The notes beneath the pieces were generated by a model that worked only from the letters and a program-made list of their open reading frames with translations, made no database searches and was not told where the DNA came from. From an archaeon (GTDB lineage: Archaea > Thermoproteota > Nitrososphaeria > Nitrososphaerales > CADDZS01), in NCBI GenBank assembly GCA_029850555.1, contig JARCRS010000031.1, positions 1-64,000 on the forward strand: DNA of 64,000 nucleotides. The letters are read 5' to 3'. Positions 1-64,000 of this stretch are shown in pieces (position 1 is the stretch's first letter; every line of letters begins with the position of its first letter). A program made the position numbers and the translations under genes.

Positions 1-1859
1 AGGATATACGTAGGGTCATGAAGCTCTTTCAAAATCTGCATTGATGTTGCTGGATCAGAGCTCAGGACCCTCCCGATCAATGCGATTTGCGTTCCATTGC
101 TCGTGGCGTTATCTGCGAGAGTGGTCCGGTTCCCCATCACCGCGACCCAATATCCATAGTCCCACCATGAGACAATAGTCGAATCAGCAGGGGTTTGTCT
201 GATGAACTGGAATGCCTGGAACCAATCAGGCGAGTTCGTAGCAAAAGCCGTAGCGCCGTTTGCAACGCTCACTGGCGTGTTTGCGGAGGCAAAAAAGCCA
301 GCATGATTAAGATCGTAAGCGCTAGTATTGGGCGGATAGAACATTGGCAGCGTTAGAACAATGACCATGAATACCACAAAGCCGACTTTGATTTCACTTC
401 TGGCTTCATAGATCCTTGTCTTTTTTCGAGAAATCGTTGCGGCAGTGGGCCGTAGTATAGCTTCTGCAATTTCAACCACTCCTATAGCAGCTAGAACGCC
501 GAGCGCGAGGGTCGAGTAAACCATCAGCCTCGAGAACGAAGTCGCGATGTAGACTCCCGTGATTCCTAGAGATAGGGCGAACAAGGATTCCATGTTTCTA
601 CGCCTCATTGCTGCATAGATGCCGAAAACAGCAAGAAAGATCAGTACCGCGTAATACTGGAAAAAGTTCGCTCCCGTTGGAATCTGCTGCTCGGCAACTG
701 ACTGCACTAAGGGATTACCAGAACGATAAAATGTGTCAATCACTGTAATGTAGCGTCCAGAAACGCTTGTCAGGATAGAGCTAGAGAATGCAAGGAATAC
801 CAACCCGCCGAAAATCATGATCAGGAAAACTTTGATCACGTTTCGGACATACATTGTTGGATCTCCATAGGTTCGCAAGTAATATGCAAAAAACGTGAAT
901 GCCCAAGAGAAAATCAAAGCAAGACCAGTGATGCCTGAAATCTCTGCCAGTCCAGGTCTCGGAGCTAGACCATCAACTAACAAGAAACCAGCTACGACTA
1001 GAGATCCTCCGTAGGCGGTCTTTTTCATGTCGATCGACTTTATGAAAGGTGCAACAAGGAATATTATTGCGAAAACCAAAATAAACTCGTCTCCGCCTCC
1101 CCAAGCAGTATCCGCATATCCGAACATGAGCCCCGCTAGCAAACCTCGCAGGAGCATTCCTTGGGTTGACGTCCTTGAATTATACACGGTCAGGAAGAAA
1201 TAAGCGCCAATGGTAGATGCAAATAAGGCCAGTGGCTCTGATTTGAACCAGCCGAGGTTTCCTCTCTGAAGGATTGGCGGAGATACTGCAAATATTAGGG
1301 CTGCTAATATTCCCCCCGCACTATTTGAAATCTTCTTCACCAAGAAATACAATGTAATTGTAGTGAGTGATCCAATAAGTACTGGGAAGAAAACAATCCA
1401 ATCGTAGTAACTTATCGGAAGGCGAAAGATACTATTTATGAAAAGATAGGTGAAGGCTCCGGTGAGCTGCAGTCCTACTTGGCTCGTGGGTGCGACATCT
1501 CTTCCATATGGATACCAGAACTGACTAGTGTGCCAGTAAAAGTAGCCCTGCTGGGACTGGCAATTTAGAGCAGACTGTAAAGTTTGAGCAGTTGGAACTG
1601 TGGGGCAGCTTACTTGATTGAATAACGCGTACCAAAGCCCGTGTTGTTGTGCAAGTGTCACAACGTGCAAAGAAGCATAATAGTCAAAATAAGGGTCAAA
1701 CTCGTTTATGTACCACCCGTACATGGCAGGATAAATTCTCATGAAGATTGCAATGACGAACACTATCGCCATTGAAAGAAATATGATGGCGCTTCTTCGG
1801 GAAACGGTCGGGCGGTAGAAAATATCCCGTATTCCCGCTAGCTTTTCGCGTGCTGTCAT
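1..1859 (-). CDS. aglB: Oligosaccharyltransferase AglB/STT3, C-terminus cut by window edge
   Basis: Membrane enzyme that transfers a lipid-linked glycan to Asn in N-X-S/T sequons on the outer face of the membrane. Reading back from an ATG at 1859 the frame stays open to the window edge, about 619 codons. The first membrane segment (about residues 23-42) is followed by EFDPYFDYY with the STT3-type acidic motif at D55, then FWYPYGRDV. Many hydrophobic segments follow, and the STT3 signature WWDYG appears near residues 565-569 (nucleotides 153-167). The C-terminal soluble part lies outside the window. It indicates N-glycosylated surface proteins. The family call rests on these motifs. Confidence 0.93.
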   Translation of the reverse strand, partial: MTAREKLAGIRDIFYRPTVSRRSAIIFLSMAIVFVIAIFMRIYPAMYGWYINEFDPYFDYYASLHVVTLAQQHGLWYALFNQVSCPTVPTAQTLQSALNCQSQQGYFYWHTSQFWYPYGRDVAPTSQVGLQLTGAFTYLFINSIFRLPISYYDWIVFFPVLIGSLTTITLYFLVKKISNSAGGILAALIFAVSPPILQRGNLGWFKSEPLALFASTIGAYFFLTVYNSRTSTQGMLLRGLLAGLMFGYADTAWGGGDEFILVFAIIFLVAPFIKSIDMKKTAYGGSLVVAGFLLVDGLAPRPGLAEISGITGLALIFSWAFTFFAYYLRTYGDPTMYVRNVIKVFLIMIFGGLVFLAFSSSILTSVSGRYITVIDTFYRSGNPLVQSVAEQQIPTGANFFQYYAVLIFLAVFGIYAAMRRRNMESLFALSLGITGVYIATSFSRLMVYSTLALGVLAAIGVVEIAEAILRPTAATISRKKTRIYEARSEIKVGFVVFMVIVLTLPMFYPPNTSAYDLNHAGFFASANTPVSVANGATAFATNSPDWFQAFQFIRQTPADSTIVSWWDYGYWVAVMGNRTTLADNATSNGTQIALIGRVLSSDPATSMQILKELHDPTYI

Positions 1860-1919
1860 AATTGCGAAATTTCAGGTTTCAATGGAACATGTATAAGCGT
1901 TTACTCGTGTCCGCTAATC

Positions 1920-2342
1920 TCATTCTTTCTCACCGAGCTCGGATACAAATTTTCTATAAGAGTCCGCATTCATGAGATCTTTCACTTCATTGTCGTAATT
2001 CGTCGATTTTATCTCGAGCATCCATCCATCCTTGTAGGGTGAGGAACTTACTATCTCTGGCTCTTTTGTAAGGCGATCATTTGATTTGACAACAGTCCCG
2101 GAAACCGGAGCGTAAATATCGGAAACAGTCTTTACCGATTCGACTTGACCGAGAACTTCTTTCTTCGATAAGGTTTGACCTTCTCTCGGAAGCGTTACAT
2201 AAACAATGTCATGCAGCATTTTCGCCGCATAATCCGTAATGCCGATCAATACATTACCATCCCGTTTCCGCTTCGTCCACTCGTGATCTTTCGTGTAATA
2301 ATAATCACCGGGCACATCATATGATTCTTTTGATTCACTCAA
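1920..2342 (-). CDS. gcvH: Glycine cleavage system H protein
   Basis: Lipoyl carrier of the glycine cleavage complex: it shuttles the aminomethyl group between the P, T and L proteins. It is 140 residues, a normal length, with DHEWTK near the N-terminus and the lipoylation motif QVESVKTVSDIYAP, putting the modified lysine at K71. It lies 100 bases downstream of gcvT on the same strand, so the two are probably co-transcribed. No P or L protein gene is in the window. The long gap could hold an internal promoter. Confidence 0.97.
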   Translation of the reverse strand: MSESKESYDVPGDYYYTKDHEWTKRKRDGNVLIGITDYAAKMLHDIVYVTLPREGQTLSKKEVLGQVESVKTVSDIYAPVSGTVVKSNDRLTKEPEIVSSSPYKDGWMLEIKSTNYDNEVKDLMNADSYRKFVSELGEKE

Positions 2343-2442
2343 TTGTTGCGATCAGCTTTGACATGCTGATAATCTTGCGTGACTATAAAATTCATTCGGG
2401 TCTTACTGCATAAAATGAAAGCGATTATTCCAAAGCTCAAAG

Positions 2443-3573
2443 TCAAATCTTTGATCTTTTGTAGCCGTATTTCGTTTGATCATAAAAAGGAGTGCTTACT
2501 ATATTCGCCGGCTGTTCAGCACTTCTAATTTGCACAGAAACTGTCCTCCCATTCTCAGAGAGCTCAGGAGGTACGTAGCCCATTCCGATCCCTTTTTTCA
2601 CAATCGGGGAAAATGTTCCGCTCGTTACAGTGCCCACCTTTGAACCTGCGAGTTTGATATCAAAACCATGTCTAGGAATCCCGCTTTGCATCGAAAACGC
2701 GATGCGTGTCCTGATTGTTCCGTTCTTGAGCTGTGATCGAATTACCTTTTCGCCCAAGTATGTCTCATTCTTTTCGGTACTGATAATGAACTCGAGGTCG
2801 GCTTCGACGGGAGTTGTTGTATCGTCAATGTCGTTACCATAAAGGCACATTCCCGCCTCTAGTCTGAGAGAGTCTCTCGCGCCTAAACCACATGGAAGTA
2901 CGCCTCTGTCTTTGCCAATTTCAAGAATATTGTTCCAGATCTTGAGCGCCTTTTCAGGATCATAGAGAGGACAGTCCAGTACAGCTATTTCAAAACCATC
3001 TTCTCCGGTGTACCCCGTTCTAGAAATGAGACATCGCGTTTCACTTAGATTGCAATAGGCTAGCCCGAAACGTTTGAGTGAAGACAAATCGATATCGCAT
3101 GATTTCTGCAATAGGCTTAGTGACAAGGGACCTTGAAAAGCAATTAGAGCAATACTATCTGACAAATCCGCCATTTCAACGGAAAACTTCTCCGCATGCT
3201 TTTCGAGCCAATTCCAATCTTTTTCCCTGTTCCCAGCATTCACGACCATGAGATATTCGTTCTCGGATAGTTTGTTTGTCACAGTATCGTCTATAATCCC
3301 ACCTTTTTCGTTACATATTGTTGAGTAAAATGCGCGATTTTCTTTTACTTTCTTGGCGTCAGATGGAAGGACGTGATTTAGAAAAGAAGTTGATTCGTTT
3401 CCTTTTATCGAAAATCTTCCCATGTGAGATACGTCAAACAGCCCCGCAGCGTTTCGTACCGCATTGTGCTCTTCTATTATCCCCCGATACCACAAGGGCA
3501 TGTCAAATCCGCTGAACTCAGTGAGCTTACCGTTTTGCTCGTGGAATGAATAAAGATGTGACTTTCTAGCCAA
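2443..3573 (-). CDS. gcvT: Aminomethyltransferase, glycine cleavage T protein
   Basis: Transfers the methylene group from aminomethyl-lipoyl GcvH to tetrahydrofolate (or the archaeal analogue) and releases ammonia. It is 376 residues and full length: the N-terminal family motif SGFDMPLWY is at 21-29, DVSHMGR at 47-53, and GGIIDD at 91-96 carries the conserved acidic residues of the folate site. RTGYTGEDGFE and the GLGARDSLRLEAG segment follow, with the usual C-terminal barrel. It is first in the gcvT-gcvH pair and divergent from cofE. Confidence 0.97.
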   Translation of the reverse strand: MARKSHLYSFHEQNGKLTEFSGFDMPLWYRGIIEEHNAVRNAAGLFDVSHMGRFSIKGNESTSFLNHVLPSDAKKVKENRAFYSTICNEKGGIIDDTVTNKLSENEYLMVVNAGNREKDWNWLEKHAEKFSVEMADLSDSIALIAFQGPLSLSLLQKSCDIDLSSLKRFGLAYCNLSETRCLISRTGYTGEDGFEIAVLDCPLYDPEKALKIWNNILEIGKDRGVLPCGLGARDSLRLEAGMCLYGNDIDDTTTPVEADLEFIISTEKNETYLGEKVIRSQLKNGTIRTRIAFSMQSGIPRHGFDIKLAGSKVGTVTSGTFSPIVKKGIGMGYVPPELSENGRTVSVQIRSAEQPANIVSTPFYDQTKYGYKRSKI

Positions 3574-3674
3574 AGAAAAAGAACCTTTACCAGTAGAAGG
3601 GATAGAATAATAGGACTGGGGCAGCTACTAAATAGTTTTCAATACGACAAAACACTACTTCTGTAGTTTAATTA
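3574..3674. promoter_or_regulatory. Divergent promoter region gcvT / cofE
   Basis: The 101-base gap between two divergent starts contains CTACTAAATAGTT at about 3625-3637. Read on the minus strand it gives CTATTTAG, a plausible TATA element about 55 bases from the gcvT start; read on the plus strand it is about 40 bases from the cofE start. A single near-symmetrical AT element may serve both directions. This is inference from position and composition only. Confidence 0.35.
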
Positions 3675-4460
3675 ATGACTTCGAACGGATTCGCCGTAAT
3701 TCCAATCAAATCACAAAAAATGTTTCAAAGGTTCCAACTCGGACAAGTCGTTCTTCAATGCATAAGAAACGCATGTGAGGAGCTGGCTGACGGAGATATC
3801 GTTGTAGTCTCTAGTAAATTCGCTGCGATGGCAGAAGGAAGATATGTTAATTTAAAGAAAATAGATGCTTCTCCGAAAGCAAAATCACTTGCTTCGAAAT
3901 ATGAATTGGATCCTCCTCTTGCAGAGCTTGTCACTCGGGAATCCGAAGCGATTCTCGGAGGGATAACTGGCTTTGCTCTAGCCCTTTCGAAGGGGATTCT
4001 CGCTCCTAACGCAGGGATAGATCGAAGTAATGTGCCTCATGGATTCGCAATAACCTATCCTAAGGATCCTAAAGACACTGCCAAAAGGCTGAGATTCTAT
4101 CTTCTGAAACATTCTTCAAAGGCACAAAAAATCTCCCGGCTCGGTGTCATATTGTCAGATAGCAGAATCACTCCCACAAGACTCGGAACAATTGGCATCG
4201 CGATCTCAACCTCCGGTTTTAAACCAGTAATCGATTTCCGCGGGAAAAATGATCTTTTTGGCAACAAGCTCAAGGTAACAGTGAAAGCTATTGCCGATCA
4301 GCTTTCTTCTGCGGCACAACTGGTCATGGGAGAGGCGGCAGAATCTATCCCGATTGTGTTGATCCGAGGATACAAAGCGGATTTTAATGAAAGCGGCTCG
4401 CTTTCGATGACTATTCCGTTTAAGCAGTGTCTATACATTCAGGGACTGAAGAATCAGTGA
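3675..4460 (+). CDS. cofE: Coenzyme F420-0:L-glutamate ligase-type protein
   Basis: CofE adds glutamate residues to F420-0 using GTP. The 261-residue protein matches the family in length and pattern: VVVSSKFAAMAEGR near residues 43-56, LVTRESEAILGG, NAGIDRSNVPHG (the conserved NxGID motif), LGVILSDSRITPTRLGTIGIAISTSGF, then KVTVKAIADQLSSAA and LVMGEAAESIPIVLIRG. Other F420-linked genes in the window (luciferase-like oxidoreductase at 22842, F420 reductase at 42673) support active F420 metabolism. The start is an ATG immediately after an AT-rich stretch, so the leader is short. Confidence 0.92.
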   Translation: MTSNGFAVIPIKSQKMFQRFQLGQVVLQCIRNACEELADGDIVVVSSKFAAMAEGRYVNLKKIDASPKAKSLASKYELDPPLAELVTRESEAILGGITGFALALSKGILAPNAGIDRSNVPHGFAITYPKDPKDTAKRLRFYLLKHSSKAQKISRLGVILSDSRITPTRLGTIGIAISTSGFKPVIDFRGKNDLFGNKLKVTVKAIADQLSSAAQLVMGEAAESIPIVLIRGYKADFNESGSLSMTIPFKQCLYIQGLKNQ

Positions 4461-4477
4461 AGAATTAAACTTGTACT

Positions 4478-4651
4478 CTACTGTCCCATTTTTGATTTGC
4501 CGACATCGACTGTATAATCGTGGCTTGAGAGAGTCTTGCCGCATGATTTGCATTTGTTTTGATTTGATCTTATCACTTCCTTCGGAGACTTGAGATCGAA
4601 ACCGGAGTAAAGCATCGCGCCGCAGCTTGCACAGACAACTTCAAGAGGCAA
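4478..4651 (-). CDS. Small zinc-ribbon protein, 57 aa
   Basis: A short minus-strand frame begins with TTG at 4651, directly after an in-frame TAA, and ends with TAG at 4478. The product starts MPLEVVCASCGAMLYSGFDL and carries two CxxC knuckles, CASC near residues 7-10 and CKSC near 34-37, the layout of a rubredoxin-like or zinc-ribbon fold. The regular cysteine spacing and lack of a competing gene support it as real. I do not recognise a named function. It is convergent with cofE, whose stop is 17 bases away. No Shine-Dalgarno sequence is obvious. Confidence 0.7.
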   Translation of the reverse strand: MPLEVVCASCGAMLYSGFDLKSPKEVIRSNQNKCKSCGKTLSSHDYTVDVGKSKMGQ

Positions 4652-4790
4652 AAATTAGCAAGCACTTGTCCAGGCATCTTTCATTTAAATTGAAATCCAT
4701 GATCAGACGCCGACCCTGCTTTGTTAATTTGACAGGTATATTGAATTTTTGTTTTGGATTTTGTTATCATTTTTTCGTAAGTGAACGCGA

Positions 4791-6992
4791 TTGGCTTCAG
4801 AGATCAAAGGGAACTTTAAACTAGTGATTGCTGAAAAGCCCGACGCAGCTCGTAGAATAGCTGCGTCACTAGGTCAGTCATTCGTGAGAGCGATCAGAGG
4901 CATTGAGGTGTTCGATGTTCCGCTTGCATTTGATCAAACCCACTATGTCATTTGTGCAGCAGCTGGTCATTTGTACGGAGTGGCGGATACCACAAGAATC
5001 AGAAGAGTCTACCCAATATTCGATACCGAATGGCTTCCTTACGATCGTATTTCCTCAACAAGCAGAAGGTCGGATCAAAGAAATCAGCTTAAGAATTACT
5101 CTGGATTCGCTAACCAAATGTCGAGAAGATTAATTGTCATCTCCCAACTTGCAAACCATGCAGAACAAATCGTCCAAGCGTGCGATTACGACATTGAAGG
5201 AGAAACAATCGGATACAACATAATCCGCTATGCGTGCGGGAACAGCAACGCTGCAAAGCACATACTTCGTGCCAAATTTTCGACGCTGACGGAAGATGAA
5301 CTCCGAACATCATTCTCGCAATTGGCTGATATGGATCTCTCGCGGGCTGAAGCAGGACGTGCAAGGCATATAGTTGACTTTCTCTGGGGGATTAACCTGT
5401 CACGAGCAATTTCTGAAGCAAACAGGCGAGTAGGAAAAAAGTTTCGCAATCTCACAATCGGAAGAGTACAGGGACCGACTCTTGCATTCGTAGTAGATCG
5501 TGAAATTGATGTGAAGACTCATGTTCCTCTCCCTTTTTGGAGTCTCGAGTCAACGCTTCAGAAAGATGGGTCAGAATTCAAGGCTCATTATGAGAGAGAA
5601 AAAATCGAAGCAAAGAAAGAAGCGAATGAGATCTATGTTCAAGTTTCAAACGTGAAGGTCGCAAAGGTATCGTCCGTAAAAGAGAATACTCTTAGCCAAC
5701 GATCCCCATATCCATTTAGCTTAGGAGACCTTGAAAGGGAATCGTTCAGACTGTTCAAGTTTTCTCCCTCTACGACTCTATCGATCTCAGAAAAGCTGTA
5801 CCTTCGCGCTCTAATTTCGTACCCAAGAACAAACAGCCAAAAACTTCCGCCCTCGATAGGTTATTCCAGAATTATCGAGCAACTGTTACAACAAAATGAA
5901 TTCGGAGGATATCGCTTGCAATTGCAAGAAGGAAAGCGAAGAAGTTTTCCGATTCAAGGAAGCAAGGAAGATCCAGCTCATCCTGCGATTTATCCGACCG
6001 GTTTCAAGCCACCCATTAACCTAAGCCCCGGCGAAAAGAAAATTTATGATCTCATTGCGCGTCGTTTTTTAGCTCTGTTTGCAGAAAATGCCGTCTCAAA
6101 AGAGGTCAATGTCAAATTATCGATCAAAAACTTTGCATTTATCGCAAACGGACATGAATTACTGGAGACTGGCTGGAGAACTATCTATCCTTTCTATTCT
6201 TCGTCAGAGTCACTTCTGCCAACTCTATTCGAAGGGGAAGAAGTACAAGTTATCAAAGTTGAACTTGAATCCAAGTTTACCCCAGCACTACCCACTTACA
6301 CGCCAGGTTCGCTCCTTGCAAAAATGGAGTCTGAAAATGTGGGAACGAAAGCCACGCGTGCGGAGACTATCTCCACTCTTATTGATCGAGACTATATTTT
6401 GCAGGGTAAAGCTGGGACATTAACAGCGGCGGAGATAGGCCTTGCGCTCGTGGACAGTCTAAAAAGAGATTGCCCGCAGATTATATCAAAAGAGCTATGC
6501 CGTATAACAGATGAACATCTAGAAAAAATTGTTGATCGAAAAGAAAGTTCCGAAAGTGTGCTAGGAAAGACGTTTCACGATATCCTAGTGGTTTTGGAAC
6601 AAATACATCGCTCAGAAGAGAAAATCGGCTCTGAGCTCCAAATAGGAATCGAAAGCTATCATTCAACTTTAGGCCCGACCAGTAAGGAGATTCCAACCAA
6701 AGAAACCCTGATTGGAAAATGCCCGATTTGCAAAACTGGATATTTGAAAGTGATAAGGTCACAAAGAACTCACAAGCGCTTTCTGGGATGCACAAACTAC
6801 TCTTCTTCTGGGTGCAGAGCGAGCTCTCCTTTACCTCAGAGAGGAATGATCAGAAAATTTTCAAGCAAATGCGGCTTGTGCGGATGGCCGATGATATCAA
6901 TTAGATTCTCGTTTAGAGGTAAAGGAGCTTGGAACTTTTGCCCGAATATTTCCTGTCCTAGTAAAAATAAGAAGGAGGAAATCAGGGCTTGA
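4791..6992 (+). CDS. topA: DNA topoisomerase I, type IA
   Basis: Relaxes negatively supercoiled DNA by single-strand passage. The 733-residue protein opens with the Toprim segment KLVIAEKPDAARRIA. The acidic Toprim triad is in DYDIEGE starting at D132, and the active-site tyrosine is Y344 in SYPRTNSQ. The cleavage/strand-passage core continues to about residue 600. Two C-terminal zinc-ribbon units follow (CPIC...C...C near 645-675 and CGLC...CPNISC near 700-725). The start is TTG. It overlaps the next small gene by 4 bases. Confidence 0.97.
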   Translation: MASEIKGNFKLVIAEKPDAARRIAASLGQSFVRAIRGIEVFDVPLAFDQTHYVICAAAGHLYGVADTTRIRRVYPIFDTEWLPYDRISSTSRRSDQRNQLKNYSGFANQMSRRLIVISQLANHAEQIVQACDYDIEGETIGYNIIRYACGNSNAAKHILRAKFSTLTEDELRTSFSQLADMDLSRAEAGRARHIVDFLWGINLSRAISEANRRVGKKFRNLTIGRVQGPTLAFVVDREIDVKTHVPLPFWSLESTLQKDGSEFKAHYEREKIEAKKEANEIYVQVSNVKVAKVSSVKENTLSQRSPYPFSLGDLERESFRLFKFSPSTTLSISEKLYLRALISYPRTNSQKLPPSIGYSRIIEQLLQQNEFGGYRLQLQEGKRRSFPIQGSKEDPAHPAIYPTGFKPPINLSPGEKKIYDLIARRFLALFAENAVSKEVNVKLSIKNFAFIANGHELLETGWRTIYPFYSSSESLLPTLFEGEEVQVIKVELESKFTPALPTYTPGSLLAKMESENVGTKATRAETISTLIDRDYILQGKAGTLTAAEIGLALVDSLKRDCPQIISKELCRITDEHLEKIVDRKESSESVLGKTFHDILVVLEQIHRSEEKIGSELQIGIESYHSTLGPTSKEIPTKETLIGKCPICKTGYLKVIRSQRTHKRFLGCTNYSSSGCRASSPLPQRGMIRKFSSKCGLCGWPMISIRFSFRGKGAWNFCPNISCPSKNKKEEIRA

Positions 6993-7216
6993 GTACGCGT
7001 CGTTGCACCATTTGCACAAGAACCTGTAGTTCGGATAAGTATTGCAAGTACCATGAAATTGCATTTGAAAGAATTAGGAAACAATACATGAGTTGGAAGA
7101 GAGCCTATGGAGACTTGTCGTGGGAAAGGTATTTAGAGAGTATTTCAAAGCTCGATTGTACGGGAGTTTGGGCGCTCGAAGTAGCTTGTAAAGAGCTCCA
7201 ATTGGAGCTTAACTAG
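6989..7216 (+). CDS. Small cysteine-rich protein, 75 aa
   Basis: The frame starts with a TTG overlapping the topA stop by 4 bases, suggesting translational coupling. The N-terminus RCTICTRTCSSDKYCKYH has four cysteines and a histidine that could hold one zinc; the rest is a basic, aromatic helical segment (MSWKRAYGDLSWERYLESI). I do not recognise the family. Tight coupling to a topoisomerase hints at a role in DNA metabolism, but that is inference. Confidence 0.7.
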   Translation: MSTRRCTICTRTCSSDKYCKYHEIAFERIRKQYMSWKRAYGDLSWERYLESISKLDCTGVWALEVACKELQLELN

Positions 7217-7274
7217 ATGGATAAATTTCCTAAATAGCTTTGAAAAAACCAGAGAAAAGATCGGGTCGTAATCA

Positions 7275-7697
7275 ATGGGAGTAAAAAAGAGCCTTCAGCA
7301 ACTGATCAACAAGGGAACTTCTCGCCTGAAAAGGGGTTCCCTTTCAAGGTCCTTAACCAATCCAACTTCTTTGCAATCATTAAAGAGTCGGGGGATAGAG
7401 TGGCTATACCTTATAGTGTTCTTACTTTTGACCGCGGGTGTTCTAAACGCGATTACAAATGCTGGGACTCCTGGCATAAATGGCCAGCCCATAGTACCAA
7501 ATCCTACAATACAAAACACAACTGAGACGTTCATTCTGCTCTTTGGATATCTCCTCGGAGCACTGGGAGTTTACGCGTTCTTTCTTAGCGGTAGGCAGAC
7601 AATAAGAGCTAGATCTGCTGAGATGTTTTTCATTTTTGGAATAATGCTGATTTCAATTGCCCTAGTTTTGGGCTATTACATTGTCATTTCTAAGTGA
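7275..7697 (+). CDS. Small membrane protein with three predicted TM segments
   Basis: 140 residues. A basic N-terminal tail of about 40 residues precedes three hydrophobic segments: about 43-62 (WLYLIVFLLLTAGVLNAI), 85-105 (FILLFGYLLGALGVYAFFL) and 117-137 (FFIFGIMLISIALVLGYYI). The loop between the first two is rich in Asn, Pro and Thr and has an NTT sequon, so it probably faces outward. I do not recognise the family and assign no function. Its 3' end overlaps the minus-strand RecA-like gene by 8 bases. Confidence 0.75.
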   Translation: MGVKKSLQQLINKGTSRLKRGSLSRSLTNPTSLQSLKSRGIEWLYLIVFLLLTAGVLNAITNAGTPGINGQPIVPNPTIQNTTETFILLFGYLLGALGVYAFFLSGRQTIRARSAEMFFIFGIMLISIALVLGYYIVISK

Positions 7698-8421
7698 ATG
7701 ATCTTAGCGTAAAAGTAAATGACTGACCTTCTTTGAAGGCCCCCTTGTTTCTTTCTAAAACAGATTCAACGGCCACATCGACTTTCCAAATTTTGTCATT
7801 CTGGAGTTTGTCGATACTCCGAGAGACGGATAATATGACATCACTCTTGAATTTTATCACTCGTCCTCCTGATAGCTCCATATCCCACAATCGAAAGTCT
7901 TGCCCCTTTCTTGGCCTAGATCGCATCACATTTGCCAATATGAGGGCCTTGGAATATCTGCAGGCAAACTCTTGGATCAACGTTATCAGGATCGCCGCTT
8001 CGTGATTAGACTTTACGAAATCGATTCGATGCTCACTTTCGTGAAGCAGCATTTGAAGAGTATTGATCGAATCTACAACAATTATCCCTCCCTTTCTGAC
8101 TTGAGAATTCAGAAGTGATATGACAAGATCGACCGTTTGAAGGTCTCTGGAACGAAACATTTGAAGGGTTTCACTTGCAAGATGGCGATGATCTAAACTG
8201 TTAGTGAACATTGAAGAATATTGGAGATCCAGGTCGACATACTGGACCTGCTGTTTACTCGAAAGAAATTCATCAACAATGATAGAGAGCGTCAAAGTTT
8301 TGATCATGGGGTTTTGCGAAGAAAACGTGATCGTTTGGCATTCTTTAATTGATGAAAGGAAAGCTTCGAGTTGAGACACGCGGATATTCACGAGTGAAGA
8401 GAACGATGTTTCATATTTCAA
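7690..8421 (-). CDS. RecA/RadB-fold protein with degenerate Walker A
   Basis: 243 residues resembling the ATPase core of RadB/RadA/KaiC-type proteins. A Walker B-like strand GGIIVVDSIN sits near residues 110-120, followed by a loop with ANVMRSRPRKGQ and a distal LWDMELSGGRVIKFKSDVILSVS segment, as in the RecA C-terminal core. The expected Walker A GxxxxGK[ST] is eroded to SSQNPMIKTLTLS near residue 35: the lysine and threonine remain but both glycines are gone. It may bind DNA or a partner without strong ATPase activity. It is divergent from a RuvC-like gene. Confidence 0.7.
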   Translation of the reverse strand: MKYETSFSSLVNIRVSQLEAFLSSIKECQTITFSSQNPMIKTLTLSIIVDEFLSSKQQVQYVDLDLQYSSMFTNSLDHRHLASETLQMFRSRDLQTVDLVISLLNSQVRKGGIIVVDSINTLQMLLHESEHRIDFVKSNHEAAILITLIQEFACRYSKALILANVMRSRPRKGQDFRLWDMELSGGRVIKFKSDVILSVSRSIDKLQNDKIWKVDVAVESVLERNKGAFKEGQSFTFTLRSFT

Positions 8422-8523
8422 TTTCTGAATTGCTGATTTGAGAAAGGATGGATTTTAAGATCTCAAAGCTTAAATGTGAGATAGCACGCATGCGAAGTTT
8501 GAAGGTACAAAATTCTGAATTGG

Positions 8524-9246
8524 GTGGGAAGCATAGGCGTCAGATCTCTATCCCGAGCTGAAGTAGGCGTCGCAACTTCTAGCGGCAAATCCTACTATGT
8601 GATTACTTCCTTACTTAAACACGCCCGCATACCCTACGTTGATGTTCTTTTTGGAGGAGAAGACTCTCTTACGACTGATATCAACAACGCACCCTTTTTG
8701 GTTGCTGATTACGAATCAGGGAGGCTAAAGTTGATCATTACGACTAGAAAGGAAAGGCTTCAAGTTCTAGCGAACACAGTTATTTGCATTGAAGATCTTG
8801 GAGAAGATTGGATTATAGCGAAACAAAAGCTTCTATCTATTCTTCATCCACTGAAGGAATCGGATCGATTTGTCGTGGGTATCGACCCAGGCCAGAGAAC
8901 CGGAATAGCCGCATTCATGAACCATATAGAGGTTGACAGCGATGTTCTTGGGTCAATTGATGACACAGTCATCCGAGCAAAGAGATTGCTTGATAATGCC
9001 CCAAAAATGAAGAAAATTGTCAAAATAGGATCGGGAATGCCGGCACTAGCAGAAAGGATCGCATTTAGTCTTGACTCGATTTACGAACGCGACCAAATTC
9101 GCATTCAGCTTGTTGATGAACGAGGCACCTCCTCACTATATGCTAGTGGCAAGAGCCAATTCGAGACGAGGGACCAACGTTCTGCCAAACTAATCGCGTT
9201 CAGAGAAGGCAGGGATTACGTGCCTAACGCTTCAATCATGAGATAG
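8524..9246 (+). CDS. RNase H/RuvC-fold protein, uncharacterised
   Basis: 240 residues from a GTG start. The second half begins VVGIDPGQRTGIAAF near residue 115, the first strand and acidic residue of the RNase H/RuvC/YqgF fold. Later strands include KIVKIGSGMP and IQLVDERGTSS, and a C-terminal helical segment RDQRSAKLIAFREG resembles the last acidic/basic helix of YqgF- and RuvC-like nucleases. The N-terminal 110 residues are not recognisable. Position between a RecA-fold gene and endonuclease IV suggests a repair or recombination role. Nuclease activity is inference. Confidence 0.65.
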   Translation: MGSIGVRSLSRAEVGVATSSGKSYYVITSLLKHARIPYVDVLFGGEDSLTTDINNAPFLVADYESGRLKLIITTRKERLQVLANTVICIEDLGEDWIIAKQKLLSILHPLKESDRFVVGIDPGQRTGIAAFMNHIEVDSDVLGSIDDTVIRAKRLLDNAPKMKKIVKIGSGMPALAERIAFSLDSIYERDQIRIQLVDERGTSSLYASGKSQFETRDQRSAKLIAFREGRDYVPNASIMR

Positions 9247-9259
9247 CTTGTGGTTTGCT

Positions 9260-10147
9260 CTACTCTAGATCAAGAAGTTTTTTAGCGTGAGCTACATTTT
9301 CTTTATCGCCTAACTTTTGGTCAATTGGCGTTTCTAGCACAAGTGGAATATCAATGAGTTCTTTTAGGGCAAAGAATGAGCGAAATCCTTTATCCCCAAT
9401 TTTTCCCAAGCCTATGTGCTCGTGGCGATCTCTTCCCTCTCCGATATCAGCTTTCGAGTCATTCACGTGAATCAAAAATAATCTTTCTAGTCCCACAGTC
9501 TCATCGAACTCAAGGATAGTTTTCTGAGCGGATTCTGTAGTTCTAAGGTCATACCCCGAAGCAAACGCGTGACAAGTGTCGAAGCAAACCCCTGTTCTTT
9601 TCTCATCTCCGATACAGTCTAGGACGTTTCGAACATCTTCGAATTTCGAGCCGACGCTATTGCGTGTTCCAGCCGAATTCTCCAGAAGGATTCTTACGTT
9701 CGACCCCTGTGTCGATCCAATAGCTTTCTTGCAGGCGGAGACAATCCTCGCATGGCCGTCTTCGATTGAAGACCCCATGTGACTCCCGTAATGAACAACG
9801 AGACCTGATATTCCTAATGCCCCGCACCTTTTGATCTCCCTAATCAAGACATCTACTGATTCAGAGTGAAACTTTCCGTCAGGAGATGCGAGATTAGGCA
9901 TGTATGGCATATGTGCGACTGGGGCAAATTTTGAACGAGAAGCCTTTTCCTGGAACAACTCTGCTTGAGGCTCGTCAAGAGGCTTTGCTGTCCATCGTCT
10001 CGGACTACATGTAAAGATCTGAAATGTTCCAATGCATCCAAGCTCAAGCGCGCGGTCCACAGCCAGGTCTACTTTTCCAGCTATGGAGACATGAATTCCA
10101 ACTGATCTTTTGAATCGAGCCAGACTAACGACCTGCCTATTCTCCAT
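9260..10147 (-). CDS. nfo: Endonuclease IV, AP endonuclease
   Basis: Cleaves abasic sites 5' to the lesion in base excision repair with three metal ions. The 295-residue TIM-barrel protein shows the family metal-binding segments in order: HMPYMPNLASPD, LVVHYGSHMG, ILLENSAG, GVCFDTCHAFASGYD, LIHVNDSKADIGEGRDRHEHIGLG and a final LVLETP. Length is normal. It is convergent with the RuvC-like gene (13-base gap) and divergent from the Tag glycosylase, a natural partner since the glycosylase makes the abasic sites this enzyme cuts. Confidence 0.97.
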   Translation of the reverse strand: MENRQVVSLARFKRSVGIHVSIAGKVDLAVDRALELGCIGTFQIFTCSPRRWTAKPLDEPQAELFQEKASRSKFAPVAHMPYMPNLASPDGKFHSESVDVLIREIKRCGALGISGLVVHYGSHMGSSIEDGHARIVSACKKAIGSTQGSNVRILLENSAGTRNSVGSKFEDVRNVLDCIGDEKRTGVCFDTCHAFASGYDLRTTESAQKTILEFDETVGLERLFLIHVNDSKADIGEGRDRHEHIGLGKIGDKGFRSFFALKELIDIPLVLETPIDQKLGDKENVAHAKKLLDLE

Positions 10148-10230
10148 GACCTTTGCGAATTAACCGAACTAATATTAGCCGCTTTGTTTAAGAGTTTTCA
10201 GCTGGGAAAAACTTGCAAGGAAGTTTTTCA

Positions 10231-10803
10231 ATGGAGGTCAAACGCTGCGACTGGTCTACGGCAAATAAGGATAGCCTGTACATGCGATACCACGACGAAG
10301 AATGGGGAGTTCCTATTCATGACGATAGCAAGATGTTTGAGTTTCTAGCCCTTGAAGGCGCACAGGCAGGCTTGAGCTGGCTCACTGTGCTCCGAAAGAG
10401 AGAAAATTACCGCAAGGCATTTGACAGCTTCGTTCCGGAGATTGTTGCAACTTATGACAATCGAAAGATAAGCCAGCTAGTGAAGAACCCAGGAATAGTT
10501 CGTAATAGACTGAAGATCGTTTCGGCCGTTCGTAACGCGAAATCTTTCCTAAAAGTAAAAGAAGAATTTGGAAGTTTTGACAAATATATTTGGAGTTTCG
10601 TCCCTAATTCGCTCCCAGTGAAAAATCACTGGAGTACTTTAAGTCAAATACCAGCGCGCACAACGGAATCTAATCGCCTTAGCTTAGATTTGAAGAAGAG
10701 AGGTTTCACATTCGTAGGTTCGACGATTTGCTATGCTCACATGCAAGCGACAGGCATGGTAAATGATCACTTAGTAAATTGCTTTAGACATGATCAAGTG
10801 TAA
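10231..10803 (+). CDS. tag: 3-methyladenine DNA glycosylase I
   Basis: Excises 3-methyladenine from alkylated DNA. The protein has the N-terminal zinc-binding KRCDW cysteine and RYHDEEWGVP histidine, the HhH-type core with EGAQAGLSWLTVLRKRENY, and the C-terminal CYAHMQATGMVNDHLVNCF segment carrying the second His/Cys zinc pair. I chose the ATG at 10231 because the family begins a few residues before the first zinc cysteine; a TTG at 10213 in the same frame would add six residues. The deacetylase gene follows after 17 bases. Confidence 0.95.
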   Translation: MEVKRCDWSTANKDSLYMRYHDEEWGVPIHDDSKMFEFLALEGAQAGLSWLTVLRKRENYRKAFDSFVPEIVATYDNRKISQLVKNPGIVRNRLKIVSAVRNAKSFLKVKEEFGSFDKYIWSFVPNSLPVKNHWSTLSQIPARTTESNRLSLDLKKRGFTFVGSTICYAHMQATGMVNDHLVNCFRHDQV

Positions 10804-10820
10804 GGCTGGAAACTCCAAAT

Positions 10821-11672
10821 TTGTCAGCGGGAGTAGCTTGGATAAAACACCTCAGCCGACGCCGAGGAAAGGAGACCTTTCAACAAGCTTTCAGGATGTA
10901 CAGATTTCATAAGACTCCGTTCGAACAAATTATTCACAATATTCTAAGTGTAGTTGAGAGTTACAATGCATCCTACACGTTTCCCACTGTCGCCTCGACT
11001 GCTCTACAAAAACCAGATCTATTGAGAAAGATAGTTGACGCCAAGTGTGAAATTGCTGTCCATGGTTATCAACATGTGAAGTATCCGCTGATTTCTGCTG
11101 AAGCTCAGGAAAACGATATGGGAAAAGCCTTAGCTGTGTTCAGAAGGATGAGAATCCCTGTCAAAGGATTTAGGGCTCCTTACAATGCTTACGATTCTAA
11201 TACCCCTTCGATTGTAGAAAAACATAGGTTTTTGTGGGATGCAGGTATTGGATATGCGAATGAAAACAGATCTAAAACTGACTTTTTCAAAGTTAGGCAG
11301 TCAGGCAGAGATCTTGACTTTTTTTGTATTCCGCTAAATGGTTTGTCTGACGATATGATGATCGATGAGCTTCAATATTCTGTTATCGAAATGACCAAGC
11401 ACTTGACAAAGGCACTTGACGAGGCGAAAAAGACTAAAGGCGTGATAATGTTCGATCTTCATCCTATAAGAATTGGGCAACCTCAATACGTGGAAGTCTT
11501 AGATCGACTCGTATCTCACGGCACAAAGATCGGTGCCTGGTTTCCCACCGTTTCGGAAGCTGTAAACACAAAGATCTCCAAAGGCGACTGGAAAGGATAC
11601 GATTTCTGTTGTCTTCTCACAGGTGACGTTGACAACTTTCATTTTAGTGATTACATCAAAAGACTTCGCTAA
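10821..11672 (+). CDS. Polysaccharide deacetylase-like protein (NodB fold)
   Basis: 283 residues from a TTG start. The metal-binding histidine motif EIAVHGYQHVKY near residues 75-86 and the GFRAPYNAYD motif near 115 match motifs 2 and 3 of carbohydrate esterase family 4, and MFDLHPIRIG near 215 fits a late motif. The usual N-terminal TFDDG motif with the catalytic base is not evident, so catalysis may differ or be lost. It sits 17 bases after tag and is convergent with an acyltransferase (4-base overlap). Likely substrate is an N- or O-acetylated surface sugar, by inference. Confidence 0.75.
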   Translation: MSAGVAWIKHLSRRRGKETFQQAFRMYRFHKTPFEQIIHNILSVVESYNASYTFPTVASTALQKPDLLRKIVDAKCEIAVHGYQHVKYPLISAEAQENDMGKALAVFRRMRIPVKGFRAPYNAYDSNTPSIVEKHRFLWDAGIGYANENRSKTDFFKVRQSGRDLDFFCIPLNGLSDDMMIDELQYSVIEMTKHLTKALDEAKKTKGVIMFDLHPIRIGQPQYVEVLDRLVSHGTKIGAWFPTVSEAVNTKISKGDWKGYDFCCLLTGDVDNFHFSDYIKRLR

Positions 11673-12208
11673 GGACGGGTTCGCGTTTCAAGCTTTCTAA
11701 CCGGTCTTGCAGGATTTCCTGCTACGACGGTATAAGGTGGCACGTCTTGGTTTACCACAGACCCCGCTGCTACGATTGCCGCTTCTCCGACTGTGGTGCC
11801 TGGAAGTATTATTGCGCCGGCTCCAATCCAACATCCTCTCTTCAAAACCACCTTTTCGGGAGCGGAACTAAATAATTTCAAGCGCGCTTGAAAAGGGCTT
11901 CCTGCAGAATGGGCGATTATGATCGAACCGAGGGCTATACTAACTTCGTCCTCAATCTCAATTAGTTCTGGATACTCACTGTCAAACATTACCAAGCTTC
12001 CAATAAACACTCCACTTCCAACCTTAACACCTGAAAGCCGAACGAATGCTGATCTCATTTTATACGATGGAAGTAGCCACGCAAAGATCCGCCAGATCCT
12101 CCCGAGTCTTTTTCCCATTACTTTCGAATCGAAACTTATTCTGACATAGAGATAAACCATTGTCTTTGAGGAAACAAGACCGTCATTGATTGTTGCCCGA
12201 GTTAGCAA
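11669..12208 (-). CDS. Hexapeptide-repeat acyltransferase
   Basis: 179 residues. From about residue 55 it consists of short I/V/L-G-x4 repeats typical of the left-handed beta-helix fold (VKVGSGVFIGSLVMFDSEYP, CWIGAGAIILPGTTVGEAAIVAAGSVV), ending with TVVAGNPARPVRKLE, the characteristic C-terminal motif of the maltose/galactoside O-acetyltransferase (WbbJ-like) group. The histidine in IIIAHSAGSP is a candidate catalytic base. It is divergent from the FkbH-like gene (41-base gap), so it may use an acyl group made by that module or ordinary acetyl-CoA. Confidence 0.9.
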   Translation of the reverse strand: MLTRATINDGLVSSKTMVYLYVRISFDSKVMGKRLGRIWRIFAWLLPSYKMRSAFVRLSGVKVGSGVFIGSLVMFDSEYPELIEIEDEVSIALGSIIIAHSAGSPFQARLKLFSSAPEKVVLKRGCWIGAGAIILPGTTVGEAAIVAAGSVVNQDVPPYTVVAGNPARPVRKLETRTRP

Positions 12209-12249
12209 TGCTTAATTTTGGCCCGCAACTTCATTTGGAATGATCGGCC

Positions 12250-14067
12250 TTGGAAAATAATGTTCAGGAAATCATCTCGAAAACCGAAATTCAAGGCTTG
12301 ACGGATTATCTCGGGCTTGCAAGGAAAATAGACGACAAGGGTCTTTTCGATAAGGCACCTCAGAATAGAAAAATCAAGATTGCGATACTCGAAAGTTTTA
12401 CGCTTGAAGGTGTTCGTGAAGCGCTTCTCATCAAGTGCCTAAAGGAGGGTATCTATCCGCTGATTTACACAGGCAGTTATAATCAGTATAATCAGGAAAT
12501 TCTAGATTCTGCTAGCAACTTGTACGATTTTAAGCCGAACATCGTGATCCTTGATTTAGATACGCGAACCGTTGCGGGTGAAAATTATTTTCAGCTGGAT
12601 TCCGATGGCCAATCAATGCACGGCAAGGCATGGATCAAGTCGACGCTCTCTACAATTCTGGGCCTTGTCCAAAAAATACAAGAGAATTCGAAAGCAAGCA
12701 TCCTCTTGCACAACTTTGAAGTGCCCACATATTCCCCTCTGGGTATCATAGATAACAAGCAAAGTTACAGTTTCAGGCAGTTGGTTCAGGAACTCAATTC
12801 GGAGCTCAGGGATGTTCTTCGAAACGATCCGAGAACATTTTTGTTCGATTTTGAACGCTTCGCATCAAAAATAGGAAAGGATAACTTAATTGATTACAAG
12901 ATGTTCTATCTTGGAGATTTCAGGATTAATCCAAAAGTGATTCCTGATCTCTGCGGTGAATACGTTCCTTATATTCGCGCATTGCTTTCAATGACAAAAA
13001 AGTGTCTGGTTCTTGATCTAGACGGTGTGCTTTGGGGCGGAGTGATCGGAGAAGACGGCCTATCCGGAATCAAACTCGGACCCACCCCGGAAGGTCAGCC
13101 ATTTTTAGATTTGCAAAAATACATCCTTAGTCTCTATAATCGCGGAGTGATACTTGCGATAAATAGTGCGAATAATGTGGACGACGCTATGGAAGTTTTC
13201 CGAAAACATCCTTACATGATGTTGAAGGAGGATCACTTTGCTGCTATGCAGATCAACTGGCAGGACAAAGTCTCGAATCTGAAAGCGATCGCTGAACAAG
13301 TCGAAATAGGAATAGACAGCCTCGTATTTGTTGATGACAATCACGTGAATCGCGAAGTCGTAAAACAAGCGTTGCCGGAAGTTCTGACAATCGATCTTCC
13401 TTCGGATCCATCTCTTTATCCGAAGACAATCATGGATATGCACGTTTTCGACTCTCTTCAGCTTACATCAGAAGACAAAGTTAGAGGAAAGATGTACGCA
13501 GAGCAACGCAAAAGACAAGAATTCCAAAGAGCAGCTGGCGATATCAATGAATATCTAAAGGTCCTCCAAACAGTTGTAACGATAGAAAAAGCAAGCAAGT
13601 TCAACATTCCAAGAATTTCTCAGCTTACCCAAAAGACGAACCAATTCAACGTCACAACCAGAAGATACATGGAGGATGACATTACGAAAATGGCAGGTTC
13701 CGATAATTTCCTAGTCGTATCTGTGAAGGTTGAAGACAAGTTTGGAGACAGTGGCCTCACTGGCCTGGCAATCATCGAGAAAGATCCTCAAAGATGGCGA
13801 ATAGATTCATTCTTGCTGAGCTGTAGGGTTCTTGGTCGAAATGTGGAGGATACTTTGCTTGCCTATATCATTGAGCAGGCGGCTCAGGAGGGTGCACGAG
13901 TCCTTGTTGGTGAGTTCATCCCCACTAAGAAGAATGCGCCAGCAAAGGATTTCTTTGCAGAACATGGCTTTAGCAAGGTTTCTGAGTTGAATGGCTCTGA
14001 AATTTGGGAGTATGACTTGCAGCAAGTGCGCCCGTTTCCGCAATTTGTGAAGGTAGTTGTGAGGTAA
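12250..14067 (+). CDS. FkbH-like HAD-IIIC enzyme, glyceryl/acyl-ACP loading
   Basis: 605 residues, TTG start. The N-terminal part (about 40-240) is the SGNH-like FkbH domain with KIAILESFTLEGV and NIVILDLDTRTV. The HAD domain begins at about 250 with the nucleophile motif D256-L-D258-G-V-L-W followed by GGVIGEDG, and has FVDDNHVNREVV as its distal acidic motif. The C-terminal part (about 490-590) is a GNAT-like fold. Family members move a glyceryl group from 1,3-bisphosphoglycerate onto a carrier protein. An ACP gene starts 10 bases downstream, which strongly supports that reaction here. The final product is unknown. Confidence 0.92.
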   Translation: MENNVQEIISKTEIQGLTDYLGLARKIDDKGLFDKAPQNRKIKIAILESFTLEGVREALLIKCLKEGIYPLIYTGSYNQYNQEILDSASNLYDFKPNIVILDLDTRTVAGENYFQLDSDGQSMHGKAWIKSTLSTILGLVQKIQENSKASILLHNFEVPTYSPLGIIDNKQSYSFRQLVQELNSELRDVLRNDPRTFLFDFERFASKIGKDNLIDYKMFYLGDFRINPKVIPDLCGEYVPYIRALLSMTKKCLVLDLDGVLWGGVIGEDGLSGIKLGPTPEGQPFLDLQKYILSLYNRGVILAINSANNVDDAMEVFRKHPYMMLKEDHFAAMQINWQDKVSNLKAIAEQVEIGIDSLVFVDDNHVNREVVKQALPEVLTIDLPSDPSLYPKTIMDMHVFDSLQLTSEDKVRGKMYAEQRKRQEFQRAAGDINEYLKVLQTVVTIEKASKFNIPRISQLTQKTNQFNVTTRRYMEDDITKMAGSDNFLVVSVKVEDKFGDSGLTGLAIIEKDPQRWRIDSFLLSCRVLGRNVEDTLLAYIIEQAAQEGARVLVGEFIPTKKNAPAKDFFAEHGFSKVSELNGSEIWEYDLQQVRPFPQFVKVVVR

Positions 14068-14077
14068 CTTCATTTTC

Positions 14078-14302
14078 TTGGACGATAGGCTTAGAGCAAT
14101 TGTAGCTAGAGTTTTTGATATTCGACTAGAAGATGTTACAGATCAACTTGAACGAGGCAAACTCGAAATTTGGGACTCACTAAATCATCTACTACTGATT
14201 AGCGAAATCGAAAATGAAATGAAAGTCCAGTTCACAACCGAAGAGGTCTTGGAAATCAATACTTTCAAAGATATAAGAGAGATTTTATCAAAGAAGAAAT
14301 GA
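14078..14302 (+). CDS. Acyl carrier protein
   Basis: 74 residues from a TTG start, 10 bases after the FkbH-like gene. It is acidic and helical with the phosphopantetheine attachment motif IWDSLNHL, placing the modified serine at S34, and a typical last helix ending TFKDIREIL. Archaea make isoprenoid lipids and most lack ACP-based fatty acid synthesis, so this carrier most likely serves the adjacent FkbH enzyme rather than membrane synthesis. It is convergent with its probable modifying enzyme, holo-ACP synthase (18-base gap). Confidence 0.93.
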   Translation: MDDRLRAIVARVFDIRLEDVTDQLERGKLEIWDSLNHLLLISEIENEMKVQFTTEEVLEINTFKDIREILSKKK

Positions 14303-14320
14303 AATGTAAAATCCTTCACA

Positions 14321-14713
14321 TCATTCTTTCTGAGCAATTGCGACTGCTAGGGCTTGACTAGAAGTGTGAGAAATGCTTAACGAAATTACAACACCTCTTG
14401 GCAGCCGAGGAGCCTTCCTCCTGTTGGATTCTTTCACCATCGGAGCACCCTTCTTGTCATGGTGTATTGCAAAATCACTTACAGAGTATCCAACGTCCGC
14501 GAGTTGACTTAACGCCTTGATCACGGCTTCCTTTGCTGCAAAAATTCCTGCCAAAGATTGCGGATTGTTACCTTTTGATTTGCAGTATAATATTTCGTGC
14601 TGATCGAAAACATCGTTCAAAAATGTTCGATTTCTTGCCAAGGAACGGAAGCGCCTTACTTCCTCGATGTCAATTCCTACAGATGTTGTAATCTCTCGTG
14701 TATGATTTTTCAG
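14321..14713 (-). CDS. acpS: Holo-ACP synthase (4'-phosphopantetheinyl transferase), noncanonical start
   Basis: Transfers phosphopantetheine from CoA to the ACP serine. The core has FAAKEAVIKALS (metal- and CoA-binding Glu/Lys helix) and ends VVISLSISHTSSQALAVAIAQ, both family hallmarks. The conserved first strand and its metal-binding aspartate (TTSVGIDIEEVRRF) are encoded above the first TTG at 14641, in an uninterrupted frame from the TAG at 14749. That stretch contains no ATG, GTG or TTG. The best candidates are CTG at 14713 or ATT at 14692; the latter puts the initiator where the family usually starts. The coordinate given uses CTG. Confidence 0.85.
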   Translation of the reverse strand: MKNHTREITTSVGIDIEEVRRFRSLARNRTFLNDVFDQHEILYCKSKGNNPQSLAGIFAAKEAVIKALSQLADVGYSVSDFAIHHDKKGAPMVKESNRRKAPRLPRGVVISLSISHTSSQALAVAIAQKE

Positions 14714-14775
14714 GGCTGTCTCGAATTTTACGGCGTCGAATAAGGGCTATAAATTCTGCAAATTTCAAACCCGTC

Positions 14776-14793
14776 AACCTTAATAAGCATAAG
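14776..14793 (+). promoter_or_regulatory. Putative TATA element for initiator tRNA
   Basis: The stretch CAACCTTAATAAGCATAAG contains an AT-rich TATA-like core (CTTAATAAG) about 37 bases ahead of the first tRNA base, a reasonable distance for a short 5' leader. Assigned by position and composition only. Confidence 0.4.
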
Positions 14794-14822
14794 CGGAAAA
14801 TGAACACTGCCGCGAAGATTCT

Positions 14823-15028
14823 AGCGGGGTGGGGAAGCCAGGTTATCCCGGCGGGCTCATAATTGGGGCATTTCCTAAATTCCTCTGATACGAAACGAAC
14901 AAAAAATAGAGCGCTTGGAAAGCATTGAGATACCCGCAGAGCGGTGGTTCAAAGTAGCAGCAGCTTCACATCTTGGTGAAGGCAAAAACTTTGCTTGGGT
15001 TGCTGTTATGAAAGTCCACCCCCCGCTA
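14823..15028 (+). tRNA. Initiator tRNA-Met (CAT) with two introns
   Basis: Exons fold as an archaeal initiator tRNA: acceptor AGCGGGG/CCCCGCT with the A1-U72 pair, D stem GGGA/TCCC, anticodon stem GCGGG/CCCGC with the three consecutive G-C pairs of initiators, loop CTCATAA and T stem GGTGG/CCACC. Intron 1 is 14862-14931 (70 nt, position 37/38). CTCA pairs with TGAG at 14926-14929, leaving three-base bulges TAA and ATA. Intron 2 is 14954-15014 (61 nt, position 59/60). TTCA pairs with TGAA at 15009-15012, bulges are AAG and AGT, and an inner TAGCAGC/GCTGTTA helix follows. Splicing gives a 75-nt tRNA with T loop TTCAAAT. CCA is not encoded. Confidence 0.93.
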
Positions 15029-15246
15029 CCTCTTCTTCGATTCTAAATTATCAAACAGTTTGGATGCTCAAAGAGTCTGGTCAACCCCATGCGCGTATTT
15101 AATGGAACGAGAACTTGGAGAGTTAGTCAGTTTTTTTAAGAAAAAAGTCTCTTCTTTCATAACCGAGAATATGAAAGAGACGATTCTTTCGTTTTTTTCA
15201 AGTACGTACTTTCTAAGAAAGCACATTTGCTAACGAGAATGTACAT
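15029..15246. other. Convergent intergenic region between tRNA and pcna
   Basis: About 220 bases with no supportable gene. It is AT-rich, with T and A tracts at both ends of a hairpin (see the terminator entry), as expected where a plus-strand tRNA and a minus-strand operon both end. Confidence 0.5.
15141..15199. terminator. Bidirectional terminator-like hairpin with T tracts
   Basis: The arms GTCTCTTCTTTCAT (15147-15160) and ATGAAAGAGAC (15171-15181) pair with a three-base bulge. An A run lies on the left (T run on the minus strand) and GTTTTTTTC on the right. The position between the tRNA end and the pcna stop suits termination in both directions. Confidence 0.45.
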
Positions 15247-16041
15247 TTACTCTTGAACTCTAGGAGCGAGATAGAAGTGTATCCTTCCCCCCTTCGAAGC
15301 TTCCCCGAGCTTAAATTCCATTCTAAGAGGCATCTTGCTAGAATATTCGAAGTTTATCATGTCGGAAGCGGAACCTGCAGCTTTAGTTATTTTCAGCAGA
15401 TATTCAATGCTGTAGGTCGCTTTGCTTTCTTCGTTGACATCGAGCTCAGGTATGTCCTGCCCCGCCTTGTCTAAAGTCACGGTTGCCTTTCCGGTGTCTC
15501 CTTTGCCCGAGAAAGTTATAGAGTCCTTCTTCGTCTCGATAGTAATGTGACTTGAGACAACAGAAACGTCATTAAGAACTCGATCAAAAGCCGGCTCAAT
15601 TATAGTGAATTTTGAATTAAAGTTGAGCTTCGGAAGCGGCGTAGTCCCTTGGCTAGATTCAATTAGATGAAGCTCAAACTCTCTTTTCGTTCCCAATTTC
15701 ATGACAAGAGAATCAGACCCCTGTCGCGAAATCTCAAACGTGTCTCTCGAGTCGGCTCTTCGGATAAGTTTAGTAAAATCCTCAACACGAACAGTAAACT
15801 TGTCAGCTTTCGAGATTTCAAATTTTTCAAAGCCTGAACTCGGCCAGAAGAGGTCTACTAGGGCGACGTGGGAAGGATCCATCGCTCTAAAAGTAATGCC
15901 TTCTGAAGTCACGTCGAATGTTGCTTCCTCAACTAAAGTGAGGATAGAGGCAGTGACTGCCTTCCATTCGCTTGGAGTTTGAGTTCTAGCGACGAATCCA
16001 GTCGTCGCAGAAGATTTTGTCGTAGTTTCAGCTGGCATCAT
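15247..16041 (-). CDS. pcn: DNA polymerase sliding clamp PCNA
   Basis: Ring-forming processivity clamp for replication and repair. It is 264 residues, the usual size, with family segments FRAMDPSHVALVDLFWP, the interdomain region KLNFNSKFTIIEPAFDRVL, and the C-terminal PLRMEFKLGE...IHFYLAPRVQE. The N-terminus has a roughly 20-residue Thr/Ala-rich extension before the first strand; a later in-frame start is not needed to keep the fold. It is the last gene of the minus-strand run rpl10e-dph2-csl4-rpoL-tfs-pcn, and only one PCNA gene is in the window. Confidence 0.97.
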   Translation of the reverse strand: MMPAETTTKSSATTGFVARTQTPSEWKAVTASILTLVEEATFDVTSEGITFRAMDPSHVALVDLFWPSSGFEKFEISKADKFTVRVEDFTKLIRRADSRDTFEISRQGSDSLVMKLGTKREFELHLIESSQGTTPLPKLNFNSKFTIIEPAFDRVLNDVSVVSSHITIETKKDSITFSGKGDTGKATVTLDKAGQDIPELDVNEESKATYSIEYLLKITKAAGSASDMINFEYSSKMPLRMEFKLGEASKGGRIHFYLAPRVQE

Positions 16042-16135
16042 GATTCAAAGAATCAAAATCGGGCTTATATTATAAGTATTGACGGGCATCAAATAATAGT
16101 CGAGAGTACGTGTACGGGTATGGTAGAAAACTTTG

Positions 16136-16471
16136 TCAACTATACTGCCTCCAGGTATGCGCGCATTTCTGACATCTGAAAAACTGAGTCGGAGGCTCAT
16201 CCCCGCTTCTTGTCTGCAAAAACCACCAGAAGGCTGTATTATGACCGCATTTCGGGCATTCCACATTCGTCGTAGGCATTGTTTGGATTTTCTCTTCTTT
16301 ATCACCAACTATTTTGAGGTCGCCTGAGGTTTCTTCAGATGAAGTAATGTCTGTCGTGGTTGCTGAAGATCCTGCACTTTCTTGGAACCCACATTTCTCG
16401 CAGAATAGTAAGGAACGAGATTTTTCCAACTTGAGCTTGAGTCTTGTTCCACACTTTGGGCAGAATTTCAT
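16136..16471 (-). CDS. tfs: Transcription factor S (TFIIS-like cleavage factor)
   Basis: Stimulates RNA cleavage by backtracked RNA polymerase. The 111-residue protein has the N-terminal zinc ribbon CPKC...CEKC, a variable Ser/Thr linker, and the C-terminal ribbon CPKCGHNTAFWW...CQKC whose tip carries RSGDEPPT; the adjacent Asp-Glu is the catalytic acidic pair. Full length, 94 bases upstream of pcn and 59 bases downstream of rpoL on the same strand. Confidence 0.97.
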   Translation of the reverse strand: MKFCPKCGTRLKLKLEKSRSLLFCEKCGFQESAGSSATTTDITSSEETSGDLKIVGDKEEKIQTMPTTNVECPKCGHNTAFWWFLQTRSGDEPPTQFFRCQKCAHTWRQYS

Positions 16472-16530
16472 TTTCTAGTAGCCGCCAGTCCGTATCGTAA
16501 TATAAGACTCGCTATTTACGAAGCTAATAC

Positions 16531-16941
16531 TCAAGCCGAAGTTGAACTTTCAGTTTCCCGTGTTGATGTTTCTGCAACATCTGTTCTTTGATCTGACTGC
16601 GGCTCGGGCGAGGGTGTCGCAACAGGGTGTTCGGACACCGGTAGAGCTCGAACAGGTCTTACCGCATCCGGAAACTCCTTCTTTGCCGCATCCAAAATTT
16701 CTTTTGTCTTTTCTTGGGCGTTAGTGACTGCTTGTTTCAGTAATTCATTAGGTTCGCCACCGTCAGTATGTATCTGAACCGTAAGAGTCTTGATAAGTGG
16801 ATGGGGAGGAGCAACACCCGCAAATTTTACATGCTTAATCCCTAAGAGCTCTTTGTGAACAATATCTGCGACACTATAGTCTTCTCCGTCGATTTGGACC
16901 TGAATGGCTTCGCTACCAATGGAACTAATTTTCATTTTCAA
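16531..16941 (-). CDS. rpoL: RNA polymerase subunit L (Rpb11-like)
   Basis: Assembly-platform subunit pairing with subunit D. The core (about residues 1-85) has DYSVADIVHKELL, FAGVAPPHPLIKTLTVQIHT and an amphipathic C-terminal helix, as in archaeal L/Rpb11. A Pro/Ser/Thr-rich tail of about 45 residues follows (VATPSPEPQSDQRTD), longer than in most homologues and probably disordered. It is in the L10e-PCNA gene run. Confidence 0.95.
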   Translation of the reverse strand: MKMKISSIGSEAIQVQIDGEDYSVADIVHKELLGIKHVKFAGVAPPHPLIKTLTVQIHTDGGEPNELLKQAVTNAQEKTKEILDAAKKEFPDAVRPVRALPVSEHPVATPSPEPQSDQRTDVAETSTRETESSTSA

Positions 16942-17016
16942 GAGTAAAAACAGTAAAACTTCGGCTTCATGCCTTTATAAATTTACTAGCGTCATCGGTC
17001 GACTTTTCTTAGCATA

Positions 17017-17652
17017 TCAGTGGACGCCTCTAGAGTAGGTAACAAAGTCTTCGGAAAGCAATCTATCGTCCACTGTCCCGCACTCTGTGCATTTTACCGC
17101 TCCACGCCCTAAGGCTATAACACGACCGCCGCATGCGCTACAAACTGTGTAAAGCACCCCGCAACGGGGATCGTCCAGGCTCAGGTGGTAAATTGCGTTA
17201 GTAGTGCTGATAACTTTGGCGCGAATAACATCCGCCGATCTTACAGGCGAGGAGCTTCTCCGATGTCTTTCATCTCTCATCGAGAGCATCCCTGAAAGAT
17301 CCTTCGAACTTGGTATGTCGTTTATCGCATCAATTCTAACCTGAGCAATTGAAGAAGCCGCGCTTTGAACTGTCCCAACAACATAGTCTCCTTTTTCTGG
17401 AAGCTTGGCGATATCTTGTCTTGCGGGTTTGACGATCATTACCCGATTTACCATATCTGGCGACAACTCCCCAACTCGGGTTGCTACAACGTTGTCTCCC
17501 GAAAGTGCCGACCCAAAGCCTGCTTCAAATTCTTCTTGCGTTGCAAGCGAGTCTCCAGGCAAAACGAGTCTGCTTGAAATCTTCTCGCGCATTCTTGATT
17601 TCTGATCATCTGTTCCCAATGCAGCATTCACTTCTTGAATTTGGTATACCAA
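17017..17652 (-). CDS. csl4: Exosome RNA-binding subunit Csl4
   Basis: Cap subunit of the archaeal exosome that helps recruit substrates and DnaG. Order of parts in 211 residues: N-terminal barrel with LVLPGDSLATQEEFEAG near 29-45, S1 domain about 85-160 (KGDYVVGTVQSAASSIAQVRI), and C-terminal zinc ribbon with CSACGG and CTECG near 172-193. The first 28 residues precede the usual family start, so initiation may be later. The other exosome subunits are in a separate operon at 58.9-61.3 kb. Confidence 0.95.
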   Translation of the reverse strand: MVYQIQEVNAALGTDDQKSRMREKISSRLVLPGDSLATQEEFEAGFGSALSGDNVVATRVGELSPDMVNRVMIVKPARQDIAKLPEKGDYVVGTVQSAASSIAQVRIDAINDIPSSKDLSGMLSMRDERHRRSSSPVRSADVIRAKVISTTNAIYHLSLDDPRCGVLYTVCSACGGRVIALGRGAVKCTECGTVDDRLLSEDFVTYSRGVH

Positions 17653-17687
17653 AACTAAAACGAAGCAAAACAGATTGTTTCCAAATA

Positions 17688-18704
17688 CTACAGCCAGTGT
17701 TTTCTAACGAATATAGTTGTTTCAATTTCTTTTCCGGATAGCAGGTTAATTAGTGCATCTGTTTGAGGGACGCTAAGAACAGGCTTTGAAAAGGTGTAGC
17801 CGTCGACACTTATCCTAGGACAACCTGTTTGAACAAATGCTTGGATGTCAGCGAGAGCATTTAGACGGTCTGATGTTATTTCTCGCAAGGCAATTAGTTG
17901 CGCTTTCTTTCCTAGAGACTCTAGTTTCTCTTTGATTTTGATGGACTGATCAGTCATTATCTGTCCTTCTTTTAGACCGATGATCACTCCGAAACTCTCC
18001 GCGTCTCTTGCTCTGTAAATTGAGAGGATAGATTTTTTCAGCCTTTCATCAGCGTTTTGTTGTACATCAACAACTTCGTTTGAGTATGGATCCAACATAA
18101 ATGTCCGCTTACCGGTTGACAGAGCCACTCCCAACGCGTGGAACATGCTCTGACCAAGCAATGCCATAGCGTCCACTCGATCCTTTATGTTGAAGGCAGG
18201 ATAGAATTCGCAACCAAAAATTTGGCCATCGTGGAGTTGTCCGAGCCCTTTTCCAATAAGTGACTTTATTCCCTCCTCTTCGAAAAATCTCGCAACATTT
18301 TCAACTTCAGAAAGATGTTGGGCAAAAGTGGTTAGTCCGACAGTTCTTATACCAATTTTGCGAAATTCCTCTGCTGCCTTCTTTACCACATTATCGAATT
18401 TTACATCATCATAAGCGTCGATAGAGTGAGTTATTTTCCCAAAGGAGGGCACTATGACGTTGTGACCAACATGAAAAGCGATATCCGCTCCTAGTCTTTG
18501 AGCATCAAAATCTACTGTATCGCAAGATCCGTAAGTAGAATCAGCAATAAAGATTGTCTTTAGACCAGGATAATCGCTTTCAAGTCTAGAACCAAGCTCT
18601 CTGGTTATGGGGAGCAATCCGTCAGGCGCGTTGAACACGACCCTTTTCGCATTCCTTACCTGAATCAATCTTCTAATCTCCGGTTCGTTAATCTTGATGG
18701 TCAT
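17688..18704 (-). CDS. dph2: 2-(3-amino-3-carboxypropyl)histidine synthase Dph2
   Basis: Radical SAM-like enzyme for the first step of diphthamide formation on elongation factor 2. The 338-residue protein has the three cluster-binding cysteines at C61 (TYGSCDTVD), C165 (IFGCEFYP) and C295 (QTGCPRISVDG), one per repeat domain as in archaeal Dph2. The N-terminus FNAPDGLLP is typical. The last-step enzyme Dph6 is at 32655. It lies between rpl10e and csl4 on the same strand. Confidence 0.96.
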   Translation of the reverse strand: MTIKINEPEIRRLIQVRNAKRVVFNAPDGLLPITRELGSRLESDYPGLKTIFIADSTYGSCDTVDFDAQRLGADIAFHVGHNVIVPSFGKITHSIDAYDDVKFDNVVKKAAEEFRKIGIRTVGLTTFAQHLSEVENVARFFEEEGIKSLIGKGLGQLHDGQIFGCEFYPAFNIKDRVDAMALLGQSMFHALGVALSTGKRTFMLDPYSNEVVDVQQNADERLKKSILSIYRARDAESFGVIIGLKEGQIMTDQSIKIKEKLESLGKKAQLIALREITSDRLNALADIQAFVQTGCPRISVDGYTFSKPVLSVPQTDALINLLSGKEIETTIFVRKHWL

Positions 18705-18803
18705 TTCTGGTTCTCAGCTCAAAATATCAATTAGAATGTGCTCTGACTTTCTGATAATGCCTAGAACAGCGATGCGGCACGATATACGGATTTATCTTCA
18801 AAA

Positions 18804-19364
18804 TTATGCTTCAAAAGCAGTCGGCGATTCTACAACAGCGAGATTTTCCTCTCTCTTGAGTGGAACAACTTTCACGACAGTTGGCATTGGAAGTTTCGTT
18901 GAAGCGCTATGCATGGCTTCTTTGGCCACTACAAGATTTTCTTTCTTCGCATGAAGTTCTAGAATTACGCTTCCGGGCATGACTCTAGCTGCAAGTCCAA
19001 TCGGCTTACCGTAAGCTTTTCTCATTCCTTCTTGAAGACGGTCCGCACCTGCGGTTGCAATCATCTTGTTTTCTCTTAGAATAACGTGTGGATAGACCTT
19101 CACTTGAAGAAAGTAGCCCGTCTCCCCGATCGGAGTTAGTTTCTTGTTCGCTGCAACTCTCGCAGCTTCAAGCGCATTGTGTCTAATCTGAACTTTTTCT
19201 GTGGAAATAAGCTGGAACACATAATCATAATCAGGGCTAGCTTGTCCAGTGCTAAATCTCGCAATTTTTGAATTCGGAGCGCCAGGCGAGTAGACTTTGC
19301 TCGTTAGCGGCATTCCACTTGTTAATCGATAATTCTTACCCTTCAAATTCTTCCAAAGAAACAT
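18804..19364 (-). CDS. rpl10e: Large-subunit ribosomal protein L10e (uL16)
   Basis: Component of the central protuberance and tRNA-binding region of the 50S subunit. It is 186 residues with conserved segments YRLTSGMPLTSKVYSPGAP, QIRHNALEAARVAANKKL, YPHVILRENKMIATAGADRLQEGMR and AYGKPIGLAARV. Full length; first gene of the six-gene operon reading towards pcn. The upstream 300-base gap separates it from divergent glmS. Confidence 0.97.
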   Translation of the reverse strand: MFLWKNLKGKNYRLTSGMPLTSKVYSPGAPNSKIARFSTGQASPDYDYVFQLISTEKVQIRHNALEAARVAANKKLTPIGETGYFLQVKVYPHVILRENKMIATAGADRLQEGMRKAYGKPIGLAARVMPGSVILELHAKKENLVVAKEAMHSASTKLPMPTVVKVVPLKREENLAVVESPTAFEA

Positions 19365-19664
19365 GTCGATCAGGGGTAAATAACCTTAGAGGTAAGAAAG
19401 AGATTTCTTACTCCCACAAGGAAAACCTCGGTTCAGTATAATGTCGCGAATTCGCATGATCAAGAGCTTTTGAATGTGATAAGTTCAAAATTTGCCCGAT
19501 GGCTAGTTAATTGCCCCATCTGGATATCTTAAATGTACTATTTGACGAGCCCAAAAACTGTGTGGTGCTTTACAGAGGAAATTTCGCAAGAGACCGAGCT
19601 ATTCGCTTTATTATCCCTGATTGCTAAAGTTGATATTTGAGTTTTCTTTTCAGAGGCCTTTGTT
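19365..19664. promoter_or_regulatory. 300-base divergent spacer rpl10e / glmS
   Basis: No supportable gene or tRNA is visible. The best AT-rich promoter candidate towards glmS is CGCTTTATTATCCC at about 19604-19617, roughly 50 bases before the glmS start. No recognisable riboswitch or ribozyme was seen. Confidence 0.4.
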
Positions 19665-21428
19665 TTGTGTGGAATTGTAGGTTATATCGGTGAACAACGA
19701 GCTTCTCCAATACTCCTTGAAGGACTACGAAGATTGGAGTACAGAGGATATGATAGCGCGGGAATCGCGACTCTGGATGGGAACTTTATTATTAAGAAAG
19801 GAGTGGGCCGGATCGGCAAGCTAAATGATTCCCTAAAGTTCACAGACATGGAAGGAAATATAGGAATCGGGCACACGCGTTGGGCAACACATGGGTCGGT
19901 GACGGAGGAAAATTCGCATCCTCACTGGTCATGCAAGGCAGAAGTCGTCCTAGTCCACAATGGCATTGTTGAAAACTATACGAAACTCAGGGAATTTCTT
20001 ATTTCTCGCAATCACAAGTTCTCAAGCCAAACAGACTCGGAGATAATTGCTCACCTGCTGGAAGAAGCAATATCAAGTCATGCCGATATTAAATCCGCAA
20101 TCCTGAGCGTCGTAGGCTCACTCGGTGGATCGTATGCTTTTCTCGCGATGATAAAAGAACAGCCCGACCTCTTAATTGCAGTTAGAAAGGACGCCCCACT
20201 CGTATTAGGAATTGCCAACAACTCGCATTTTGTTTCAAGCGATGTGTTGTCATTTATTGACAAGACAAACCAAGCCATATTCCTAGACAATAAGGAAATC
20301 GCATTTATCTCAAGAAATAAAGTCCAAATTTTCGACTTTACAGGCAAATCGATCCAGAAAAAGACAACCACCTTGGCTTGGGAAATTAGTGATGTCTCAA
20401 AGAAAGAATATTTACATTTTACTCTAAAAGAAATCCATGAGCAACCAATTTCCGTAAGACAAGCCTTAGCTCAAAACGAAAAAGAAGTAAAGGAAATCGG
20501 TGAGATACTAAGGAAGACCAAGAACGTTTTCATCACGGGTTGCGGGACAAGCTATCACGCAAGCCTGCTGCTGAAATACTTACTCGCGAAGAATCTGAGG
20601 GTTAGGGCTGATGTCTTCCTTTCGAGTGAAATAGATCAACAAAAGGATTTGATCGACTCTGATTCTGTTGTCTTAGCGGTTTCCCAGAGTGGAGAAACTG
20701 CTGATGTTCTGAATGCAGTTGCTATCGCAAAACAACGTGGCGCAAGGATTCTATCAATCGTGAACGTAATGGGTTCATCTCTCGCCCGCGAAAGCTACAA
20801 AACCCTCTATACTCATTGTGGTCCCGAAGTTGGGGTCGCCGCTACAAAGTCATTTTCCGCCCAGCTTTCCGTGATGTTCCTGATAGTCGTGGCCGCAGCA
20901 AAAGGTTCTCCTAAGGATCTCCTCGCTTTGCAATATCACATAAGAGATGTGCTGGCTACAGAAGAAACTGTGAGAACGATCTCTGAAAAGTACATTGGTG
21001 CAAACGACTTTTATTTCGTTGGCAGAGGAGATAATTATCCGATCGCGCTAGAAGGAGCACTCAAGCTCAAAGAATTAAGCTATGTGCATGCTGAAGGCAT
21101 GGCTGCCGGAGAGCTGAAGCATGGCACACTCGCCCTAATTGAACAGGGAACTCCAGTCTTGCTCTTGAATCCGCCAGATGAGACTTACTTGCCAACGCTT
21201 AACAGTGCTCTGGAACTGAAAGCAAGGGGAGCAAAAATCATCGGAATCTCGACAAAGAGAGATCCTTGTTACGATGATTTTGTTCCATTGCCTGCGATCT
21301 CATCCACATATCTCTTTCCAATAGTTGAAGTTGTCCCGCTGCAGATGCTCGCTTATTTCACCGCTCTGGGCCGAAAGCTCGATCCCGACTACCCAAGAAA
21401 CCTTGCCAAGTCAGTGACTGTTGTCTAG
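19665..21428 (+). CDS. glmS: Glutamine-fructose-6-phosphate aminotransferase
   Basis: Makes glucosamine-6-phosphate from fructose-6-phosphate and glutamine. 587 residues. The sequence begins MCGIVGYIG, so TTG at 19665 must be the start because the catalytic Cys2 has to be N-terminal. The glutaminase domain covers 1-220 (HTRWATHG, VHNGIVENY). Two SIS sugar-isomerase domains follow (FITGCGTSYHA, AVSQSGETADV) and the C-terminus ends LDPDYPRNLAKSVTVV, the classic family tail. It supplies the amino sugar that the downstream LmbE/BshC-like genes could use. Confidence 0.98.
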   Translation: MCGIVGYIGEQRASPILLEGLRRLEYRGYDSAGIATLDGNFIIKKGVGRIGKLNDSLKFTDMEGNIGIGHTRWATHGSVTEENSHPHWSCKAEVVLVHNGIVENYTKLREFLISRNHKFSSQTDSEIIAHLLEEAISSHADIKSAILSVVGSLGGSYAFLAMIKEQPDLLIAVRKDAPLVLGIANNSHFVSSDVLSFIDKTNQAIFLDNKEIAFISRNKVQIFDFTGKSIQKKTTTLAWEISDVSKKEYLHFTLKEIHEQPISVRQALAQNEKEVKEIGEILRKTKNVFITGCGTSYHASLLLKYLLAKNLRVRADVFLSSEIDQQKDLIDSDSVVLAVSQSGETADVLNAVAIAKQRGARILSIVNVMGSSLARESYKTLYTHCGPEVGVAATKSFSAQLSVMFLIVVAAAKGSPKDLLALQYHIRDVLATEETVRTISEKYIGANDFYFVGRGDNYPIALEGALKLKELSYVHAEGMAAGELKHGTLALIEQGTPVLLLNPPDETYLPTLNSALELKARGAKIIGISTKRDPCYDDFVPLPAISSTYLFPIVEVVPLQMLAYFTALGRKLDPDYPRNLAKSVTVV

Positions 21429-21548
21429 AATAATAGCTTAGAGATGCACAACGTTCTGTAATATATAGAGCCTATCTGCTCATGATAAGAAGAAGAAAAG
21501 AATCCGAGAGTCTTTTCCGTATCCTTTGAATTTGAGTGATCACAAGAA

Positions 21549-21881
21549 TTGAGCAGAAGAATTAGGCAACATAGAAGTCGTCTAAAAATAATTAATGATA
21601 TTCTCGCAGTAGCGAGACACGGTGCACGAAAGACCCATATCATGTACCGGGCGAATTTGAGTTACGACCAACTAAACGAGTACCTAAGCTTTCTCTTAGA
21701 GAATGGCTTGATTGACAAAGAACCTGATGTGGAATATGAAGGCGCGGTTATCTACAAAGTAACCCAGAAAGGGAGACAGTTCTTAGAGCGCTACTCTCAG
21801 CTGCAGGATATACTCGCGCATCCGCAGCCAGGTCAGAAGGTCCAGACAAATTATTTTGATTTACCTGCAATAGGCGAATGA
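21549..21881 (+). CDS. Winged-helix DNA-binding protein
   Basis: 110 residues built as a single winged helix: a helix around IINDILAVARHGARKTHIMYRANLS, recognition helix YDQLNEYLSFLLENGLI, and a beta wing EYEGAVIYKVTQKGRQFLERY, followed by a short tail. This arrangement is common among archaeal predicted transcription regulators. TTG start. A good TATA-like element (GTAATATATAGAG, about 21459-21471) lies upstream. It sits between glmS and the LmbE-BshC operon and may regulate either; targets are unknown. Confidence 0.85.
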   Translation: MSRRIRQHRSRLKIINDILAVARHGARKTHIMYRANLSYDQLNEYLSFLLENGLIDKEPDVEYEGAVIYKVTQKGRQFLERYSQLQDILAHPQPGQKVQTNYFDLPAIGE

Positions 21882-22081
21882 AGGGTCCATTGCGGCAAAC
21901 CGAGACCATGATTCCCTCTATTCTTTTCACACTTTCAAATACTAGGGAAAAATGAAATGTTTACAGTCGTTATTGAGACCAAGATTGTTCACTGATCGAA
22001 GCTGTACTGAAGAACTGTTCACACCTCTTAAGTAAATTCGAAGCTCTTCGAGATTTGCGCTCTAGAGGTTGAAATAGTTCT

Positions 22082-22789
22082 TTGAGGATTCTTGCGATAG
22101 GAGCTCACCCAGATGATGTGGAGATCGGATGCGGAGGAGCCTTACTTGCCTCGTCCGAACGAGGAAATGAAATCTTCATCTATGTTGCAACGAGAGGTGA
22201 CAAAAGTGGAGACCCGCGAATTAGGGAAGACGAGACCCGAAAGACTGCTGGAATAATGAAGGCTTCAAAACTTAGAATCGCAAACTTTCCAGACACGCAG
22301 CTGAAACGTGACTCGGAATTAATTGATGATATCGAGGGATTCGTGAAGGAGGTTGAGCCTCACATAGTGTTCTGTCACAGCCAGAACGATCAACACCATG
22401 ATCACCAAACAGTTGCGCTCTCTGGAATCGAAGCGTGCAGGTTTGTTCCAAACATTCTGGCCTATGAGAGTCCAAGCGCTAGAAATTTCCAGCCGCAGTT
22501 CTTTGTTGACATTACTGATGTCATCAGCAAGAAGCTCATGATACTTGACATTTTCTGGTCGCAACGAGGCAAGCAATACTTGAGAAAGAACGCAATTGTC
22601 GGGCTCGCCGAGTATAGGGCCTTCCAGACTAGAGTTGAACCGATAAAATATGCGGAAGCTTTCGAAGTGAACAAAGTATGCATGGCAGAAGATTTGTCAA
22701 TGTTTAGTCTTCCGCTACGGTCTAACGGCTCCAGGGCTAGTTTCAGTGAACGTCGCAAGGGAATAGAGTCCGAATATATGAGAATGTAA
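22082..22789 (+). CDS. LmbE/PIG-L family N-deacetylase (BshB-like)
   Basis: Zinc-dependent hydrolase that removes acetyl from N-acetylglucosamine conjugates (BshB in bacillithiol, MshB in mycothiol synthesis). 235 residues from a TTG start; the zinc/catalytic motif AIGAHPDDVEIGCGG is near residues 4-18 and the second histidine motif CHSQNDQHHDHQTV near 97-110. It is first of a four-gene run; the luciferase-like gene starts 52 bases downstream. The BshC-like gene at the end of the run makes a BshB-type role attractive, but the substrate is inference. Confidence 0.93.
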   Translation: MRILAIGAHPDDVEIGCGGALLASSERGNEIFIYVATRGDKSGDPRIREDETRKTAGIMKASKLRIANFPDTQLKRDSELIDDIEGFVKEVEPHIVFCHSQNDQHHDHQTVALSGIEACRFVPNILAYESPSARNFQPQFFVDITDVISKKLMILDIFWSQRGKQYLRKNAIVGLAEYRAFQTRVEPIKYAEAFEVNKVCMAEDLSMFSLPLRSNGSRASFSERRKGIESEYMRM

Positions 22790-22841
22790 GCGACCACGTT
22801 TCCGCTTACGATGAAAAAAATTCCTGGAAAGGAACATAGAA

Positions 22842-23723
22842 ATGGAGCCTACAAAATTCGGAGTCCAATTTAGAAATTTTCCTAGAGAGTATGATGGAAA
22901 AATCCTGGACCATATGATTGAAGTTGCAACCAAGTGCGAGGATCTCGGGTTTGATTCGATTTGGATGATTGATCATCTGGAGATGTGCCCTCCGATATCA
23001 TACGAGAGTCAACCGATACCCGAATGCTGGTCCACGCTTTCTGCTCTCGCCTCTGCGACTCACAAAATAACCATTGGCTCCTTAGTAAGCTGTTCACTAT
23101 TCAGGAACCCAAGCTATCTTTCTGCGATATGCAACACTCTCAGTAAAATTAGCCACGATCGACTAATAGTCGGAATAGGATCTGGCTGGTTTGACCAAGA
23201 ATTCCACGCTTACGGGATCCACTATCCTTCTCCTGGAGAGAGAGTTGCTGCTACTCGGAACACATTAGAAATTCTACGAAAAAGAATCGCTCGTCCATCT
23301 TATCCAATTTGGATAGGGGGCTCAGGAGAGGGTGCAACCCTAAAGCTCGTAGCAAAAGCTGCAGACGGGTGTAGTCTGTTTGGAGATCCGGATACTGTGA
23401 AACGAAAACTCAAGATATTGGAGAGTTATTGCGCTTTGATTGGTCGGGGATTTGCTGAGATGACTAAATCAAAGCACAGTAACGTGGTAATTGGAACAAC
23501 CACATCGGAGGTGTCGTCAAAATTGAGCAAAATCATCCCCGATAAGTCAATATGGAACAATTTTTTTCTTAACAACATAGTAGGAACCCCAACCCAGTGT
23601 CTGGAGCAGGCCGAAAAATATGTCGCATCGGGAGCCAATTACCTGACTTTGACGTTTCCAGATTTGTTTGAAATGAACTGTCTGGATATCTTTTCCAATG
23701 AGGTAATTGAACAGATACATTGA
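22842..23723 (+). CDS. Luciferase-like oxidoreductase, probably F420-dependent
   Basis: TIM-barrel protein of the bacterial luciferase-like family; archaeal members often use F420 rather than FMN. 293 residues with KFGVQFRNFP at the N-terminus, CEDLGFDSIWMIDHL, ITIGSLVSCSLFRNPSYLSAI, RLIVGIGSGWFDQEFHAYG and YPIWIGGSGEGATLKLVAKAADG, all typical. F420 use fits the cofE and F420-reductase genes in this window. It overlaps the next gene by 4 bases, so it is in the LmbE-DegT-BshC operon and probably reduces or oxidises a pathway intermediate. Confidence 0.92.
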   Translation: MEPTKFGVQFRNFPREYDGKILDHMIEVATKCEDLGFDSIWMIDHLEMCPPISYESQPIPECWSTLSALASATHKITIGSLVSCSLFRNPSYLSAICNTLSKISHDRLIVGIGSGWFDQEFHAYGIHYPSPGERVAATRNTLEILRKRIARPSYPIWIGGSGEGATLKLVAKAADGCSLFGDPDTVKRKLKILESYCALIGRGFAEMTKSKHSNVVIGTTTSEVSSKLSKIIPDKSIWNNFFLNNIVGTPTQCLEQAEKYVASGANYLTLTFPDLFEMNCLDIFSNEVIEQIH

Positions 23724-24961
23724 TTCTGGGTAACAAGAAAAGATTCCCAATGTTTTTGGAAAGTGATACTCGAATGCAGGTTGGCAGAGCACAGGAGAGC
23801 AAGATCAAGCCCGACGATAACAGCCGATCGCTTGGAAAAAGACCTGTTCCTTCTATGAAGCCTTTCTTCCCCGATGAGGACATCCGAGAAATGATATCTG
23901 GCTTGGAAAAGATTCTGAGATCGGGGAAACTTACTCTCGGAAGCTACACCAGTAAGTTCGAAGAAGAATTTGCAAAATACATCGGAACGAAACATGCCAT
24001 CTCCGCAAACAGTGGAACGAGCACCCTCGAAATGATTTACCGATCGTTAGGTATCGAGGGAAGTGAAGTAATTACACCCACAAACACTCATATTGCGACT
24101 TCCAACGCAGTTATATTTGCAGGCGGGAAACCTGTTCTCGCGGACATCGAACCCGATACTTTATGCATAGACGTAGACGATGCATTTTCCAAAGTCACTA
24201 AGAAAACAAAAGCAATCGTTGTGGTTCACTTAGCCGGTCTTATCCATCCGAAGATTCACGAACTCCAACGGAGATGCAAAAAGGAGGATCTTATCTTGAT
24301 TGAGGATGCTGCTCACGCTCATGGCGCGACTATAAACGGCAGAAAGGCTGGGTCACTCTCAGAAGCAGGAAGCTTCTCGTTCTACCCCGCAAAGGTGGTT
24401 ACCTCGGTTGAGGGGGGTATGATCACCACGAATAATGATACGATATCAGAACTCTCAAGACAAATGCGTAATCATGGCAGCGATTCGCATGGTCTTCAGG
24501 TAAGACTCGGTTACAATTGGAGAATGAGCGAGTTACATTCTCTTGTCGGTCTTGTACAACTTGGACGAATCGAAGAGATTGTTAAAAAGAAAAATGAGAT
24601 TGCTTCGGTTTACAATAATGAATTAAAGGATAACAGGCTAATCAAAATCCTGAAAGTTCCTCCCTATATTAGGCACAGTTACTACAAGTATCCTGTCACG
24701 CTCGAACGCGGATTGAACATATCGAAGATACAAGAAACATTGAAACATGAATACTTGGTAGACAGCGGAACTGTTTACTATCCACCTTGTCACCTTCAGC
24801 CAGTCTACAGATCGATGTTTCCAGAGCTCAAAGGAAAGCTCCCTGTTTCGGAAGATGTCCTTGCGCGCACAATTTCCCTTCCCATATACGCGGGAATGGA
24901 TACATCAGATGCGATCTATGTAGCCCGATCACTTGCTGAAACAATACAATCTGTCAGATAA
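23720..24961 (+). CDS. DegT/DnrJ/EryC1/StrS aminotransferase
   Basis: PLP enzyme that aminates keto-sugars. 413 residues. EDAAHAHGATINGRKAG and SFYPAKVVTSVEGGM carry the cofactor-binding Asp and the PLP lysine K225. ANSGTSTLEMIY binds phosphate, and the C-terminal half has NWRMSELHSLVGLVQL. The TTG at 23720 overlaps the preceding stop by 4 bases. The first 35-40 residues are not family-like, so the ATG at 23750 is also possible. Within this operon it likely adds an amino group to a sugar or cyclitol. Confidence 0.94.
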   Translation: MILGNKKRFPMFLESDTRMQVGRAQESKIKPDDNSRSLGKRPVPSMKPFFPDEDIREMISGLEKILRSGKLTLGSYTSKFEEEFAKYIGTKHAISANSGTSTLEMIYRSLGIEGSEVITPTNTHIATSNAVIFAGGKPVLADIEPDTLCIDVDDAFSKVTKKTKAIVVVHLAGLIHPKIHELQRRCKKEDLILIEDAAHAHGATINGRKAGSLSEAGSFSFYPAKVVTSVEGGMITTNNDTISELSRQMRNHGSDSHGLQVRLGYNWRMSELHSLVGLVQLGRIEEIVKKKNEIASVYNNELKDNRLIKILKVPPYIRHSYYKYPVTLERGLNISKIQETLKHEYLVDSGTVYYPPCHLQPVYRSMFPELKGKLPVSEDVLARTISLPIYAGMDTSDAIYVARSLAETIQSVR

Positions 24962-26660
24962 TTTGGAACTGGGGAAGTGGATATTATTGACTAATCTCCA
25001 GGATCTTATTCTGAAGACCTTAGATGGAGGGAGCTCGATCTACCCAGGGACTCAGAATTATATTTTTCCAGATCTCGGTTCTCTTGCTAATGCTGTGCTC
25101 GCATATCAATCTGATAGGCAAAGGAAGAATAGTTCTTACATTTTAGAGCAGAGAACAAAACTAGCAGCTTTTGCATCCAAGTTCGCAACGAATGCATTGT
25201 CCCAAAACAGGTCAGATGTCTCGATCTTTAGTGCAATACAATCTAAAATCGACTCGCTCTCACGAAAAGATCCTAGTGATGTCATATTAGTAATGACTGC
25301 TCATCAACCCAATCTTTTTCCCTACTCAGGGGTTACGCGGAAGATTGCTCTAATGATTGCGCTTTGCGAGGCCATTGAAAAGAATACGAGAGGAGCGAAG
25401 GAAGTCGTGTGCCTGTACGGCGTTGCCGATCATGATTTTGTCCATAACAAGTGGATAAGATCAGCTGAGTTACCAGCGCCTTTGCGAAAAGAAGGAACCC
25501 TTAGGTATAATGTAAAGATCCCTCAGAAAGATGTTATGCTTCCAGCTAATAGGATTGCCAAACCTCTAATTGAAACCCTCAATGGTTGGAAGGCTCAAAC
25601 ACTAAGCTGGATAAACGAAAACAGTAGAATGGCTGAAAAGTATCTTAAACTTCGCTCGAAGGGGGAGGGGTCCGATCCAATCAAGTTCGAGTTGATAGCG
25701 ACAAAAAATGAAGAAGCTCTTTGGAGACTAGTAGAATGCGCTTATTCGATCTCCCAATCATTAGCAGAATTCAGTTCAATATTGCTGTTTAGAATTGTTG
25801 CTGAAATTTGGAATGTACCTGTTCTGTTCGTAAATTTTTCTGACTGCTTTACAAGTTTTGGCCCGGAATACTCCTGGATGCTCGACAATGTCTCCACTTT
25901 CTCGGAAATCATAAAGTCAAATGAAACGAAGCTTAAGTCTAGCGGTATTGATAGCGGACTTGCTAACGATATTGGAGAGGTTTTTCCGTTATGGCTAAAA
26001 TGTCCTTGTGGCAGCAAGTATAGGTTAAGCCATGAATTGAAGACGATTTCAGGAAAATGCCAACGTTGCGGTTCTGAGATTTCCTATTCTATTCAAAAGC
26101 TCAAGGAGTTGGCGCGAACGGATCCTGAAGTTTTCGAGCCTCGTTCGATCACTATGCCTATTGCGTTTGCAAGATCCCTAGACATGTCCTGCTACATTGG
26201 CGGAGTTGGAGGACTTGGCTATCTTATGCACACTAGGGAGATTAGCGATAGGTTTCAATCGCCCTTGCCACCGACCCCATTTTGGTATGTAGATGATATT
26301 TACAAATCGATTGAACTTCTCTGCTCGGTTTTACAAGTTGAGAGACTAGCAAAAGTTTACTCAATAGAACTCGGTACTGCTAATGAATTAGACGTAAGCA
26401 AAATTGAAAATGAATGCATCATCATGATTTCAGCTATACAATCGAGGATAGAAAGCGGCAAGATTACGAAAAGTCCTGTGACTCAGAGAGACATACAACT
26501 GCTTATGAATATCAAGACTAGCCTTAAGGCAAAAGGCTGCATGCTCGATTACGCAATAAATATCGGACTCAAATCAAACTTTGTGCAATGGCTTGAATTT
26601 CTAAGAAACGACGGACGACTGCATATACCGGTTCCGCTACAGACATCGTTCGAAGTCTAA
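24933..26660 (+). CDS. Divergent BshC-like ligase with inserted zinc ribbon
   Basis: 575 residues, TTG start overlapping the aminotransferase by 29 bases. Three blocks match BshC, the enzyme thought to join cysteine to glucosaminyl-malate: MTAHQPNLFPYSGVTRK near 121-137 (BshC: GQQPGLFTGPLYTIYK), YGVADHDF with D166-H167-D168 (BshC: AEDHDF), and YIGGVGGLGYLM from about 421 (BshC: GPGE..Y). A CPC...CQRC zinc ribbon at C357, C359, C376 and C379 is not in bacterial BshC. The HQPN block also resembles WbqC proteins, a fallback assignment. The substrate is unknown; an amino-acid-to-amino-sugar ligase is the working idea. Confidence 0.7.
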   Translation: MLKQYNLSDNLELGKWILLTNLQDLILKTLDGGSSIYPGTQNYIFPDLGSLANAVLAYQSDRQRKNSSYILEQRTKLAAFASKFATNALSQNRSDVSIFSAIQSKIDSLSRKDPSDVILVMTAHQPNLFPYSGVTRKIALMIALCEAIEKNTRGAKEVVCLYGVADHDFVHNKWIRSAELPAPLRKEGTLRYNVKIPQKDVMLPANRIAKPLIETLNGWKAQTLSWINENSRMAEKYLKLRSKGEGSDPIKFELIATKNEEALWRLVECAYSISQSLAEFSSILLFRIVAEIWNVPVLFVNFSDCFTSFGPEYSWMLDNVSTFSEIIKSNETKLKSSGIDSGLANDIGEVFPLWLKCPCGSKYRLSHELKTISGKCQRCGSEISYSIQKLKELARTDPEVFEPRSITMPIAFARSLDMSCYIGGVGGLGYLMHTREISDRFQSPLPPTPFWYVDDIYKSIELLCSVLQVERLAKVYSIELGTANELDVSKIENECIIMISAIQSRIESGKITKSPVTQRDIQLLMNIKTSLKAKGCMLDYAINIGLKSNFVQWLEFLRNDGRLHIPVPLQTSFEV

Positions 26661-27250
26661 ACTGCACCACCATCAACCGATTGTTCGGGGCTGGCCGGGG
26701 GCACGGTTTCCTTCATTTCGGTTTTCTCGATGATCATTAGCACAGTGCTATCTGTCACGGTAAACCTTGGTTTGGTATTTGCATTTGCGTCAAACATTGT
26801 CTGCAATACTATTTGAAGAGCTAGGGACCATTTGCTTCCGTAATTATGGCGCAAAGTAATGACATACTCCACATCCGTAGAAGATGTGTGATAGGTTGCC
26901 CACTTCATATAATCGCAAAGGATGTTCTCGACAAACCTAATGCATGTCTTAAGATCATTCTTTTGGCCCGTAAAAAGTATGAGATCCTTAGGGAAACGTC
27001 GACCGGTCTCCGCAGCAAGGGTCTTTATCGTACTTTCATCTTGAACATTAAGACCTCGAAGGAAGTCGTGAACCGAGACCATTATGTAGCCGAAATCCTG
27101 CACGTATCTGTCGAAGTTGACCCACTTTCGAAGGATCTGATTAGTCAAATTGTTAACGCTTGTTCCTCTTCGAGCGCTCTCTGTGTCCAGCGCCTCCAAA
27201 ATATCGGCGTCTAGTCTGAATGATTTTGTTTGTGTCGGTACTTTGTCCAA
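26657..27250 (-). CDS. Ribbon-helix-helix regulator with C-terminal sensor-like domain
   Basis: 197 residues. The N-terminus TKSFRLDADILEALDTESARRGTSVNNLTNQIL is a ribbon-helix-helix DNA-binding fold (residues 8-45). The following 130 residues are a mixed alpha/beta domain of unknown type (YVITLRHNYGSKWSLALQIVLQTMF, then a strand-rich end). It is convergent with the BshC-like gene, overlapping by 4 bases, and divergent from the methyltransferase at 27440. A TATA-like CTTAAATAG lies about 37 bases upstream on its strand. Confidence 0.8.
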   Translation of the reverse strand: MDKVPTQTKSFRLDADILEALDTESARRGTSVNNLTNQILRKWVNFDRYVQDFGYIMVSVHDFLRGLNVQDESTIKTLAAETGRRFPKDLILFTGQKNDLKTCIRFVENILCDYMKWATYHTSSTDVEYVITLRHNYGSKWSLALQIVLQTMFDANANTKPRFTVTDSTVLMIIEKTEMKETVPPASPEQSVDGGAV

Positions 27251-27283
27251 GAGGAACTCGCGCCCATTGACCCGCTACATTAT

Positions 27284-27352
27284 CTATTTAAGTTGACGCA
27301 ACATCACACCAAATTGCAATTGTTTGTGGTTTTTGAGTGGATCAGTATATAG
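27284..27352. promoter_or_regulatory. Divergent promoters with AATTGCAATT palindrome
   Basis: Between the RHH regulator and the methyltransferase gene there are two TATA-like elements: CTTAAATAG on the minus strand (about 27284-27292) and GTATATAGA on the plus strand (about 27344-27352). Between them AATTGCAATT (27312-27321) is a perfect 10-base palindrome flanked by CACACC and GTGGT. A dimeric RHH protein could bind here for autoregulation; this is inference. Confidence 0.35.
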
Positions 27353-27439
27353 AACAAATCTCTACTACTACTCAGGATCTAAGAATCTGAGCTTTTTGTC
27401 CGAAAGCATAGCTGATGTTGTATCTGGACGAGAATTTGG

Positions 27440-28702
27440 ATGATACGCACACCAATGGAAGATACAGGTGGAGAAGAGGAATTCCTTTTCGTCCTTGCTT
27501 TTGGACAAACATCAATCCTCGAAATAGAGAGCGCAATTCGTAGTCAACAGTTCAAAGCAACATTAGAAGAAGCTGATGATTCATGCCTGGTCCTTAAGAC
27601 TGAGGCAAAGACAGGACATGCCCTAATTCAACGCTTGGGAGGTAGCTACAAGCTAGCAAAAGTGATAGGCCATTCCTTTAAAGATGCTCGGCAGAGGCTC
27701 CAACTTCCGTTTGAACCTAAATTTAATTGGACCTTGTCTGCCTATGAATGTGATCGAGATCTCTACAATCAGAGCTACAGTGCTCTACACGAGCTTTTAA
27801 AGGAAAGAGGATTAGGAAAGTCCAAATTTCTGCCACCGGAGATATACTCTTCTTCGAATAGAGATGGACAATCGATTAAGGCTGCGGAGGTCCGCGCGGA
27901 GGACGTCAAAAACAAAATACTTTCCAATTATAACGGAAATTCTGGAATAGATGTTGTCATTCACGGTGGAATGCAAAGAGGTGAACCGATCTTTGCACAA
28001 ACAATCGAGACCTTTGATTCTAAAGGGTTTGAACAGAGAGACTTTGAGCGCCCCTATCAGGATCCCACGAAAACTGTATCGCCGAGAATCGCGAGAACTA
28101 TTGTGAACCTAGCCCTTACGGCCACTAGTCATTGTCTACTTGATCCTTTTTGCGGACTAGGCACAGTGCTTCAAGAAGCCTATCTATGCAATGTATCAAT
28201 AATCGGCGTAGATAGAGACCAAGATAGTGTCAATCAAGCTAAGACGAATCTGAAATGGCTTGTTTCCAAATATCATTTGGTCTCTAATCTACATACGAAT
28301 CTGTTTGCTTATGATGCAAAAAGAATCTCCCACGCGCGAATGCCTAGAGTTGATGCCATTGCCACCGAACCTATTCTTCTTCCCGTATTCAAGAAAAATC
28401 CGAGCGTCTCAGAATCAAAGTCTATGATTGAAAAAGTTCGCAATGATTACGAAAGATGCCTTTTCGAGTTTGCTTCCATCCTCGGGGAAAAGGGCGACAG
28501 AATCGCATTTACGACTCCCGTACTGATAGATTCCTCCGGCAAGCAAAGATCGTTCGACTTGGCGCCGATAGCTTCAGATGCTGGCTTGAAACCGTACTTA
28601 GGTGACAGCGACCTCACTAGGAATATACGCTATCCGTTGGCCATCGAATCTAGTAAGAAAAAAATAATCCAGAGGGCTTTGAATGTATACTGTCTTTCCT
28701 AG
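27440..28702 (+). CDS. Trm11/TrmG10-like RNA methyltransferase paralogue
   Basis: 420 residues. The C-terminal Rossmann domain has the SAM motif DPFCGLGTVLQEAYL from D235 and the second-strand motif IGVDRDQDSVNQAK, as in Trm11/Trm-G10 enzymes that make N2-methylguanosine in tRNA. The expected catalytic (D/N)PPY motif is replaced by ATEPILLP (308-315), so base specificity may differ. The N-terminal 130 residues look like a reduced THUMP-type region. It is convergent with the TrmJ-like gene (4-base overlap). Confidence 0.8.
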   Translation: MIRTPMEDTGGEEEFLFVLAFGQTSILEIESAIRSQQFKATLEEADDSCLVLKTEAKTGHALIQRLGGSYKLAKVIGHSFKDARQRLQLPFEPKFNWTLSAYECDRDLYNQSYSALHELLKERGLGKSKFLPPEIYSSSNRDGQSIKAAEVRAEDVKNKILSNYNGNSGIDVVIHGGMQRGEPIFAQTIETFDSKGFEQRDFERPYQDPTKTVSPRIARTIVNLALTATSHCLLDPFCGLGTVLQEAYLCNVSIIGVDRDQDSVNQAKTNLKWLVSKYHLVSNLHTNLFAYDAKRISHARMPRVDAIATEPILLPVFKKNPSVSESKSMIEKVRNDYERCLFEFASILGEKGDRIAFTTPVLIDSSGKQRSFDLAPIASDAGLKPYLGDSDLTRNIRYPLAIESSKKKIIQRALNVYCLS

Positions 28703-29532
28703 ACTGAAAGCATTTTGATCTTAGATTTAGCCTTACTTGCTAGGCCCATGAGCAAGTAGAGCTCTCGAAGAGACGGGTTGCTGCGATTGAGAATTCTAGC
28801 GAGAGTCTCTTCTAATCTTTCTCTTTTGTAACCTTGGAAATCTGAAATCGATGCGAGCTCTCGAAAGAGGGAAACTACTCTCGCTTTTTCTTTTCTTGAA
28901 GGCTCTCTTTCAAAGAGATCTTGTTTCCTTGTAGGAGTCGAGTGGTTTCTAAAGTAAGAGGAAAACGCATAGAATATTATTGCAGCTGCGTGGGAGATGT
29001 TTAGTGTATTGTACTTTGTTCCAGTAAAAATAGTGATATTGTAGTCACATTTACGGAGCTCCTCGTTTGTCAGTCCTGTGGTGTCTCTTCCAAAGACAAA
29101 ACAAAGTCGATTGGCATTGCCTCGTGACGAACTCTTGGTTTGTCCTGAAGGTGATCCCGGCAAGGATCTCGATATTCTAGGAATAGAATCTTCTAGGGCA
29201 TAAGTTTTCCTCGTGATGTTTGACTTGCGTTTTCCTCTGATAGCAGTCGTGCCAACTAGGATAAGGAATTTGTTGCGAAGCTGATCTAGGCTCTTGAGAT
29301 ATTTCACTTTCTCTATCACATAATGCGCGTGAGAGGAAAATCTTAAAGCCTCAGCATTATCTGTAACATTTTTTTCTCGTGCGATGATGTAAAGCTGATT
29401 CAATCCGAAATTTGCCATTGCTCTTGCCAAATATCCAACGTTTAGCGCGAACTCTGGCTCTACGATGGCGACCGCGAACTTTGAAAACTGACTTGCGCTT
29501 GCTGATTTGATATTTTGATTATGGTTCGTCAA
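28699..29532 (-). CDS. SPOUT-family RNA 2'-O-methyltransferase, TrmJ type
   Basis: 277 residues with a trefoil-knot methyltransferase core: FAVAIVEPEFALNVGYLARAMANFGL (motif 1 with the conserved Asn), CFVFGRDTTGLTNEELRKCD (motif 2) and YNTLNISHAAAIIFYAF (motif 3, knot). This is the pattern of TrmJ, which methylates nucleotide 32 in the tRNA anticodon loop. A C-terminal extension of about 70 residues is helical, as in TrmJ. It follows the HemK-like gene by 9 bases. Confidence 0.92.
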   Translation of the reverse strand: MTNHNQNIKSASASQFSKFAVAIVEPEFALNVGYLARAMANFGLNQLYIIAREKNVTDNAEALRFSSHAHYVIEKVKYLKSLDQLRNKFLILVGTTAIRGKRKSNITRKTYALEDSIPRISRSLPGSPSGQTKSSSRGNANRLCFVFGRDTTGLTNEELRKCDYNITIFTGTKYNTLNISHAAAIIFYAFSSYFRNHSTPTRKQDLFEREPSRKEKARVVSLFRELASISDFQGYKRERLEETLARILNRSNPSLRELYLLMGLASKAKSKIKMLSV

Positions 29533-29541
29533 GTTAGCAGA

Positions 29542-30072
29542 TCATGCCCACCTTTTCCTAACTTCATAGACGGTAAGGGTTTCAAAGAACACGGATTTCG
29601 ATATAATCTCCTTTGCAACAAGGTGATTAACTTCGCAGAATCTTTTGAAACAGATTGACGACGTTTCTGTAGAAAGGAGGATTAGGATCGCCCCAAAAGG
29701 ATGAAGCACTCTTATTGCTTCTTGAAGAAACTGCATAGGTATATGGAACCCGCTGTTTCCTCCATCCACAGTGCTATCCATTATGTCATCGCTAGGAAGG
29801 TAGGGCGGATTCATTATGACCAAATCGAAAGTCTGATCCTTGAAGCAGGTCAGTCGATCTGCAACGAAAAGACCCGCCGGGGTTCCCTTTAATCTATCAA
29901 AACCGTCAGTAAGTCTAATGTCTGTTCCCACGATCTCTTCAAAGTGATTTGTTAACTCGATGAGATTAGAACCATATCCTATTCCAATTTCCACACACAT
30001 CTTTCCGGTGTACGACTTTAGGGCTTTCCTTAGCAATTCAGAGTCATCACTCGAAACATAAGTCATGGTCAT
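29542..30072 (-). CDS. HemK/Mtq2-like class I methyltransferase
   Basis: 176 residues. SAM-binding motif MCVEIGIGYGSNLIELT near 25-41 and catalytic LVIMNPPYLPSDD near 85-97 match N5-glutamine methyltransferases that modify the GGQ of class I release factors (HemK/PrmC, Mtq2). The lack of an N-terminal helical domain fits the short archaeal/eukaryotic type. It sits directly after ksgA (12-base gap), a neighbourhood conserved in archaea. Confidence 0.92.
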   Translation of the reverse strand: MTMTYVSSDDSELLRKALKSYTGKMCVEIGIGYGSNLIELTNHFEEIVGTDIRLTDGFDRLKGTPAGLFVADRLTCFKDQTFDLVIMNPPYLPSDDIMDSTVDGGNSGFHIPMQFLQEAIRVLHPFGAILILLSTETSSICFKRFCEVNHLVAKEIISKSVFFETLTVYEVRKRWA

Positions 30073-30084
30073 GCGAAACTCTAC

Positions 30085-30858
30085 CTAGCTAATTTCTTCC
30101 AGTAATGTCCCAAACTGTTGCGGGAGAATATCTTCAATTCGCATAGATCTGAATTGAGATTGTGATAAGTCAACCTTCTTAGTTTTTAGATCATCGGATT
30201 TGATAGCATTTTTTAGTAGTCTGCCTTTAAAAGAGAACAATCTCCTCAGTTCTCTAATTCTCTCACGGTTGAGATATGGCTGCCTAAAGCTGGCATTTAC
30301 TTCGAATTTAACTATCGCTGATTGAACTCTCGGAGGTGGTTCAAAGCTCGTACGATCTACCAAGCTAATTTCTCGCATCTGAAAAGCAATCTGCGCGATC
30401 ACTGAAACTGATCTGTAATTGTGATCTGAGGGATGGGCAAGGAGTTTTCTTGCGAAATCGAGCTGAAGGACGGCGAGAGCTTCTCGGAAGGTTCCAGATC
30501 TACAGGCAAGCCATTCAACAAAGTCACGTGACCTCGAATATGGAAGACTCGTAACGCAAATGTCAAAGGGGATTTCCTCTCGAGATAAAGCGAGCGCATC
30601 CCCCTCGATCAGAGAAACGTTCTCGAATCCTGATAATTTGTCTCGAGCTTGCATATACAAGTAATGGTCTTTTTCACAGCTTACGACTTTCAATACGAGA
30701 GGAGCTATTTTCTTGGTGAGCTGGCCCGTGCCGGTTCCTATCTCAAATACAAGATCATTTTTTCTTAGAGATGCTGACTCCACTATCAACTTGCAAACAT
30801 CTTCTGATATCAAGAAGTGCTGCCCGAGCATCTGTCTTTTACTTGTCGAAGTTATCAA
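30085..30858 (-). CDS. ksgA: rRNA adenine N6,N6-dimethyltransferase KsgA/Dim1
   Basis: Dimethylates two adjacent adenines near the 3' end of 16S rRNA. 257 residues: LGQHFLISEDVCKLIVESA, SAM motif VFEIGTGTGQLTKKIA, SCEKDHYLY, catalytic VTSLPYSRSRDFVEW (the NLPY-type motif, with Ser in place of Asn), and a small C-terminal helical domain. Length is normal. In the minus-strand run L21e-rpoF-DUF655-ksgA-hemK. The Asn to Ser change in motif IV deserves an alignment check. Confidence 0.95.
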   Translation of the reverse strand: MITSTSKRQMLGQHFLISEDVCKLIVESASLRKNDLVFEIGTGTGQLTKKIAPLVLKVVSCEKDHYLYMQARDKLSGFENVSLIEGDALALSREEIPFDICVTSLPYSRSRDFVEWLACRSGTFREALAVLQLDFARKLLAHPSDHNYRSVSVIAQIAFQMREISLVDRTSFEPPPRVQSAIVKFEVNASFRQPYLNRERIRELRRLFSFKGRLLKNAIKSDDLKTKKVDLSQSQFRSMRIEDILPQQFGTLLEEIS

Positions 30859-30907
30859 CTCAATTTTGGTTCTCGTAATTTAGTATCGGAGAATGTGCGT
30901 CTGTGAC

Positions 30908-31498
30908 CTATCGGTGTACAAAAAGCATAATTCTGGACCCCCCGGATAGCTCTTCGACTATCCGCTTTGCCACCAGCTTAACAGGTTCCCTTAAGCCGAC
31001 CCGCTTCTCCAACTCCTCGAAAGTTTCAAATTTCTTTCTTTCTCGTTGGTTTACGATCTGCCTCATGAAGGTCTTGCCAATTCCCGGAATTAACTCCAAT
31101 GCGTGGAGTCTAGGGGTTATTGGTTGAAGTTCGTTGAAGTAAGCGATGTACTTCGGTTCATTTTGTGGTATCATTTGTTCAAGGACAGGTTCAAGTTCGT
31201 TTCTAGCCTCATTAGTCAGTTCAGAGTAATCGAGCTTTCCTAGTACACTGACTATCTTGATCCTATTTTCCTTGCCTATTGGAATCCGCTCTCCAGGTCG
31301 GAATTCTGCAGAGTTTGAGGCAAGAATCTCAAGAAGCGTGAGTCGATCTTCTCCTATTGCTTGAACTAAGGGTCCTTCTCTTTCCTTGATGATGGAGGAT
31401 TTACCCCTTGGAATGAAATCTAAAACAAAAGCAAATTCTTCATACCTTTTTGATTGTCGTGAGCCCGTGTCTTCCTTAGGCTGAGATTCAGCGTACAC
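30908..31498 (-). CDS. DUF655 family nucleic-acid-binding protein
   Basis: 196 residues, GTG start. The N-terminal half is a small beta domain (RYEEFAFVLDFIPRG...ERIPIGKENRIKIVSVLGKL) and the C-terminal half a helix-hairpin-helix unit (LELIPGIGKTFMRQIVNQRERKKF). The family is archaeal, of unknown biochemical function, and typically lies between rpoF and ksgA, as here. A translation- or RNA-linked role is suggested only by context. A TATA-like AAAATATATCT about 105 bases upstream may drive a separate transcript. Confidence 0.93.
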   Translation of the reverse strand: MYAESQPKEDTGSRQSKRYEEFAFVLDFIPRGKSSIIKEREGPLVQAIGEDRLTLLEILASNSAEFRPGERIPIGKENRIKIVSVLGKLDYSELTNEARNELEPVLEQMIPQNEPKYIAYFNELQPITPRLHALELIPGIGKTFMRQIVNQRERKKFETFEELEKRVGLREPVKLVAKRIVEELSGGSRIMLFVHR

Positions 31499-31729
31499 TG
31501 TATCACGGACACAACCTGGGTATTCTCTGAGTTTGAATCACTTTAGCAAAAGAAGCTTACGGGAAAACAAGATAGTAGAATCATCCAAACATTGGTTAGA
31601 GATATATTTTGCAAGGTCGACAGCTATCAATAGTATTGCCCGTAAGAATGTTTTTTCTTAAAAAGTGCGTCCACATCTGCCTATTAACCTTTAGGACAGT
31701 AAGAAAGGGGGCAAAATCAGAATACGATT

Positions 31730-32068
31730 TTATTCGACTAGAATCTTGATTATCTTTTCAACAGTACTAGTCGGTATTAGCTTTCTCCAACCTGCTGTGA
31801 AAACTCGGAGTTCTTCTTGCGACTTTGGCAAGATGTTGACGAGCTCTGTGGCCTCTTCAACAGTCAGTCCGCATTCCTCTACGAGTTGCTTTCTCATCTT
31901 GCGCGCTTCCTCGGAGTCCGTCTTGGCGAATTTGGCAAGGTAATCTTGCGTTCTTTTCTGAATTTGGTCAGCATGCTCCGGATCTATCTTTGATAGAATC
32001 TCCTTTGCTTCGGCGACTGTAATAACTCGCGCTTTCTTAGTTGCACTTTCTTGAGTCTGCTCAGTCAT
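31730..32068 (-). CDS. rpoF: RNA polymerase subunit F (Rpb4-like)
   Basis: Forms the stalk of archaeal RNA polymerase with subunit E. 112 residues, entirely helical: VITVAEAKEILSKI near the N-terminus, a charged central helix, then LTVEEATELVNILPKSQEELRVFT, the signature of the Rpb4/F HRDC-like fold. It has a normal length. It lies 41 bases after rpl21e and 231 bases before the DUF655 gene. Confidence 0.95.
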   Translation of the reverse strand: MTEQTQESATKKARVITVAEAKEILSKIDPEHADQIQKRTQDYLAKFAKTDSEEARKMRKQLVEECGLTVEEATELVNILPKSQEELRVFTAGWRKLIPTSTVEKIIKILVE

Positions 32069-32109
32069 ACCTCACCCACTCCTTGATTTAGACATAAGAA
32101 TGGCATCGA

Positions 32110-32400
32110 CTAAGACGGAGCCATCAGAAGAGGCTTAACATGCTCGAGGCGCGAAATAACCTCTTTTACTTTATTCCCTACAGGCACGGAAATTACCAAG
32201 CTACGACGTCTGACTTCCTCAACGCTTCCAACAGAACCTTGGAAACGCCTGTGAGGCATGCCCTTTGTTTGTCTTGAATCGATATTGACCACAACCCGAT
32301 CGCCCACTTTGTATTCTCTGAGAAGGAAGCCCAAGGGAGATCGTGGCTTTGCACGAAATACTGATCTAGTTTTCCTTCTGTAACCACGAGATTTTGGCAT
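32110..32400 (-). CDS. rpl21e: Large-subunit ribosomal protein L21e
   Basis: 96 residues, the normal size. Conserved segments include MPKSRGYRRKTRSVFR, REYKVGDRVVVNIDSRQTKGMPHRRFQG and GSVEEVRRRSLVISVPVG. It lies at the head of the classic archaeal group L21e-rpoF-DUF655-ksgA-hemK. A possible small reading frame precedes it by 23 bases on the same strand. Confidence 0.97.
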   Translation of the reverse strand: MPKSRGYRRKTRSVFRAKPRSPLGFLLREYKVGDRVVVNIDSRQTKGMPHRRFQGSVGSVEEVRRRSLVISVPVGNKVKEVISRLEHVKPLLMAPS

Positions 32401-32423
32401 TTAATGAAACAACTTCCATCTAC

Positions 32424-32570
32424 TTAGCTCTGGGGCTTTAAACGCTTCTGTTTGTCTCCTATGCGATATCTGACCGGCTTGTTTTTGTCCCTAGGTTGCG
32501 AGAATTCGTGTACTCTGAGTTCTTCCTTGGATAGTCCAATCTCTTGAAGGCATGATTTTATTCGTTCCAA
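32424..32570 (-). CDS. Possible small basic protein, 48 aa
   Basis: An unbroken minus-strand frame from TTG at 32570 to TAA at 32424, just 23 bases before the rpl21e start. The translation MERIKSCLQEIGLSKEEL then RVHEFSQPRDKNKPVRYRIG and a lysine-rich end looks protein-like (amphipathic helix plus basic tail), but there is no recognised motif. It may be a leader gene, a true small RNA-binding protein, or chance. Low certainty. Confidence 0.3.
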   Translation of the reverse strand: MERIKSCLQEIGLSKEELRVHEFSQPRDKNKPVRYRIGDKQKRLKPQS

Positions 32571-32654
32571 GTTTCTATCTTAAACAAAACTCCGATTACG
32601 ATCTCACTCTGTTAAAGTAGAAGGAAAAAACGTGCTGCTCAGAGAGAAAGACAA

Positions 32655-33356
32655 ATGCAAAACAAAAAAGTTGGGATGATGTATTCGGGCGGCAAAGACA
32701 GCACTTACGCACTTGGTAAACTGCTTCAAGAAGGATGTGAAGTGGTTTGTTTGATAACAATGATATCAGAAAATTCGGAAAGTTACATGCTTCACACTCA
32801 AAACATCGAAATGACAAAACTTACTTCTGAAGCGTTGAATCTTCCTATCGTAATCGGGCATACCCGAGGCAAAAAGGAAGAAGAATTGAAAGATATCAAA
32901 CAAACTATAATTGGCGCGCGAGAAAAGTACGGTATTGAAGGAATCGGGACAGGCGCTATCGCCAGCCAATATCAGAAGACCAGAATAGATTCGATTAGTT
33001 CGGATTGTGGGCTTACAGTTCTATCGCCTATTTGGGGAGTAGCGCAAAGCTTCTATATGCGAACCGTGATTTTAGAGCTTTACAAATTTATTCTGACTTC
33101 TGTATCTTGCCAAGGACTTGATGAGACTTGGCTCGGAAAAGAATTATCGTTGACTGACCTTGAAAAACTAGAGCGGCTCTCTTCAAAGTATAAGTTCAAT
33201 ATTGCCTTTGAGGGTGGAGAAGCTGAGACACTTGTCCTCGATTGTCCGTTGTACAAGCAAAAGCGAATAAAAATTCTCGATCGTAGAATTGAATGGAACG
33301 GTTACTTTGGCTCGTTGGACATCAAAAGAGCTATTCTTGAAGATAAACAATCTTAG
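32655..33356 (+). CDS. dph6: Diphthine-ammonia ligase Dph6
   Basis: ATP-dependent last step of diphthamide synthesis on elongation factor 2. 233 residues with the PP-loop MMYSGGKDSTYALGKL near residues 6-21, the GIEGIGTGAIASQYQKTRID segment, and FEGGEAETLVLDCPLYK near the C-terminus, all diagnostic of the archaeal family. It pairs functionally with dph2 at 17688. First of a plus-strand run with srp54 (46-base gap). Confidence 0.95.
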   Translation: MQNKKVGMMYSGGKDSTYALGKLLQEGCEVVCLITMISENSESYMLHTQNIEMTKLTSEALNLPIVIGHTRGKKEEELKDIKQTIIGAREKYGIEGIGTGAIASQYQKTRIDSISSDCGLTVLSPIWGVAQSFYMRTVILELYKFILTSVSCQGLDETWLGKELSLTDLEKLERLSSKYKFNIAFEGGEAETLVLDCPLYKQKRIKILDRRIEWNGYFGSLDIKRAILEDKQS

Positions 33357-33402
33357 TGACAAGCGGGTTTAAATCATGCAAAGTGGAACTGAGGAGGGTT
33401 AA

Positions 33403-34731
33403 ATGCTAGACAGTTTAAAGGAGGGTTTCCAAGGAGCTATCAAGAAACTACTCGGCTCCTCGAGCGTTGATGAGCGTCAGATCAAAGAGTTCGTGAAGGA
33501 TATACAGAGAACTCTTTTGGGAGCCGATGTCAAGGCTCAAATCGTACTTGAGGTCTCACAACGAATAGAAAAGAGAGCCCTCGAAGAGAAACCGCCGCCC
33601 GGACTTCCTCGAAAAGACCATATTGTCAAGATTCTATATGAGGAGTTTGCCAGGATCCTCGGAGAAGAGGGCAAGTTCGATCTGCCGACCAACAGGACAA
33701 ATGTTATCCTAATGGTGGGGATTCAAGGGAGCGGCAAGACCACAACAATTGGAAAACTCGCTAGAGTGCTGTCAAAAAGAAACTACCGAGTAGGAGTGAT
33801 TGCCGCAGATACTTTTAGACCTGGTGCCGTAACCCAGCTTAGGACGATTTGCGAGACAATTCAAGTTCCAGTGTTTGGCGATGAAAGAGAAAAAGATGCG
33901 ACCAAGATAGCTAAAAAAGGGCTAGACCATTTCAAGAATCAGAACGCGAATGTAGTTATCGTGGATACCGCCGGACGCCATAAGGAAGAGACAGGTCTTA
34001 TTGATGAAATGAGGCAGATATCGAAAATTGTCTCCCCCGATCTGGTTTTTCTAGTAATCGATGGAACGATTGGTCAGGCAGCTTACGGGCAATCGGCTGC
34101 ATTTCACAAATCGGTCTCAGTCGGCGGAATTATTGTAACAAAACTTGATGGAGCTGCCAAGGGAGGAGGCGCGCTAGCTGCGACTGCGGCCACTGGCGCT
34201 CGGATTTTCTTCATTGGTACTGGAGAGAGAGTTGATGACCTTGAACAATTCTCACCGACTCGATTTGTCGGTCGTCTGTTAGGAATGGGAGATCTTCAGT
34301 CTCTACTTGATCGGGCAAAAGAGCTTGAGTTAGTGGCGGACGAGCAACAGGTGAAGAGAATGATGTCGGGTAAGCTTACCATGAGCGATTTTCTCGTACA
34401 GATAGAATCAGTCAAGAAAATGGGTTCCCTAAGAAAAATTGTTGAATCACTTCCAGGTTTCTCGCAAATGAATGTTCCAAGTCAGAACCTTGAAGAAATA
34501 GAAGGCAAAATGAAGTACTGGCGGGCTATGATTCAAGCTATGACCCTGGAGGAAAAAAATGAACCCGATCTTCTGAACTCTCAGCGAATAAGGAGAATCG
34601 CGAGAGGCAGTGGCGTGCTTGAAAAAGACGTGAAGGATCTACTGACGAGATATAGGCAAGCAAAAAGTGTTATGAAGGCGAGCAAAGGGCGCCAGTTTAG
34701 AGCTCTTATGCGACAAATGGGAAATCAATGA
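33403..34731 (+). CDS. srp54: Signal recognition particle GTPase SRP54
   Basis: Targets nascent membrane and secreted proteins by binding signal sequences and 7S RNA. 442 residues: N domain 1-95, G domain with [38 protein letters not shown] and [16 protein letters not shown], then a methionine-containing M domain from about 320 (MRQMGNQ at the end). Normal length, ATG start with GGAGGG just upstream, a good ribosome binding site. Confidence 0.98.
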
Positions 34732-34801
34732 TATTATGTTTTTCAACTCGGAGATCTTGGTCAGATTCGACCGCAATCGAAACTTTGGATAGAGATAATT
34801 T

Positions 34802-36088
34802 TTGAGAGCAGATGAAGGTATTCTGCCAGTCAAGACAGCAGTGGTTGTAATAAAAAAGACAAGATTGTGTTCAAGATGTCTGCGTAGACAAGGAGTTCCT
34901 GCTAAACAAGCGGCTAAAGCGTCTGTCAAGAGTCGGGATTGTGAGATTTGTGGAGGATTACTCGCAGACTTATCAGAAATAGGAGACGATGTCTCAAAGA
35001 AACTCAAACAGTATCAATTTGAGACGTTCCTTGTGGGGGCTTCGATCCCGCAAGAAATTCTCGACAAGGAAGACGAGATTCGGGCTCGACTCAAGATTCG
35101 TGGAAGAGAAGGAATCAAGACAGAAATTACCAGAACTATAGCGAACCAAGTCTCCAAGAGTACTCATCGAAAGCTGAACTATTCTCGGCCAGAAATTACT
35201 GTATTGGCTTCATTACCAGAACGAAACATTTCAGTCAGTCCACGGTCTATTTGGCTTTTTGCAAGATATCGAAAGAAGGTTAGAGGGCTGTCGCAAAGGT
35301 CTTCTTTGTGTAAGATATGTAATGGCGTAGGTTGCGCAACATGCGAATACAGAGGATCGGTTCAATCAAGCGTTCAGTCGGTTATCAACGATTTTCTTAC
35401 GAGGAAATACCGGGCCGAAAACTGCAATTTTATTTGGGTCGGAAGTGAGGACGAAAAGAGTCTGGTGAATGGGAATGGTAGGCCCTTTTTCGTCGAAGTG
35501 CAAAAACCAAAAAAGAGAAAAGTCAATCCCGGTCTTTCTAGAACCATCGACCTAGATTCTGTGACTCTCTCTTCCATTCAAGTGTTATCTTCGAAGCCTG
35601 TGTCTATCCCTCAATTCACAATGAAATGCATTGCTTATCTTGCCCTGAAGGACCATAACGAAGGAGAATCGGTCCCCGAAATAATGAAGGATGAAATAGA
35701 ATCAAAATTCAAAGGCATTCCGGTAAGAGTAAGGCTATCAAGAAAGTTCAAAGTAGTGAACAAAAGGGTTTATTCGATCTTGGTCGAAAAAGACAAGTAT
35801 GCTCACCCATTCGTTCTTGAGATAGAATGCGATGGCGGAATCCCGATCAGAAAACTTGTCTCCGGTGAAGAGGACGCAGTGTTGCCTAACTTGTCCCAAT
35901 ATATCAGAGGTTTTATCTTGGATCCTACAATGCCTTTTGATATCGAGAACGTATTCTTAGCAGATCCCAATAGGTTACGATTGAAACAGTTCCATGCTAA
36001 TGGCGAAAGCTTTTCTTCAAGACAACTTCCGGAAGAGACCACAGCCCTAAACGAAGAACTCGAAATAATAGCCGAAGGAGCTATTTGA
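34802..36088 (+). CDS. pus10: tRNA pseudouridine synthase Pus10
   Basis: Makes pseudouridine at tRNA positions 54 and/or 55 in archaea. 428 residues from a TTG start. The THUMP-containing N-terminal part has paired cysteines (CSRCLRRQG, CEICGG, CKICNGVGCATC). The catalytic domain has the GSEDEKSLVNGNGRPFFVEV block, where most homologues read GRED.D..MLG.GRPF; the aspartate is kept but the preceding Arg and following residues differ. The end matches the family (KCIAYLALKDH, FVLEIECDGGIPIRKLVSG). It follows srp54 by 70 bases. Confidence 0.93.
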   Translation: MRADEGILPVKTAVVVIKKTRLCSRCLRRQGVPAKQAAKASVKSRDCEICGGLLADLSEIGDDVSKKLKQYQFETFLVGASIPQEILDKEDEIRARLKIRGREGIKTEITRTIANQVSKSTHRKLNYSRPEITVLASLPERNISVSPRSIWLFARYRKKVRGLSQRSSLCKICNGVGCATCEYRGSVQSSVQSVINDFLTRKYRAENCNFIWVGSEDEKSLVNGNGRPFFVEVQKPKKRKVNPGLSRTIDLDSVTLSSIQVLSSKPVSIPQFTMKCIAYLALKDHNEGESVPEIMKDEIESKFKGIPVRVRLSRKFKVVNKRVYSILVEKDKYAHPFVLEIECDGGIPIRKLVSGEEDAVLPNLSQYIRGFILDPTMPFDIENVFLADPNRLRLKQFHANGESFSSRQLPEETTALNEELEIIAEGAI

Positions 36089-36635
36089 GATCTCTGCGGC
36101 ATCGCCAATGAGAAGTTAGTGACCCATCTGCCAGAAATCCAAGCCTCATCACTGGCTGCTCTCTGACTAGTATTAAGCCAAAGAGCTCTCAGGCGGCTCT
36201 TCCGGTTTAGACCTTTTAATCGGCCAAACGCATCATCGGGTCAATTATAAGACGGTAGGCGCGCTTAAACTCTTTTCTGACGAGAAGATTTGCAGGATTG
36301 CTTTGGGAAGAACGATCGTGTCGAAAGTCTAATTATTCATTGAAAAAAATTATCGGTCTACATTACGAGACACGAGAATCGGGCATACAAAAAAATTTAT
36401 TGAAGACGAGAACATCCTTCATAAACTTGATGGTCAGCTCGAACGAGATTGCAGCTAGAAACTCTGAGCTAATCAGAATTAAGAAAAATTCCGAGACTAT
36501 CTCGGAATCACTAGTAATGGGTCAATCTGAGGATTGTCGGCCACGAAACCAATTTGCAGAAATTACTTTATTTTTGAGAGGATTTTGTCCCGAGAAAAAG
36601 TTAGTGACGTCTTGTTTATCGTAGTTTTTTGTCTC
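36089..36635. other. Long spacer between pus10 and grpE, no convincing gene
   Basis: About 550 bases. A hairpin AAGAGC/GCTCTT (about 36180-36201), followed by CCGGTT...AATCGG and a T-rich tract, could end the pus10 transcript. A 108-codon plus-strand frame (36298-36624) has no recognisable motif, irregular composition and a TTG start; I do not call it. A non-coding RNA is possible but I could not fold a known class. Confidence 0.4.
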
Positions 36636-36655
36636 GAATTAGTTTATATGCAGGT
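36636..36655 (+). promoter_or_regulatory. TATA-containing promoter of grpE-dnaK-dnaJ
   Basis: CGAATTAGTTTATATGCAGG holds a strong TATA core TTTATATG (about 36642-36649). Transcription would begin about 25 bases downstream, near 36672, so the TTG at 36655 could not be translated from this promoter; the ATG at 36694 fits with a short leader. Confidence 0.6.
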
Positions 36656-36693
36656 TGCGTAAAATACGTTATCTTCGGAAACAAAGGGATATT

Positions 36694-37476
36694 ATGCTAA
36701 TGTCGGTTGAGGAAGAAAAAAACAACAAAACTATCAAAAATAGGAACACTCGAGACTCTCGGCCATCATCGGTAGATCTGACTGACGAGAGTTCCTCTCG
36801 AGCCTTCGAGGAAAGCGATTCCGAAAGCAAAAACGTTGGTAATGAGGTGAGCGAGGTGAGTGTGACCTTGCGTAAGGATTTGGAAAACGAGAGAAAGAGG
36901 AACTTGGAGTTGTCGAAAAGAATGCTATATTTGCAATCTGACTTTGCGAATTTACAAAGGCAATGCGAAAGAAGGATTGCAGAAGCAAAAGATGAAACTA
37001 AGATTAGATTCATTGAGGAATTAATTTCAGTCAAGGAGGATCTGGAGAGAGCAATTTCTGTCGCGAAAGCTTCTAGCCCTGCAACACTATTTGATGGTCT
37101 TCGAATGTTACTATCAAGAATTGAAGGTAGTCTTCGATCAGAAGAAGTCGAGCGGATCAATGCTTCTTTGGGCTCAACCTTTGATCCAAGATTGCATGAA
37201 GCGATCGCCTACTCTGAGGGAGACATAGAGAAAGATGGCACTATCCTCTCTGTAGTGAGTAACGGATATACAGTGAGAGGAAAGATCATAAAGCCTGCTC
37301 TTGTTGAGGTTGCCCGGCGAAATCAGAGCATTATTCAGCGCGATCAAGGCCAAGTAATCCGTGACGAAAGTCTGCGTCAGACCGCAGAAACTGAAGATCA
37401 AATAAAAAAACAGCTCAACGAGCAACCTTTAGAATCAAAAGTTAATTCGAAAGAAAATAAGGGAGAAATGAATTAG
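36694..37476 (+). CDS. grpE: Nucleotide exchange factor GrpE
   Basis: Releases ADP from DnaK. The product has a charged, low-complexity N-terminal tail, a long helix (about 60-130, [20 protein letters not shown] then [17 protein letters not shown]) and the beta-wing domain with [13 protein letters not shown] and [14 protein letters not shown]...[20 protein letters not shown], matching GrpE. I place the start at ATG 36694 because the TATA box overlaps the longer TTG start at 36655; ATG 36700 is also possible. dnaK starts 4 bases after its stop. Confidence 0.94.
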
Positions 37477-37480
37477 GGCA

Positions 37481-39337
37481 ATGAGCAAGATAATTGGAAT
37501 CGATTTGGGTACAAGCAATTCTGCCGCGGCAGTAATGATGGGCGGAAGGCCCACCATAATCCCCAGTGCTGAAGGAACAAGCGTTGGAGGAAAAGCTTTT
37601 CCCTCCTATGTTGCCTTCACTAGAGACGGGCAACTGCTGGTAGGGGAGCCGGCTCGAAGACAGGCTGTCTCCAATCCAGAGGGTACCATCCAAGCAATCA
37701 AGCGCAAGATGGGCACCGACTATAAAATTAATGTGTTCGGAAAGGAGTACACTCCTCAGCAAATTTCTGCTTTTATTTTGCAAAAGATCAGAGCCGATTC
37801 TGAAGCATTTCTGGGAGAGAAAGTGTCCAAAGCTGTCATTACGGTTCCGGCATACTTCAACGATAATCAAAGGCAGGCAACCAAGGACGCGGGCGCAATT
37901 GCTGGGCTTGAAGTTGTAAGGATCATAAACGAGCCAACGGCGGCTTCTCTTGCCTACGGTCTCGACAAAGCCGGGAAAGACCAGAAGATAATGGTTTTCG
38001 ATCTAGGCGGAGGGACCCTTGATGTAACCATAATGGAGTTCGGAGGAGGAGTCTTTGAAGTGAAGTCCACAAGCGGCGATACTCAGCTTGGTGGAACCGA
38101 CATGGACAATATTCTTGTCGATTACATAACGACTCAATTTCGTAATCAAACTGGTTTAGACCTCAGAAATGACAAAGTAGCACTGCAGAGAATTAGAGAA
38201 GCTGGCGAAAAGGCGAAGATAGAGCTTTCAACGACTGTAACGACTGAAATTAATTTGCCGTTCATAGCAATGGATCAGAACACTCCAAAGAATCTATCGC
38301 TCACTCTCACAAGAGCTAAGCTCGAAGAGCTTGTTGGACAGATTATTGAGCGTTGTCGCCAACCGATGATGCAAGCTTTACAGGATGCAAAGCTTGAGCC
38401 GAGAGGAGTTGATAGAATTATCCTAGTCGGTGGACCAACTAGAATGCCCATCGTAAGGAATTTTGTGGAAAGAATAATGGGCAAGCCAGCAGAACGTGGT
38501 GTAGATCCTATGGAGTGCGTTGCAATGGGTGCGGCTATCCAAGGCGCGGTGCTGGCAGGCGAGGTTACCGACATTCTTCTCCTTGACGTTACTCCACTTT
38601 CACTTGGCGTCGAGACTCTTGGAGGGGTGTTCACGAAGATCATCGATAGAAACACTACGATTCCCACTAAGAAGAGTCAGATCTTCACGACTGCGGCTGA
38701 TTTGCAAACTTCGGTGACGATTCATGTCCTTCAAGGAGAACGCGCAATGGCCCAAGATAATGTCTCATTAGGCAATTTCAACCTTACCGGGATTCCGCCA
38801 GCTCCAAGAGGCGTGCCCCAAATCGAAGTCACGTTTGATATTGATGCCAATGGATTGTTAAACGTCTCTGCCAAAGATCTCGCTACCGGAAAGCAGACGG
38901 GGATCACGATCACTGCATCTACAAAACTCTCTGACAAAGAGAAGGATAGAATGGTCAAAGAAGCAGAGCAATATGCTGAAGCAGACAAGAAGAAGAGAGA
39001 AGAAGCTGAGGTTCGAAATCAAGCTGATAGCCTGATTTATGCAGTAGAAAAGACCAAGTCCGATCTTAAGGACAAGATAACAACTGATTTGGTCTCAAAG
39101 CTAGACGCAGCTACGAAGGAGCTAAGGGACGCATTGGCAGGTGCCGACACTGAACTTGTAAAACAAAAATCAGAGGCGCTTGGGAATGTCTTGAAAGAAG
39201 TCGGCACAATGGCCTATCAACAGGCAGCTTCTCAGGCAGCCTCAACTTCCGGAGAAAAGAGCTCAGGCTCGAGTGAATCCGGCCAGAAGGTAGTTGACGC
39301 CGAATACAAAGTAGATGAAGAAAGCAAGAAAAGCTGA
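37481..39337 (+). CDS. dnaK: Chaperone DnaK (Hsp70)
   Basis: ATP-driven protein folding chaperone. 618 residues: N-terminal phosphate loop [68 protein letters not shown] and [13 protein letters not shown] in the ATPase domain; [13 protein letters not shown] and a substrate domain from about 375; a helical lid and a Ser/Gly-rich tail. Archaeal dnaK is patchy and generally ascribed to transfer from bacteria; here the whole grpE-dnaK-dnaJ operon is intact. Confidence 0.98.
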
Positions 39338-39345
39338 GCTGTTAA

Positions 39346-40485
39346 ATGACTACGACTGAAAAGAGAGACTATTACGAAGTACTCGACGTACCGAAGGACG
39401 CGACCAAGGATCAGATAAAAACCGCGTACCGAAAACTTGCTCTCCAATATCATCCTGATCGAAACAAAGCTCCTTCTGCCGAGGAACGCTTCAAGGAAAT
39501 ATCAGAAGCTTATGCCGTGTTGTCAGACGATGCCAAACGAGCGCAATACGACCGATTCGGTCACGAAGGAATCCAAGGAAGGTATTCACCGGAAGACATT
39601 TTCAGAACAACAAACTTCGACGAGATTCTTCGGGATCTTGGATTTGGAGGTTTTGGTGGCTTCTCTGGAAGTATTTTTGACATGTTTTTCGGTAACATGA
39701 CAGGAAGTGGACGAGGTTCCCAGAGAGGAGCTGACCTAAGATACGATTTGGATATCACGTTGGAGCAGGCCGCATCCGGAGTCACGACTGAAATCGAGGT
39801 TCCAAGGACGGAACGATGTCAAATCTGCAAAGGAAGCGGCGCAAAGCCGGGAAGCACTCCCCGGACTTGTACCGATTGCGGAGGCCGCGGCCAAGTTCAA
39901 AGAGTCAGCAGCTCAGGATTCGCTCAATTTGTTAGAATAGAAACTTGCAGAGCCTGTCGTGGTCGAGGTCAAGTTTTGGACAACCCATGCAGGGACTGTC
40001 GGGGCAGTGGCGTAGTCCAGAAGCGAAGAAAGATTGAGGTGAAAATACCCTCTGGCATCGAAGATGAATCTTCTCTGAGATTAAGAGGAGAGGGAGATGC
40101 AGGAGACACTGGAGCCCCTTCTGGCGATCTTTATGTTGTGTGTCACATTGCGCCGCACAAGTTTTTTGTTAGACAGGACAAAGACCTGTTGTGCGACGCG
40201 ACGGTTTCCTTTGCGGATGCAGCTCTTGGTACTACCATCAAAGTTCCAACTATCGATGGTACTCAAGCTGAAGTAACTGTGCCTCCTGGTACTCAATCGG
40301 GTACGGTTCTAAAGCTCAAAGGAAAAGGGTTTCCGGGCATTGGAAATTCAGCTAGAGGGAATCAACTTGTGACGATTAGAGTTCAAACCCCTTCCAAACT
40401 CTCCGATCGGCAGAAAGAGCTGCTTAACGAATTTAAGGAAATAGAAGACGAGGGCAAAGGAAGGAAGAACTTCTTCAAGTTCTAA
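39346..40485 (+). CDS. dnaJ: Co-chaperone DnaJ (Hsp40)
   Basis: Stimulates DnaK and delivers substrates. 379 residues: J domain 1-75 with the HPD tripeptide in LQYHPDRNKAPS, a Gly/Phe-rich linker (GFGGFGGFSGSIFDMFFG), four zinc repeats CQICKGSG, CTDCGGRG, CRACRGRG and CRDCRGSG, and the C-terminal substrate barrels. All canonical parts are present. Last gene of the chaperone operon, 8 bases after dnaK and convergent with eIF5A. Confidence 0.98.
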   Translation: MTTTEKRDYYEVLDVPKDATKDQIKTAYRKLALQYHPDRNKAPSAEERFKEISEAYAVLSDDAKRAQYDRFGHEGIQGRYSPEDIFRTTNFDEILRDLGFGGFGGFSGSIFDMFFGNMTGSGRGSQRGADLRYDLDITLEQAASGVTTEIEVPRTERCQICKGSGAKPGSTPRTCTDCGGRGQVQRVSSSGFAQFVRIETCRACRGRGQVLDNPCRDCRGSGVVQKRRKIEVKIPSGIEDESSLRLRGEGDAGDTGAPSGDLYVVCHIAPHKFFVRQDKDLLCDATVSFADAALGTTIKVPTIDGTQAEVTVPPGTQSGTVLKLKGKGFPGIGNSARGNQLVTIRVQTPSKLSDRQKELLNEFKEIEDEGKGRKNFFKF

Positions 40486-40506
40486 CTAGTGTAAAGTTGA
40501 ATACAC

Positions 40507-40905
40507 TTATTCGCCTTTTACTCTAACGATTTTGGTTCGGCCCAGAACTTGCCAATACTCGACTTCGGCTCCGGAAGATATCTTTGATCTGATCTCCTGG
40601 TCAGTTGGCATAGGAATGTCTATTGATTCAAAGGTTTCAAGATCCATTAACTGAACGGATTGAGGAGTAGAAGATACTATCTGTCCAGATTTTTTTTCGA
40701 TCAGAGGCACTTCAACGTTTGTCGAAACTGGAGATACCAGACTTCTTTTGACGCTATCAAAGACGCCGATTCCAACGATACGAGCTTTCGCAGCACCGTG
40801 CTTTCCCGGTTTACTCTTATCGTACTCTACAATACGGCAGGGCTCGCCATCTATAATGACATAGGAACCTTCCTTTAGGCTACCCAGATCAACAGGCTTA
40901 CTCAT
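40507..40905 (-). CDS. eif5a: Translation factor aIF5A
   Basis: Relieves ribosome stalling and promotes termination. 132 residues in two barrels. The modification loop SKPGKHGAAKARIV carries K35, the lysine converted to deoxyhypusine or hypusine; GSYVIIDGEPCRIVEYD precedes it. The C-terminal OB domain has QLMDLETFESIDIPMP. Normal length and divergent from NAD kinase across 188 bases. Confidence 0.97.
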   Translation of the reverse strand: MSKPVDLGSLKEGSYVIIDGEPCRIVEYDKSKPGKHGAAKARIVGIGVFDSVKRSLVSPVSTNVEVPLIEKKSGQIVSSTPQSVQLMDLETFESIDIPMPTDQEIRSKISSGAEVEYWQVLGRTKIVRVKGE

Positions 40906-41093
40906 GAATAAATCACAAAGAAAATGAAGTTGAGAAAATTTCGCGCCAAGCTTATTTAACCTTAATCGTTAGTAATGAAAAGAAAGTAGAATTCAAAGAC
41001 GAAACTCTGACAGGGTTAAGTTTCAAAAATTTACTTCATTTATGGCAGCAGGTTTAGAGCGAATCCAATAAACTCAAAGGGGTAAAAGTAAAA

Positions 41094-41918
41094 CTGAAAG
41101 TATCTCGCGTCGCTGTCATTTCAAAAGAGGGCCACGGCGAAGCTAAAGAGGTCGCAAGGGACATTGCCCAAATGCTGCTCAACAGAGGTCTATCAGTAAC
41201 TAGCTTTCCAAATCTACATGTAAAGAATGTGGATCATGTCCCCACAGTTAAGGAAATAGGAAGCAACAAAATCGATCTAATTGTGACTGTATCTGGCGAC
41301 GGAACTATTCTTCGTATGCTCCGCGTCCTAGATAACAGTACCCCATGCCTCTGCGTAAATGTGGGAGGGCGAGGAATCCTAGCTGAAATAAAGCCCGATC
41401 AAGCTAGAATAGCTTTCGACAAAATTTTGAACGGAGATATGATTTTGGAGAGAAGGTCCCGTATACGATCCCAGATTAAAGAGCGAACTCTGCCCCCAGC
41501 TTTGAACGAAGTTCATCTTTTGCGGCAGACTGCGGCTCATACGCCGAGTTTTACGATTGATTTCGATTCGGGCGCTGTTTTTACCCAAAGGATGGATGGA
41601 GTCCTCATAAGCACTCCCACCGGATCAACGGGTCATTCTTACTCATACGGCGCTCCTTTCCTTGAGGGTTCACTAGATGTTTTTATGATTACTCCGGAGG
41701 GGCCAATCAATCGTTTTCCCATAGTGGTCAAAAGGGCAAATTCTCCAGTCAGAATCCTTGGAACATTCGCTCTTGACCTTATAATTGACGGACAAGATGT
41801 TTTTGCAGTGGAAGCTGACACATTTGTTTCATTAAAAAAACACGATCATGACGCAGTCTTTGTTCGCTTTGATACGGCAGGTTCCTTCAGGCAACTCAAA
41901 AATTTAGGGTTCAAATAG
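41094..41918 (+). CDS. nadK: NAD kinase, probable CTG start
   Basis: Phosphorylates NAD to NADP. The conserved core shows LIVTVSGDGTILRML (family GGDG, here SGDG), CVNVGGRGILAEI, NEVHLLRQ, and MDGVLISTPTGSTGHSYSYGAPFL. From the first ATG (41172) the family's N-terminal strand would be missing. The frame continues upstream as KVSRVAVISKEGHGEAKEV, exactly the expected beginning, back to a TAG at 41065, with no ATG, GTG or TTG. CTG at 41094 gives 274 residues beginning just before the first strand. Confidence 0.9.
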   Translation: MKVSRVAVISKEGHGEAKEVARDIAQMLLNRGLSVTSFPNLHVKNVDHVPTVKEIGSNKIDLIVTVSGDGTILRMLRVLDNSTPCLCVNVGGRGILAEIKPDQARIAFDKILNGDMILERRSRIRSQIKERTLPPALNEVHLLRQTAAHTPSFTIDFDSGAVFTQRMDGVLISTPTGSTGHSYSYGAPFLEGSLDVFMITPEGPINRFPIVVKRANSPVRILGTFALDLIIDGQDVFAVEADTFVSLKKHDHDAVFVRFDTAGSFRQLKNLGFK

Positions 41919-42163
41919 TTCAAAATAACGAAAACATGCAAAGGAACGAAAAGTTTGAAAAGGCGTTAGATCTATAGCATGCATATGTCTTGCTTTGCAA
42001 AAGCAATTATTGAACTTGACGGGTTTCGGAAGGTCTCTTAACAGTCTAGAATGCTAGTTTTATTTCTGCAAATGGAGCTTCTTACGGATAATTTTTACGC
42101 CAACCAGTGTGCAAAGTTGTTCTTAGAATTCAATTGTTTGGTCAAAAGGTTAATCGTCCACTT

Positions 42164-42652
42164 ATGATCCAGCAATATCTTGTCCTCGACACCACCGCAT
42201 TTTACGCGGGAGTGCCTTATACAAACACGACTGAGAACTTGGTTACGACTCCGGATGTAATCAGCGAAGTTTCTAACGAAAGAACAAGAACCTTGATAGC
42301 TCTTTCAAAAATTAACGTACTTCAAGGCACCCCCGCAAATCTGAAAGCTGTGAGAGTGGCTGCTCAGAAGACCGGCGATAACGCAATGACGAAGGCTGAC
42401 TTAAGTGTGCTCGCCTTGTGTCTAAATTTAAAAGAGGAAGGAAATGAGGCAATACTTCTCTCTGATGATTTTGCAGTCGAAAATGTAGCTTCCACATTGG
42501 GTATAAAGGCCCGACCCTTGATGACAAATGGAATACAGACTGCTTCTGAATGGGTTTTCTTCTGTCCAGCCTGCGGAAAGAAATACCCGAAACAAAGGGC
42601 TGATTGTTTGGTATGCGGAACTAAGCTCGAAAAAAGGCTCAAAAAGAATTAG
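42164..42652 (+). CDS. nob1: rRNA maturation endonuclease Nob1
   Basis: PIN-domain nuclease that trims the 3' end of 16S rRNA. The PIN domain begins YLVLDTTAFYAGVP with its first acidic residue, followed by TTPDVISEVSNE and KADLSVLALCLNLKEEG...LLSDDFAVENVA. A C-terminal zinc ribbon CPACGKKYPKQRADCLVCG ends the protein. I chose ATG 42164 as nearest the first PIN strand; a GTG at 42107 would add 19 residues that do not look like the family. Convergent with the F420 reductase. Confidence 0.94.
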   Translation: MIQQYLVLDTTAFYAGVPYTNTTENLVTTPDVISEVSNERTRTLIALSKINVLQGTPANLKAVRVAAQKTGDNAMTKADLSVLALCLNLKEEGNEAILLSDDFAVENVASTLGIKARPLMTNGIQTASEWVFFCPACGKKYPKQRADCLVCGTKLEKRLKKN

Positions 42653-42672
42653 CAACTGCTTTCTGCTTTTTT

Positions 42673-43338
42673 CTAAAATGATTTTATTTTGAATGTCGGA
42701 CTTTTCAAATGCTCATGAATCGAGATGTTCAGAAGTATCGCCGTTAATCCTTCAATTTCCAAAGAGAGATCCAAGGTTCCAGCATAAAGCGGCCGCAGCC
42801 CCTCTACCGAAGATATGATTCCTGCAGTTCGCGAGTAAGTGCTTTGCTCATCACAACAAACAAGAACGTCAGCATCAATTTTTTCCTCTTTGTACAATAC
42901 TCTCGCAGGAATAGTCTGAAATGCCGTAGCGACATGCATAGATTTTGGAACTATCTCTTGTATGTTCCTAGAAATTGAAATTCTATTTCGGATCGGTACG
43001 AATTCATTCCGGGATTTTTCGATCGCAGCAACAGTAGAAATAAGGAGCTGATCTCCCTTGAACTCACTTTGCAATTTGGTTATGGTTTCGATGGCCACAG
43101 AATACGGCACTGTTAAAATAACGACATCGCAAGTGGATGCGACTAGTTCATTCATTACTGCCTTTAGATGTTCCTCGAGATCCTTGCGTCCTTTCTTATC
43201 TTTCAGAATATCGCGAACGGCAGATTCTGCCTTTTCTTTGCTTCTTGACCCGATCAGAACTTCATTTTTCTTTGCAAGATGAACTGCAAGAGCTGAGCCT
43301 ATGTCCCCTGTCCCACCGATGAGACCTATCTTCTGCAT
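42673..43338 (-). CDS. npdG: NADPH:F420 oxidoreductase
   Basis: Transfers hydride between F420H2 and NADP. 221 residues: N-terminal Rossmann motif KIGLIGGTGDIGSALA, then LIGSRSKEKAES (the Ser/Arg that favour NADP), CDVVILTVPYSVAIETI, and the C-terminal helix EGLTAILLNISIHE. It matches the archaeal Fno family in length and order. It complements cofE and the luciferase-like oxidoreductase, so reduced F420 is likely in use in this organism. Confidence 0.93.
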   Translation of the reverse strand: MQKIGLIGGTGDIGSALAVHLAKKNEVLIGSRSKEKAESAVRDILKDKKGRKDLEEHLKAVMNELVASTCDVVILTVPYSVAIETITKLQSEFKGDQLLISTVAAIEKSRNEFVPIRNRISISRNIQEIVPKSMHVATAFQTIPARVLYKEEKIDADVLVCCDEQSTYSRTAGIISSVEGLRPLYAGTLDLSLEIEGLTAILLNISIHEHLKSPTFKIKSF

Positions 43339-43389
43339 AGAATCCGTTTGGCTTTTTGAGACACTTATCTTTTGTCAGAATGAGTAGGC

Positions 43390-43908
43390 TCAATGCTTTT
43401 CGTTTTGTCGTTCGTATACAGTCCATTCATTGGGCTCCACTACAGAGTTCGGTAGGATATGCAGGTTTCCGCTCGAATCGCGTATTCTACTTTTTCTAAT
43501 GTCGACAGATTCCACAACTCCTTCGATACCTCCAGCTTTGACTCTGAAACCGGCGCCAAAATCCTGGTCAGTTACAAGGAATGCCCCCGAGACGAGTTCC
43601 TTTAGCACTCCAGATGTTGCAAGGCCTATTGCGAGAATAAAGAATGCGAAGATGATTCCCATCGCGAGAACCATTTCGTCGAACCCCGGTAAAGTCGAGA
43701 GTATGGCCATTATAACGAAGTACCAAAACAAAGCGCTGAGAATAGTCGTCAGTATTCCAACCAAAGCTGTAGGAACTCTGCGCCTCAAAAGATCGTGCTT
43801 CACGACCGAAACGAGGATCTTCAATATGAGATAGGCTATGACAAGAGTTATGATTGCTGCGATTAGGGCTACCGTGGCATAGTCGAGACTCGTGAAGAAG
43901 TATTGCAA
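43390..43908 (-). CDS. Small MscS-type mechanosensitive channel protein
   Basis: 172 residues. Three hydrophobic segments (about 10-34, 48-70 and 80-104) are followed by the MscS beta domain: FGAGFRVKAGGIEGVVESVDIRKSRIRDSSGNLHILPNS is the conserved core. The large C-terminal cytoplasmic vestibule of typical MscS is missing; the protein stops shortly after the beta domain. Such short forms occur in archaea. It probably releases solutes on osmotic downshock, by family. Confidence 0.88.
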   Translation of the reverse strand: MQYFFTSLDYATVALIAAIITLVIAYLILKILVSVVKHDLLRRRVPTALVGILTTILSALFWYFVIMAILSTLPGFDEMVLAMGIIFAFFILAIGLATSGVLKELVSGAFLVTDQDFGAGFRVKAGGIEGVVESVDIRKSRIRDSSGNLHILPNSVVEPNEWTVYERQNEKH

Positions 43909-44057
43909 AGGATTTGAGATTTGTGCTTGCAGGGCGATCGTGGCCTAAACACTTCTAAAGAAGAGCTTTGAATTTGAATTAAGCATTGTGCAGTTATTGT
44001 TTCGAATAATTAGGCAAAGTACTTTTGGATATTTGTTCTAATCTGCAACGAAACGCT

Positions 44058-44324
44058 TTAGATGAGCATTTCATCATCAAATTTCTTTAGCTCAATCAGC
44101 TGTGCTATGTGTTCTTTTCGCCTGTGTTCTTCTTGTTTTGCTTTCTTGAGATTCTCGACCCATGTACCGTACAGTTTGTCACACTTGTCGCAGCGAACTC
44201 CAAAATCGATGCAATAGACTATTTTTCCTCCACATCCGCAATTTCCCCATGTATTGTGGCCGTTTACTTTCTCTGTTGCAATCGCCTCTATGTGAGAGCG
44301 TGGCGAGAGTGTCATGTCTTGCAA
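44058..44324 (-). CDS. Small zinc-binding protein, 88 aa
   Basis: The centre holds NCGCGGKIVYC and VRCDKCDKLYGTW, giving CxC and CxxC pairs suited to one zinc ion. The C-terminal third is a charged helix (KKAKQEEHRRKEHIAQLIELKK). I do not recognise the family. It stands alone, 149 bases from the MscS-type gene and divergent from a membrane-protein gene. Confidence 0.75.
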   Translation of the reverse strand: MQDMTLSPRSHIEAIATEKVNGHNTWGNCGCGGKIVYCIDFGVRCDKCDKLYGTWVENLKKAKQEEHRRKEHIAQLIELKKFDDEMLI

Positions 44325-44396
44325 CGTCCTTCTGGTAGAAACAATAATAAAACTAGTTCACGAAGTCATCAGAAAATTTGACTAGATTGGTTATCC

Positions 44397-44480
44397 ATGG
44401 ACCACACCAGCAACAGGAGCGAAACAATCGACCGAATTAGTAGAAAGCCGAAGACTACAGGCAAGTTAGTTTTCAAATGA
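44397..44480 (+). CDS. Possible 27-aa leader ORF coupled to membrane protein
   Basis: ATG at 44397 opens a 27-codon frame whose TGA overlaps the ATG of the next gene (ATGA). The peptide is basic and hydrophilic with no known motif. The overlap is the main argument for translation; it may be chance. Confidence 0.25.
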   Translation: MDHTSNRSETIDRISRKPKTTGKLVFK

Positions 44481-45058
44481 CATCTGTATCACAGGGTCTT
44501 AAAGCAGGGTTGGCAGCCGGGGCGATTTATGCTGCAATTATAGGATTGCTCCATCTCGGCACTCTTTTGGGATGTAATGCTTCGCAGATCTCGTATATTG
44601 CAGCTCGCATTCCCCCCTCTTCCAACGTTTCTGCATCTGAAATATTCTATGGTACCGACATCGTGTACCTTCCGATGGTATATGGAGTTTTGACCCTGAT
44701 TTTCGGAGTAATCTTTGGATTGGTTTTCGGCTTAGTGTATTCAAGACTTCCTGGATCGACTTCAAAGGCAAAGGGTTTGTCACTTGGTGTGGCTGTTTTT
44801 CTTATTGTCGCCTTTGTTGGACCGGGTTTCCTCGAAGAATATACTTGTGGAGGTAGCCTTCTTCCATATCTTACATTTGCTCTAAGTGTCCCGGCGGCTC
44901 TCGCTTTCGGGTATCTTCTTGGCACATTCTATGATTCCTTTGGCAGGTTAGAACGGCAGGAAACAGAAGAACGAAAGGAACCCGAACATTGGTCCGATGC
45001 ATTCAGGAAAAGAACTCCCCAAGATACGCACGATGAAAAAACTTTGTCTACGAAATGA
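44477..45058 (+). CDS. Four-TM membrane protein of unknown function
   Basis: 193 residues with hydrophobic segments at about 8-30, 63-88, 97-116 and 127-148 and a charged C-terminal tail of about 40 residues that should be cytoplasmic. Extracytoplasmic loops contain NASQIS and NVS sequons and two isolated cysteines. Gly-rich helices (GVIFGLVFGLVYSRL) suggest tight helix packing. No family recognised. Confidence 0.75.
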   Translation: MTSVSQGLKAGLAAGAIYAAIIGLLHLGTLLGCNASQISYIAARIPPSSNVSASEIFYGTDIVYLPMVYGVLTLIFGVIFGLVFGLVYSRLPGSTSKAKGLSLGVAVFLIVAFVGPGFLEEYTCGGSLLPYLTFALSVPAALAFGYLLGTFYDSFGRLERQETEERKEPEHWSDAFRKRTPQDTHDEKTLSTK

Positions 45059-45138
45059 CTTGAAACCTATTCAGGCAAAACATACAAGCGTAAGCGTTCT
45101 AATCACAGATAGAATCGACAGGGGAAACACGAGTCGAA

Positions 45139-46563
45139 ATGGTATCCAAAGGCGAGACTCTCGAGGGAGATTTCAGGATCGAAAAGGACTTCTTGGGCGA
45201 AGTCAAAGTTCCAAGCAATGCATACTACGGAGTACAAACTTTGCGCGCCGTTCATAATTTTCCAATAAGCGGCCTGAGACTCCCAAGAGAATTCATCAGA
45301 GCCCAAGGTATCATCAAGTTCTCGGCCGCGAAAGCAAACATGCAACTCGGCCTTCTTGATAAGAAGATAGGGAACGCAATCACTGAGGCGGCTAAGCAAG
45401 TTATCGAAGGAACACTTGATTCTAGTTTTGTTGTAGATGTCTTTCAGGCTGGTGCTGGCACTTCGCAGAACATGAATGCAAACGAGGTCATTGCGAACAA
45501 AGCCTTAGAATTGCTTGGAGAACCATTGGGCAACTACAAGGTAGTTCATCCAAACGATCACGTGAATATGGCACAATCAACAAACGATACGATTCATGTG
45601 GCTCTCCACATTTCCTCGCTAGAATCTCTAACTAACAATCTGTTGCCTGCCCTTAGGATACTTGAAGACACGCTTTCTAAGAAAGCAGGCGAATTCCAAG
45701 AACTAGTAAAGATCGGGAGAACCCACTTGCAAGATGCTGTTCCCATCACCCTTGGGCAGGAGTTCAGCGGGTACGCCTCAATGATCCAACACAATGTGGA
45801 AAGAATAAAGCGATCAGGTTTAGGACTTGAGGAGTTAAACTTTGGCGGAACAGCTGTGGGCACTGGACTTAATGCGCATCCTGGCTTTAGTGAATTGGCA
45901 ATAAAGGAGGTAAATTCCATAACCGGGTTGGATTTCAGAAAGGCTGACAACATGTTCGAGTCAACGCAAAATCTAGACGCTGTTGTCGAAATGGCAGCGT
46001 CTCTGAAGGTTTTGGCTGTCAGTTTCATAAAGATTGCAAATGATTTGCGATTGCTTTCTTCTGGCCCTTCAGCGGGACTCGGAGAAATCAATCTTCCTAG
46101 TGTTCAGCCGGGCTCTTCAATTATGCCTGGTAAAGTGAATCCCAGCGTTGCTGAGATGTTCAATATGGTTGCTTTTCAGATGATCGGTAACGATTTAGCT
46201 GTGGCGATGTCAGGACAGGCGGGTCAGCTCGAGCTCAATGTTATGATGCCATCTGCCGCTTGGAACATTCTAGAGTCCATTAAGATCGCTTCAAATGCGT
46301 CGCGGGTATTTGCCAAACTCTGTGTAGACGGTATAACGGCAAATGAGTCTGTCCTCAAGCACTATGCAGAAATGAGCAGCGCACTTGCGACAGCGCTCTC
46401 TCCGAAGATCGGCTACGAGAAAGCGTCTGAAATCGCAAAAAAAGCCGTTGCGACAAAGCGTTCTATTAGAGAACTGGCAGAGGAAATGACTAGCCTTTCA
46501 AAAGAAGAACTTGACAGACTTCTTGATCTAAAGAAAATGACAACTAACGAAAGCAGTGCCTAA
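45139..46563 (+). CDS. fumC: Class II fumarate hydratase
   Basis: Interconverts fumarate and malate in the citric acid cycle or a carbon-fixation cycle. 474 residues, FumC/aspartase superfamily: VHPNDHVNMAQSTNDT, IKIGRTHLQDAVPITLGQEFSGY, GGTAVGTGLNAHPGF and the signature GSSIMPGKVNPS. TGLNAHPGF and the downstream NMFESTQNLDAVVE pattern favour fumarase over aspartase. ATG start. It overlaps the convergent nep1 gene by 4 bases. Confidence 0.93.
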   Translation: MVSKGETLEGDFRIEKDFLGEVKVPSNAYYGVQTLRAVHNFPISGLRLPREFIRAQGIIKFSAAKANMQLGLLDKKIGNAITEAAKQVIEGTLDSSFVVDVFQAGAGTSQNMNANEVIANKALELLGEPLGNYKVVHPNDHVNMAQSTNDTIHVALHISSLESLTNNLLPALRILEDTLSKKAGEFQELVKIGRTHLQDAVPITLGQEFSGYASMIQHNVERIKRSGLGLEELNFGGTAVGTGLNAHPGFSELAIKEVNSITGLDFRKADNMFESTQNLDAVVEMAASLKVLAVSFIKIANDLRLLSSGPSAGLGEINLPSVQPGSSIMPGKVNPSVAEMFNMVAFQMIGNDLAVAMSGQAGQLELNVMMPSAAWNILESIKIASNASRVFAKLCVDGITANESVLKHYAEMSSALATALSPKIGYEKASEIAKKAVATKRSIRELAEEMTSLSKEELDRLLDLKKMTTNESSA

Positions 46564-47237
46564 AGATTGAGACTTTGTTCTAACTCGTAGCACAGTCGTG
46601 CGGTAACGACGTGGGCGGGTAAAGCTTTAGCTGAAATAGAGACAACCTTGTCCGAGAGTTCGAGTACTTCATTTGAAAAGTGACCATGGGGGAATCCCCC
46701 GACCACCCAAGCGATTCTTTTTTCGCTTGCTGATTCTTGAGCCACAACACTTCGAAGCGAGCAATGAGATCCTTGCGAAGAAAAACTGATGATTTTATCC
46801 ACCTTTAGACCCTTAACAAGATTTGAAAATGATGTATCCTTTTCAACGCTAAAGAGGGCTTCTTCCTCTACATTGTATGTTCCCGAAAGTAGAGTCGCCA
46901 TTACGCCGCAGAACCTTTGAAGCGTTCGCGGAGGTCTAGTTCCAGTTTTGATTTGGATAGCGACGCCTTGTATCGTGCGTACAAAAAGATCCAGCAATCC
47001 ACCTTCAAACAAAGGCGTTGACGTTGCATCAAGCACGGCGAAATGAACCACGTCAGGCCTGCCTTTTTTTTGGTGATCGCCAAGTGAGTTTACAATATCC
47101 CGATGAAAATTACAGTCAAGAATCTGCATCCGAGGAGTCACACCGAATCTTTCAGTCACTCGTATTGCCTCTTTGCTAGAGGTAAATTTCGCGGGCAAAA
47201 TTTCAAGAGATGCCTCTTCGAGAATTAGGACATTCAT
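46560..47237 (-). CDS. nep1: rRNA pseudouridine N1-methyltransferase Nep1
   Basis: SPOUT methyltransferase that modifies a pseudouridine in 16S rRNA and aids small-subunit assembly. 225 residues: LLDCNFHRD-type segment (QILDCNFHRDIVNSL), GRPDVVHFAVLDATSTPLFE, the RPPRTLQRFCGVMATLL basic stretch, and the knot IAWVVGGFPHGHFSNEV. Matches archaeal Nep1 throughout. Confidence 0.95.
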   Translation of the reverse strand: MNVLILEEASLEILPAKFTSSKEAIRVTERFGVTPRMQILDCNFHRDIVNSLGDHQKKGRPDVVHFAVLDATSTPLFEGGLLDLFVRTIQGVAIQIKTGTRPPRTLQRFCGVMATLLSGTYNVEEEALFSVEKDTSFSNLVKGLKVDKIISFSSQGSHCSLRSVVAQESASEKRIAWVVGGFPHGHFSNEVLELSDKVVSISAKALPAHVVTARLCYELEQSLNL

Positions 47238-47279
47238 ATCAACGGTTTCACATCAAAGTGAGGATTGGATTCACTTTTG

Positions 47280-47921
47280 TCAAGGCTCATTCATAAAGCG
47301 AATAAACTCCTCTCTGTTCCTTCTGAGAAGAGTGTAATTCTCCTCGATCTGCTCCTTTAGTGTTGAACTCGGTTTCGCGCCATAATCATGACCAGGATAA
47401 ACAGTCAATTTAGGATCTAATCTTCTTATTTTTTCAAAGCTGTCAAACAATTCTGAAGCGTCACCTCCAGGTAGATCTACCCTTCCGCATTCTCCAATGA
47501 ACAAGGTGTCTCCTGTTATGAGCGCCAGATCATTTACAAGAATGCACATGCTATCGGGCGAGTGGCCTGGCGTCAACAGAAAGCGTAATCTAACATTGCT
47601 CCCTAGATTCAATTCTTGGCCATCTTTGACACCAATATCCTTCTTAGCAAGAGACTTGAAGCTCATCACGATTCTTGCCCCTGTTAGCTTCTTAATAACT
47701 GGATTCCCTTGGATGTGATCCATGTGTGAGTGTGTGTTTATGATGAATTTTAGGCGAAATGATTTCTCTTTCATAGCATTCAAAATTTTCTCAACTTCCC
47801 ACGCAGGATCAATAATTGCAGACTCGCCCGAGTCTATATCTTGTACCAGATAGCAAAAATTTTTGAATTGACCTACGCTTATCTGTTCGATTGAAACCTT
47901 TGAATCGTTTTTTTCTTTCAA
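47280..47921 (-). CDS. Metallo-beta-lactamase fold hydrolase, glyoxalase II-like
   Basis: 213 residues. FIINTHSHMDHIQGNPVI is the HxHxDH zinc motif, LTPGHSPDSMCI gives the next histidine, GDTLFIGECGRVDLPGG the bridging aspartate, and TVYPGHDYG the last histidine. The pattern fits glyoxalase II or persulfide dioxygenase-type enzymes acting on thioesters or persulfides. It overlaps the NAD(P)HX epimerase gene by 4 bases. If the BshC-like operon makes a small thiol, this enzyme could act on its conjugates (speculative). Confidence 0.88.
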   Translation of the reverse strand: MKEKNDSKVSIEQISVGQFKNFCYLVQDIDSGESAIIDPAWEVEKILNAMKEKSFRLKFIINTHSHMDHIQGNPVIKKLTGARIVMSFKSLAKKDIGVKDGQELNLGSNVRLRFLLTPGHSPDSMCILVNDLALITGDTLFIGECGRVDLPGGDASELFDSFEKIRRLDPKLTVYPGHDYGAKPSSTLKEQIEENYTLLRRNREEFIRFMNEP

Positions 47922-48628
47922 AATGGTAACCCGATGTTAGCTTCGACTATTTTTCCCGCTTTCTTCCTTCCGTTCGGCGTAAGCATTCCCTTCTTTGGAG
48001 CGTACATGGTGATTGTCACATCGGACTTCACTGCGTGATTGGAGATTCCCGAATCGGCCTCCATACCAGATGGAATATCAACGCTAATTTTGAGAGGCTT
48101 CTTCACCCTGTTGATACCCATGATCGCCCCAAGCTGAAGGTCTCTGGGGGTTCCCTTGAATCCCGTTCCAAAAATTCCGATTATTAATGCTATAGAGTTC
48201 GGAATTTCCTTATCAAATAGGTCAAGCTTTGTTTGTGTATCAATTACTAGTTTTTTTATCTTCGGAATCTGAGAAAGTATCCTCCAATTTATTTTCGCTT
48301 CTTCAGCATGAATGTCATTCTCACTTCCGACCAGAACCACTGAAAGAGTATAGATCGGCCAATACGAAAGATGTCGGGCTGCAACAAAAACATCCCCTCC
48401 ATTGTTGCCTGTTCCGGCGATAGCCACGATTTTCACAAGACTATTGCGATGTCTTCCAAACAAGTTATGGACGTAATTTGCAATGGAATTTCCAGCATTT
48501 TCCATCATGATCAGTTTTGAAATTCCGAGCTTTTGCCCTTCATCTTCGATTGCTCTCATTTCGCTGGCTGAGACGGGAGTTCTCAATATAATATCAAGAT
48601 TCTGATGCTTGCGCATATAGTTATGCAA
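47918..48628 (-). CDS. nnrE: NAD(P)HX epimerase (YjeF N-domain)
   Basis: Epimerises damaged hydrated NAD(P)H so a dehydratase can repair it. 236 residues with MRAIEDEGQKLGISKLIMMENAGNS and the signature VAIAGTGNNGGDVFVAARHL, then SVDIPSGMEAD and VTITMYAPKKGM. Only the epimerase domain is present; the usual fused NnrD dehydratase domain is absent and must be elsewhere. A short protein tail ends in VEANIGLPF, typical for the domain. Confidence 0.94.
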   Translation of the reverse strand: MHNYMRKHQNLDIILRTPVSASEMRAIEDEGQKLGISKLIMMENAGNSIANYVHNLFGRHRNSLVKIVAIAGTGNNGGDVFVAARHLSYWPIYTLSVVLVGSENDIHAEEAKINWRILSQIPKIKKLVIDTQTKLDLFDKEIPNSIALIIGIFGTGFKGTPRDLQLGAIMGINRVKKPLKISVDIPSGMEADSGISNHAVKSDVTITMYAPKKGMLTPNGRKKAGKIVEANIGLPF

Positions 48629-48688
48629 ACCAATTTAATATCAGATTTATGCAGAACGCACTAAACTCATGCCTGACCGTGAAACTCT

Positions 48689-49186
48689 ATGACATCTCAA
48701 AATAGATCAGCATTGAAGGTTTCGGAATCTTCGCTTATTGCGTCACATCTCATGATGCCCCAGGATGCTAACATCCAAGGGAATGTCTACGGGGGCACGA
48801 TTATGAAACTAATGGACGAGATTGCTGGCGTCGTAGCTGCTAGGCATTGTCGAAAAAATGTTGTAACTGCTTCAGTAGATCAAATGAGTTTTCTAAAACC
48901 TGTCTACATCGGAAACCTCTTGATACTCAAAGCTTCTGTAAACTATGTCGGAAAAACTTCGCTCGAGGTTGGCGTTCGCATAGAAGCAGAGGACTTGACG
49001 AATGGGCAGATTGTACACACAGGTTCCTCATATATGACATTTGTCGCGCTAGACGACGAAGGACATCCTATCCCTATCCCTAAGGTCGTCCCAGTCACCA
49101 AAGAGGAGAAACGACGATACAATGAAGCAAAAGCTAGGAGAGCCAAAAGGTTAGCAGCGTCAAAACACTGTAAGTTAGGAAATTAG
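48689..49186 (+). CDS. Acyl-CoA thioesterase, hotdog fold
   Basis: 165 residues. LMMPQDANIQGNVYGGTIMKLMDEIAGVVAARHC is the BFIT/BACH-type catalytic block with the conserved Asp after the Gly-Gly, followed by VVTASVDQMSFLKPVYIGNLL and SYMTFVALDDEG. This subgroup hydrolyses medium and long acyl-CoAs in bacteria and eukaryotes; archaeal substrates are uncertain. Divergent from nnrE across 60 bases. Confidence 0.93.
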   Translation: MTSQNRSALKVSESSLIASHLMMPQDANIQGNVYGGTIMKLMDEIAGVVAARHCRKNVVTASVDQMSFLKPVYIGNLLILKASVNYVGKTSLEVGVRIEAEDLTNGQIVHTGSSYMTFVALDDEGHPIPIPKVVPVTKEEKRRYNEAKARRAKRLAASKHCKLGN

Positions 49187-49240
49187 AATAGATGATTCCG
49201 TTTTGGGGAGAAATTTGCTCCAAAGGATCGCCGGATTCTT

Positions 49241-49471
49241 TTGGAAAAGAATATTATCGTGCCTAATTGCTCTTTAGCATACAAAGATTACTTTTTCAGC
49301 TGTGAACATTCAAGATTGGAATTTAGATGCTATTTCTGTGACGAGCTCAAGAATGAAGAGCCTTATTTTTTCCAGCTGTCGGGCCAAAGAAAAGAAGCTG
49401 TCTGCTCTAGGTGCCGGGAAAAGATGGAAGCAGTGCGGCGTCTTAAGAAGGGAGATACAAAGGTTCAATAG
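49241..49471 (+). CDS. Small zinc-finger-like protein, 76 aa
   Basis: TTG start. RCYFCDELKNEEPYFFQLSG and AVCSRCREKMEAVRR give two CxxC pairs about 24 residues apart, consistent with one zinc site, plus an upstream CEH. The tail is basic. Family not recognised. Its 3' end overlaps the convergent Hjc-like gene by 29 bases. Confidence 0.65.
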   Translation: MEKNIIVPNCSLAYKDYFFSCEHSRLEFRCYFCDELKNEEPYFFQLSGQRKEAVCSRCREKMEAVRRLKKGDTKVQ

Positions 49472-49928
49472 TCTGAATAGGGCCTGTCTCCAAGGCTTGT
49501 GGAACGACCTCTTTGGAGATGGAAGTTCTGCGCGGCATTCTCTTACTGACCTTAAGCTTTAGGATTTTTCCTCTTTTTCTAAAGGACCACACTTCAGCGT
49601 CTGCATTAAACGCTACAGCGTAGGATTTCAGCAGCCCGAGCTCCTCCTTTCCCACACGGGATGAACCACTTTTGACCTGTATCAACAGAACTTTGCCTGC
49701 CTTAGCAGCAAACACATCTACCGGGCCATGAGACATTGCGCTCCGGCTGCACACCCAGCCGTTGGTCCTGAGATTGCGCATAACCTGATATTCTCTCGCA
49801 CGTCCTCTCGTATAATTCGAATTGGGCAATGGGGCCCTCCTTTTCGCGCTCGCTTTTTCTACTTTTTGAATTTGTACAAATCTCAGGTCGCTAGGTCTAT
49901 TGATCGCTGGATAAACCCTTTCGAACAA
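49443..49928 (-). CDS. Holliday junction resolvase Hjc-like nuclease
   Basis: 161 residues. The core RGRAREYQVMRNLRTNGWVCSRSAMSHGPVDVFAAKAGKVLLIQVKSGSS follows archaeal Hjc: Glu in the first helix, Asp in PVDVFA, and a (E/Q)xK motif that here reads QVK instead of the usual EVK. A basic N-terminal extension of about 35 residues precedes the core. It would cut four-way DNA junctions in recombination. The Glu to Gln change may alter metal binding. Confidence 0.82.
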   Translation of the reverse strand: MFERVYPAINRPSDLRFVQIQKVEKASAKRRAPLPNSNYTRGRAREYQVMRNLRTNGWVCSRSAMSHGPVDVFAAKAGKVLLIQVKSGSSRVGKEELGLLKSYAVAFNADAEVWSFRKRGKILKLKVSKRMPRRTSISKEVVPQALETGPIQTIEPLYLPS

Positions 49929-49936
49929 TCGACGGG

Positions 49937-50341
49937 TTATTCCTCAGCGTCTTCATCCTCTGCTGGCGCTGAAGAGACATCGGCTTCCGCATCCAATTTC
50001 TCAAGAGACAATAGCTCAAAACGGTAGATATTGTCCATTTGAAGTGCATATTTCTCTTTGAGGAAGGTCACGACCTTTTCGCTTAATGTCGCTTTGAATG
50101 CCTTGAACTTGAACAAGTACACTTTAGCTAGCTCGAGAGATTCTATATTGGTGTCTTTGGGAACATCAAGAGTTGCAATGTAACGTCCCTCAGGAAGTTT
50201 CTCGTAAAACTGAACATCGATCTTCCTGTCATTTTTATTAATGTCAAGGATGTATCCCGAGCCTTCCCATTCCTCAGAGTCCTTGAACTGCGCATCTTGG
50301 ATCTCTTGCGCTACCCACTTTGGGATGGTTTCAGCAGTCAA
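49937..50341 (-). CDS. Conserved-looking protein of unknown function, 134 aa
   Basis: Appears to be a small beta-barrel-like domain (WEGSGYILDINKNDRKIDVQFYEKL, RYIATLDVPKDT) followed by helices (VYLFKFKAFKATLSEKVVTFLKEKYAL) and a strongly acidic tail (EDEDAEE). It is 8 bases upstream of the Hjc-like gene on the same strand, so the two are probably co-transcribed. No family recognised. Confidence 0.8.
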   Translation of the reverse strand: MTAETIPKWVAQEIQDAQFKDSEEWEGSGYILDINKNDRKIDVQFYEKLPEGRYIATLDVPKDTNIESLELAKVYLFKFKAFKATLSEKVVTFLKEKYALQMDNIYRFELLSLEKLDAEADVSSAPAEDEDAEE

Positions 50342-50429
50342 ATCTCCTGATTTCGCACCTTCTGAAGTTTTTCGTGTTCGCTACTCAAATCGCGTTCCCA
50401 CTAACTTCAAGCTTTCTATGGCCCCGTAA

Positions 50430-51137
50430 TCATTCTTCAAGGCCGGTCGAGCCTTCGCTGAGGTCTGGTTCCAATTGTTCTGTAATTTGGACAAAGTTAC
50501 TGTCAAATTTCACTTCAGGTAGAATTATGTCAATAGCCTGAATTGTCCGCTCTGCAATTTCTTTGGGAGATGCCGAGTCCAATCCGACCTGTAGTGCAAT
50601 CACATCGAAATTGTTCCAGCTTCCTTCGGTCAATAGTGCTGCTGAGAGACCATCCATTATCCCGTTTGAGATTACATCTGTCCGCGACTGAATGATTCTC
50701 TGTTTCGCACTCTCGGTGGAGTAAGCGGCCCCTATATCTCCGCCTATCTTTTCGAATTTTCGCGCATACTCTTTTTGGCTCGATAAACTTAGAGATATGA
50801 TTAAGCCCATAGACAGTTTCCTAGACCAACCAATCAATCCGCGCGCCAATTGTTTCTCATGCGTCGCGGGAATTATGAAATCCGAGGCCAGTAAGGAGAT
50901 CTTTGAATTTAGGCTGGCACAGATTTGTAGGGGAAACCTAGGTCCGCCTTCGATAATACGACAAGTAGAAGGAAAATCATCACAGTCAAGGACCACGACG
51001 GGTTTCATTCTGAGCTGCGCCATTAGATATCTTGCGACTGCCTCATTTTCTAATCCTATGCGTTGTGTACAATCGACAAGAATCCCACCTCGAAGTTGAG
51101 TCTGAATCACTTGGCGAAATTCTATTGCCGAAGTCAA
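50430..51137 (-). CDS. PAC2-like (proteasome assembly chaperone) family protein
   Basis: 235 residues. GLENEAVARYLMAQLRMKPVVVLDCDDFPSTCRIIEGGPRFPLQI, then a conserved-looking strand LLASDFIIPA and GGDIGAAYSTESAKQRI, resemble the PAC2 superfamily found near proteasome or ATP-grasp genes in archaea. The core Gly-rich loops are weaker than usual, so this is a tentative family call. Divergent from the translin gene. Confidence 0.6.
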   Translation of the reverse strand: MTSAIEFRQVIQTQLRGGILVDCTQRIGLENEAVARYLMAQLRMKPVVVLDCDDFPSTCRIIEGGPRFPLQICASLNSKISLLASDFIIPATHEKQLARGLIGWSRKLSMGLIISLSLSSQKEYARKFEKIGGDIGAAYSTESAKQRIIQSRTDVISNGIMDGLSAALLTEGSWNNFDVIALQVGLDSASPKEIAERTIQAIDIILPEVKFDSNFVQITEQLEPDLSEGSTGLEE

Positions 51138-51258
51138 TTCTCAAACGCACGGGTTCAAGAGCAACGCTATTTTATGCATAGCGCGATCGATTTCAATCCT
51201 ATTTTCTTTGCGATAAAAGCAGATAAGCGAAGCTAGGTCTCTGATTCACGGTTCACAA

Positions 51259-51978
51259 TTGAACTACGTTTCTGTAGAGTCATCCCTGCGCTCCGTGTCA
51301 AGAAAGCTTGATCTTATTTCATCCCGTCGTGAAACACTGATCAAGGAATCGCGAGAGATAATTTCTTTGTCTGCCAAGACAATTATAAGCATCCACACTT
51401 CGAATTTTCAGCAAGCACAGGATCTTTCTAAACAAGCGAAAAAGAGACTTCAGGATCTTCGGAAGGTCGCGGGACCTGATCTCGTTCGTTACATCTTGAT
51501 GCCCGAGCAGGAGTATGTTGAATCCTCAGTCGTGCTAGCTATTTCGAATCAGAAGCAAATACCATCAATCGATAAGCTTCGCGTATCGCCGTCTTCTTAC
51601 ATTCTCGGACTCCTCGACGCAATTGGAGAACTCAAGAGATCAGTATACGATGGCATCAGGCAGAATCAAATTCAAAGCGCGGAGAACAAATTTAAGATCA
51701 TGGAATCTCTTTACACGATGCTTTCGTCTTTTGCAGTTTATGATAACATTGTTTCAGGAGTAAAAAGAAAGCTAGATGTTGCGCGTATTTTGATAGAGGA
51801 CACTAGATCGGCAATAACAGAGGAGTCTCGACGTAGCGAGTTCATGATGGCTGTTAAGGATCTTTCAAGTAAGATCAGAGCAGCACCATTCACAGAACAC
51901 ACGAAAAAGAGGGAATCGACAAATGAAACAATCCCAGACGAGGAGAAGCAAAGCGATGACCCGGAAAATGGGGTCTAA
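51259..51978 (+). CDS. Translin family protein
   Basis: 239 residues, all helical. RRETLIKESREIISLSAKTI, SSYILGLLDAIGELKRSVYDGIR, YDNIVSGVKRKLDVARILIEDTRSAITEE match the translin/TRAX pattern of single-strand DNA/RNA-binding octamers, some with RNase activity. The acidic C-terminal tail (PDEEKQSDDPENG) is an addition. TTG start. The riboflavin kinase gene follows 21 bases downstream. Confidence 0.9.
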   Translation: MNYVSVESSLRSVSRKLDLISSRRETLIKESREIISLSAKTIISIHTSNFQQAQDLSKQAKKRLQDLRKVAGPDLVRYILMPEQEYVESSVVLAISNQKQIPSIDKLRVSPSSYILGLLDAIGELKRSVYDGIRQNQIQSAENKFKIMESLYTMLSSFAVYDNIVSGVKRKLDVARILIEDTRSAITEESRRSEFMMAVKDLSSKIRAAPFTEHTKKRESTNETIPDEEKQSDDPENGV

Positions 51979-51999
51979 TCTCGCCCATCAAAGTAAAAT

Positions 52000-52701
52000 G
52001 TGAGAGCCCTTTTGCTTAAACCGTCTCAAATACCCACGATTTTACAGTTGCTCAGCGCGGGAGCGAAAGACAAGCCCGTCGCCTTGACAACAGTAGATCT
52101 TGCGAAAAAGCTGAACAAGTCGCAGCAAATGGCAAGCAAACATCTTGAAGAAATGGAAGATGAGGGCCTAATCGAACGTGTTAGAAGCAAAGGAAGGACT
52201 TATGTAAAGCTCACAGAAAAGGGATCGTTTGAAGCAGCAAGGATTTACTCAGATCTTGAAGCCGTCTTCGGCAAGAGCGAACGCACACTAGAAGTCGAGG
52301 GCACAGTATTCCAAGGTCTTGGAGAAGGAGCTTACTACATTTCTTTGAATGGCTACAGAAGACAGTTTGTATCAATGCTTGGTTTCGATCCATTCCCCGG
52401 CACTCTAAATATTCGTCTAAGTACCGCTGTTGACAGAAAAGTCAGGAGGGACTTGGCAGTTGAAAAGGGCATTCACATTGATGGATTTAAGGACGGTAAG
52501 AGGACGTATGGAGGTGCGGAATGCTTCAAATCCCTATTAAATGGGAAAATACTATGCGCGGTCCTAGTGATCGAACGAACAAGTTATGATGATTCTGTAC
52601 TCGAGATTATTGCGCCAGTGAATCTTCGAAAAGCTTTGCATCTGGAAGAAGCGAGCAAAGTTAAACTGAAAATCTCAGTTAACGGATCACGTACCGCTTA
52701 G
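52000..52701 (+). CDS. ribK: CTP-dependent riboflavin kinase with N-terminal winged helix (RbkR type)
   Basis: Makes FMN from riboflavin and CTP; members with an N-terminal winged helix (RbkR) also repress riboflavin genes. Residues 1-85 are a winged helix (TVDLAKKLNKSQQMASKHLEEM...IERVRSKGRTYVKLTEKG). The kinase barrel covers about 95-230 with EGTVFQGLGEGAYYISLNGYRRQF, FPGTLNIRLS and EIIAPVNLRKAL. GTG start. Its 3' end overlaps the convergent FAD synthetase gene by 15 bases. The ECF transporter operon nearby carries a palindrome at its promoter that this protein might bind. Confidence 0.93.
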   Translation: MRALLLKPSQIPTILQLLSAGAKDKPVALTTVDLAKKLNKSQQMASKHLEEMEDEGLIERVRSKGRTYVKLTEKGSFEAARIYSDLEAVFGKSERTLEVEGTVFQGLGEGAYYISLNGYRRQFVSMLGFDPFPGTLNIRLSTAVDRKVRRDLAVEKGIHIDGFKDGKRTYGGAECFKSLLNGKILCAVLVIERTSYDDSVLEIIAPVNLRKALHLEEASKVKLKISVNGSRTA

Positions 52702-53361
52702 AAGTTCATTTCGATCATTACTAGCCAATATCGATGACGTCTTGATTTTCGGCACGTTACTGTCTAGCCGAACGACTTTTGAATCGATACCGGCTCTTCG
52801 AGCTCCTTCTTTAATGGCTCGCTCTGAATGGGTTTGATCGTACCCTAGGGCGATTATGTCGGGTTTCAAAAAGTGGACGGTCTCAAAGATGTCATTTTCG
52901 CTCCCGAGTACTGCGAGATCGACAAACTTTACCGAGGAAACGAGATCACGTCTCAGTTTTTCACCGTGGAGCGGATCTTTGTGTTTATTTCTTTTGTATG
53001 TGCTGTCTCTTGCAACCGAGACAGCGAGAAGATCTCCAAGTTTTTTCGCTTCCCTCAAAGTCTCGATGTGCCCAGGATGAATTATATCAAAGGATCCGCC
53101 TACCATCACGACTACAATCTCCTTTCTCCCGACAGGTGTAAGTCTTGGAGAATTTTCTTCAAAGAAAATCAAATTATGACGTTCGAGTTCTCGAAGATAT
53201 TCACTGAACACTTGCTCTGGCATATAACCTGGCTTGATACTTTCATTCAGCGTCAAAGTGTCTAGACTGTTCCCAAATTCTCCTAACTTTAGAGATTGTA
53301 TGAAAATTCTAGCAAGGATCTTCTTAGTTAGGCTTTCATCTAGTTTCCTCTGTTCCAACAC
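52687..53361 (-). CDS. ribL: FAD synthetase (archaeal cytidylyltransferase type)
   Basis: Adenylylates FMN to FAD. The nucleotidyltransferase core begins at about residue 85: VVMVGGSFDIIHPGHIETLREAKKLGD with the HxGH motif, then VSVARDSTYKRNKHKDP and KTSSILAS near the end. The first 80 residues form an additional helix-turn-helix-like domain (PEQVFSEYLRELERHNLIFFEENSPRLTPVGRKEI) not in the minimal enzyme. Together with ribK it completes the cofactor pathway from imported or made riboflavin. Confidence 0.93.
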   Translation of the reverse strand: MLEQRKLDESLTKKILARIFIQSLKLGEFGNSLDTLTLNESIKPGYMPEQVFSEYLRELERHNLIFFEENSPRLTPVGRKEIVVVMVGGSFDIIHPGHIETLREAKKLGDLLAVSVARDSTYKRNKHKDPLHGEKLRRDLVSSVKFVDLAVLGSENDIFETVHFLKPDIIALGYDQTHSERAIKEGARRAGIDSKVVRLDSNVPKIKTSSILASNDRNELLSGT

Positions 53362-53457
53362 ATTTTCCCGACTTTTCTCTTCCGGGGATTGAAAGATGAT
53401 CTTTAGACAAGTGCTCTATTCTTAAACATGTATAGTCTAAAACTGAAAAGAGAAGCT

Positions 53458-54195
53458 CTAGATTAAGTGAACGAATAGGGCGACATAGATTCCCAAAAAT
53501 GAGCTAATAGCTACTACAACAGTTGTAAAATAATCAGAAAACTTGTACTCCAAGACATACAACGAGGTTGGTCTTTTCGTAGCTCCGTAGGCCCTAGAAT
53601 CCATTGCCTCCGCTAGGTCCAAGCTACGATTGACTGCCACGGCTATTAGAGGAACTAGAATCGGGATGGTGTTTCGAAGTCTCTTTAGAATGTTACCTTT
53701 TTCAAATTCAAGTCCCCGAGATCTTTGCGCATCCATTATCTGCAACGCGTCGAGCAAGAGCACAGGGACGAATCTAACAGCTATCACAAAGACCATAACA
53801 AAGTCAGATGGCAAATGAAACCATCGCATCACTTGCTCAAGCTCATCCGGGGTAGTTGTCAAGAAAAACAAGGAACTTGAGGCAATGACAGCAAATAATC
53901 TTAGAGCATACGTTGTCGCACCAACCAAGCCCAGGGGCCAAACGAAATAGTCCAATAGAAACGCAAGCGCTACTAGAGGCATGGCAAATGTCATGGACTT
54001 TCCGAATCGTTTGATGATTTTTGCTAGGAAAGTCAAAACGATAACTAGTGTGATAAGCGATGCAAGTACTACTATGTGGCTGATGAGCGAAACAATGAAG
54101 ATGGCACCAGTGAGAAACAGTCTGGCTCTTGGGTCTAACCTATGAATGACGCTCCGGCCGCGAACAAAAAGAAAACCAGACGCTACCCATTGCAT
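53458..54195 (-). CDS. ecfT: ECF transporter transmembrane subunit EcfT
   Basis: Membrane-embedded coupling subunit of an energy-coupling-factor importer. 245 residues with five or six hydrophobic segments; the C-terminal cytoplasmic coupling motifs are visible as LQIMDAQRSRGLEFEKGN and LAEAMDSRAYGA, the two Ala-Arg-Gly type motifs that contact the ATPases. It lies 2 bases after ecfA2, in the operon ecfS-ecfA1-ecfA2-ecfT. Confidence 0.94.
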   Translation of the reverse strand: MQWVASGFLFVRGRSVIHRLDPRARLFLTGAIFIVSLISHIVVLASLITLVIVLTFLAKIIKRFGKSMTFAMPLVALAFLLDYFVWPLGLVGATTYALRLFAVIASSSLFFLTTTPDELEQVMRWFHLPSDFVMVFVIAVRFVPVLLLDALQIMDAQRSRGLEFEKGNILKRLRNTIPILVPLIAVAVNRSLDLAEAMDSRAYGATKRPTSLYVLEYKFSDYFTTVVVAISSFLGIYVALFVHLI

Positions 54196-54197
54196 AC

Positions 54198-55088
54198 TTA
54201 TGAGAACCCTTCCTTCGCAAGCTCCTTGATTCTGTCACTAGCCTCAAATTCGTCCACGGGAAAGCTGTCTGTTTTACCTAGTCTCCTAAAAAGATCTACC
54301 AATTGCGGTAGTAGAATATTGGCTGCCAAAGTCTCTGAGCTATTTCCAAGAATCTTCTGCGCTGTTCCATCTGCGACAATTTTACCTTCAGACATGAGTA
54401 TTACTCTTGGTTGAAGGGGCCAAACGAATTCAATATCGTGAGATACCAAAATCACAGTTTTTCTTTCAGATAGAAGCAGCTTAACTGATTGAGCAAGCTT
54501 TTCCTTTTGCTCAGAATCCTGACCGACAGTCGGCTCATCGAGGATTACGATGTCTGGATCCCAAGCCAATACGAGAGCATTGCATAACCTTTTCTTTTCT
54601 CCGCCGCTCAGTTCCATGGGAGGGCGGCTCGAGTACTCCAAAAGAGAGAATGTGTTTAACGCCCAGTCAGTTCTTCGTCTTACAATTTCTTCGCTGTACC
54701 CAAAGTTCCTTAGACCAAACTCTATCTCAGATTTCACACTTTGTGCGAAAAGTTGATTGTTAGGATTTTGAAATACTATGCCGACCCTCTTCGAAAGTTT
54801 GGCCGCACTAGTATCCCTTGTACTCTCTCCGAATACCTTGACTACTCCATGCGTAGGCTTAAGAAGACCATTCACGTGTCTCACGAGCGTGCTTTTGCCG
54901 GCACCGTTGGTACCCAAAATGCCGATCAGTTCGCCTGCCTTGATTTCAAGTGAGACATTCTTTAGGGCGACGGCCCCGTTTGGATGGGAATAATCAACAT
55001 TCTCGAATTTTATGACAGTATTTGTTACCCGTTTTTCAAACATCGCTTCAACTTGCTGATGAGTTTCCATGGAACCATCTTTTTGCAA
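54198..55088 (-). CDS. ecfA2: ECF transporter ATPase EcfA2
   Basis: One of two ABC ATPases that drive vitamin uptake. 296 residues: Walker A GTNGAGKSTLVRHVNGL, Q-loop VFQNPNNQLFAQSV, signature MELSGGEKKRLCNALVL, Walker B DIVILDEPTVGQD and switch VILVSHDIEFV. The C-terminal about 50 residues resemble the family's regulatory extension. All catalytic motifs are intact. First start at ATG 55088; the ATG at 55073 (METHQQ) is also reasonable. Confidence 0.95.
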   Translation of the reverse strand: MQKDGSMETHQQVEAMFEKRVTNTVIKFENVDYSHPNGAVALKNVSLEIKAGELIGILGTNGAGKSTLVRHVNGLLKPTHGVVKVFGESTRDTSAAKLSKRVGIVFQNPNNQLFAQSVKSEIEFGLRNFGYSEEIVRRRTDWALNTFSLLEYSSRPPMELSGGEKKRLCNALVLAWDPDIVILDEPTVGQDSEQKEKLAQSVKLLLSERKTVILVSHDIEFVWPLQPRVILMSEGKIVADGTAQKILGNSSETLAANILLPQLVDLFRRLGKTDSFPVDEFEASDRIKELAKEGFS

Positions 55089-55103
55089 TTGACTAGTAGA
55101 TGC

Positions 55104-55997
55104 CTACTGGCGAGAAGGCTCGTAACCCCTCAAATCTGCAACAAGCTCGTCAGCACTGACAGGGAATGATTCGCGGGAAATGAACCCGTCGAGATTCAGT
55201 AATTTCCCTGTCCTTACAATGGTCGGTTCGGTCACGCCGTAAACAGAGAGGTTTGAAGAATACATAACTCTTCGTGGATCGCCATCATACACTATCCTTC
55301 CTTCATCCAACACGATGAGACGGTTTGCGATCCTTGAAACAAGGTCGAGCCTATGCTCAACAATTAATATTGTGATTCCGAGTTCATCGTGCAGCTTCTT
55401 GATAAATTCAATAAGGCTTCTAGCCGTAAAAGGATCGAGAAGAGAGGTCGGTTCGTCGAATATGAGTATTTTCTGACCCATGACGATGGCTCCGGCGATT
55501 GCGACTCGCTGCTTTTGTCCATCGCTAAGCTCGTGTGGCGCTGTTAACGAGAGTCCCTTTATCTTTAGAACGTCAAGGGCCCAGTCAACCTTTTTCCGAA
55601 TGTCAGCTGTAGGAATGGCGAAGTTTTCTAGTCCAAACGCAATGTCTCGCTCTACAGAAAACATGAAAATTTGATTTTCAGGGTTCTGAAATATGTAACC
55701 CACTTTGGTTGCAAGTTCGCTCATTTTTACAGATTGAACCTCCAAACCATCAACAAACACGGATCCAGAATAGTCTCCCGCGTGCTGATGAGGAATCAGG
55801 CCGTTTATCGCACGAAGAAGGGTGCTCTTTCCTGACCCCGATCTCCCAGCAATTACAACTATCTCGCCTGCTTTGATCTGCAGCTCTACATTATCTAAGA
55901 CGTTAAGGGGTGTGTCGTAATAGCGAAACGAGAGTTTTCTAATGCTTATTATCGGAGTCACAGGATTATTTGATTTTCTTAGGTACTCTCCATTCAA
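55104..55997 (-). CDS. ecfA1: ECF transporter ATPase EcfA1
   Basis: 297 residues: Walker A GRSGSGKSTLLRAINGL, Q-loop IFQNPENQIFMFSV, signature HELSDGQKQRVAIAGAIV, Walker B KILIFDEPTSLLDP and switch ILIVEHRLDLV. The signature reads LSDGQ instead of LSGGQ, a substitution tolerated in some transporters. It overlaps ecfS by 32 bases, so its true start may be within the overlap. It should pair with EcfA2 to form the heterodimeric motor. Confidence 0.95.
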   Translation of the reverse strand: MNGEYLRKSNNPVTPIISIRKLSFRYYDTPLNVLDNVELQIKAGEIVVIAGRSGSGKSTLLRAINGLIPHQHAGDYSGSVFVDGLEVQSVKMSELATKVGYIFQNPENQIFMFSVERDIAFGLENFAIPTADIRKKVDWALDVLKIKGLSLTAPHELSDGQKQRVAIAGAIVMGQKILIFDEPTSLLDPFTARSLIEFIKKLHDELGITILIVEHRLDLVSRIANRLIVLDEGRIVYDGDPRRVMYSSNLSVYGVTEPTIVRTGKLLNLDGFISRESFPVSADELVADLRGYEPSRQ

Positions 55998-56592
55998 ACC
56001 AAGTCATACCATTCTTGCGTAGCATGTGTCTAATTTGAGGTAATTGAACTACAATATATGTGGGGACTAGGTCGAACGGAACTTGCAGTACATTGAAAAT
56101 CGCAGTAAGTTCCAGGAAAAAATATAGGGTTCGGCTAAAGTCAGGAAGCCCAAAAAACAAGACTAACAGCGCTGCATTTGGAATTGTCATAACAGTCGCT
56201 CTTAGAACTGCGGAGACTGCTGAACTGATACCAAATTTCATTTTCAAATCTGATGTCCTAACAATTTTCCACCCAATCCAAAGACCACAAAGCGTTAACA
56301 TTACCGACATGAATTTGAAAAGTGGGCCGATAAGAGGAGTGCTGGTAGGCAATAAATTGAGCGCAAGCCATTCTATCACCGCGACCGAAGCTCCTGAACG
56401 AGGCCCGATCATTAGGAATGATATCATCACGGGTATCTCACCGAAATCGAACAACAAATAATTAACAGGTGGAACGAAGGCAAGCTTTAGAATAAGATTC
56501 GAGATGACTGTGAGAATTATTGATAGCGCCCCAAAGAGGCCGATTGCAGCAATTTCGCGGCTTTTCGGCATCACAGTTTTTGGCTTAGTCAT
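55966..56592 (-). CDS. ECF substrate-binding subunit, probably riboflavin-specific
   Basis: Membrane S-component with about six hydrophobic segments: IAAIGLFGALSIILTVISNLIL, YLLFDFGEIPVMISFLMIGP, a central ASVAVIEWLALNLLP loop, and LFKFMSVMLTLCGLWIGW. I start at ATG 56592 because the TATA-like element and palindrome at 56637-56672 make the longer start at 56661 unlikely. Riboflavin specificity (RibU-like) is inferred from the adjacent kinase and synthetase; a different vitamin cannot be excluded. Confidence 0.88.
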   Translation of the reverse strand: MTKPKTVMPKSREIAAIGLFGALSIILTVISNLILKLAFVPPVNYLLFDFGEIPVMISFLMIGPRSGASVAVIEWLALNLLPTSTPLIGPLFKFMSVMLTLCGLWIGWKIVRTSDLKMKFGISSAVSAVLRATVMTIPNAALLVLFFGLPDFSRTLYFFLELTAIFNVLQVPFDLVPTYIVVQLPQIRHMLRKNGMTWFEWRVPKKIK

Positions 56593-56636
56593 TGCTGGCT
56601 GGGAGGACAATCCGAATGATTTACTGTCAGAGAAGC

Positions 56637-56672
56637 ATAATAAATTTATTGTAGCTACCACATTTATGGTAG
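56637..56672 (-). promoter_or_regulatory. ECF operon promoter with CTACCA-N6-TGGTAG palindrome
   Basis: CTACCACATTTATGGTAG (56655-56672) is a perfect 6-base inverted repeat with a 6-base spacer. Immediately downstream on the minus strand, AATAAATTTATTAT (about 56637-56650) is a TATA-like element that would start transcription near 56617, about 25 bases before the ATG at 56592. Operator function is inferred; RbkR-type regulation by the linked riboflavin kinase is the leading hypothesis. Confidence 0.55.
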
Positions 56673-57737
56673 TGCTTTCATCAAGTCGGAAATTATCCTA
56701 CCTACCAGGGCCTCGCTAGAAGCTTTTCCTGAAATTGAAGCTGCCGTGGAGTGGCCGCCACCAGTTATACCACTCTCTCGCGATATGTTGGAAAGAAGGA
56801 CCCCCATATCGATTCCTGTCTCTCGAAAGAAACGTTGCGTGGTCCTGACAGATATTCTTACTTCGTCTTCGTGTTCGCCGAAAGCAATCCCGACATCTGC
56901 ACCTATGTCAAGAAGCATTCTAGCAACAGCGGCTTGGAAGCTTGAAACCTGTGTTTCGGCCAATAGGTATTTTCCGATCTCTCTGTATTTGAGCCTCTGG
57001 GAAGATTTGAGTCTCGCAATCATTTCCGACCTTTCGGGCCTTGATCTCAAAAGTTCCTTAGCCTGGTCGATCCTCGCCCCATTTCTCACGAGCTTGAGAG
57101 CAGCTTCAAGTGTTTTATCCGTCGCAATAGCAAGATGTTGGGAATCATACAACAAGCCAACAAGGAGAACTTTTGCGAGATTCTGATCGAGAAGCTTCAG
57201 AGGTAATCCAAGAGTGATAATCTCGCAAGTCGAAGTTGCCTTGCTGTCTACAAATATGTAGTCAAACGGATGAATTTCTTCTGCGCAACATGTCTTCGTT
57301 CCAGCGTCTGTAGAGCTATGGTGATCTATCAGAATTTTCTTAGCTTTACTGTTTGTAATCGCAACTAGATATGGTTCAAGAAGCTCTTTGTCCCCGACGT
57401 CAACTAAGATGATCAAGTCTGCGTTTTCTATTTCGGCGCTGTCGATTTTATCATCAAAGGGAATGGACAAGGCTTTGCAGATACTCAACCCAAGCATACT
57501 AGCACCCTGTGGGGTGATTATCTTAGAACCTCTCGTAACATCTGAGATTCTATGCCGGTCTTCGTATCCTTTCACAAGCAGCTGTGATACTGCATATGCC
57601 GAGCAAAGTGCATCGGGATCAGCTTGGCGGTGCGTGAAGATAAGCACCGAGCCGTATCTATTCTTTAGTATGCCAGATCTGTTAACTAAGGATGTAAATG
57701 TTTGAGATTGCGCTCTAACTCGAGATGCTTTGCTCAA
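56664..57737 (-). CDS. DHH-family phosphoesterase (RecJ/NrnA-like)
   Basis: 357 residues. DHH domain: LIFTHRQADPDALCSAYAV, DLIILVDVGD, KILIDHHSSTDAG with the Asp-His-His motif, and LVGLLYDSQHLAI. DHHA1 domain ends ESGITGGGHSTAASISGKA. The family cleaves short oligonucleotides, pAp or cyclic dinucleotides. It is at the end of the exosome-proteasome superoperon, 68 bases after the prefoldin gene, which suggests involvement in RNA turnover. Confidence 0.93.
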   Translation of the reverse strand: MSKASRVRAQSQTFTSLVNRSGILKNRYGSVLIFTHRQADPDALCSAYAVSQLLVKGYEDRHRISDVTRGSKIITPQGASMLGLSICKALSIPFDDKIDSAEIENADLIILVDVGDKELLEPYLVAITNSKAKKILIDHHSSTDAGTKTCCAEEIHPFDYIFVDSKATSTCEIITLGLPLKLLDQNLAKVLLVGLLYDSQHLAIATDKTLEAALKLVRNGARIDQAKELLRSRPERSEMIARLKSSQRLKYREIGKYLLAETQVSSFQAAVARMLLDIGADVGIAFGEHEDEVRISVRTTQRFFRETGIDMGVLLSNISRESGITGGGHSTAASISGKASSEALVGRIISDLMKALP

Positions 57738-57805
57738 TTCGTACTATCTATCTTTCCGATTGGCTATGCATGGGATTACAGATGATCTGTCTGGTTCACT
57801 ATCGA

Positions 57806-58192
57806 TTAGGAGTTTGCAGACACATTGGAAGGGACAGGACTCCTAGATTTGAGAGCTTCCTGAATTTTTCCTTCGAGATCCTTCACAGTCTCTCGAACTC
57901 TTTGCTCCTGCTTCGCAAGAACTGCGGAACGAGTGCCCGATAACTCCTTTCTTTCATCTAGTTCTTTAATCAAATCTTCCTTCCTTGCTCGAACTAGAAT
58001 ATTACCGGCACTTTTGTAAACTGAGTCAGAATCTGAGGCTTTCTTGAGTTCTTCTAGAGCCTTCTCCACCTCGGTAGACTCTAGGTCGACTTGTTGCTTT
58101 TGGAGTAAAATTGCCTGCAGATTCTGCTGGAGTTGCTCGTAGCGAGCCAGCTGTTCGCGTAGGTAAGGGGGAATCTCTTCTGGATTACTCAA
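57806..58192 (-). CDS. pfdB: Prefoldin beta subunit
   Basis: Co-chaperone subunit that holds unfolded chains for the thermosome. 128 residues: two long coiled-coil helices (PPYLREQLARYEQLQQNLQAI and RSAVLAKQEQRVRETVKDLEGK) joined by the small hairpin containing VYKSAGNILVRARKEDLIKEL. Length and order are typical. It lies in the superoperon 19 bases after pcc1. Confidence 0.95.
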   Translation of the reverse strand: MSNPEEIPPYLREQLARYEQLQQNLQAILLQKQQVDLESTEVEKALEELKKASDSDSVYKSAGNILVRARKEDLIKELDERKELSGTRSAVLAKQEQRVRETVKDLEGKIQEALKSRSPVPSNVSANS

Positions 58193-58211
58193 GATGACAT
58201 CAGGAATTAAC

Positions 58212-58559
58212 CTAACTTTGAGAACCTAATTTTTCAGTCTTTCCCCGATCTGGAACCGGCATGCCATTGCTATCAATAACGTTCAAAGTCCTTATCGCTG
58301 AATTGACGAGCCTCAAATTGTTGTTGATCGAAGCTCTCAAGGATATAATGTCGGTTGATTCAAAATCGAGGCGCAGATGAACTGCTTTCTTATCTTTCTT
58401 CAAAGATGATTTCTGCGCACATTTCCCTTTGTTAGTGGATTCAGGAAGAATTGCCCTTTCGATGGACTCTACTTCTCTTTCATTGGTTGAAGCGTAATCG
58501 AAATGCAATCTCGCTCGAAGGACTTTCGGATGAGAAAACGTATTGATAGATTTCGGCAA
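58212..58559 (-). CDS. pcc1: KEOPS complex subunit Pcc1
   Basis: Dimerisation subunit of the KEOPS complex that makes threonylcarbamoyladenosine on tRNA position 37. 115 residues: two beta hairpins around a helix (VLRARLHFDYASTNEREVESIERAI, then AVHLRLDFESTDIISLRASINNNLRLVNSAIRTL). The central loop is longer than usual (TNKGKCAQKSSLKKDKKA). Position between L37Ae and prefoldin is conserved in archaea. Confidence 0.93.
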   Translation of the reverse strand: MPKSINTFSHPKVLRARLHFDYASTNEREVESIERAILPESTNKGKCAQKSSLKKDKKAVHLRLDFESTDIISLRASINNNLRLVNSAIRTLNVIDSNGMPVPDRGKTEKLGSQS

Positions 58560-58628
58560 AAATCAAACCAGGATTTAGAAAATTGAAAGAAAACGACCGA
58601 GTTACAAACACAAGGAATCGAAGTTACC

Positions 58629-58871
58629 TTACTTCAAAAGCGAAATAGGGATATCGTATGCTTCGCCAGCAACCGTATATTTGCAGGTAAGGCATTGCCA
58701 GATACCCGCGCTCTGTCTTCGAAATCTGGTGGATCCACATGATGGACAGCGTCTTGTACGCTTGAGAGAACTCATGACACGGGTGTATCTCTTACGGACA
58801 GTGGAACCGTACTTCGAACCCAGCCCTCTTAGGCTGCCGCGGTCCGAAGATTTACTGGACAAACCCTGCAC
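58629..58871 (-). CDS. rpl37ae: Large-subunit ribosomal protein L37Ae
   Basis: 80 residues. A zinc ribbon with CPSCGSTRFRRQSAGIWQC and LTCKYTVAGEAYD, preceded by GLGSKYGSTVRKRY, matches L37Ae (eL43). Its first 20 bases overlap the 3' end of the Rrp42 gene, as in many archaea. Part of the exosome-proteasome operon. Confidence 0.96.
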   Translation of the reverse strand: MQGLSSKSSDRGSLRGLGSKYGSTVRKRYTRVMSSLKRTRRCPSCGSTRFRRQSAGIWQCLTCKYTVAGEAYDIPISLLK

Positions 58872-59691
58872 CCTGCTTTACCACAGATCTGATTTGTTCT
58901 CCTTTAAGCTTAGCGGTACTTGCTGCGAAAATTACTTGTTCTATCGAAAGCGATCCCGGAAGTCCCTTTTGACCTGCGCAAATATTTCCCCTATCATCAG
59001 AAACTAAAGTAATTCTTGCATCCATCACTGCTTCCTCCTCTGATGTCGGATCTATTAGTAGATGTTCCCCGATCTTTGCCATAGTCACTGCTATCGGAAC
59101 GGTCTGAATTGGAAGCGGAATCTTTTCCTCAGTCCTCTTTGGAACTTCGCCTTCTTTCACTTCATACTTAGAAATCTTGGCTGTTAGTAAAGCAGCCACG
59201 GTGGCAGCTGAAACCGCATCAAACAAATTCCCATCCACATTAAGAATACTAACATCGACGAAGACAGCATACACCCATTTACCTTCTTGAAGTACAAGCT
59301 TTCCCACGTCAATCATCCCGGATTCCCTTATTCCGCGATCGGTAACCCTGGCAAGCTCTATGGTACTTTCGTCAGGAGGGCCGGGCTCGGCATAAGGAGA
59401 GGCGAGTGGGAGAACTTCTGCACTTACCACGAGCAAGCCTTTGTCTGGAGTATCAGGAAATGGAGTCCCTAGATTCACTTTAACACCTGCTATTACCTCG
59501 GTGTTGCCAAGTAGCACACGCGCAGATCCTTCAGCCTTTTCGATTACGTTAGTGAATACTTTCAGTTCTCTTGTATCTAGCAATCCCCGTCCGTCCAATC
59601 TTTTTCCCTTCGCAAGCAGTTCGTTCATCTGTCCGCGTTTCAGTTGCTCAACGACTAGGGTTTTCTTTACTGCAGACATTTTGTTACTCAC
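58852..59691 (-). CDS. rrp42: Exosome subunit Rrp42
   Basis: Non-catalytic RNase PH-fold partner of Rrp41 in the hexameric ring. 279 residues: KGKRLDGRGLLDTRELKVFTNVIEKAEGSARVLLGNTEVIAGVK at the N-terminal half, GKWVYAVFVDVSILNVDGNLFDAVS in the middle, and IEQVIFAASTAKLKG near the end. The active-site acidic residues of Rrp41 are not conserved, as expected. It overlaps rrp41 by 4 bases. Confidence 0.97.
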   Translation of the reverse strand: MSNKMSAVKKTLVVEQLKRGQMNELLAKGKRLDGRGLLDTRELKVFTNVIEKAEGSARVLLGNTEVIAGVKVNLGTPFPDTPDKGLLVVSAEVLPLASPYAEPGPPDESTIELARVTDRGIRESGMIDVGKLVLQEGKWVYAVFVDVSILNVDGNLFDAVSAATVAALLTAKISKYEVKEGEVPKRTEEKIPLPIQTVPIAVTMAKIGEHLLIDPTSEEEAVMDARITLVSDDRGNICAGQKGLPGSLSIEQVIFAASTAKLKGEQIRSVVKQGAGFVQ

Positions 59692-60443
59692 TGATCTCCA
59701 TTAAAACTTCCATCATGATTTCCAAAATATTTCCCAATCAGGGCTTCTCTCTGGAGCTGATAGACTTTCTTGCACCCATCTAGTGCAAAATTGAACGCAT
59801 TGTTGAATTCTTCATCGTTGAGTTGTCCGTCCAGCTGAAGCAAAGTCACCTGGTTAGATGTAGGCATGAGGGCAATCGGAAGATCCGCTTGTCCTTCCTT
59901 ATCCTCAGTGTCATCCACATCCAAGACTATCTGTCCCGCAACTTTTCCAGCTGCGCAAGCTGAGACCAAGTCCCTCATGTTGATCCCCGCGTCGGCCAGA
60001 GCGACGGACGCTGCGGATATTCCAGCACACCTAGATCCGCCATCTGATTGAAGAACCTCGACAAAAACATCAATAGCGGTTCTTGGATAATCTTCCAACA
60101 AAAGTGCAGGTTCGAGAGCTTCTCTCATGACTTTAGAAATTTCAATTTCACGACGTGATGGTGCGGGATTCTTTCTGTCCTCGGTCGAAAACGGCGACAT
60201 GTGATATCTGCACCTGAGAAGACTCTTGTCCGGAAGAGCGCTATGCTTGGGATGAACTTCCTTAGGCCCGTACACCGCGGCCATGATTTTGTTCTTTCCA
60301 AATTGTATGTATGCCGATCCATCAGCGTTTCGCAGAATCCCTACCTCTATCTTTATCGGACGAAGTTCGTCGATTCTTCTTCCGTCTAGTCTCAAACCCT
60401 GATCATTTATCAGGGCTTTGCTGTCTCCACCCGCTTTACCCAA
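59688..60443 (-). CDS. rrp41: Exosome catalytic subunit Rrp41
   Basis: Phosphorolytic 3'-5' exoribonuclease, and polyadenylating in the reverse direction. 251 residues: GLRLDGRRIDELRPIKIEVG, the phosphate-binding arginine-rich region, SDGGSRCAGISAASVALADAG, and VAGQIVLDVDDTEDKEGQADLPIAL with the catalytic aspartates. Length normal. It follows rrp4 by 31 bases. Confidence 0.98.
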   Translation of the reverse strand: MGKAGGDSKALINDQGLRLDGRRIDELRPIKIEVGILRNADGSAYIQFGKNKIMAAVYGPKEVHPKHSALPDKSLLRCRYHMSPFSTEDRKNPAPSRREIEISKVMREALEPALLLEDYPRTAIDVFVEVLQSDGGSRCAGISAASVALADAGINMRDLVSACAAGKVAGQIVLDVDDTEDKEGQADLPIALMPTSNQVTLLQLDGQLNDEEFNNAFNFALDGCKKVYQLQREALIGKYFGNHDGSFNGDQ

Positions 60444-60474
60444 TTTTTAATTCGCTTCTCTCTTTTTTTGATCT

Positions 60475-61281
60475 TTACGGAATCATTTCAGAATCGGAAG
60501 ATTCAATTCCAGCTTCGCCTGGGGGAACTTGTTCTGAAGTTCCATTTTGAAGAGACTGGTTCTCAGTTCCCGGCTGAACTTCTTGAAAAGACCCTTGTTG
60601 CGTTGCGGACACAGTGATTCCCAATAATCGAGATACCTGTTCGGTCAGATCTGGAGAATGTGTTTGTTCTTCGACCATATTGACAGCCTTCACTGCTTTG
60701 AGCACATCCTCAGAGGCACCGACTACGATGACTACGCCATTTTGCCCTATCAACATTCGACAATTTGTTCCCTGTTCAATAGTTCGAATCATAGAGCCCT
60801 TTTTTCCTATTAGCCTCGGAACCTTAGTAGGGGATATCTTCACACTCTGTCCTCTCGGAATTCTACCCAGTCCAGGACCAGAAATTGAAAGTAGTGGATC
60901 GCGAGTCCTATCAAACGCTATGACTTTCGCAGCAATCATATCTCCAACCGCCAATTTTTCTGTCAAAGAATCTTTGGCAGGAGAATAGTCCCTGCCGAAA
61001 ACCGATTGGGCTGGCAGTATTCCGAAGAAACACGAATTGATATCAGCTTCCCATGCAAAAGCAGAATACTCTATTATCTTACCTACGACGAGATCGTCAA
61101 TTCGAGGAATATAGGGACCAGACAGCGGAACAACTCTAACTGCGTCATGAGCTATCTCTGCCATTCCTACTCTTGTTGAAACGATATTGTCTCCAACACG
61201 GATTACATTAGTTTCCGCCCTTAGGCTCCCCGGAGCGACAACCTCGCCGGGTATTACGAATCTTCTCTTTAGCTCTGGCAC
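60475..61281 (-). CDS. rrp4: Exosome cap subunit Rrp4
   Basis: RNA-binding cap protein. 268 residues: N-terminal domain with RFVIPGEVVAPGSLRAE, S1 domain about 60-135 (DLVVGKIIEYSAFAWEADINSC...KVIAFDRTRDPLLSISGPGLGR), then KH domain (KVPRLIGKKGSMIRTIEQGTNCRMLIGQNGVV). A C-terminal disordered, acidic Gln/Pro/Glu-rich tail of about 45 residues is longer than in most homologues. Confidence 0.97.
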   Translation of the reverse strand: MPELKRRFVIPGEVVAPGSLRAETNVIRVGDNIVSTRVGMAEIAHDAVRVVPLSGPYIPRIDDLVVGKIIEYSAFAWEADINSCFFGILPAQSVFGRDYSPAKDSLTEKLAVGDMIAAKVIAFDRTRDPLLSISGPGLGRIPRGQSVKISPTKVPRLIGKKGSMIRTIEQGTNCRMLIGQNGVVIVVGASEDVLKAVKAVNMVEEQTHSPDLTEQVSRLLGITVSATQQGSFQEVQPGTENQSLQNGTSEQVPPGEAGIESSDSEMIP

Positions 61282-61327
61282 ATTTTACACCTAATTTTGA
61301 ACTCCAATTTAACACTTGTAATACTGG

Positions 61328-62017
61328 TCATCGTATGATAGAAGCTTGCGCAGTACCCTTAGTCAATGACCCTAATCTATCAAGTAAAGTACTGTGAACT
61401 CCAGCTGGTATTTCAATTATGATGGTCAGACCACCATCGACCCCCCATTCTTCCTTTACGATTTCTCCGACGCCTTTCAAAGCACCGAAGGACTGGGCGG
61501 AAAACTGGGCAGGCACCTTCACCAGGAGTTTGATTTTCTCAGACTTTAGCGGTAGAATAGGTCGAAGCTCATCCACCACCATCTTAGTTTGTTCCGCGAC
61601 ATCCTTGAAAGGATCAATTGAGATTCTTATTTCCGCCATAGCTTGTTCTATTCGAAGCGGAGGATGGGGCAAACCCGTCCTAGGATCCACATAGTTGCGA
61701 GCTATTGCGGAGACAATTTGTTTTCTTTTTTCTTCGACTAGTCGACGACGCTGTTCGGTGGTTAGATTGAGATCTCCTCGTCGAAGGATAGTCTCAGCGA
61801 TCTGGAGAAAATTATCTGTCTTGAAAGATTTGGTGAGTTTCTCTACGGGCACTCTCAGGCCTTTGTTCGCATCTGAATAGACTTCGTCTACGGCAACTAT
61901 CTGGGAAACTTCCACCTTCCGACCAAATTTGAAGTCTAGCGCGGGATCAGGATGAACCAGAATTTCAAAATGCTCTCCATCAATAGAAAGTCTCACTGTT
62001 GAAAACTTGGTCGACAA
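61328..62017 (-). CDS. sbds: SBDS family ribosome maturation protein
   Basis: Helps release the anti-association factor aIF6 from 50S subunits together with the EF-2-like GTPase. 229 residues: N-terminal FYSH domain (VRLSIDGEHFEILVHPDPALDFKFG), RRLVEEKRKQIVSAIARNYVDPRTGLPHPPLRIEQAM in the middle, and a ferredoxin-like C-terminal domain. Conserved operon position between psmA and rrp4. Confidence 0.97.
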   Translation of the reverse strand: MSTKFSTVRLSIDGEHFEILVHPDPALDFKFGRKVEVSQIVAVDEVYSDANKGLRVPVEKLTKSFKTDNFLQIAETILRRGDLNLTTEQRRRLVEEKRKQIVSAIARNYVDPRTGLPHPPLRIEQAMAEIRISIDPFKDVAEQTKMVVDELRPILPLKSEKIKLLVKVPAQFSAQSFGALKGVGEIVKEEWGVDGGLTIIIEIPAGVHSTLLDRLGSLTKGTAQASIIR

Positions 62018-62140
62018 CTAAATTCAGAATCCTAGCGACATAGCAGAGTTTCAATTCTATTGTGTTGAAAGAGTATGACAGGCAAAAGAGACAGGGTACT
62101 CAAAGATCCCATCTCTTCGCGCAGTGCGTTTAGTGTTATG

Positions 62141-62884
62141 CTATGTTTGAGGTGGTTGCTTCGAAGCTCTACTCTTTGCTCTTTCCGCATACTTGTCGAT
62201 TTCGTCATCGTTTAATCTTCTCATTTGTTTAGTATCTGTGGGTATCATCGCCATTTTGATATGGCGAGTCCCAACTTTATCTTCGCTTACTAGGTAAATA
62301 GATTCGACCGCCAATGTTAGTGCGTCATCGACACTAATGTCGTCTTTGTATCTCTGTTCAAGATACTCTCCTACCTGGTCAGATCCAGCGCCTATCGCTA
62401 TCGCATAATAGCCAACATAGGTCCCGCTGGGGTCAGTCAAGAAAAGTTCAGCTCCACTCGAATCAACACCGGCGATAATCAGTGAAACTCCAAATGGTCT
62501 TACGCCGGCATATTGTGTGTACTGTTGTGACATGTCGGACAGTTTCTTTGCCACAGTTTCGACGTCTACGGGCTCGTCATACACGAGCCTATTACTCTGG
62601 GCAACGATTCTAGCCTGATCAACTTGAACACGCGCATCCGGGATGTATCCGGCTGCTGCCACACCCAGATGATCATCAACTTGAAATATTTTCTGAGTCT
62701 CTCCAGGAGTTTGGAGCTTCCTAGGACGCTCCTCTACCGCTAAAATCACTCCTTGTTTTGTTTTGACACCAACGGCGAGAGTTCCACGTCTAACGGTCTC
62801 TATAGCATATTCCACTTGGTATAATCGTCCATCGGGAGAAAATACCGTAATTGCTCTATCATAGCCAGCAGCTGCCGGAAACAT
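62141..62884 (-). CDS. psmA: Proteasome alpha subunit
   Basis: Outer-ring subunit of the 20S proteasome that gates substrate entry. 247 residues: AAAGYDRAITVFSPDGRLYQVEYAIETVRRGTLAVGVKT is the alpha-subunit N-terminal signature including the gating region, followed by GVILAVEERPRKLQ and QQYTQYAGVRPFGVSLIIAG. Length normal. It heads the superoperon psmA-sbds-rrp4-rrp41-rrp42-L37Ae-pcc1-pfdB. Confidence 0.98.
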   Translation of the reverse strand: MFPAAAGYDRAITVFSPDGRLYQVEYAIETVRRGTLAVGVKTKQGVILAVEERPRKLQTPGETQKIFQVDDHLGVAAAGYIPDARVQVDQARIVAQSNRLVYDEPVDVETVAKKLSDMSQQYTQYAGVRPFGVSLIIAGVDSSGAELFLTDPSGTYVGYYAIAIGAGSDQVGEYLEQRYKDDISVDDALTLAVESIYLVSEDKVGTRHIKMAMIPTDTKQMRRLNDDEIDKYAERAKSRASKQPPQT

Positions 62885-63009
62885 TCAAACAAAAACCTCG
62901 GCCAAAGTTGGGTAGTCGCAGATTTAAGTATTACACGGAGATATGGTGCTAGCTGAAATGGAACAAGTCTGTTTCTCTACTCGAAAAGAGAATAATCGTA
63001 GGCGGAATA

Positions 63010-63522
63010 TTGAGAGACAGTTCTGTGATTATGAAACATAAAGGAATGTCAAATGAAATCATGAAAGAATATCTGGATCTGATAACGTTCCGCGGGCATT
63101 GCAATATCATGGCATTACATAGGAATACGATAGAGATTACAAAGGATCCTGAGATCTCAAAAAAGGCTGACTGCATTATAGGAGTAAATGCTTCAAAGAG
63201 TTGCGATGACCTAAAGCTCGAGCTAAAGAATTGGATACATTCGGGACGGTGGATGGAGTTTGAAATTAAGACGGGAACCGATTCATTCACATTCGAAGGC
63301 AGAGGCAGTGCAGGGCTTGAACTCACAGATAGTAAGGAAATAGTGCTTCGAAGATCAGACTATCTGAGCGGTAGGACAGCGGCCTTGCACTGCTCGCATT
63401 CAGCTAGTGATATTCCCAGAAATCTCATAGCATCTCTTCAAGATCCTAGGGCTGTGGGAAGATTAATCATCAGACCATTGCCTCAGAGGAAAGAGAACAG
63501 CTTTTTCTGGAGTCTGCCATAG
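63010..63522 (+). CDS. DUF371 family protein
   Basis: 170 residues. DLITFRGHCNIMALHRNTIEITKD and ADCIIGVNASKSC match the conserved first half of the archaeal DUF371 family; LSGRTAALHCSHSASDIPRNLIASLQDPRAVGRLII fits the end. Function unknown. The first 20 or so residues precede the family core, so ATG 63031 or 63046 may be the true start. Divergent from psmA. Confidence 0.88.
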   Translation: MRDSSVIMKHKGMSNEIMKEYLDLITFRGHCNIMALHRNTIEITKDPEISKKADCIIGVNASKSCDDLKLELKNWIHSGRWMEFEIKTGTDSFTFEGRGSAGLELTDSKEIVLRRSDYLSGRTAALHCSHSASDIPRNLIASLQDPRAVGRLIIRPLPQRKENSFFWSLP

Positions 63523-63737
63523 CGGCCAATCACGCATTCAGTTGCTAGACTCTAGCAGCAGCATCGTTCGCTAGGGCCACGTCTTCAGCTAGAATAAGCA
63601 ATTGTTTGGCTCTTTTCGCAGAGGAAATCGCTGTTTGGCATATCAACAAGGTCTTCGTAAAGGCGCGGAATTCGGAGTAAAGCGACGCACTCGCTCACAC
63701 GTTCCCAAAATCATGGAAAACTATCTTTCGCATACTC
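63523..63737. other. Spacer after the DUF371 gene, nothing supported
   Basis: Short reading frames exist on both strands but lack motifs, consistent composition or convincing starts. No tRNA or repeat was recognised. Confidence 0.4.
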
Positions 63738-63740
63738 GTG

Positions 63741-63953
63741 ATGTTTTGGGGCGCTATCCAACTTCCTATCTTCATAATCTCGGTCGCCATTTTTAAGTGG
63801 GCTATAAGTATCTTCCAAGCTTTCGTTGGACTTGTCAGAACTAGTCGTATGTACCTGCAAATGCGAAATGATCCGCCATCTTCTAATACCATAGAACCTC
63901 TTACTCGCAAGGATTACACTTTTTTGTCGCATTTTGACCAATTCAGCGTGTAA
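63741..63953 (+). CDS. Possible small membrane protein
   Basis: About 70 residues from ATG (GTG one codon earlier). WGAIQLPIFIISVAIFKWAISIFQAFVGLV is a long hydrophobic stretch that could span the membrane once or twice, followed by a hydrophilic tail. No family recognised, and overlapping frames on the other strand mean it could be chance. Confidence 0.35.
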   Translation: MFWGAIQLPIFIISVAIFKWAISIFQAFVGLVRTSRMYLQMRNDPPSSNTIEPLTRKDYTFLSHFDQFSV

Positions 63954-64000
63954 CTAATTTATTGGAATCCGTAGATTTTTCTGAAATGTGTTTTGACCCC

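Follow-up and report, generated by a model that had tools for sequence, protein, structure and literature searches.

The closest described counterpart of the gene reported here is the initiator tRNA gene of Thermofilum pendens, tRNA-iMet(CAU). As described by Chan et al. 2011 (PMC3218864), that gene has a 37/38 intron and, at 59/60, a junction of the bulge-helix-bulge kind. Multi-intron tRNA genes of Pyrobaculum and Thermofilum, both Thermoproteales, are cited in PMC3218864 and PMC8450103. Many non-canonical and multiple tRNA introns have also been reported from Thaumarchaeota (PMC8450103), and multiple non-canonical ones from soil Asgard archaea (PMC11291895). The number of introns per archaeal tRNA gene was given in 2021 as up to three (PMC8450103). 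A splicing endonuclease of the alpha2beta2 type has been assigned to the Thaumarchaeota (PMC4090602).

The window analysed here is a stretch of 64,000 nucleotides, and an earlier note had read positions 14823 to 15028 of it as an initiator tRNA (iMet) gene split by two introns. The exon and intron coordinates given there, including both junctions, are correct to the base. The gene and its surroundings are laid out as follows.

14779..14785, + strand: TATA-like box CTTAATA, 44 nt upstream of the mature tRNA 5' end (TTTAATA in seven relatives)
14823..14861, + strand: exon 1, tRNA positions 1-37, anticodon CAT at 14858-14860, identical in 8 species
14862..14931, + strand: intron 1, 70 nt, site 37/38; core CTCA (14856-14859) pairs with TGAG (14926-14929)
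14932..14953, + strand: exon 2, tRNA positions 38-59, identical in 8 species
14954..15014, + strand: intron 2, 61 nt, site 59/60 in the T loop; core TTCA (14948-14951) pairs with TGAA (15009-15012)
14955-14961 with 15002-15008, + strand: inner helix of intron 2, TAGCAGC/GCTGTTA
15015..15028, + strand: exon 3, tRNA positions 60-73, CCA not encoded, identical in 8 species
15247..16041, - strand: PCNA sliding clamp gene (Pfam PCNA_N and PCNA_C), convergent neighbour of the iMet gene

The three exons joined give a 75-nt initiator tRNA with anticodon CAT and T loop TTCAAAT, which is the canonical product that the earlier note had anticipated. It has the A1:T72 pair and an anticodon stem closed by three G:C pairs, and ARAGORN calls the spliced 75-nt sequence tRNA-Met(CAT). 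Removal of the two inserts thus restores a canonical tRNA, as is expected of bulge-helix-bulge introns. The gene is interrupted at the same two sites as that of T. pendens. The T. pendens gene, however, is permuted at 59/60, with the 3' piece first, whereas the exons of the window gene are collinear, no 3' piece lies upstream of the 5' piece, and 59/60 holds an ordinary intron. The multi-intron tRNAs of the Thermoproteales are alike in having several bulge-helix-bulge introns per tRNA, non-canonical positions included, but they belong to another lineage, the window gene being from soil Thaumarchaeota. The non-canonical tRNA introns reported from Thaumarchaeota and soil Asgard archaea (PMC8450103, PMC11291895) are of the same class as those described here. 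In the literature we came across nothing on the initiator tRNA of this family.

In the unspliced window, neither ARAGORN nor Rfam found a tRNA. A splice-aware alignment to the expected tRNA gave the site a score of 207; elsewhere on both strands of the window the score did not exceed 77, and a shuffled window reached 79. The template was the window gene's own spliced sequence, and independent support comes from the relatives. Because tRNA and RNA-family scans of the kind used here miss the gene, genomes of this sort could wrongly be reported as having no initiator tRNA.

Both junctions of the window gene show a 4-bp core between two 3-nt bulges with 4/4 pairs, and the cores and the inner helix of intron 2 are exactly those that had been claimed. 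Over eight species, 31 of 32 cells are paired in the core of junction 1 and 30 of 32 in that of junction 2, against at most 17 and at most 21, respectively, when the partner is slid by 1-8 bases. In the relatives most of the helix inside intron 2 persists, with changed bases. Single-sequence folding gave the short cores of the window species a pair probability of 0.03-0.07, the energy model not favouring short cores between bulges; among the relatives, core 1 reached 0.77-0.99 in some and core 2 about 0.7 in one.

A search with the 5'-exon pattern returned exactly one copy in eight of the nine genomes of the family, the ninth, without a match, being 67% complete. All eight carry both introns at the same positions, and the claim that the initiator tRNA is interrupted twice is supported. 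Across the eight species none of the 75 exon bases differs; for comparison, the PCNA protein of the other family members is 68-91% identical. The introns are largely unalike in sequence and vary in length from 25 to 73 nt (intron 1) and from 32 to 66 nt (intron 2). In all eight, the iMet gene is preceded at a distance of 39-53 nt by a TTTAATA-type box and has PCNA as its convergent neighbour. With constant exons and freely evolving introns, the family forms a natural series for testing the requirements of the splicing endonuclease.

The host belongs to the family of SubAcS9-71 within the Thaumarchaeota, as judged from its stated same-family kinship with the genomes above. SubAcS9-71, whose tRNA region is that of genome G005, has been placed among the heterotrophic terrestrial Thaumarchaeota of acidic subsoil (PMC10640624), and Gagatemarchaeaceae, also considered as the host family, was therefore rejected. 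Just upstream of the iMet gene, at 12250-14067 on the + strand, the window encodes a 605-aa protein with a match to an FkbH N-terminal domain, near genes for a hexapeptide-repeat protein and a polysaccharide deacetylase.

Two PF01974 (splicing endonuclease) genes are present in the genome (G000), their matched domains lying at C81:24317-24550 and C128:24815-25069. The 190-aa product can be aligned along its length to splicing endonucleases of Crenarchaeota and retains both catalytic residues, His and Lys, and the 208-aa product has Ala at the position of the catalytic His of Methanocaldococcus. Such a pair, one catalytic subunit and one without the His, is the pattern expected for an alpha2beta2 enzyme, into which the two would presumably assemble. 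The question raised by the earlier note, whether a heterotetrameric endonuclease is encoded, can hence be answered for the subunits. A single gene encodes the RtcB ligase (E 7.6e-172). Many other tRNAs of this genome seem to be interrupted as well: ARAGORN called introns in at least nine other tRNA genes, and among the matches to RF00005 that pass the gathering score, a partial tRNA census, only a few are of uninterrupted length.

Taken together, the locus is almost certainly the only initiator tRNA gene of this soil Thaumarchaeon and a working one, with two ordinary introns at 37/38 and 59/60 that are probably spliced by proteins. The conserved exons and cores, the TATA-like box, the PCNA neighbour and the genes for the endonuclease and RtcB argue for a working gene that is spliced by the standard archaeal route. 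From this anatomy, conservation and enzyme content we infer the following course of events. The TATA-like promoter upstream would drive transcription of the precursor, in which each intron would fold back on its exon into a 4-bp helix between two 3-nt bulges. The alpha2beta2 endonuclease would then cut each bulge behind its second base, the exons would be joined by RtcB, and CCA would be added.

If the locus were instead a decayed pseudogene, an intact second initiator tRNA gene would be expected elsewhere in the genome, as the earlier note had pointed out. The assembly, a draft, is 88% complete, and a second copy could be missing from it. No second initiator-like sequence was found in this assembly, however, and each family genome with a match has one copy. 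Relaxed constraint on the exons would also mark a pseudogene, yet these are identical in eight species while the introns diverge, and we regard decay as extremely improbable. It is hardly more probable that only the 37/38 intron is spliced, the T-loop insert being retained in the RNA or removed by another route. Folding energies do make the 59/60 core weak, but this core is found in precisely the splice register in 30 of 32 cells, the length of the insert varies between 32 and 66 nt, and splicing at 59/60 is known in archaea (PMC3218864). Moreover, 49 initiator genes in named genomes, described below, have a T-loop insert, mostly called at 59/60.

We also consider it unlikely, if less so than the two readings above, that the introns have an added role beyond splicing, for instance by acting as a guide RNA or by limiting the supply of initiator tRNA. 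The retention of both introns across the family and the partial conservation of the inner helix in intron 2 could speak for such a role, but little sequence is conserved besides the splice motif and this helix. A box C/D guide RNA within an intron was rejected, box C being absent from both introns and a single CTGA being the only such element. The genome holds no relatives of either intron at E<=1 other than a weak 21-base match to intron 2 (E 0.0065), and there is thus no support for intron transposition or recent copying between tRNA genes. Two ordinary spliced introns in a working gene remain the preferred reading.

The earlier note had held that multiple-intron tRNAs and 59/60 introns are known mainly from Thermoproteales. 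This restriction is not supported, being out of date in the light of the published introns of Thaumarchaeota and soil Asgard archaea and of our own survey. An initiator T-arm pattern split in the T loop was found in 55 stretches of named genomes, and splice-aware parsing turned 49 of these into clean initiator tRNAs (spliced score of at least 150). The parser may shift junctions by a few bases where the sequence permits, as in T loops that differ from TTCAAAT. The genes contain one (n=15), two (n=16), three (n=15), four (n=1) or five (n=2) introns, in a set that is biased since only genes with a T-loop insert could match the search pattern. Their sources are several Thaumarchaeota, Desulfurococcales, Ignisphaera, Bathyarchaeota and Asgard archaea, and also Hadarchaea, Aenigmarchaeota, Micrarchaeota, Woesearchaeota and Altiarchaeales. 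The window gene is therefore real, conserved and of a known kind, and such introns in initiator tRNA genes are common across many archaeal lineages. The same two positions, 37/38 and 59/60, are used in AcS1-27 (L078), FK2.bin78 (L096) and the order-mate G013 (L128), although their introns, of 12-15 and 18-31 nt, are much shorter than those of the window gene.

That 59/60 introns are so widespread in initiator tRNAs is relevant to the origin of permuted tRNA genes. It could be speculated that introns have landed in archaeal initiator tRNA genes repeatedly, perhaps since ancient times, and by preference at 59/60, that the permuted iMet gene of Thermofilum arose from a gene of the linear 37/38 + 59/60 form, and that the intron load on the one tRNA needed for initiation, of up to five apparent introns in Hadarchaea, is regulatory or protective. 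As a joint proposal this is rather doubtful.

Within the order of the window species, the sets of iMet introns vary by family: none; 18/19 (template columns D19/D20); 37/38; 4/5 with 37/38; 37/38 with the variable region and 59/60; 52/53; and combinations of these. In six initiator genes (L057-L061 and L129; genomes G009, G025, G036, G044, G058 and G051) the acceptor stem is interrupted near 3/4-4/5 in addition to a 37/38 intron. Five others (L049-L053; G011, G027, G037, G045 and G052) have three introns, at 37/38, in the variable region and in the T loop, the middle junction not being cleanly placed. The sole initiator gene of the order-mate G010 (L064) has four, at 4/5, 37/38, 52/53 and 59/60, with splice cores of 4/4, 3/4, 4/4 and 4/4 pairs.

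Five apparent introns are found in the sole initiator genes of Candidatus Hadarchaeum yellowstonense YNP_45 (L106) and Hadesarchaea MAG-18 (L107), at 4/5 or 10/11, 30/31, 37/38, 45/46 and in the T loop. Both give a clean spliced tRNA, with cores that are imperfect or ambiguous as parsed at the first junction of L106 and at the T-loop junctions of both. The four introns of G010 and the five of the Hadarchaea apparently exceed the maximum of three stated in PMC8450103. Two further initiator genes with three introns each (L136 and L137; genome G023, contig C257) stand in tandem, 324 bases apart, and are identical in their parsed exons and introns, which suggests a recent duplication or an assembly repeat.
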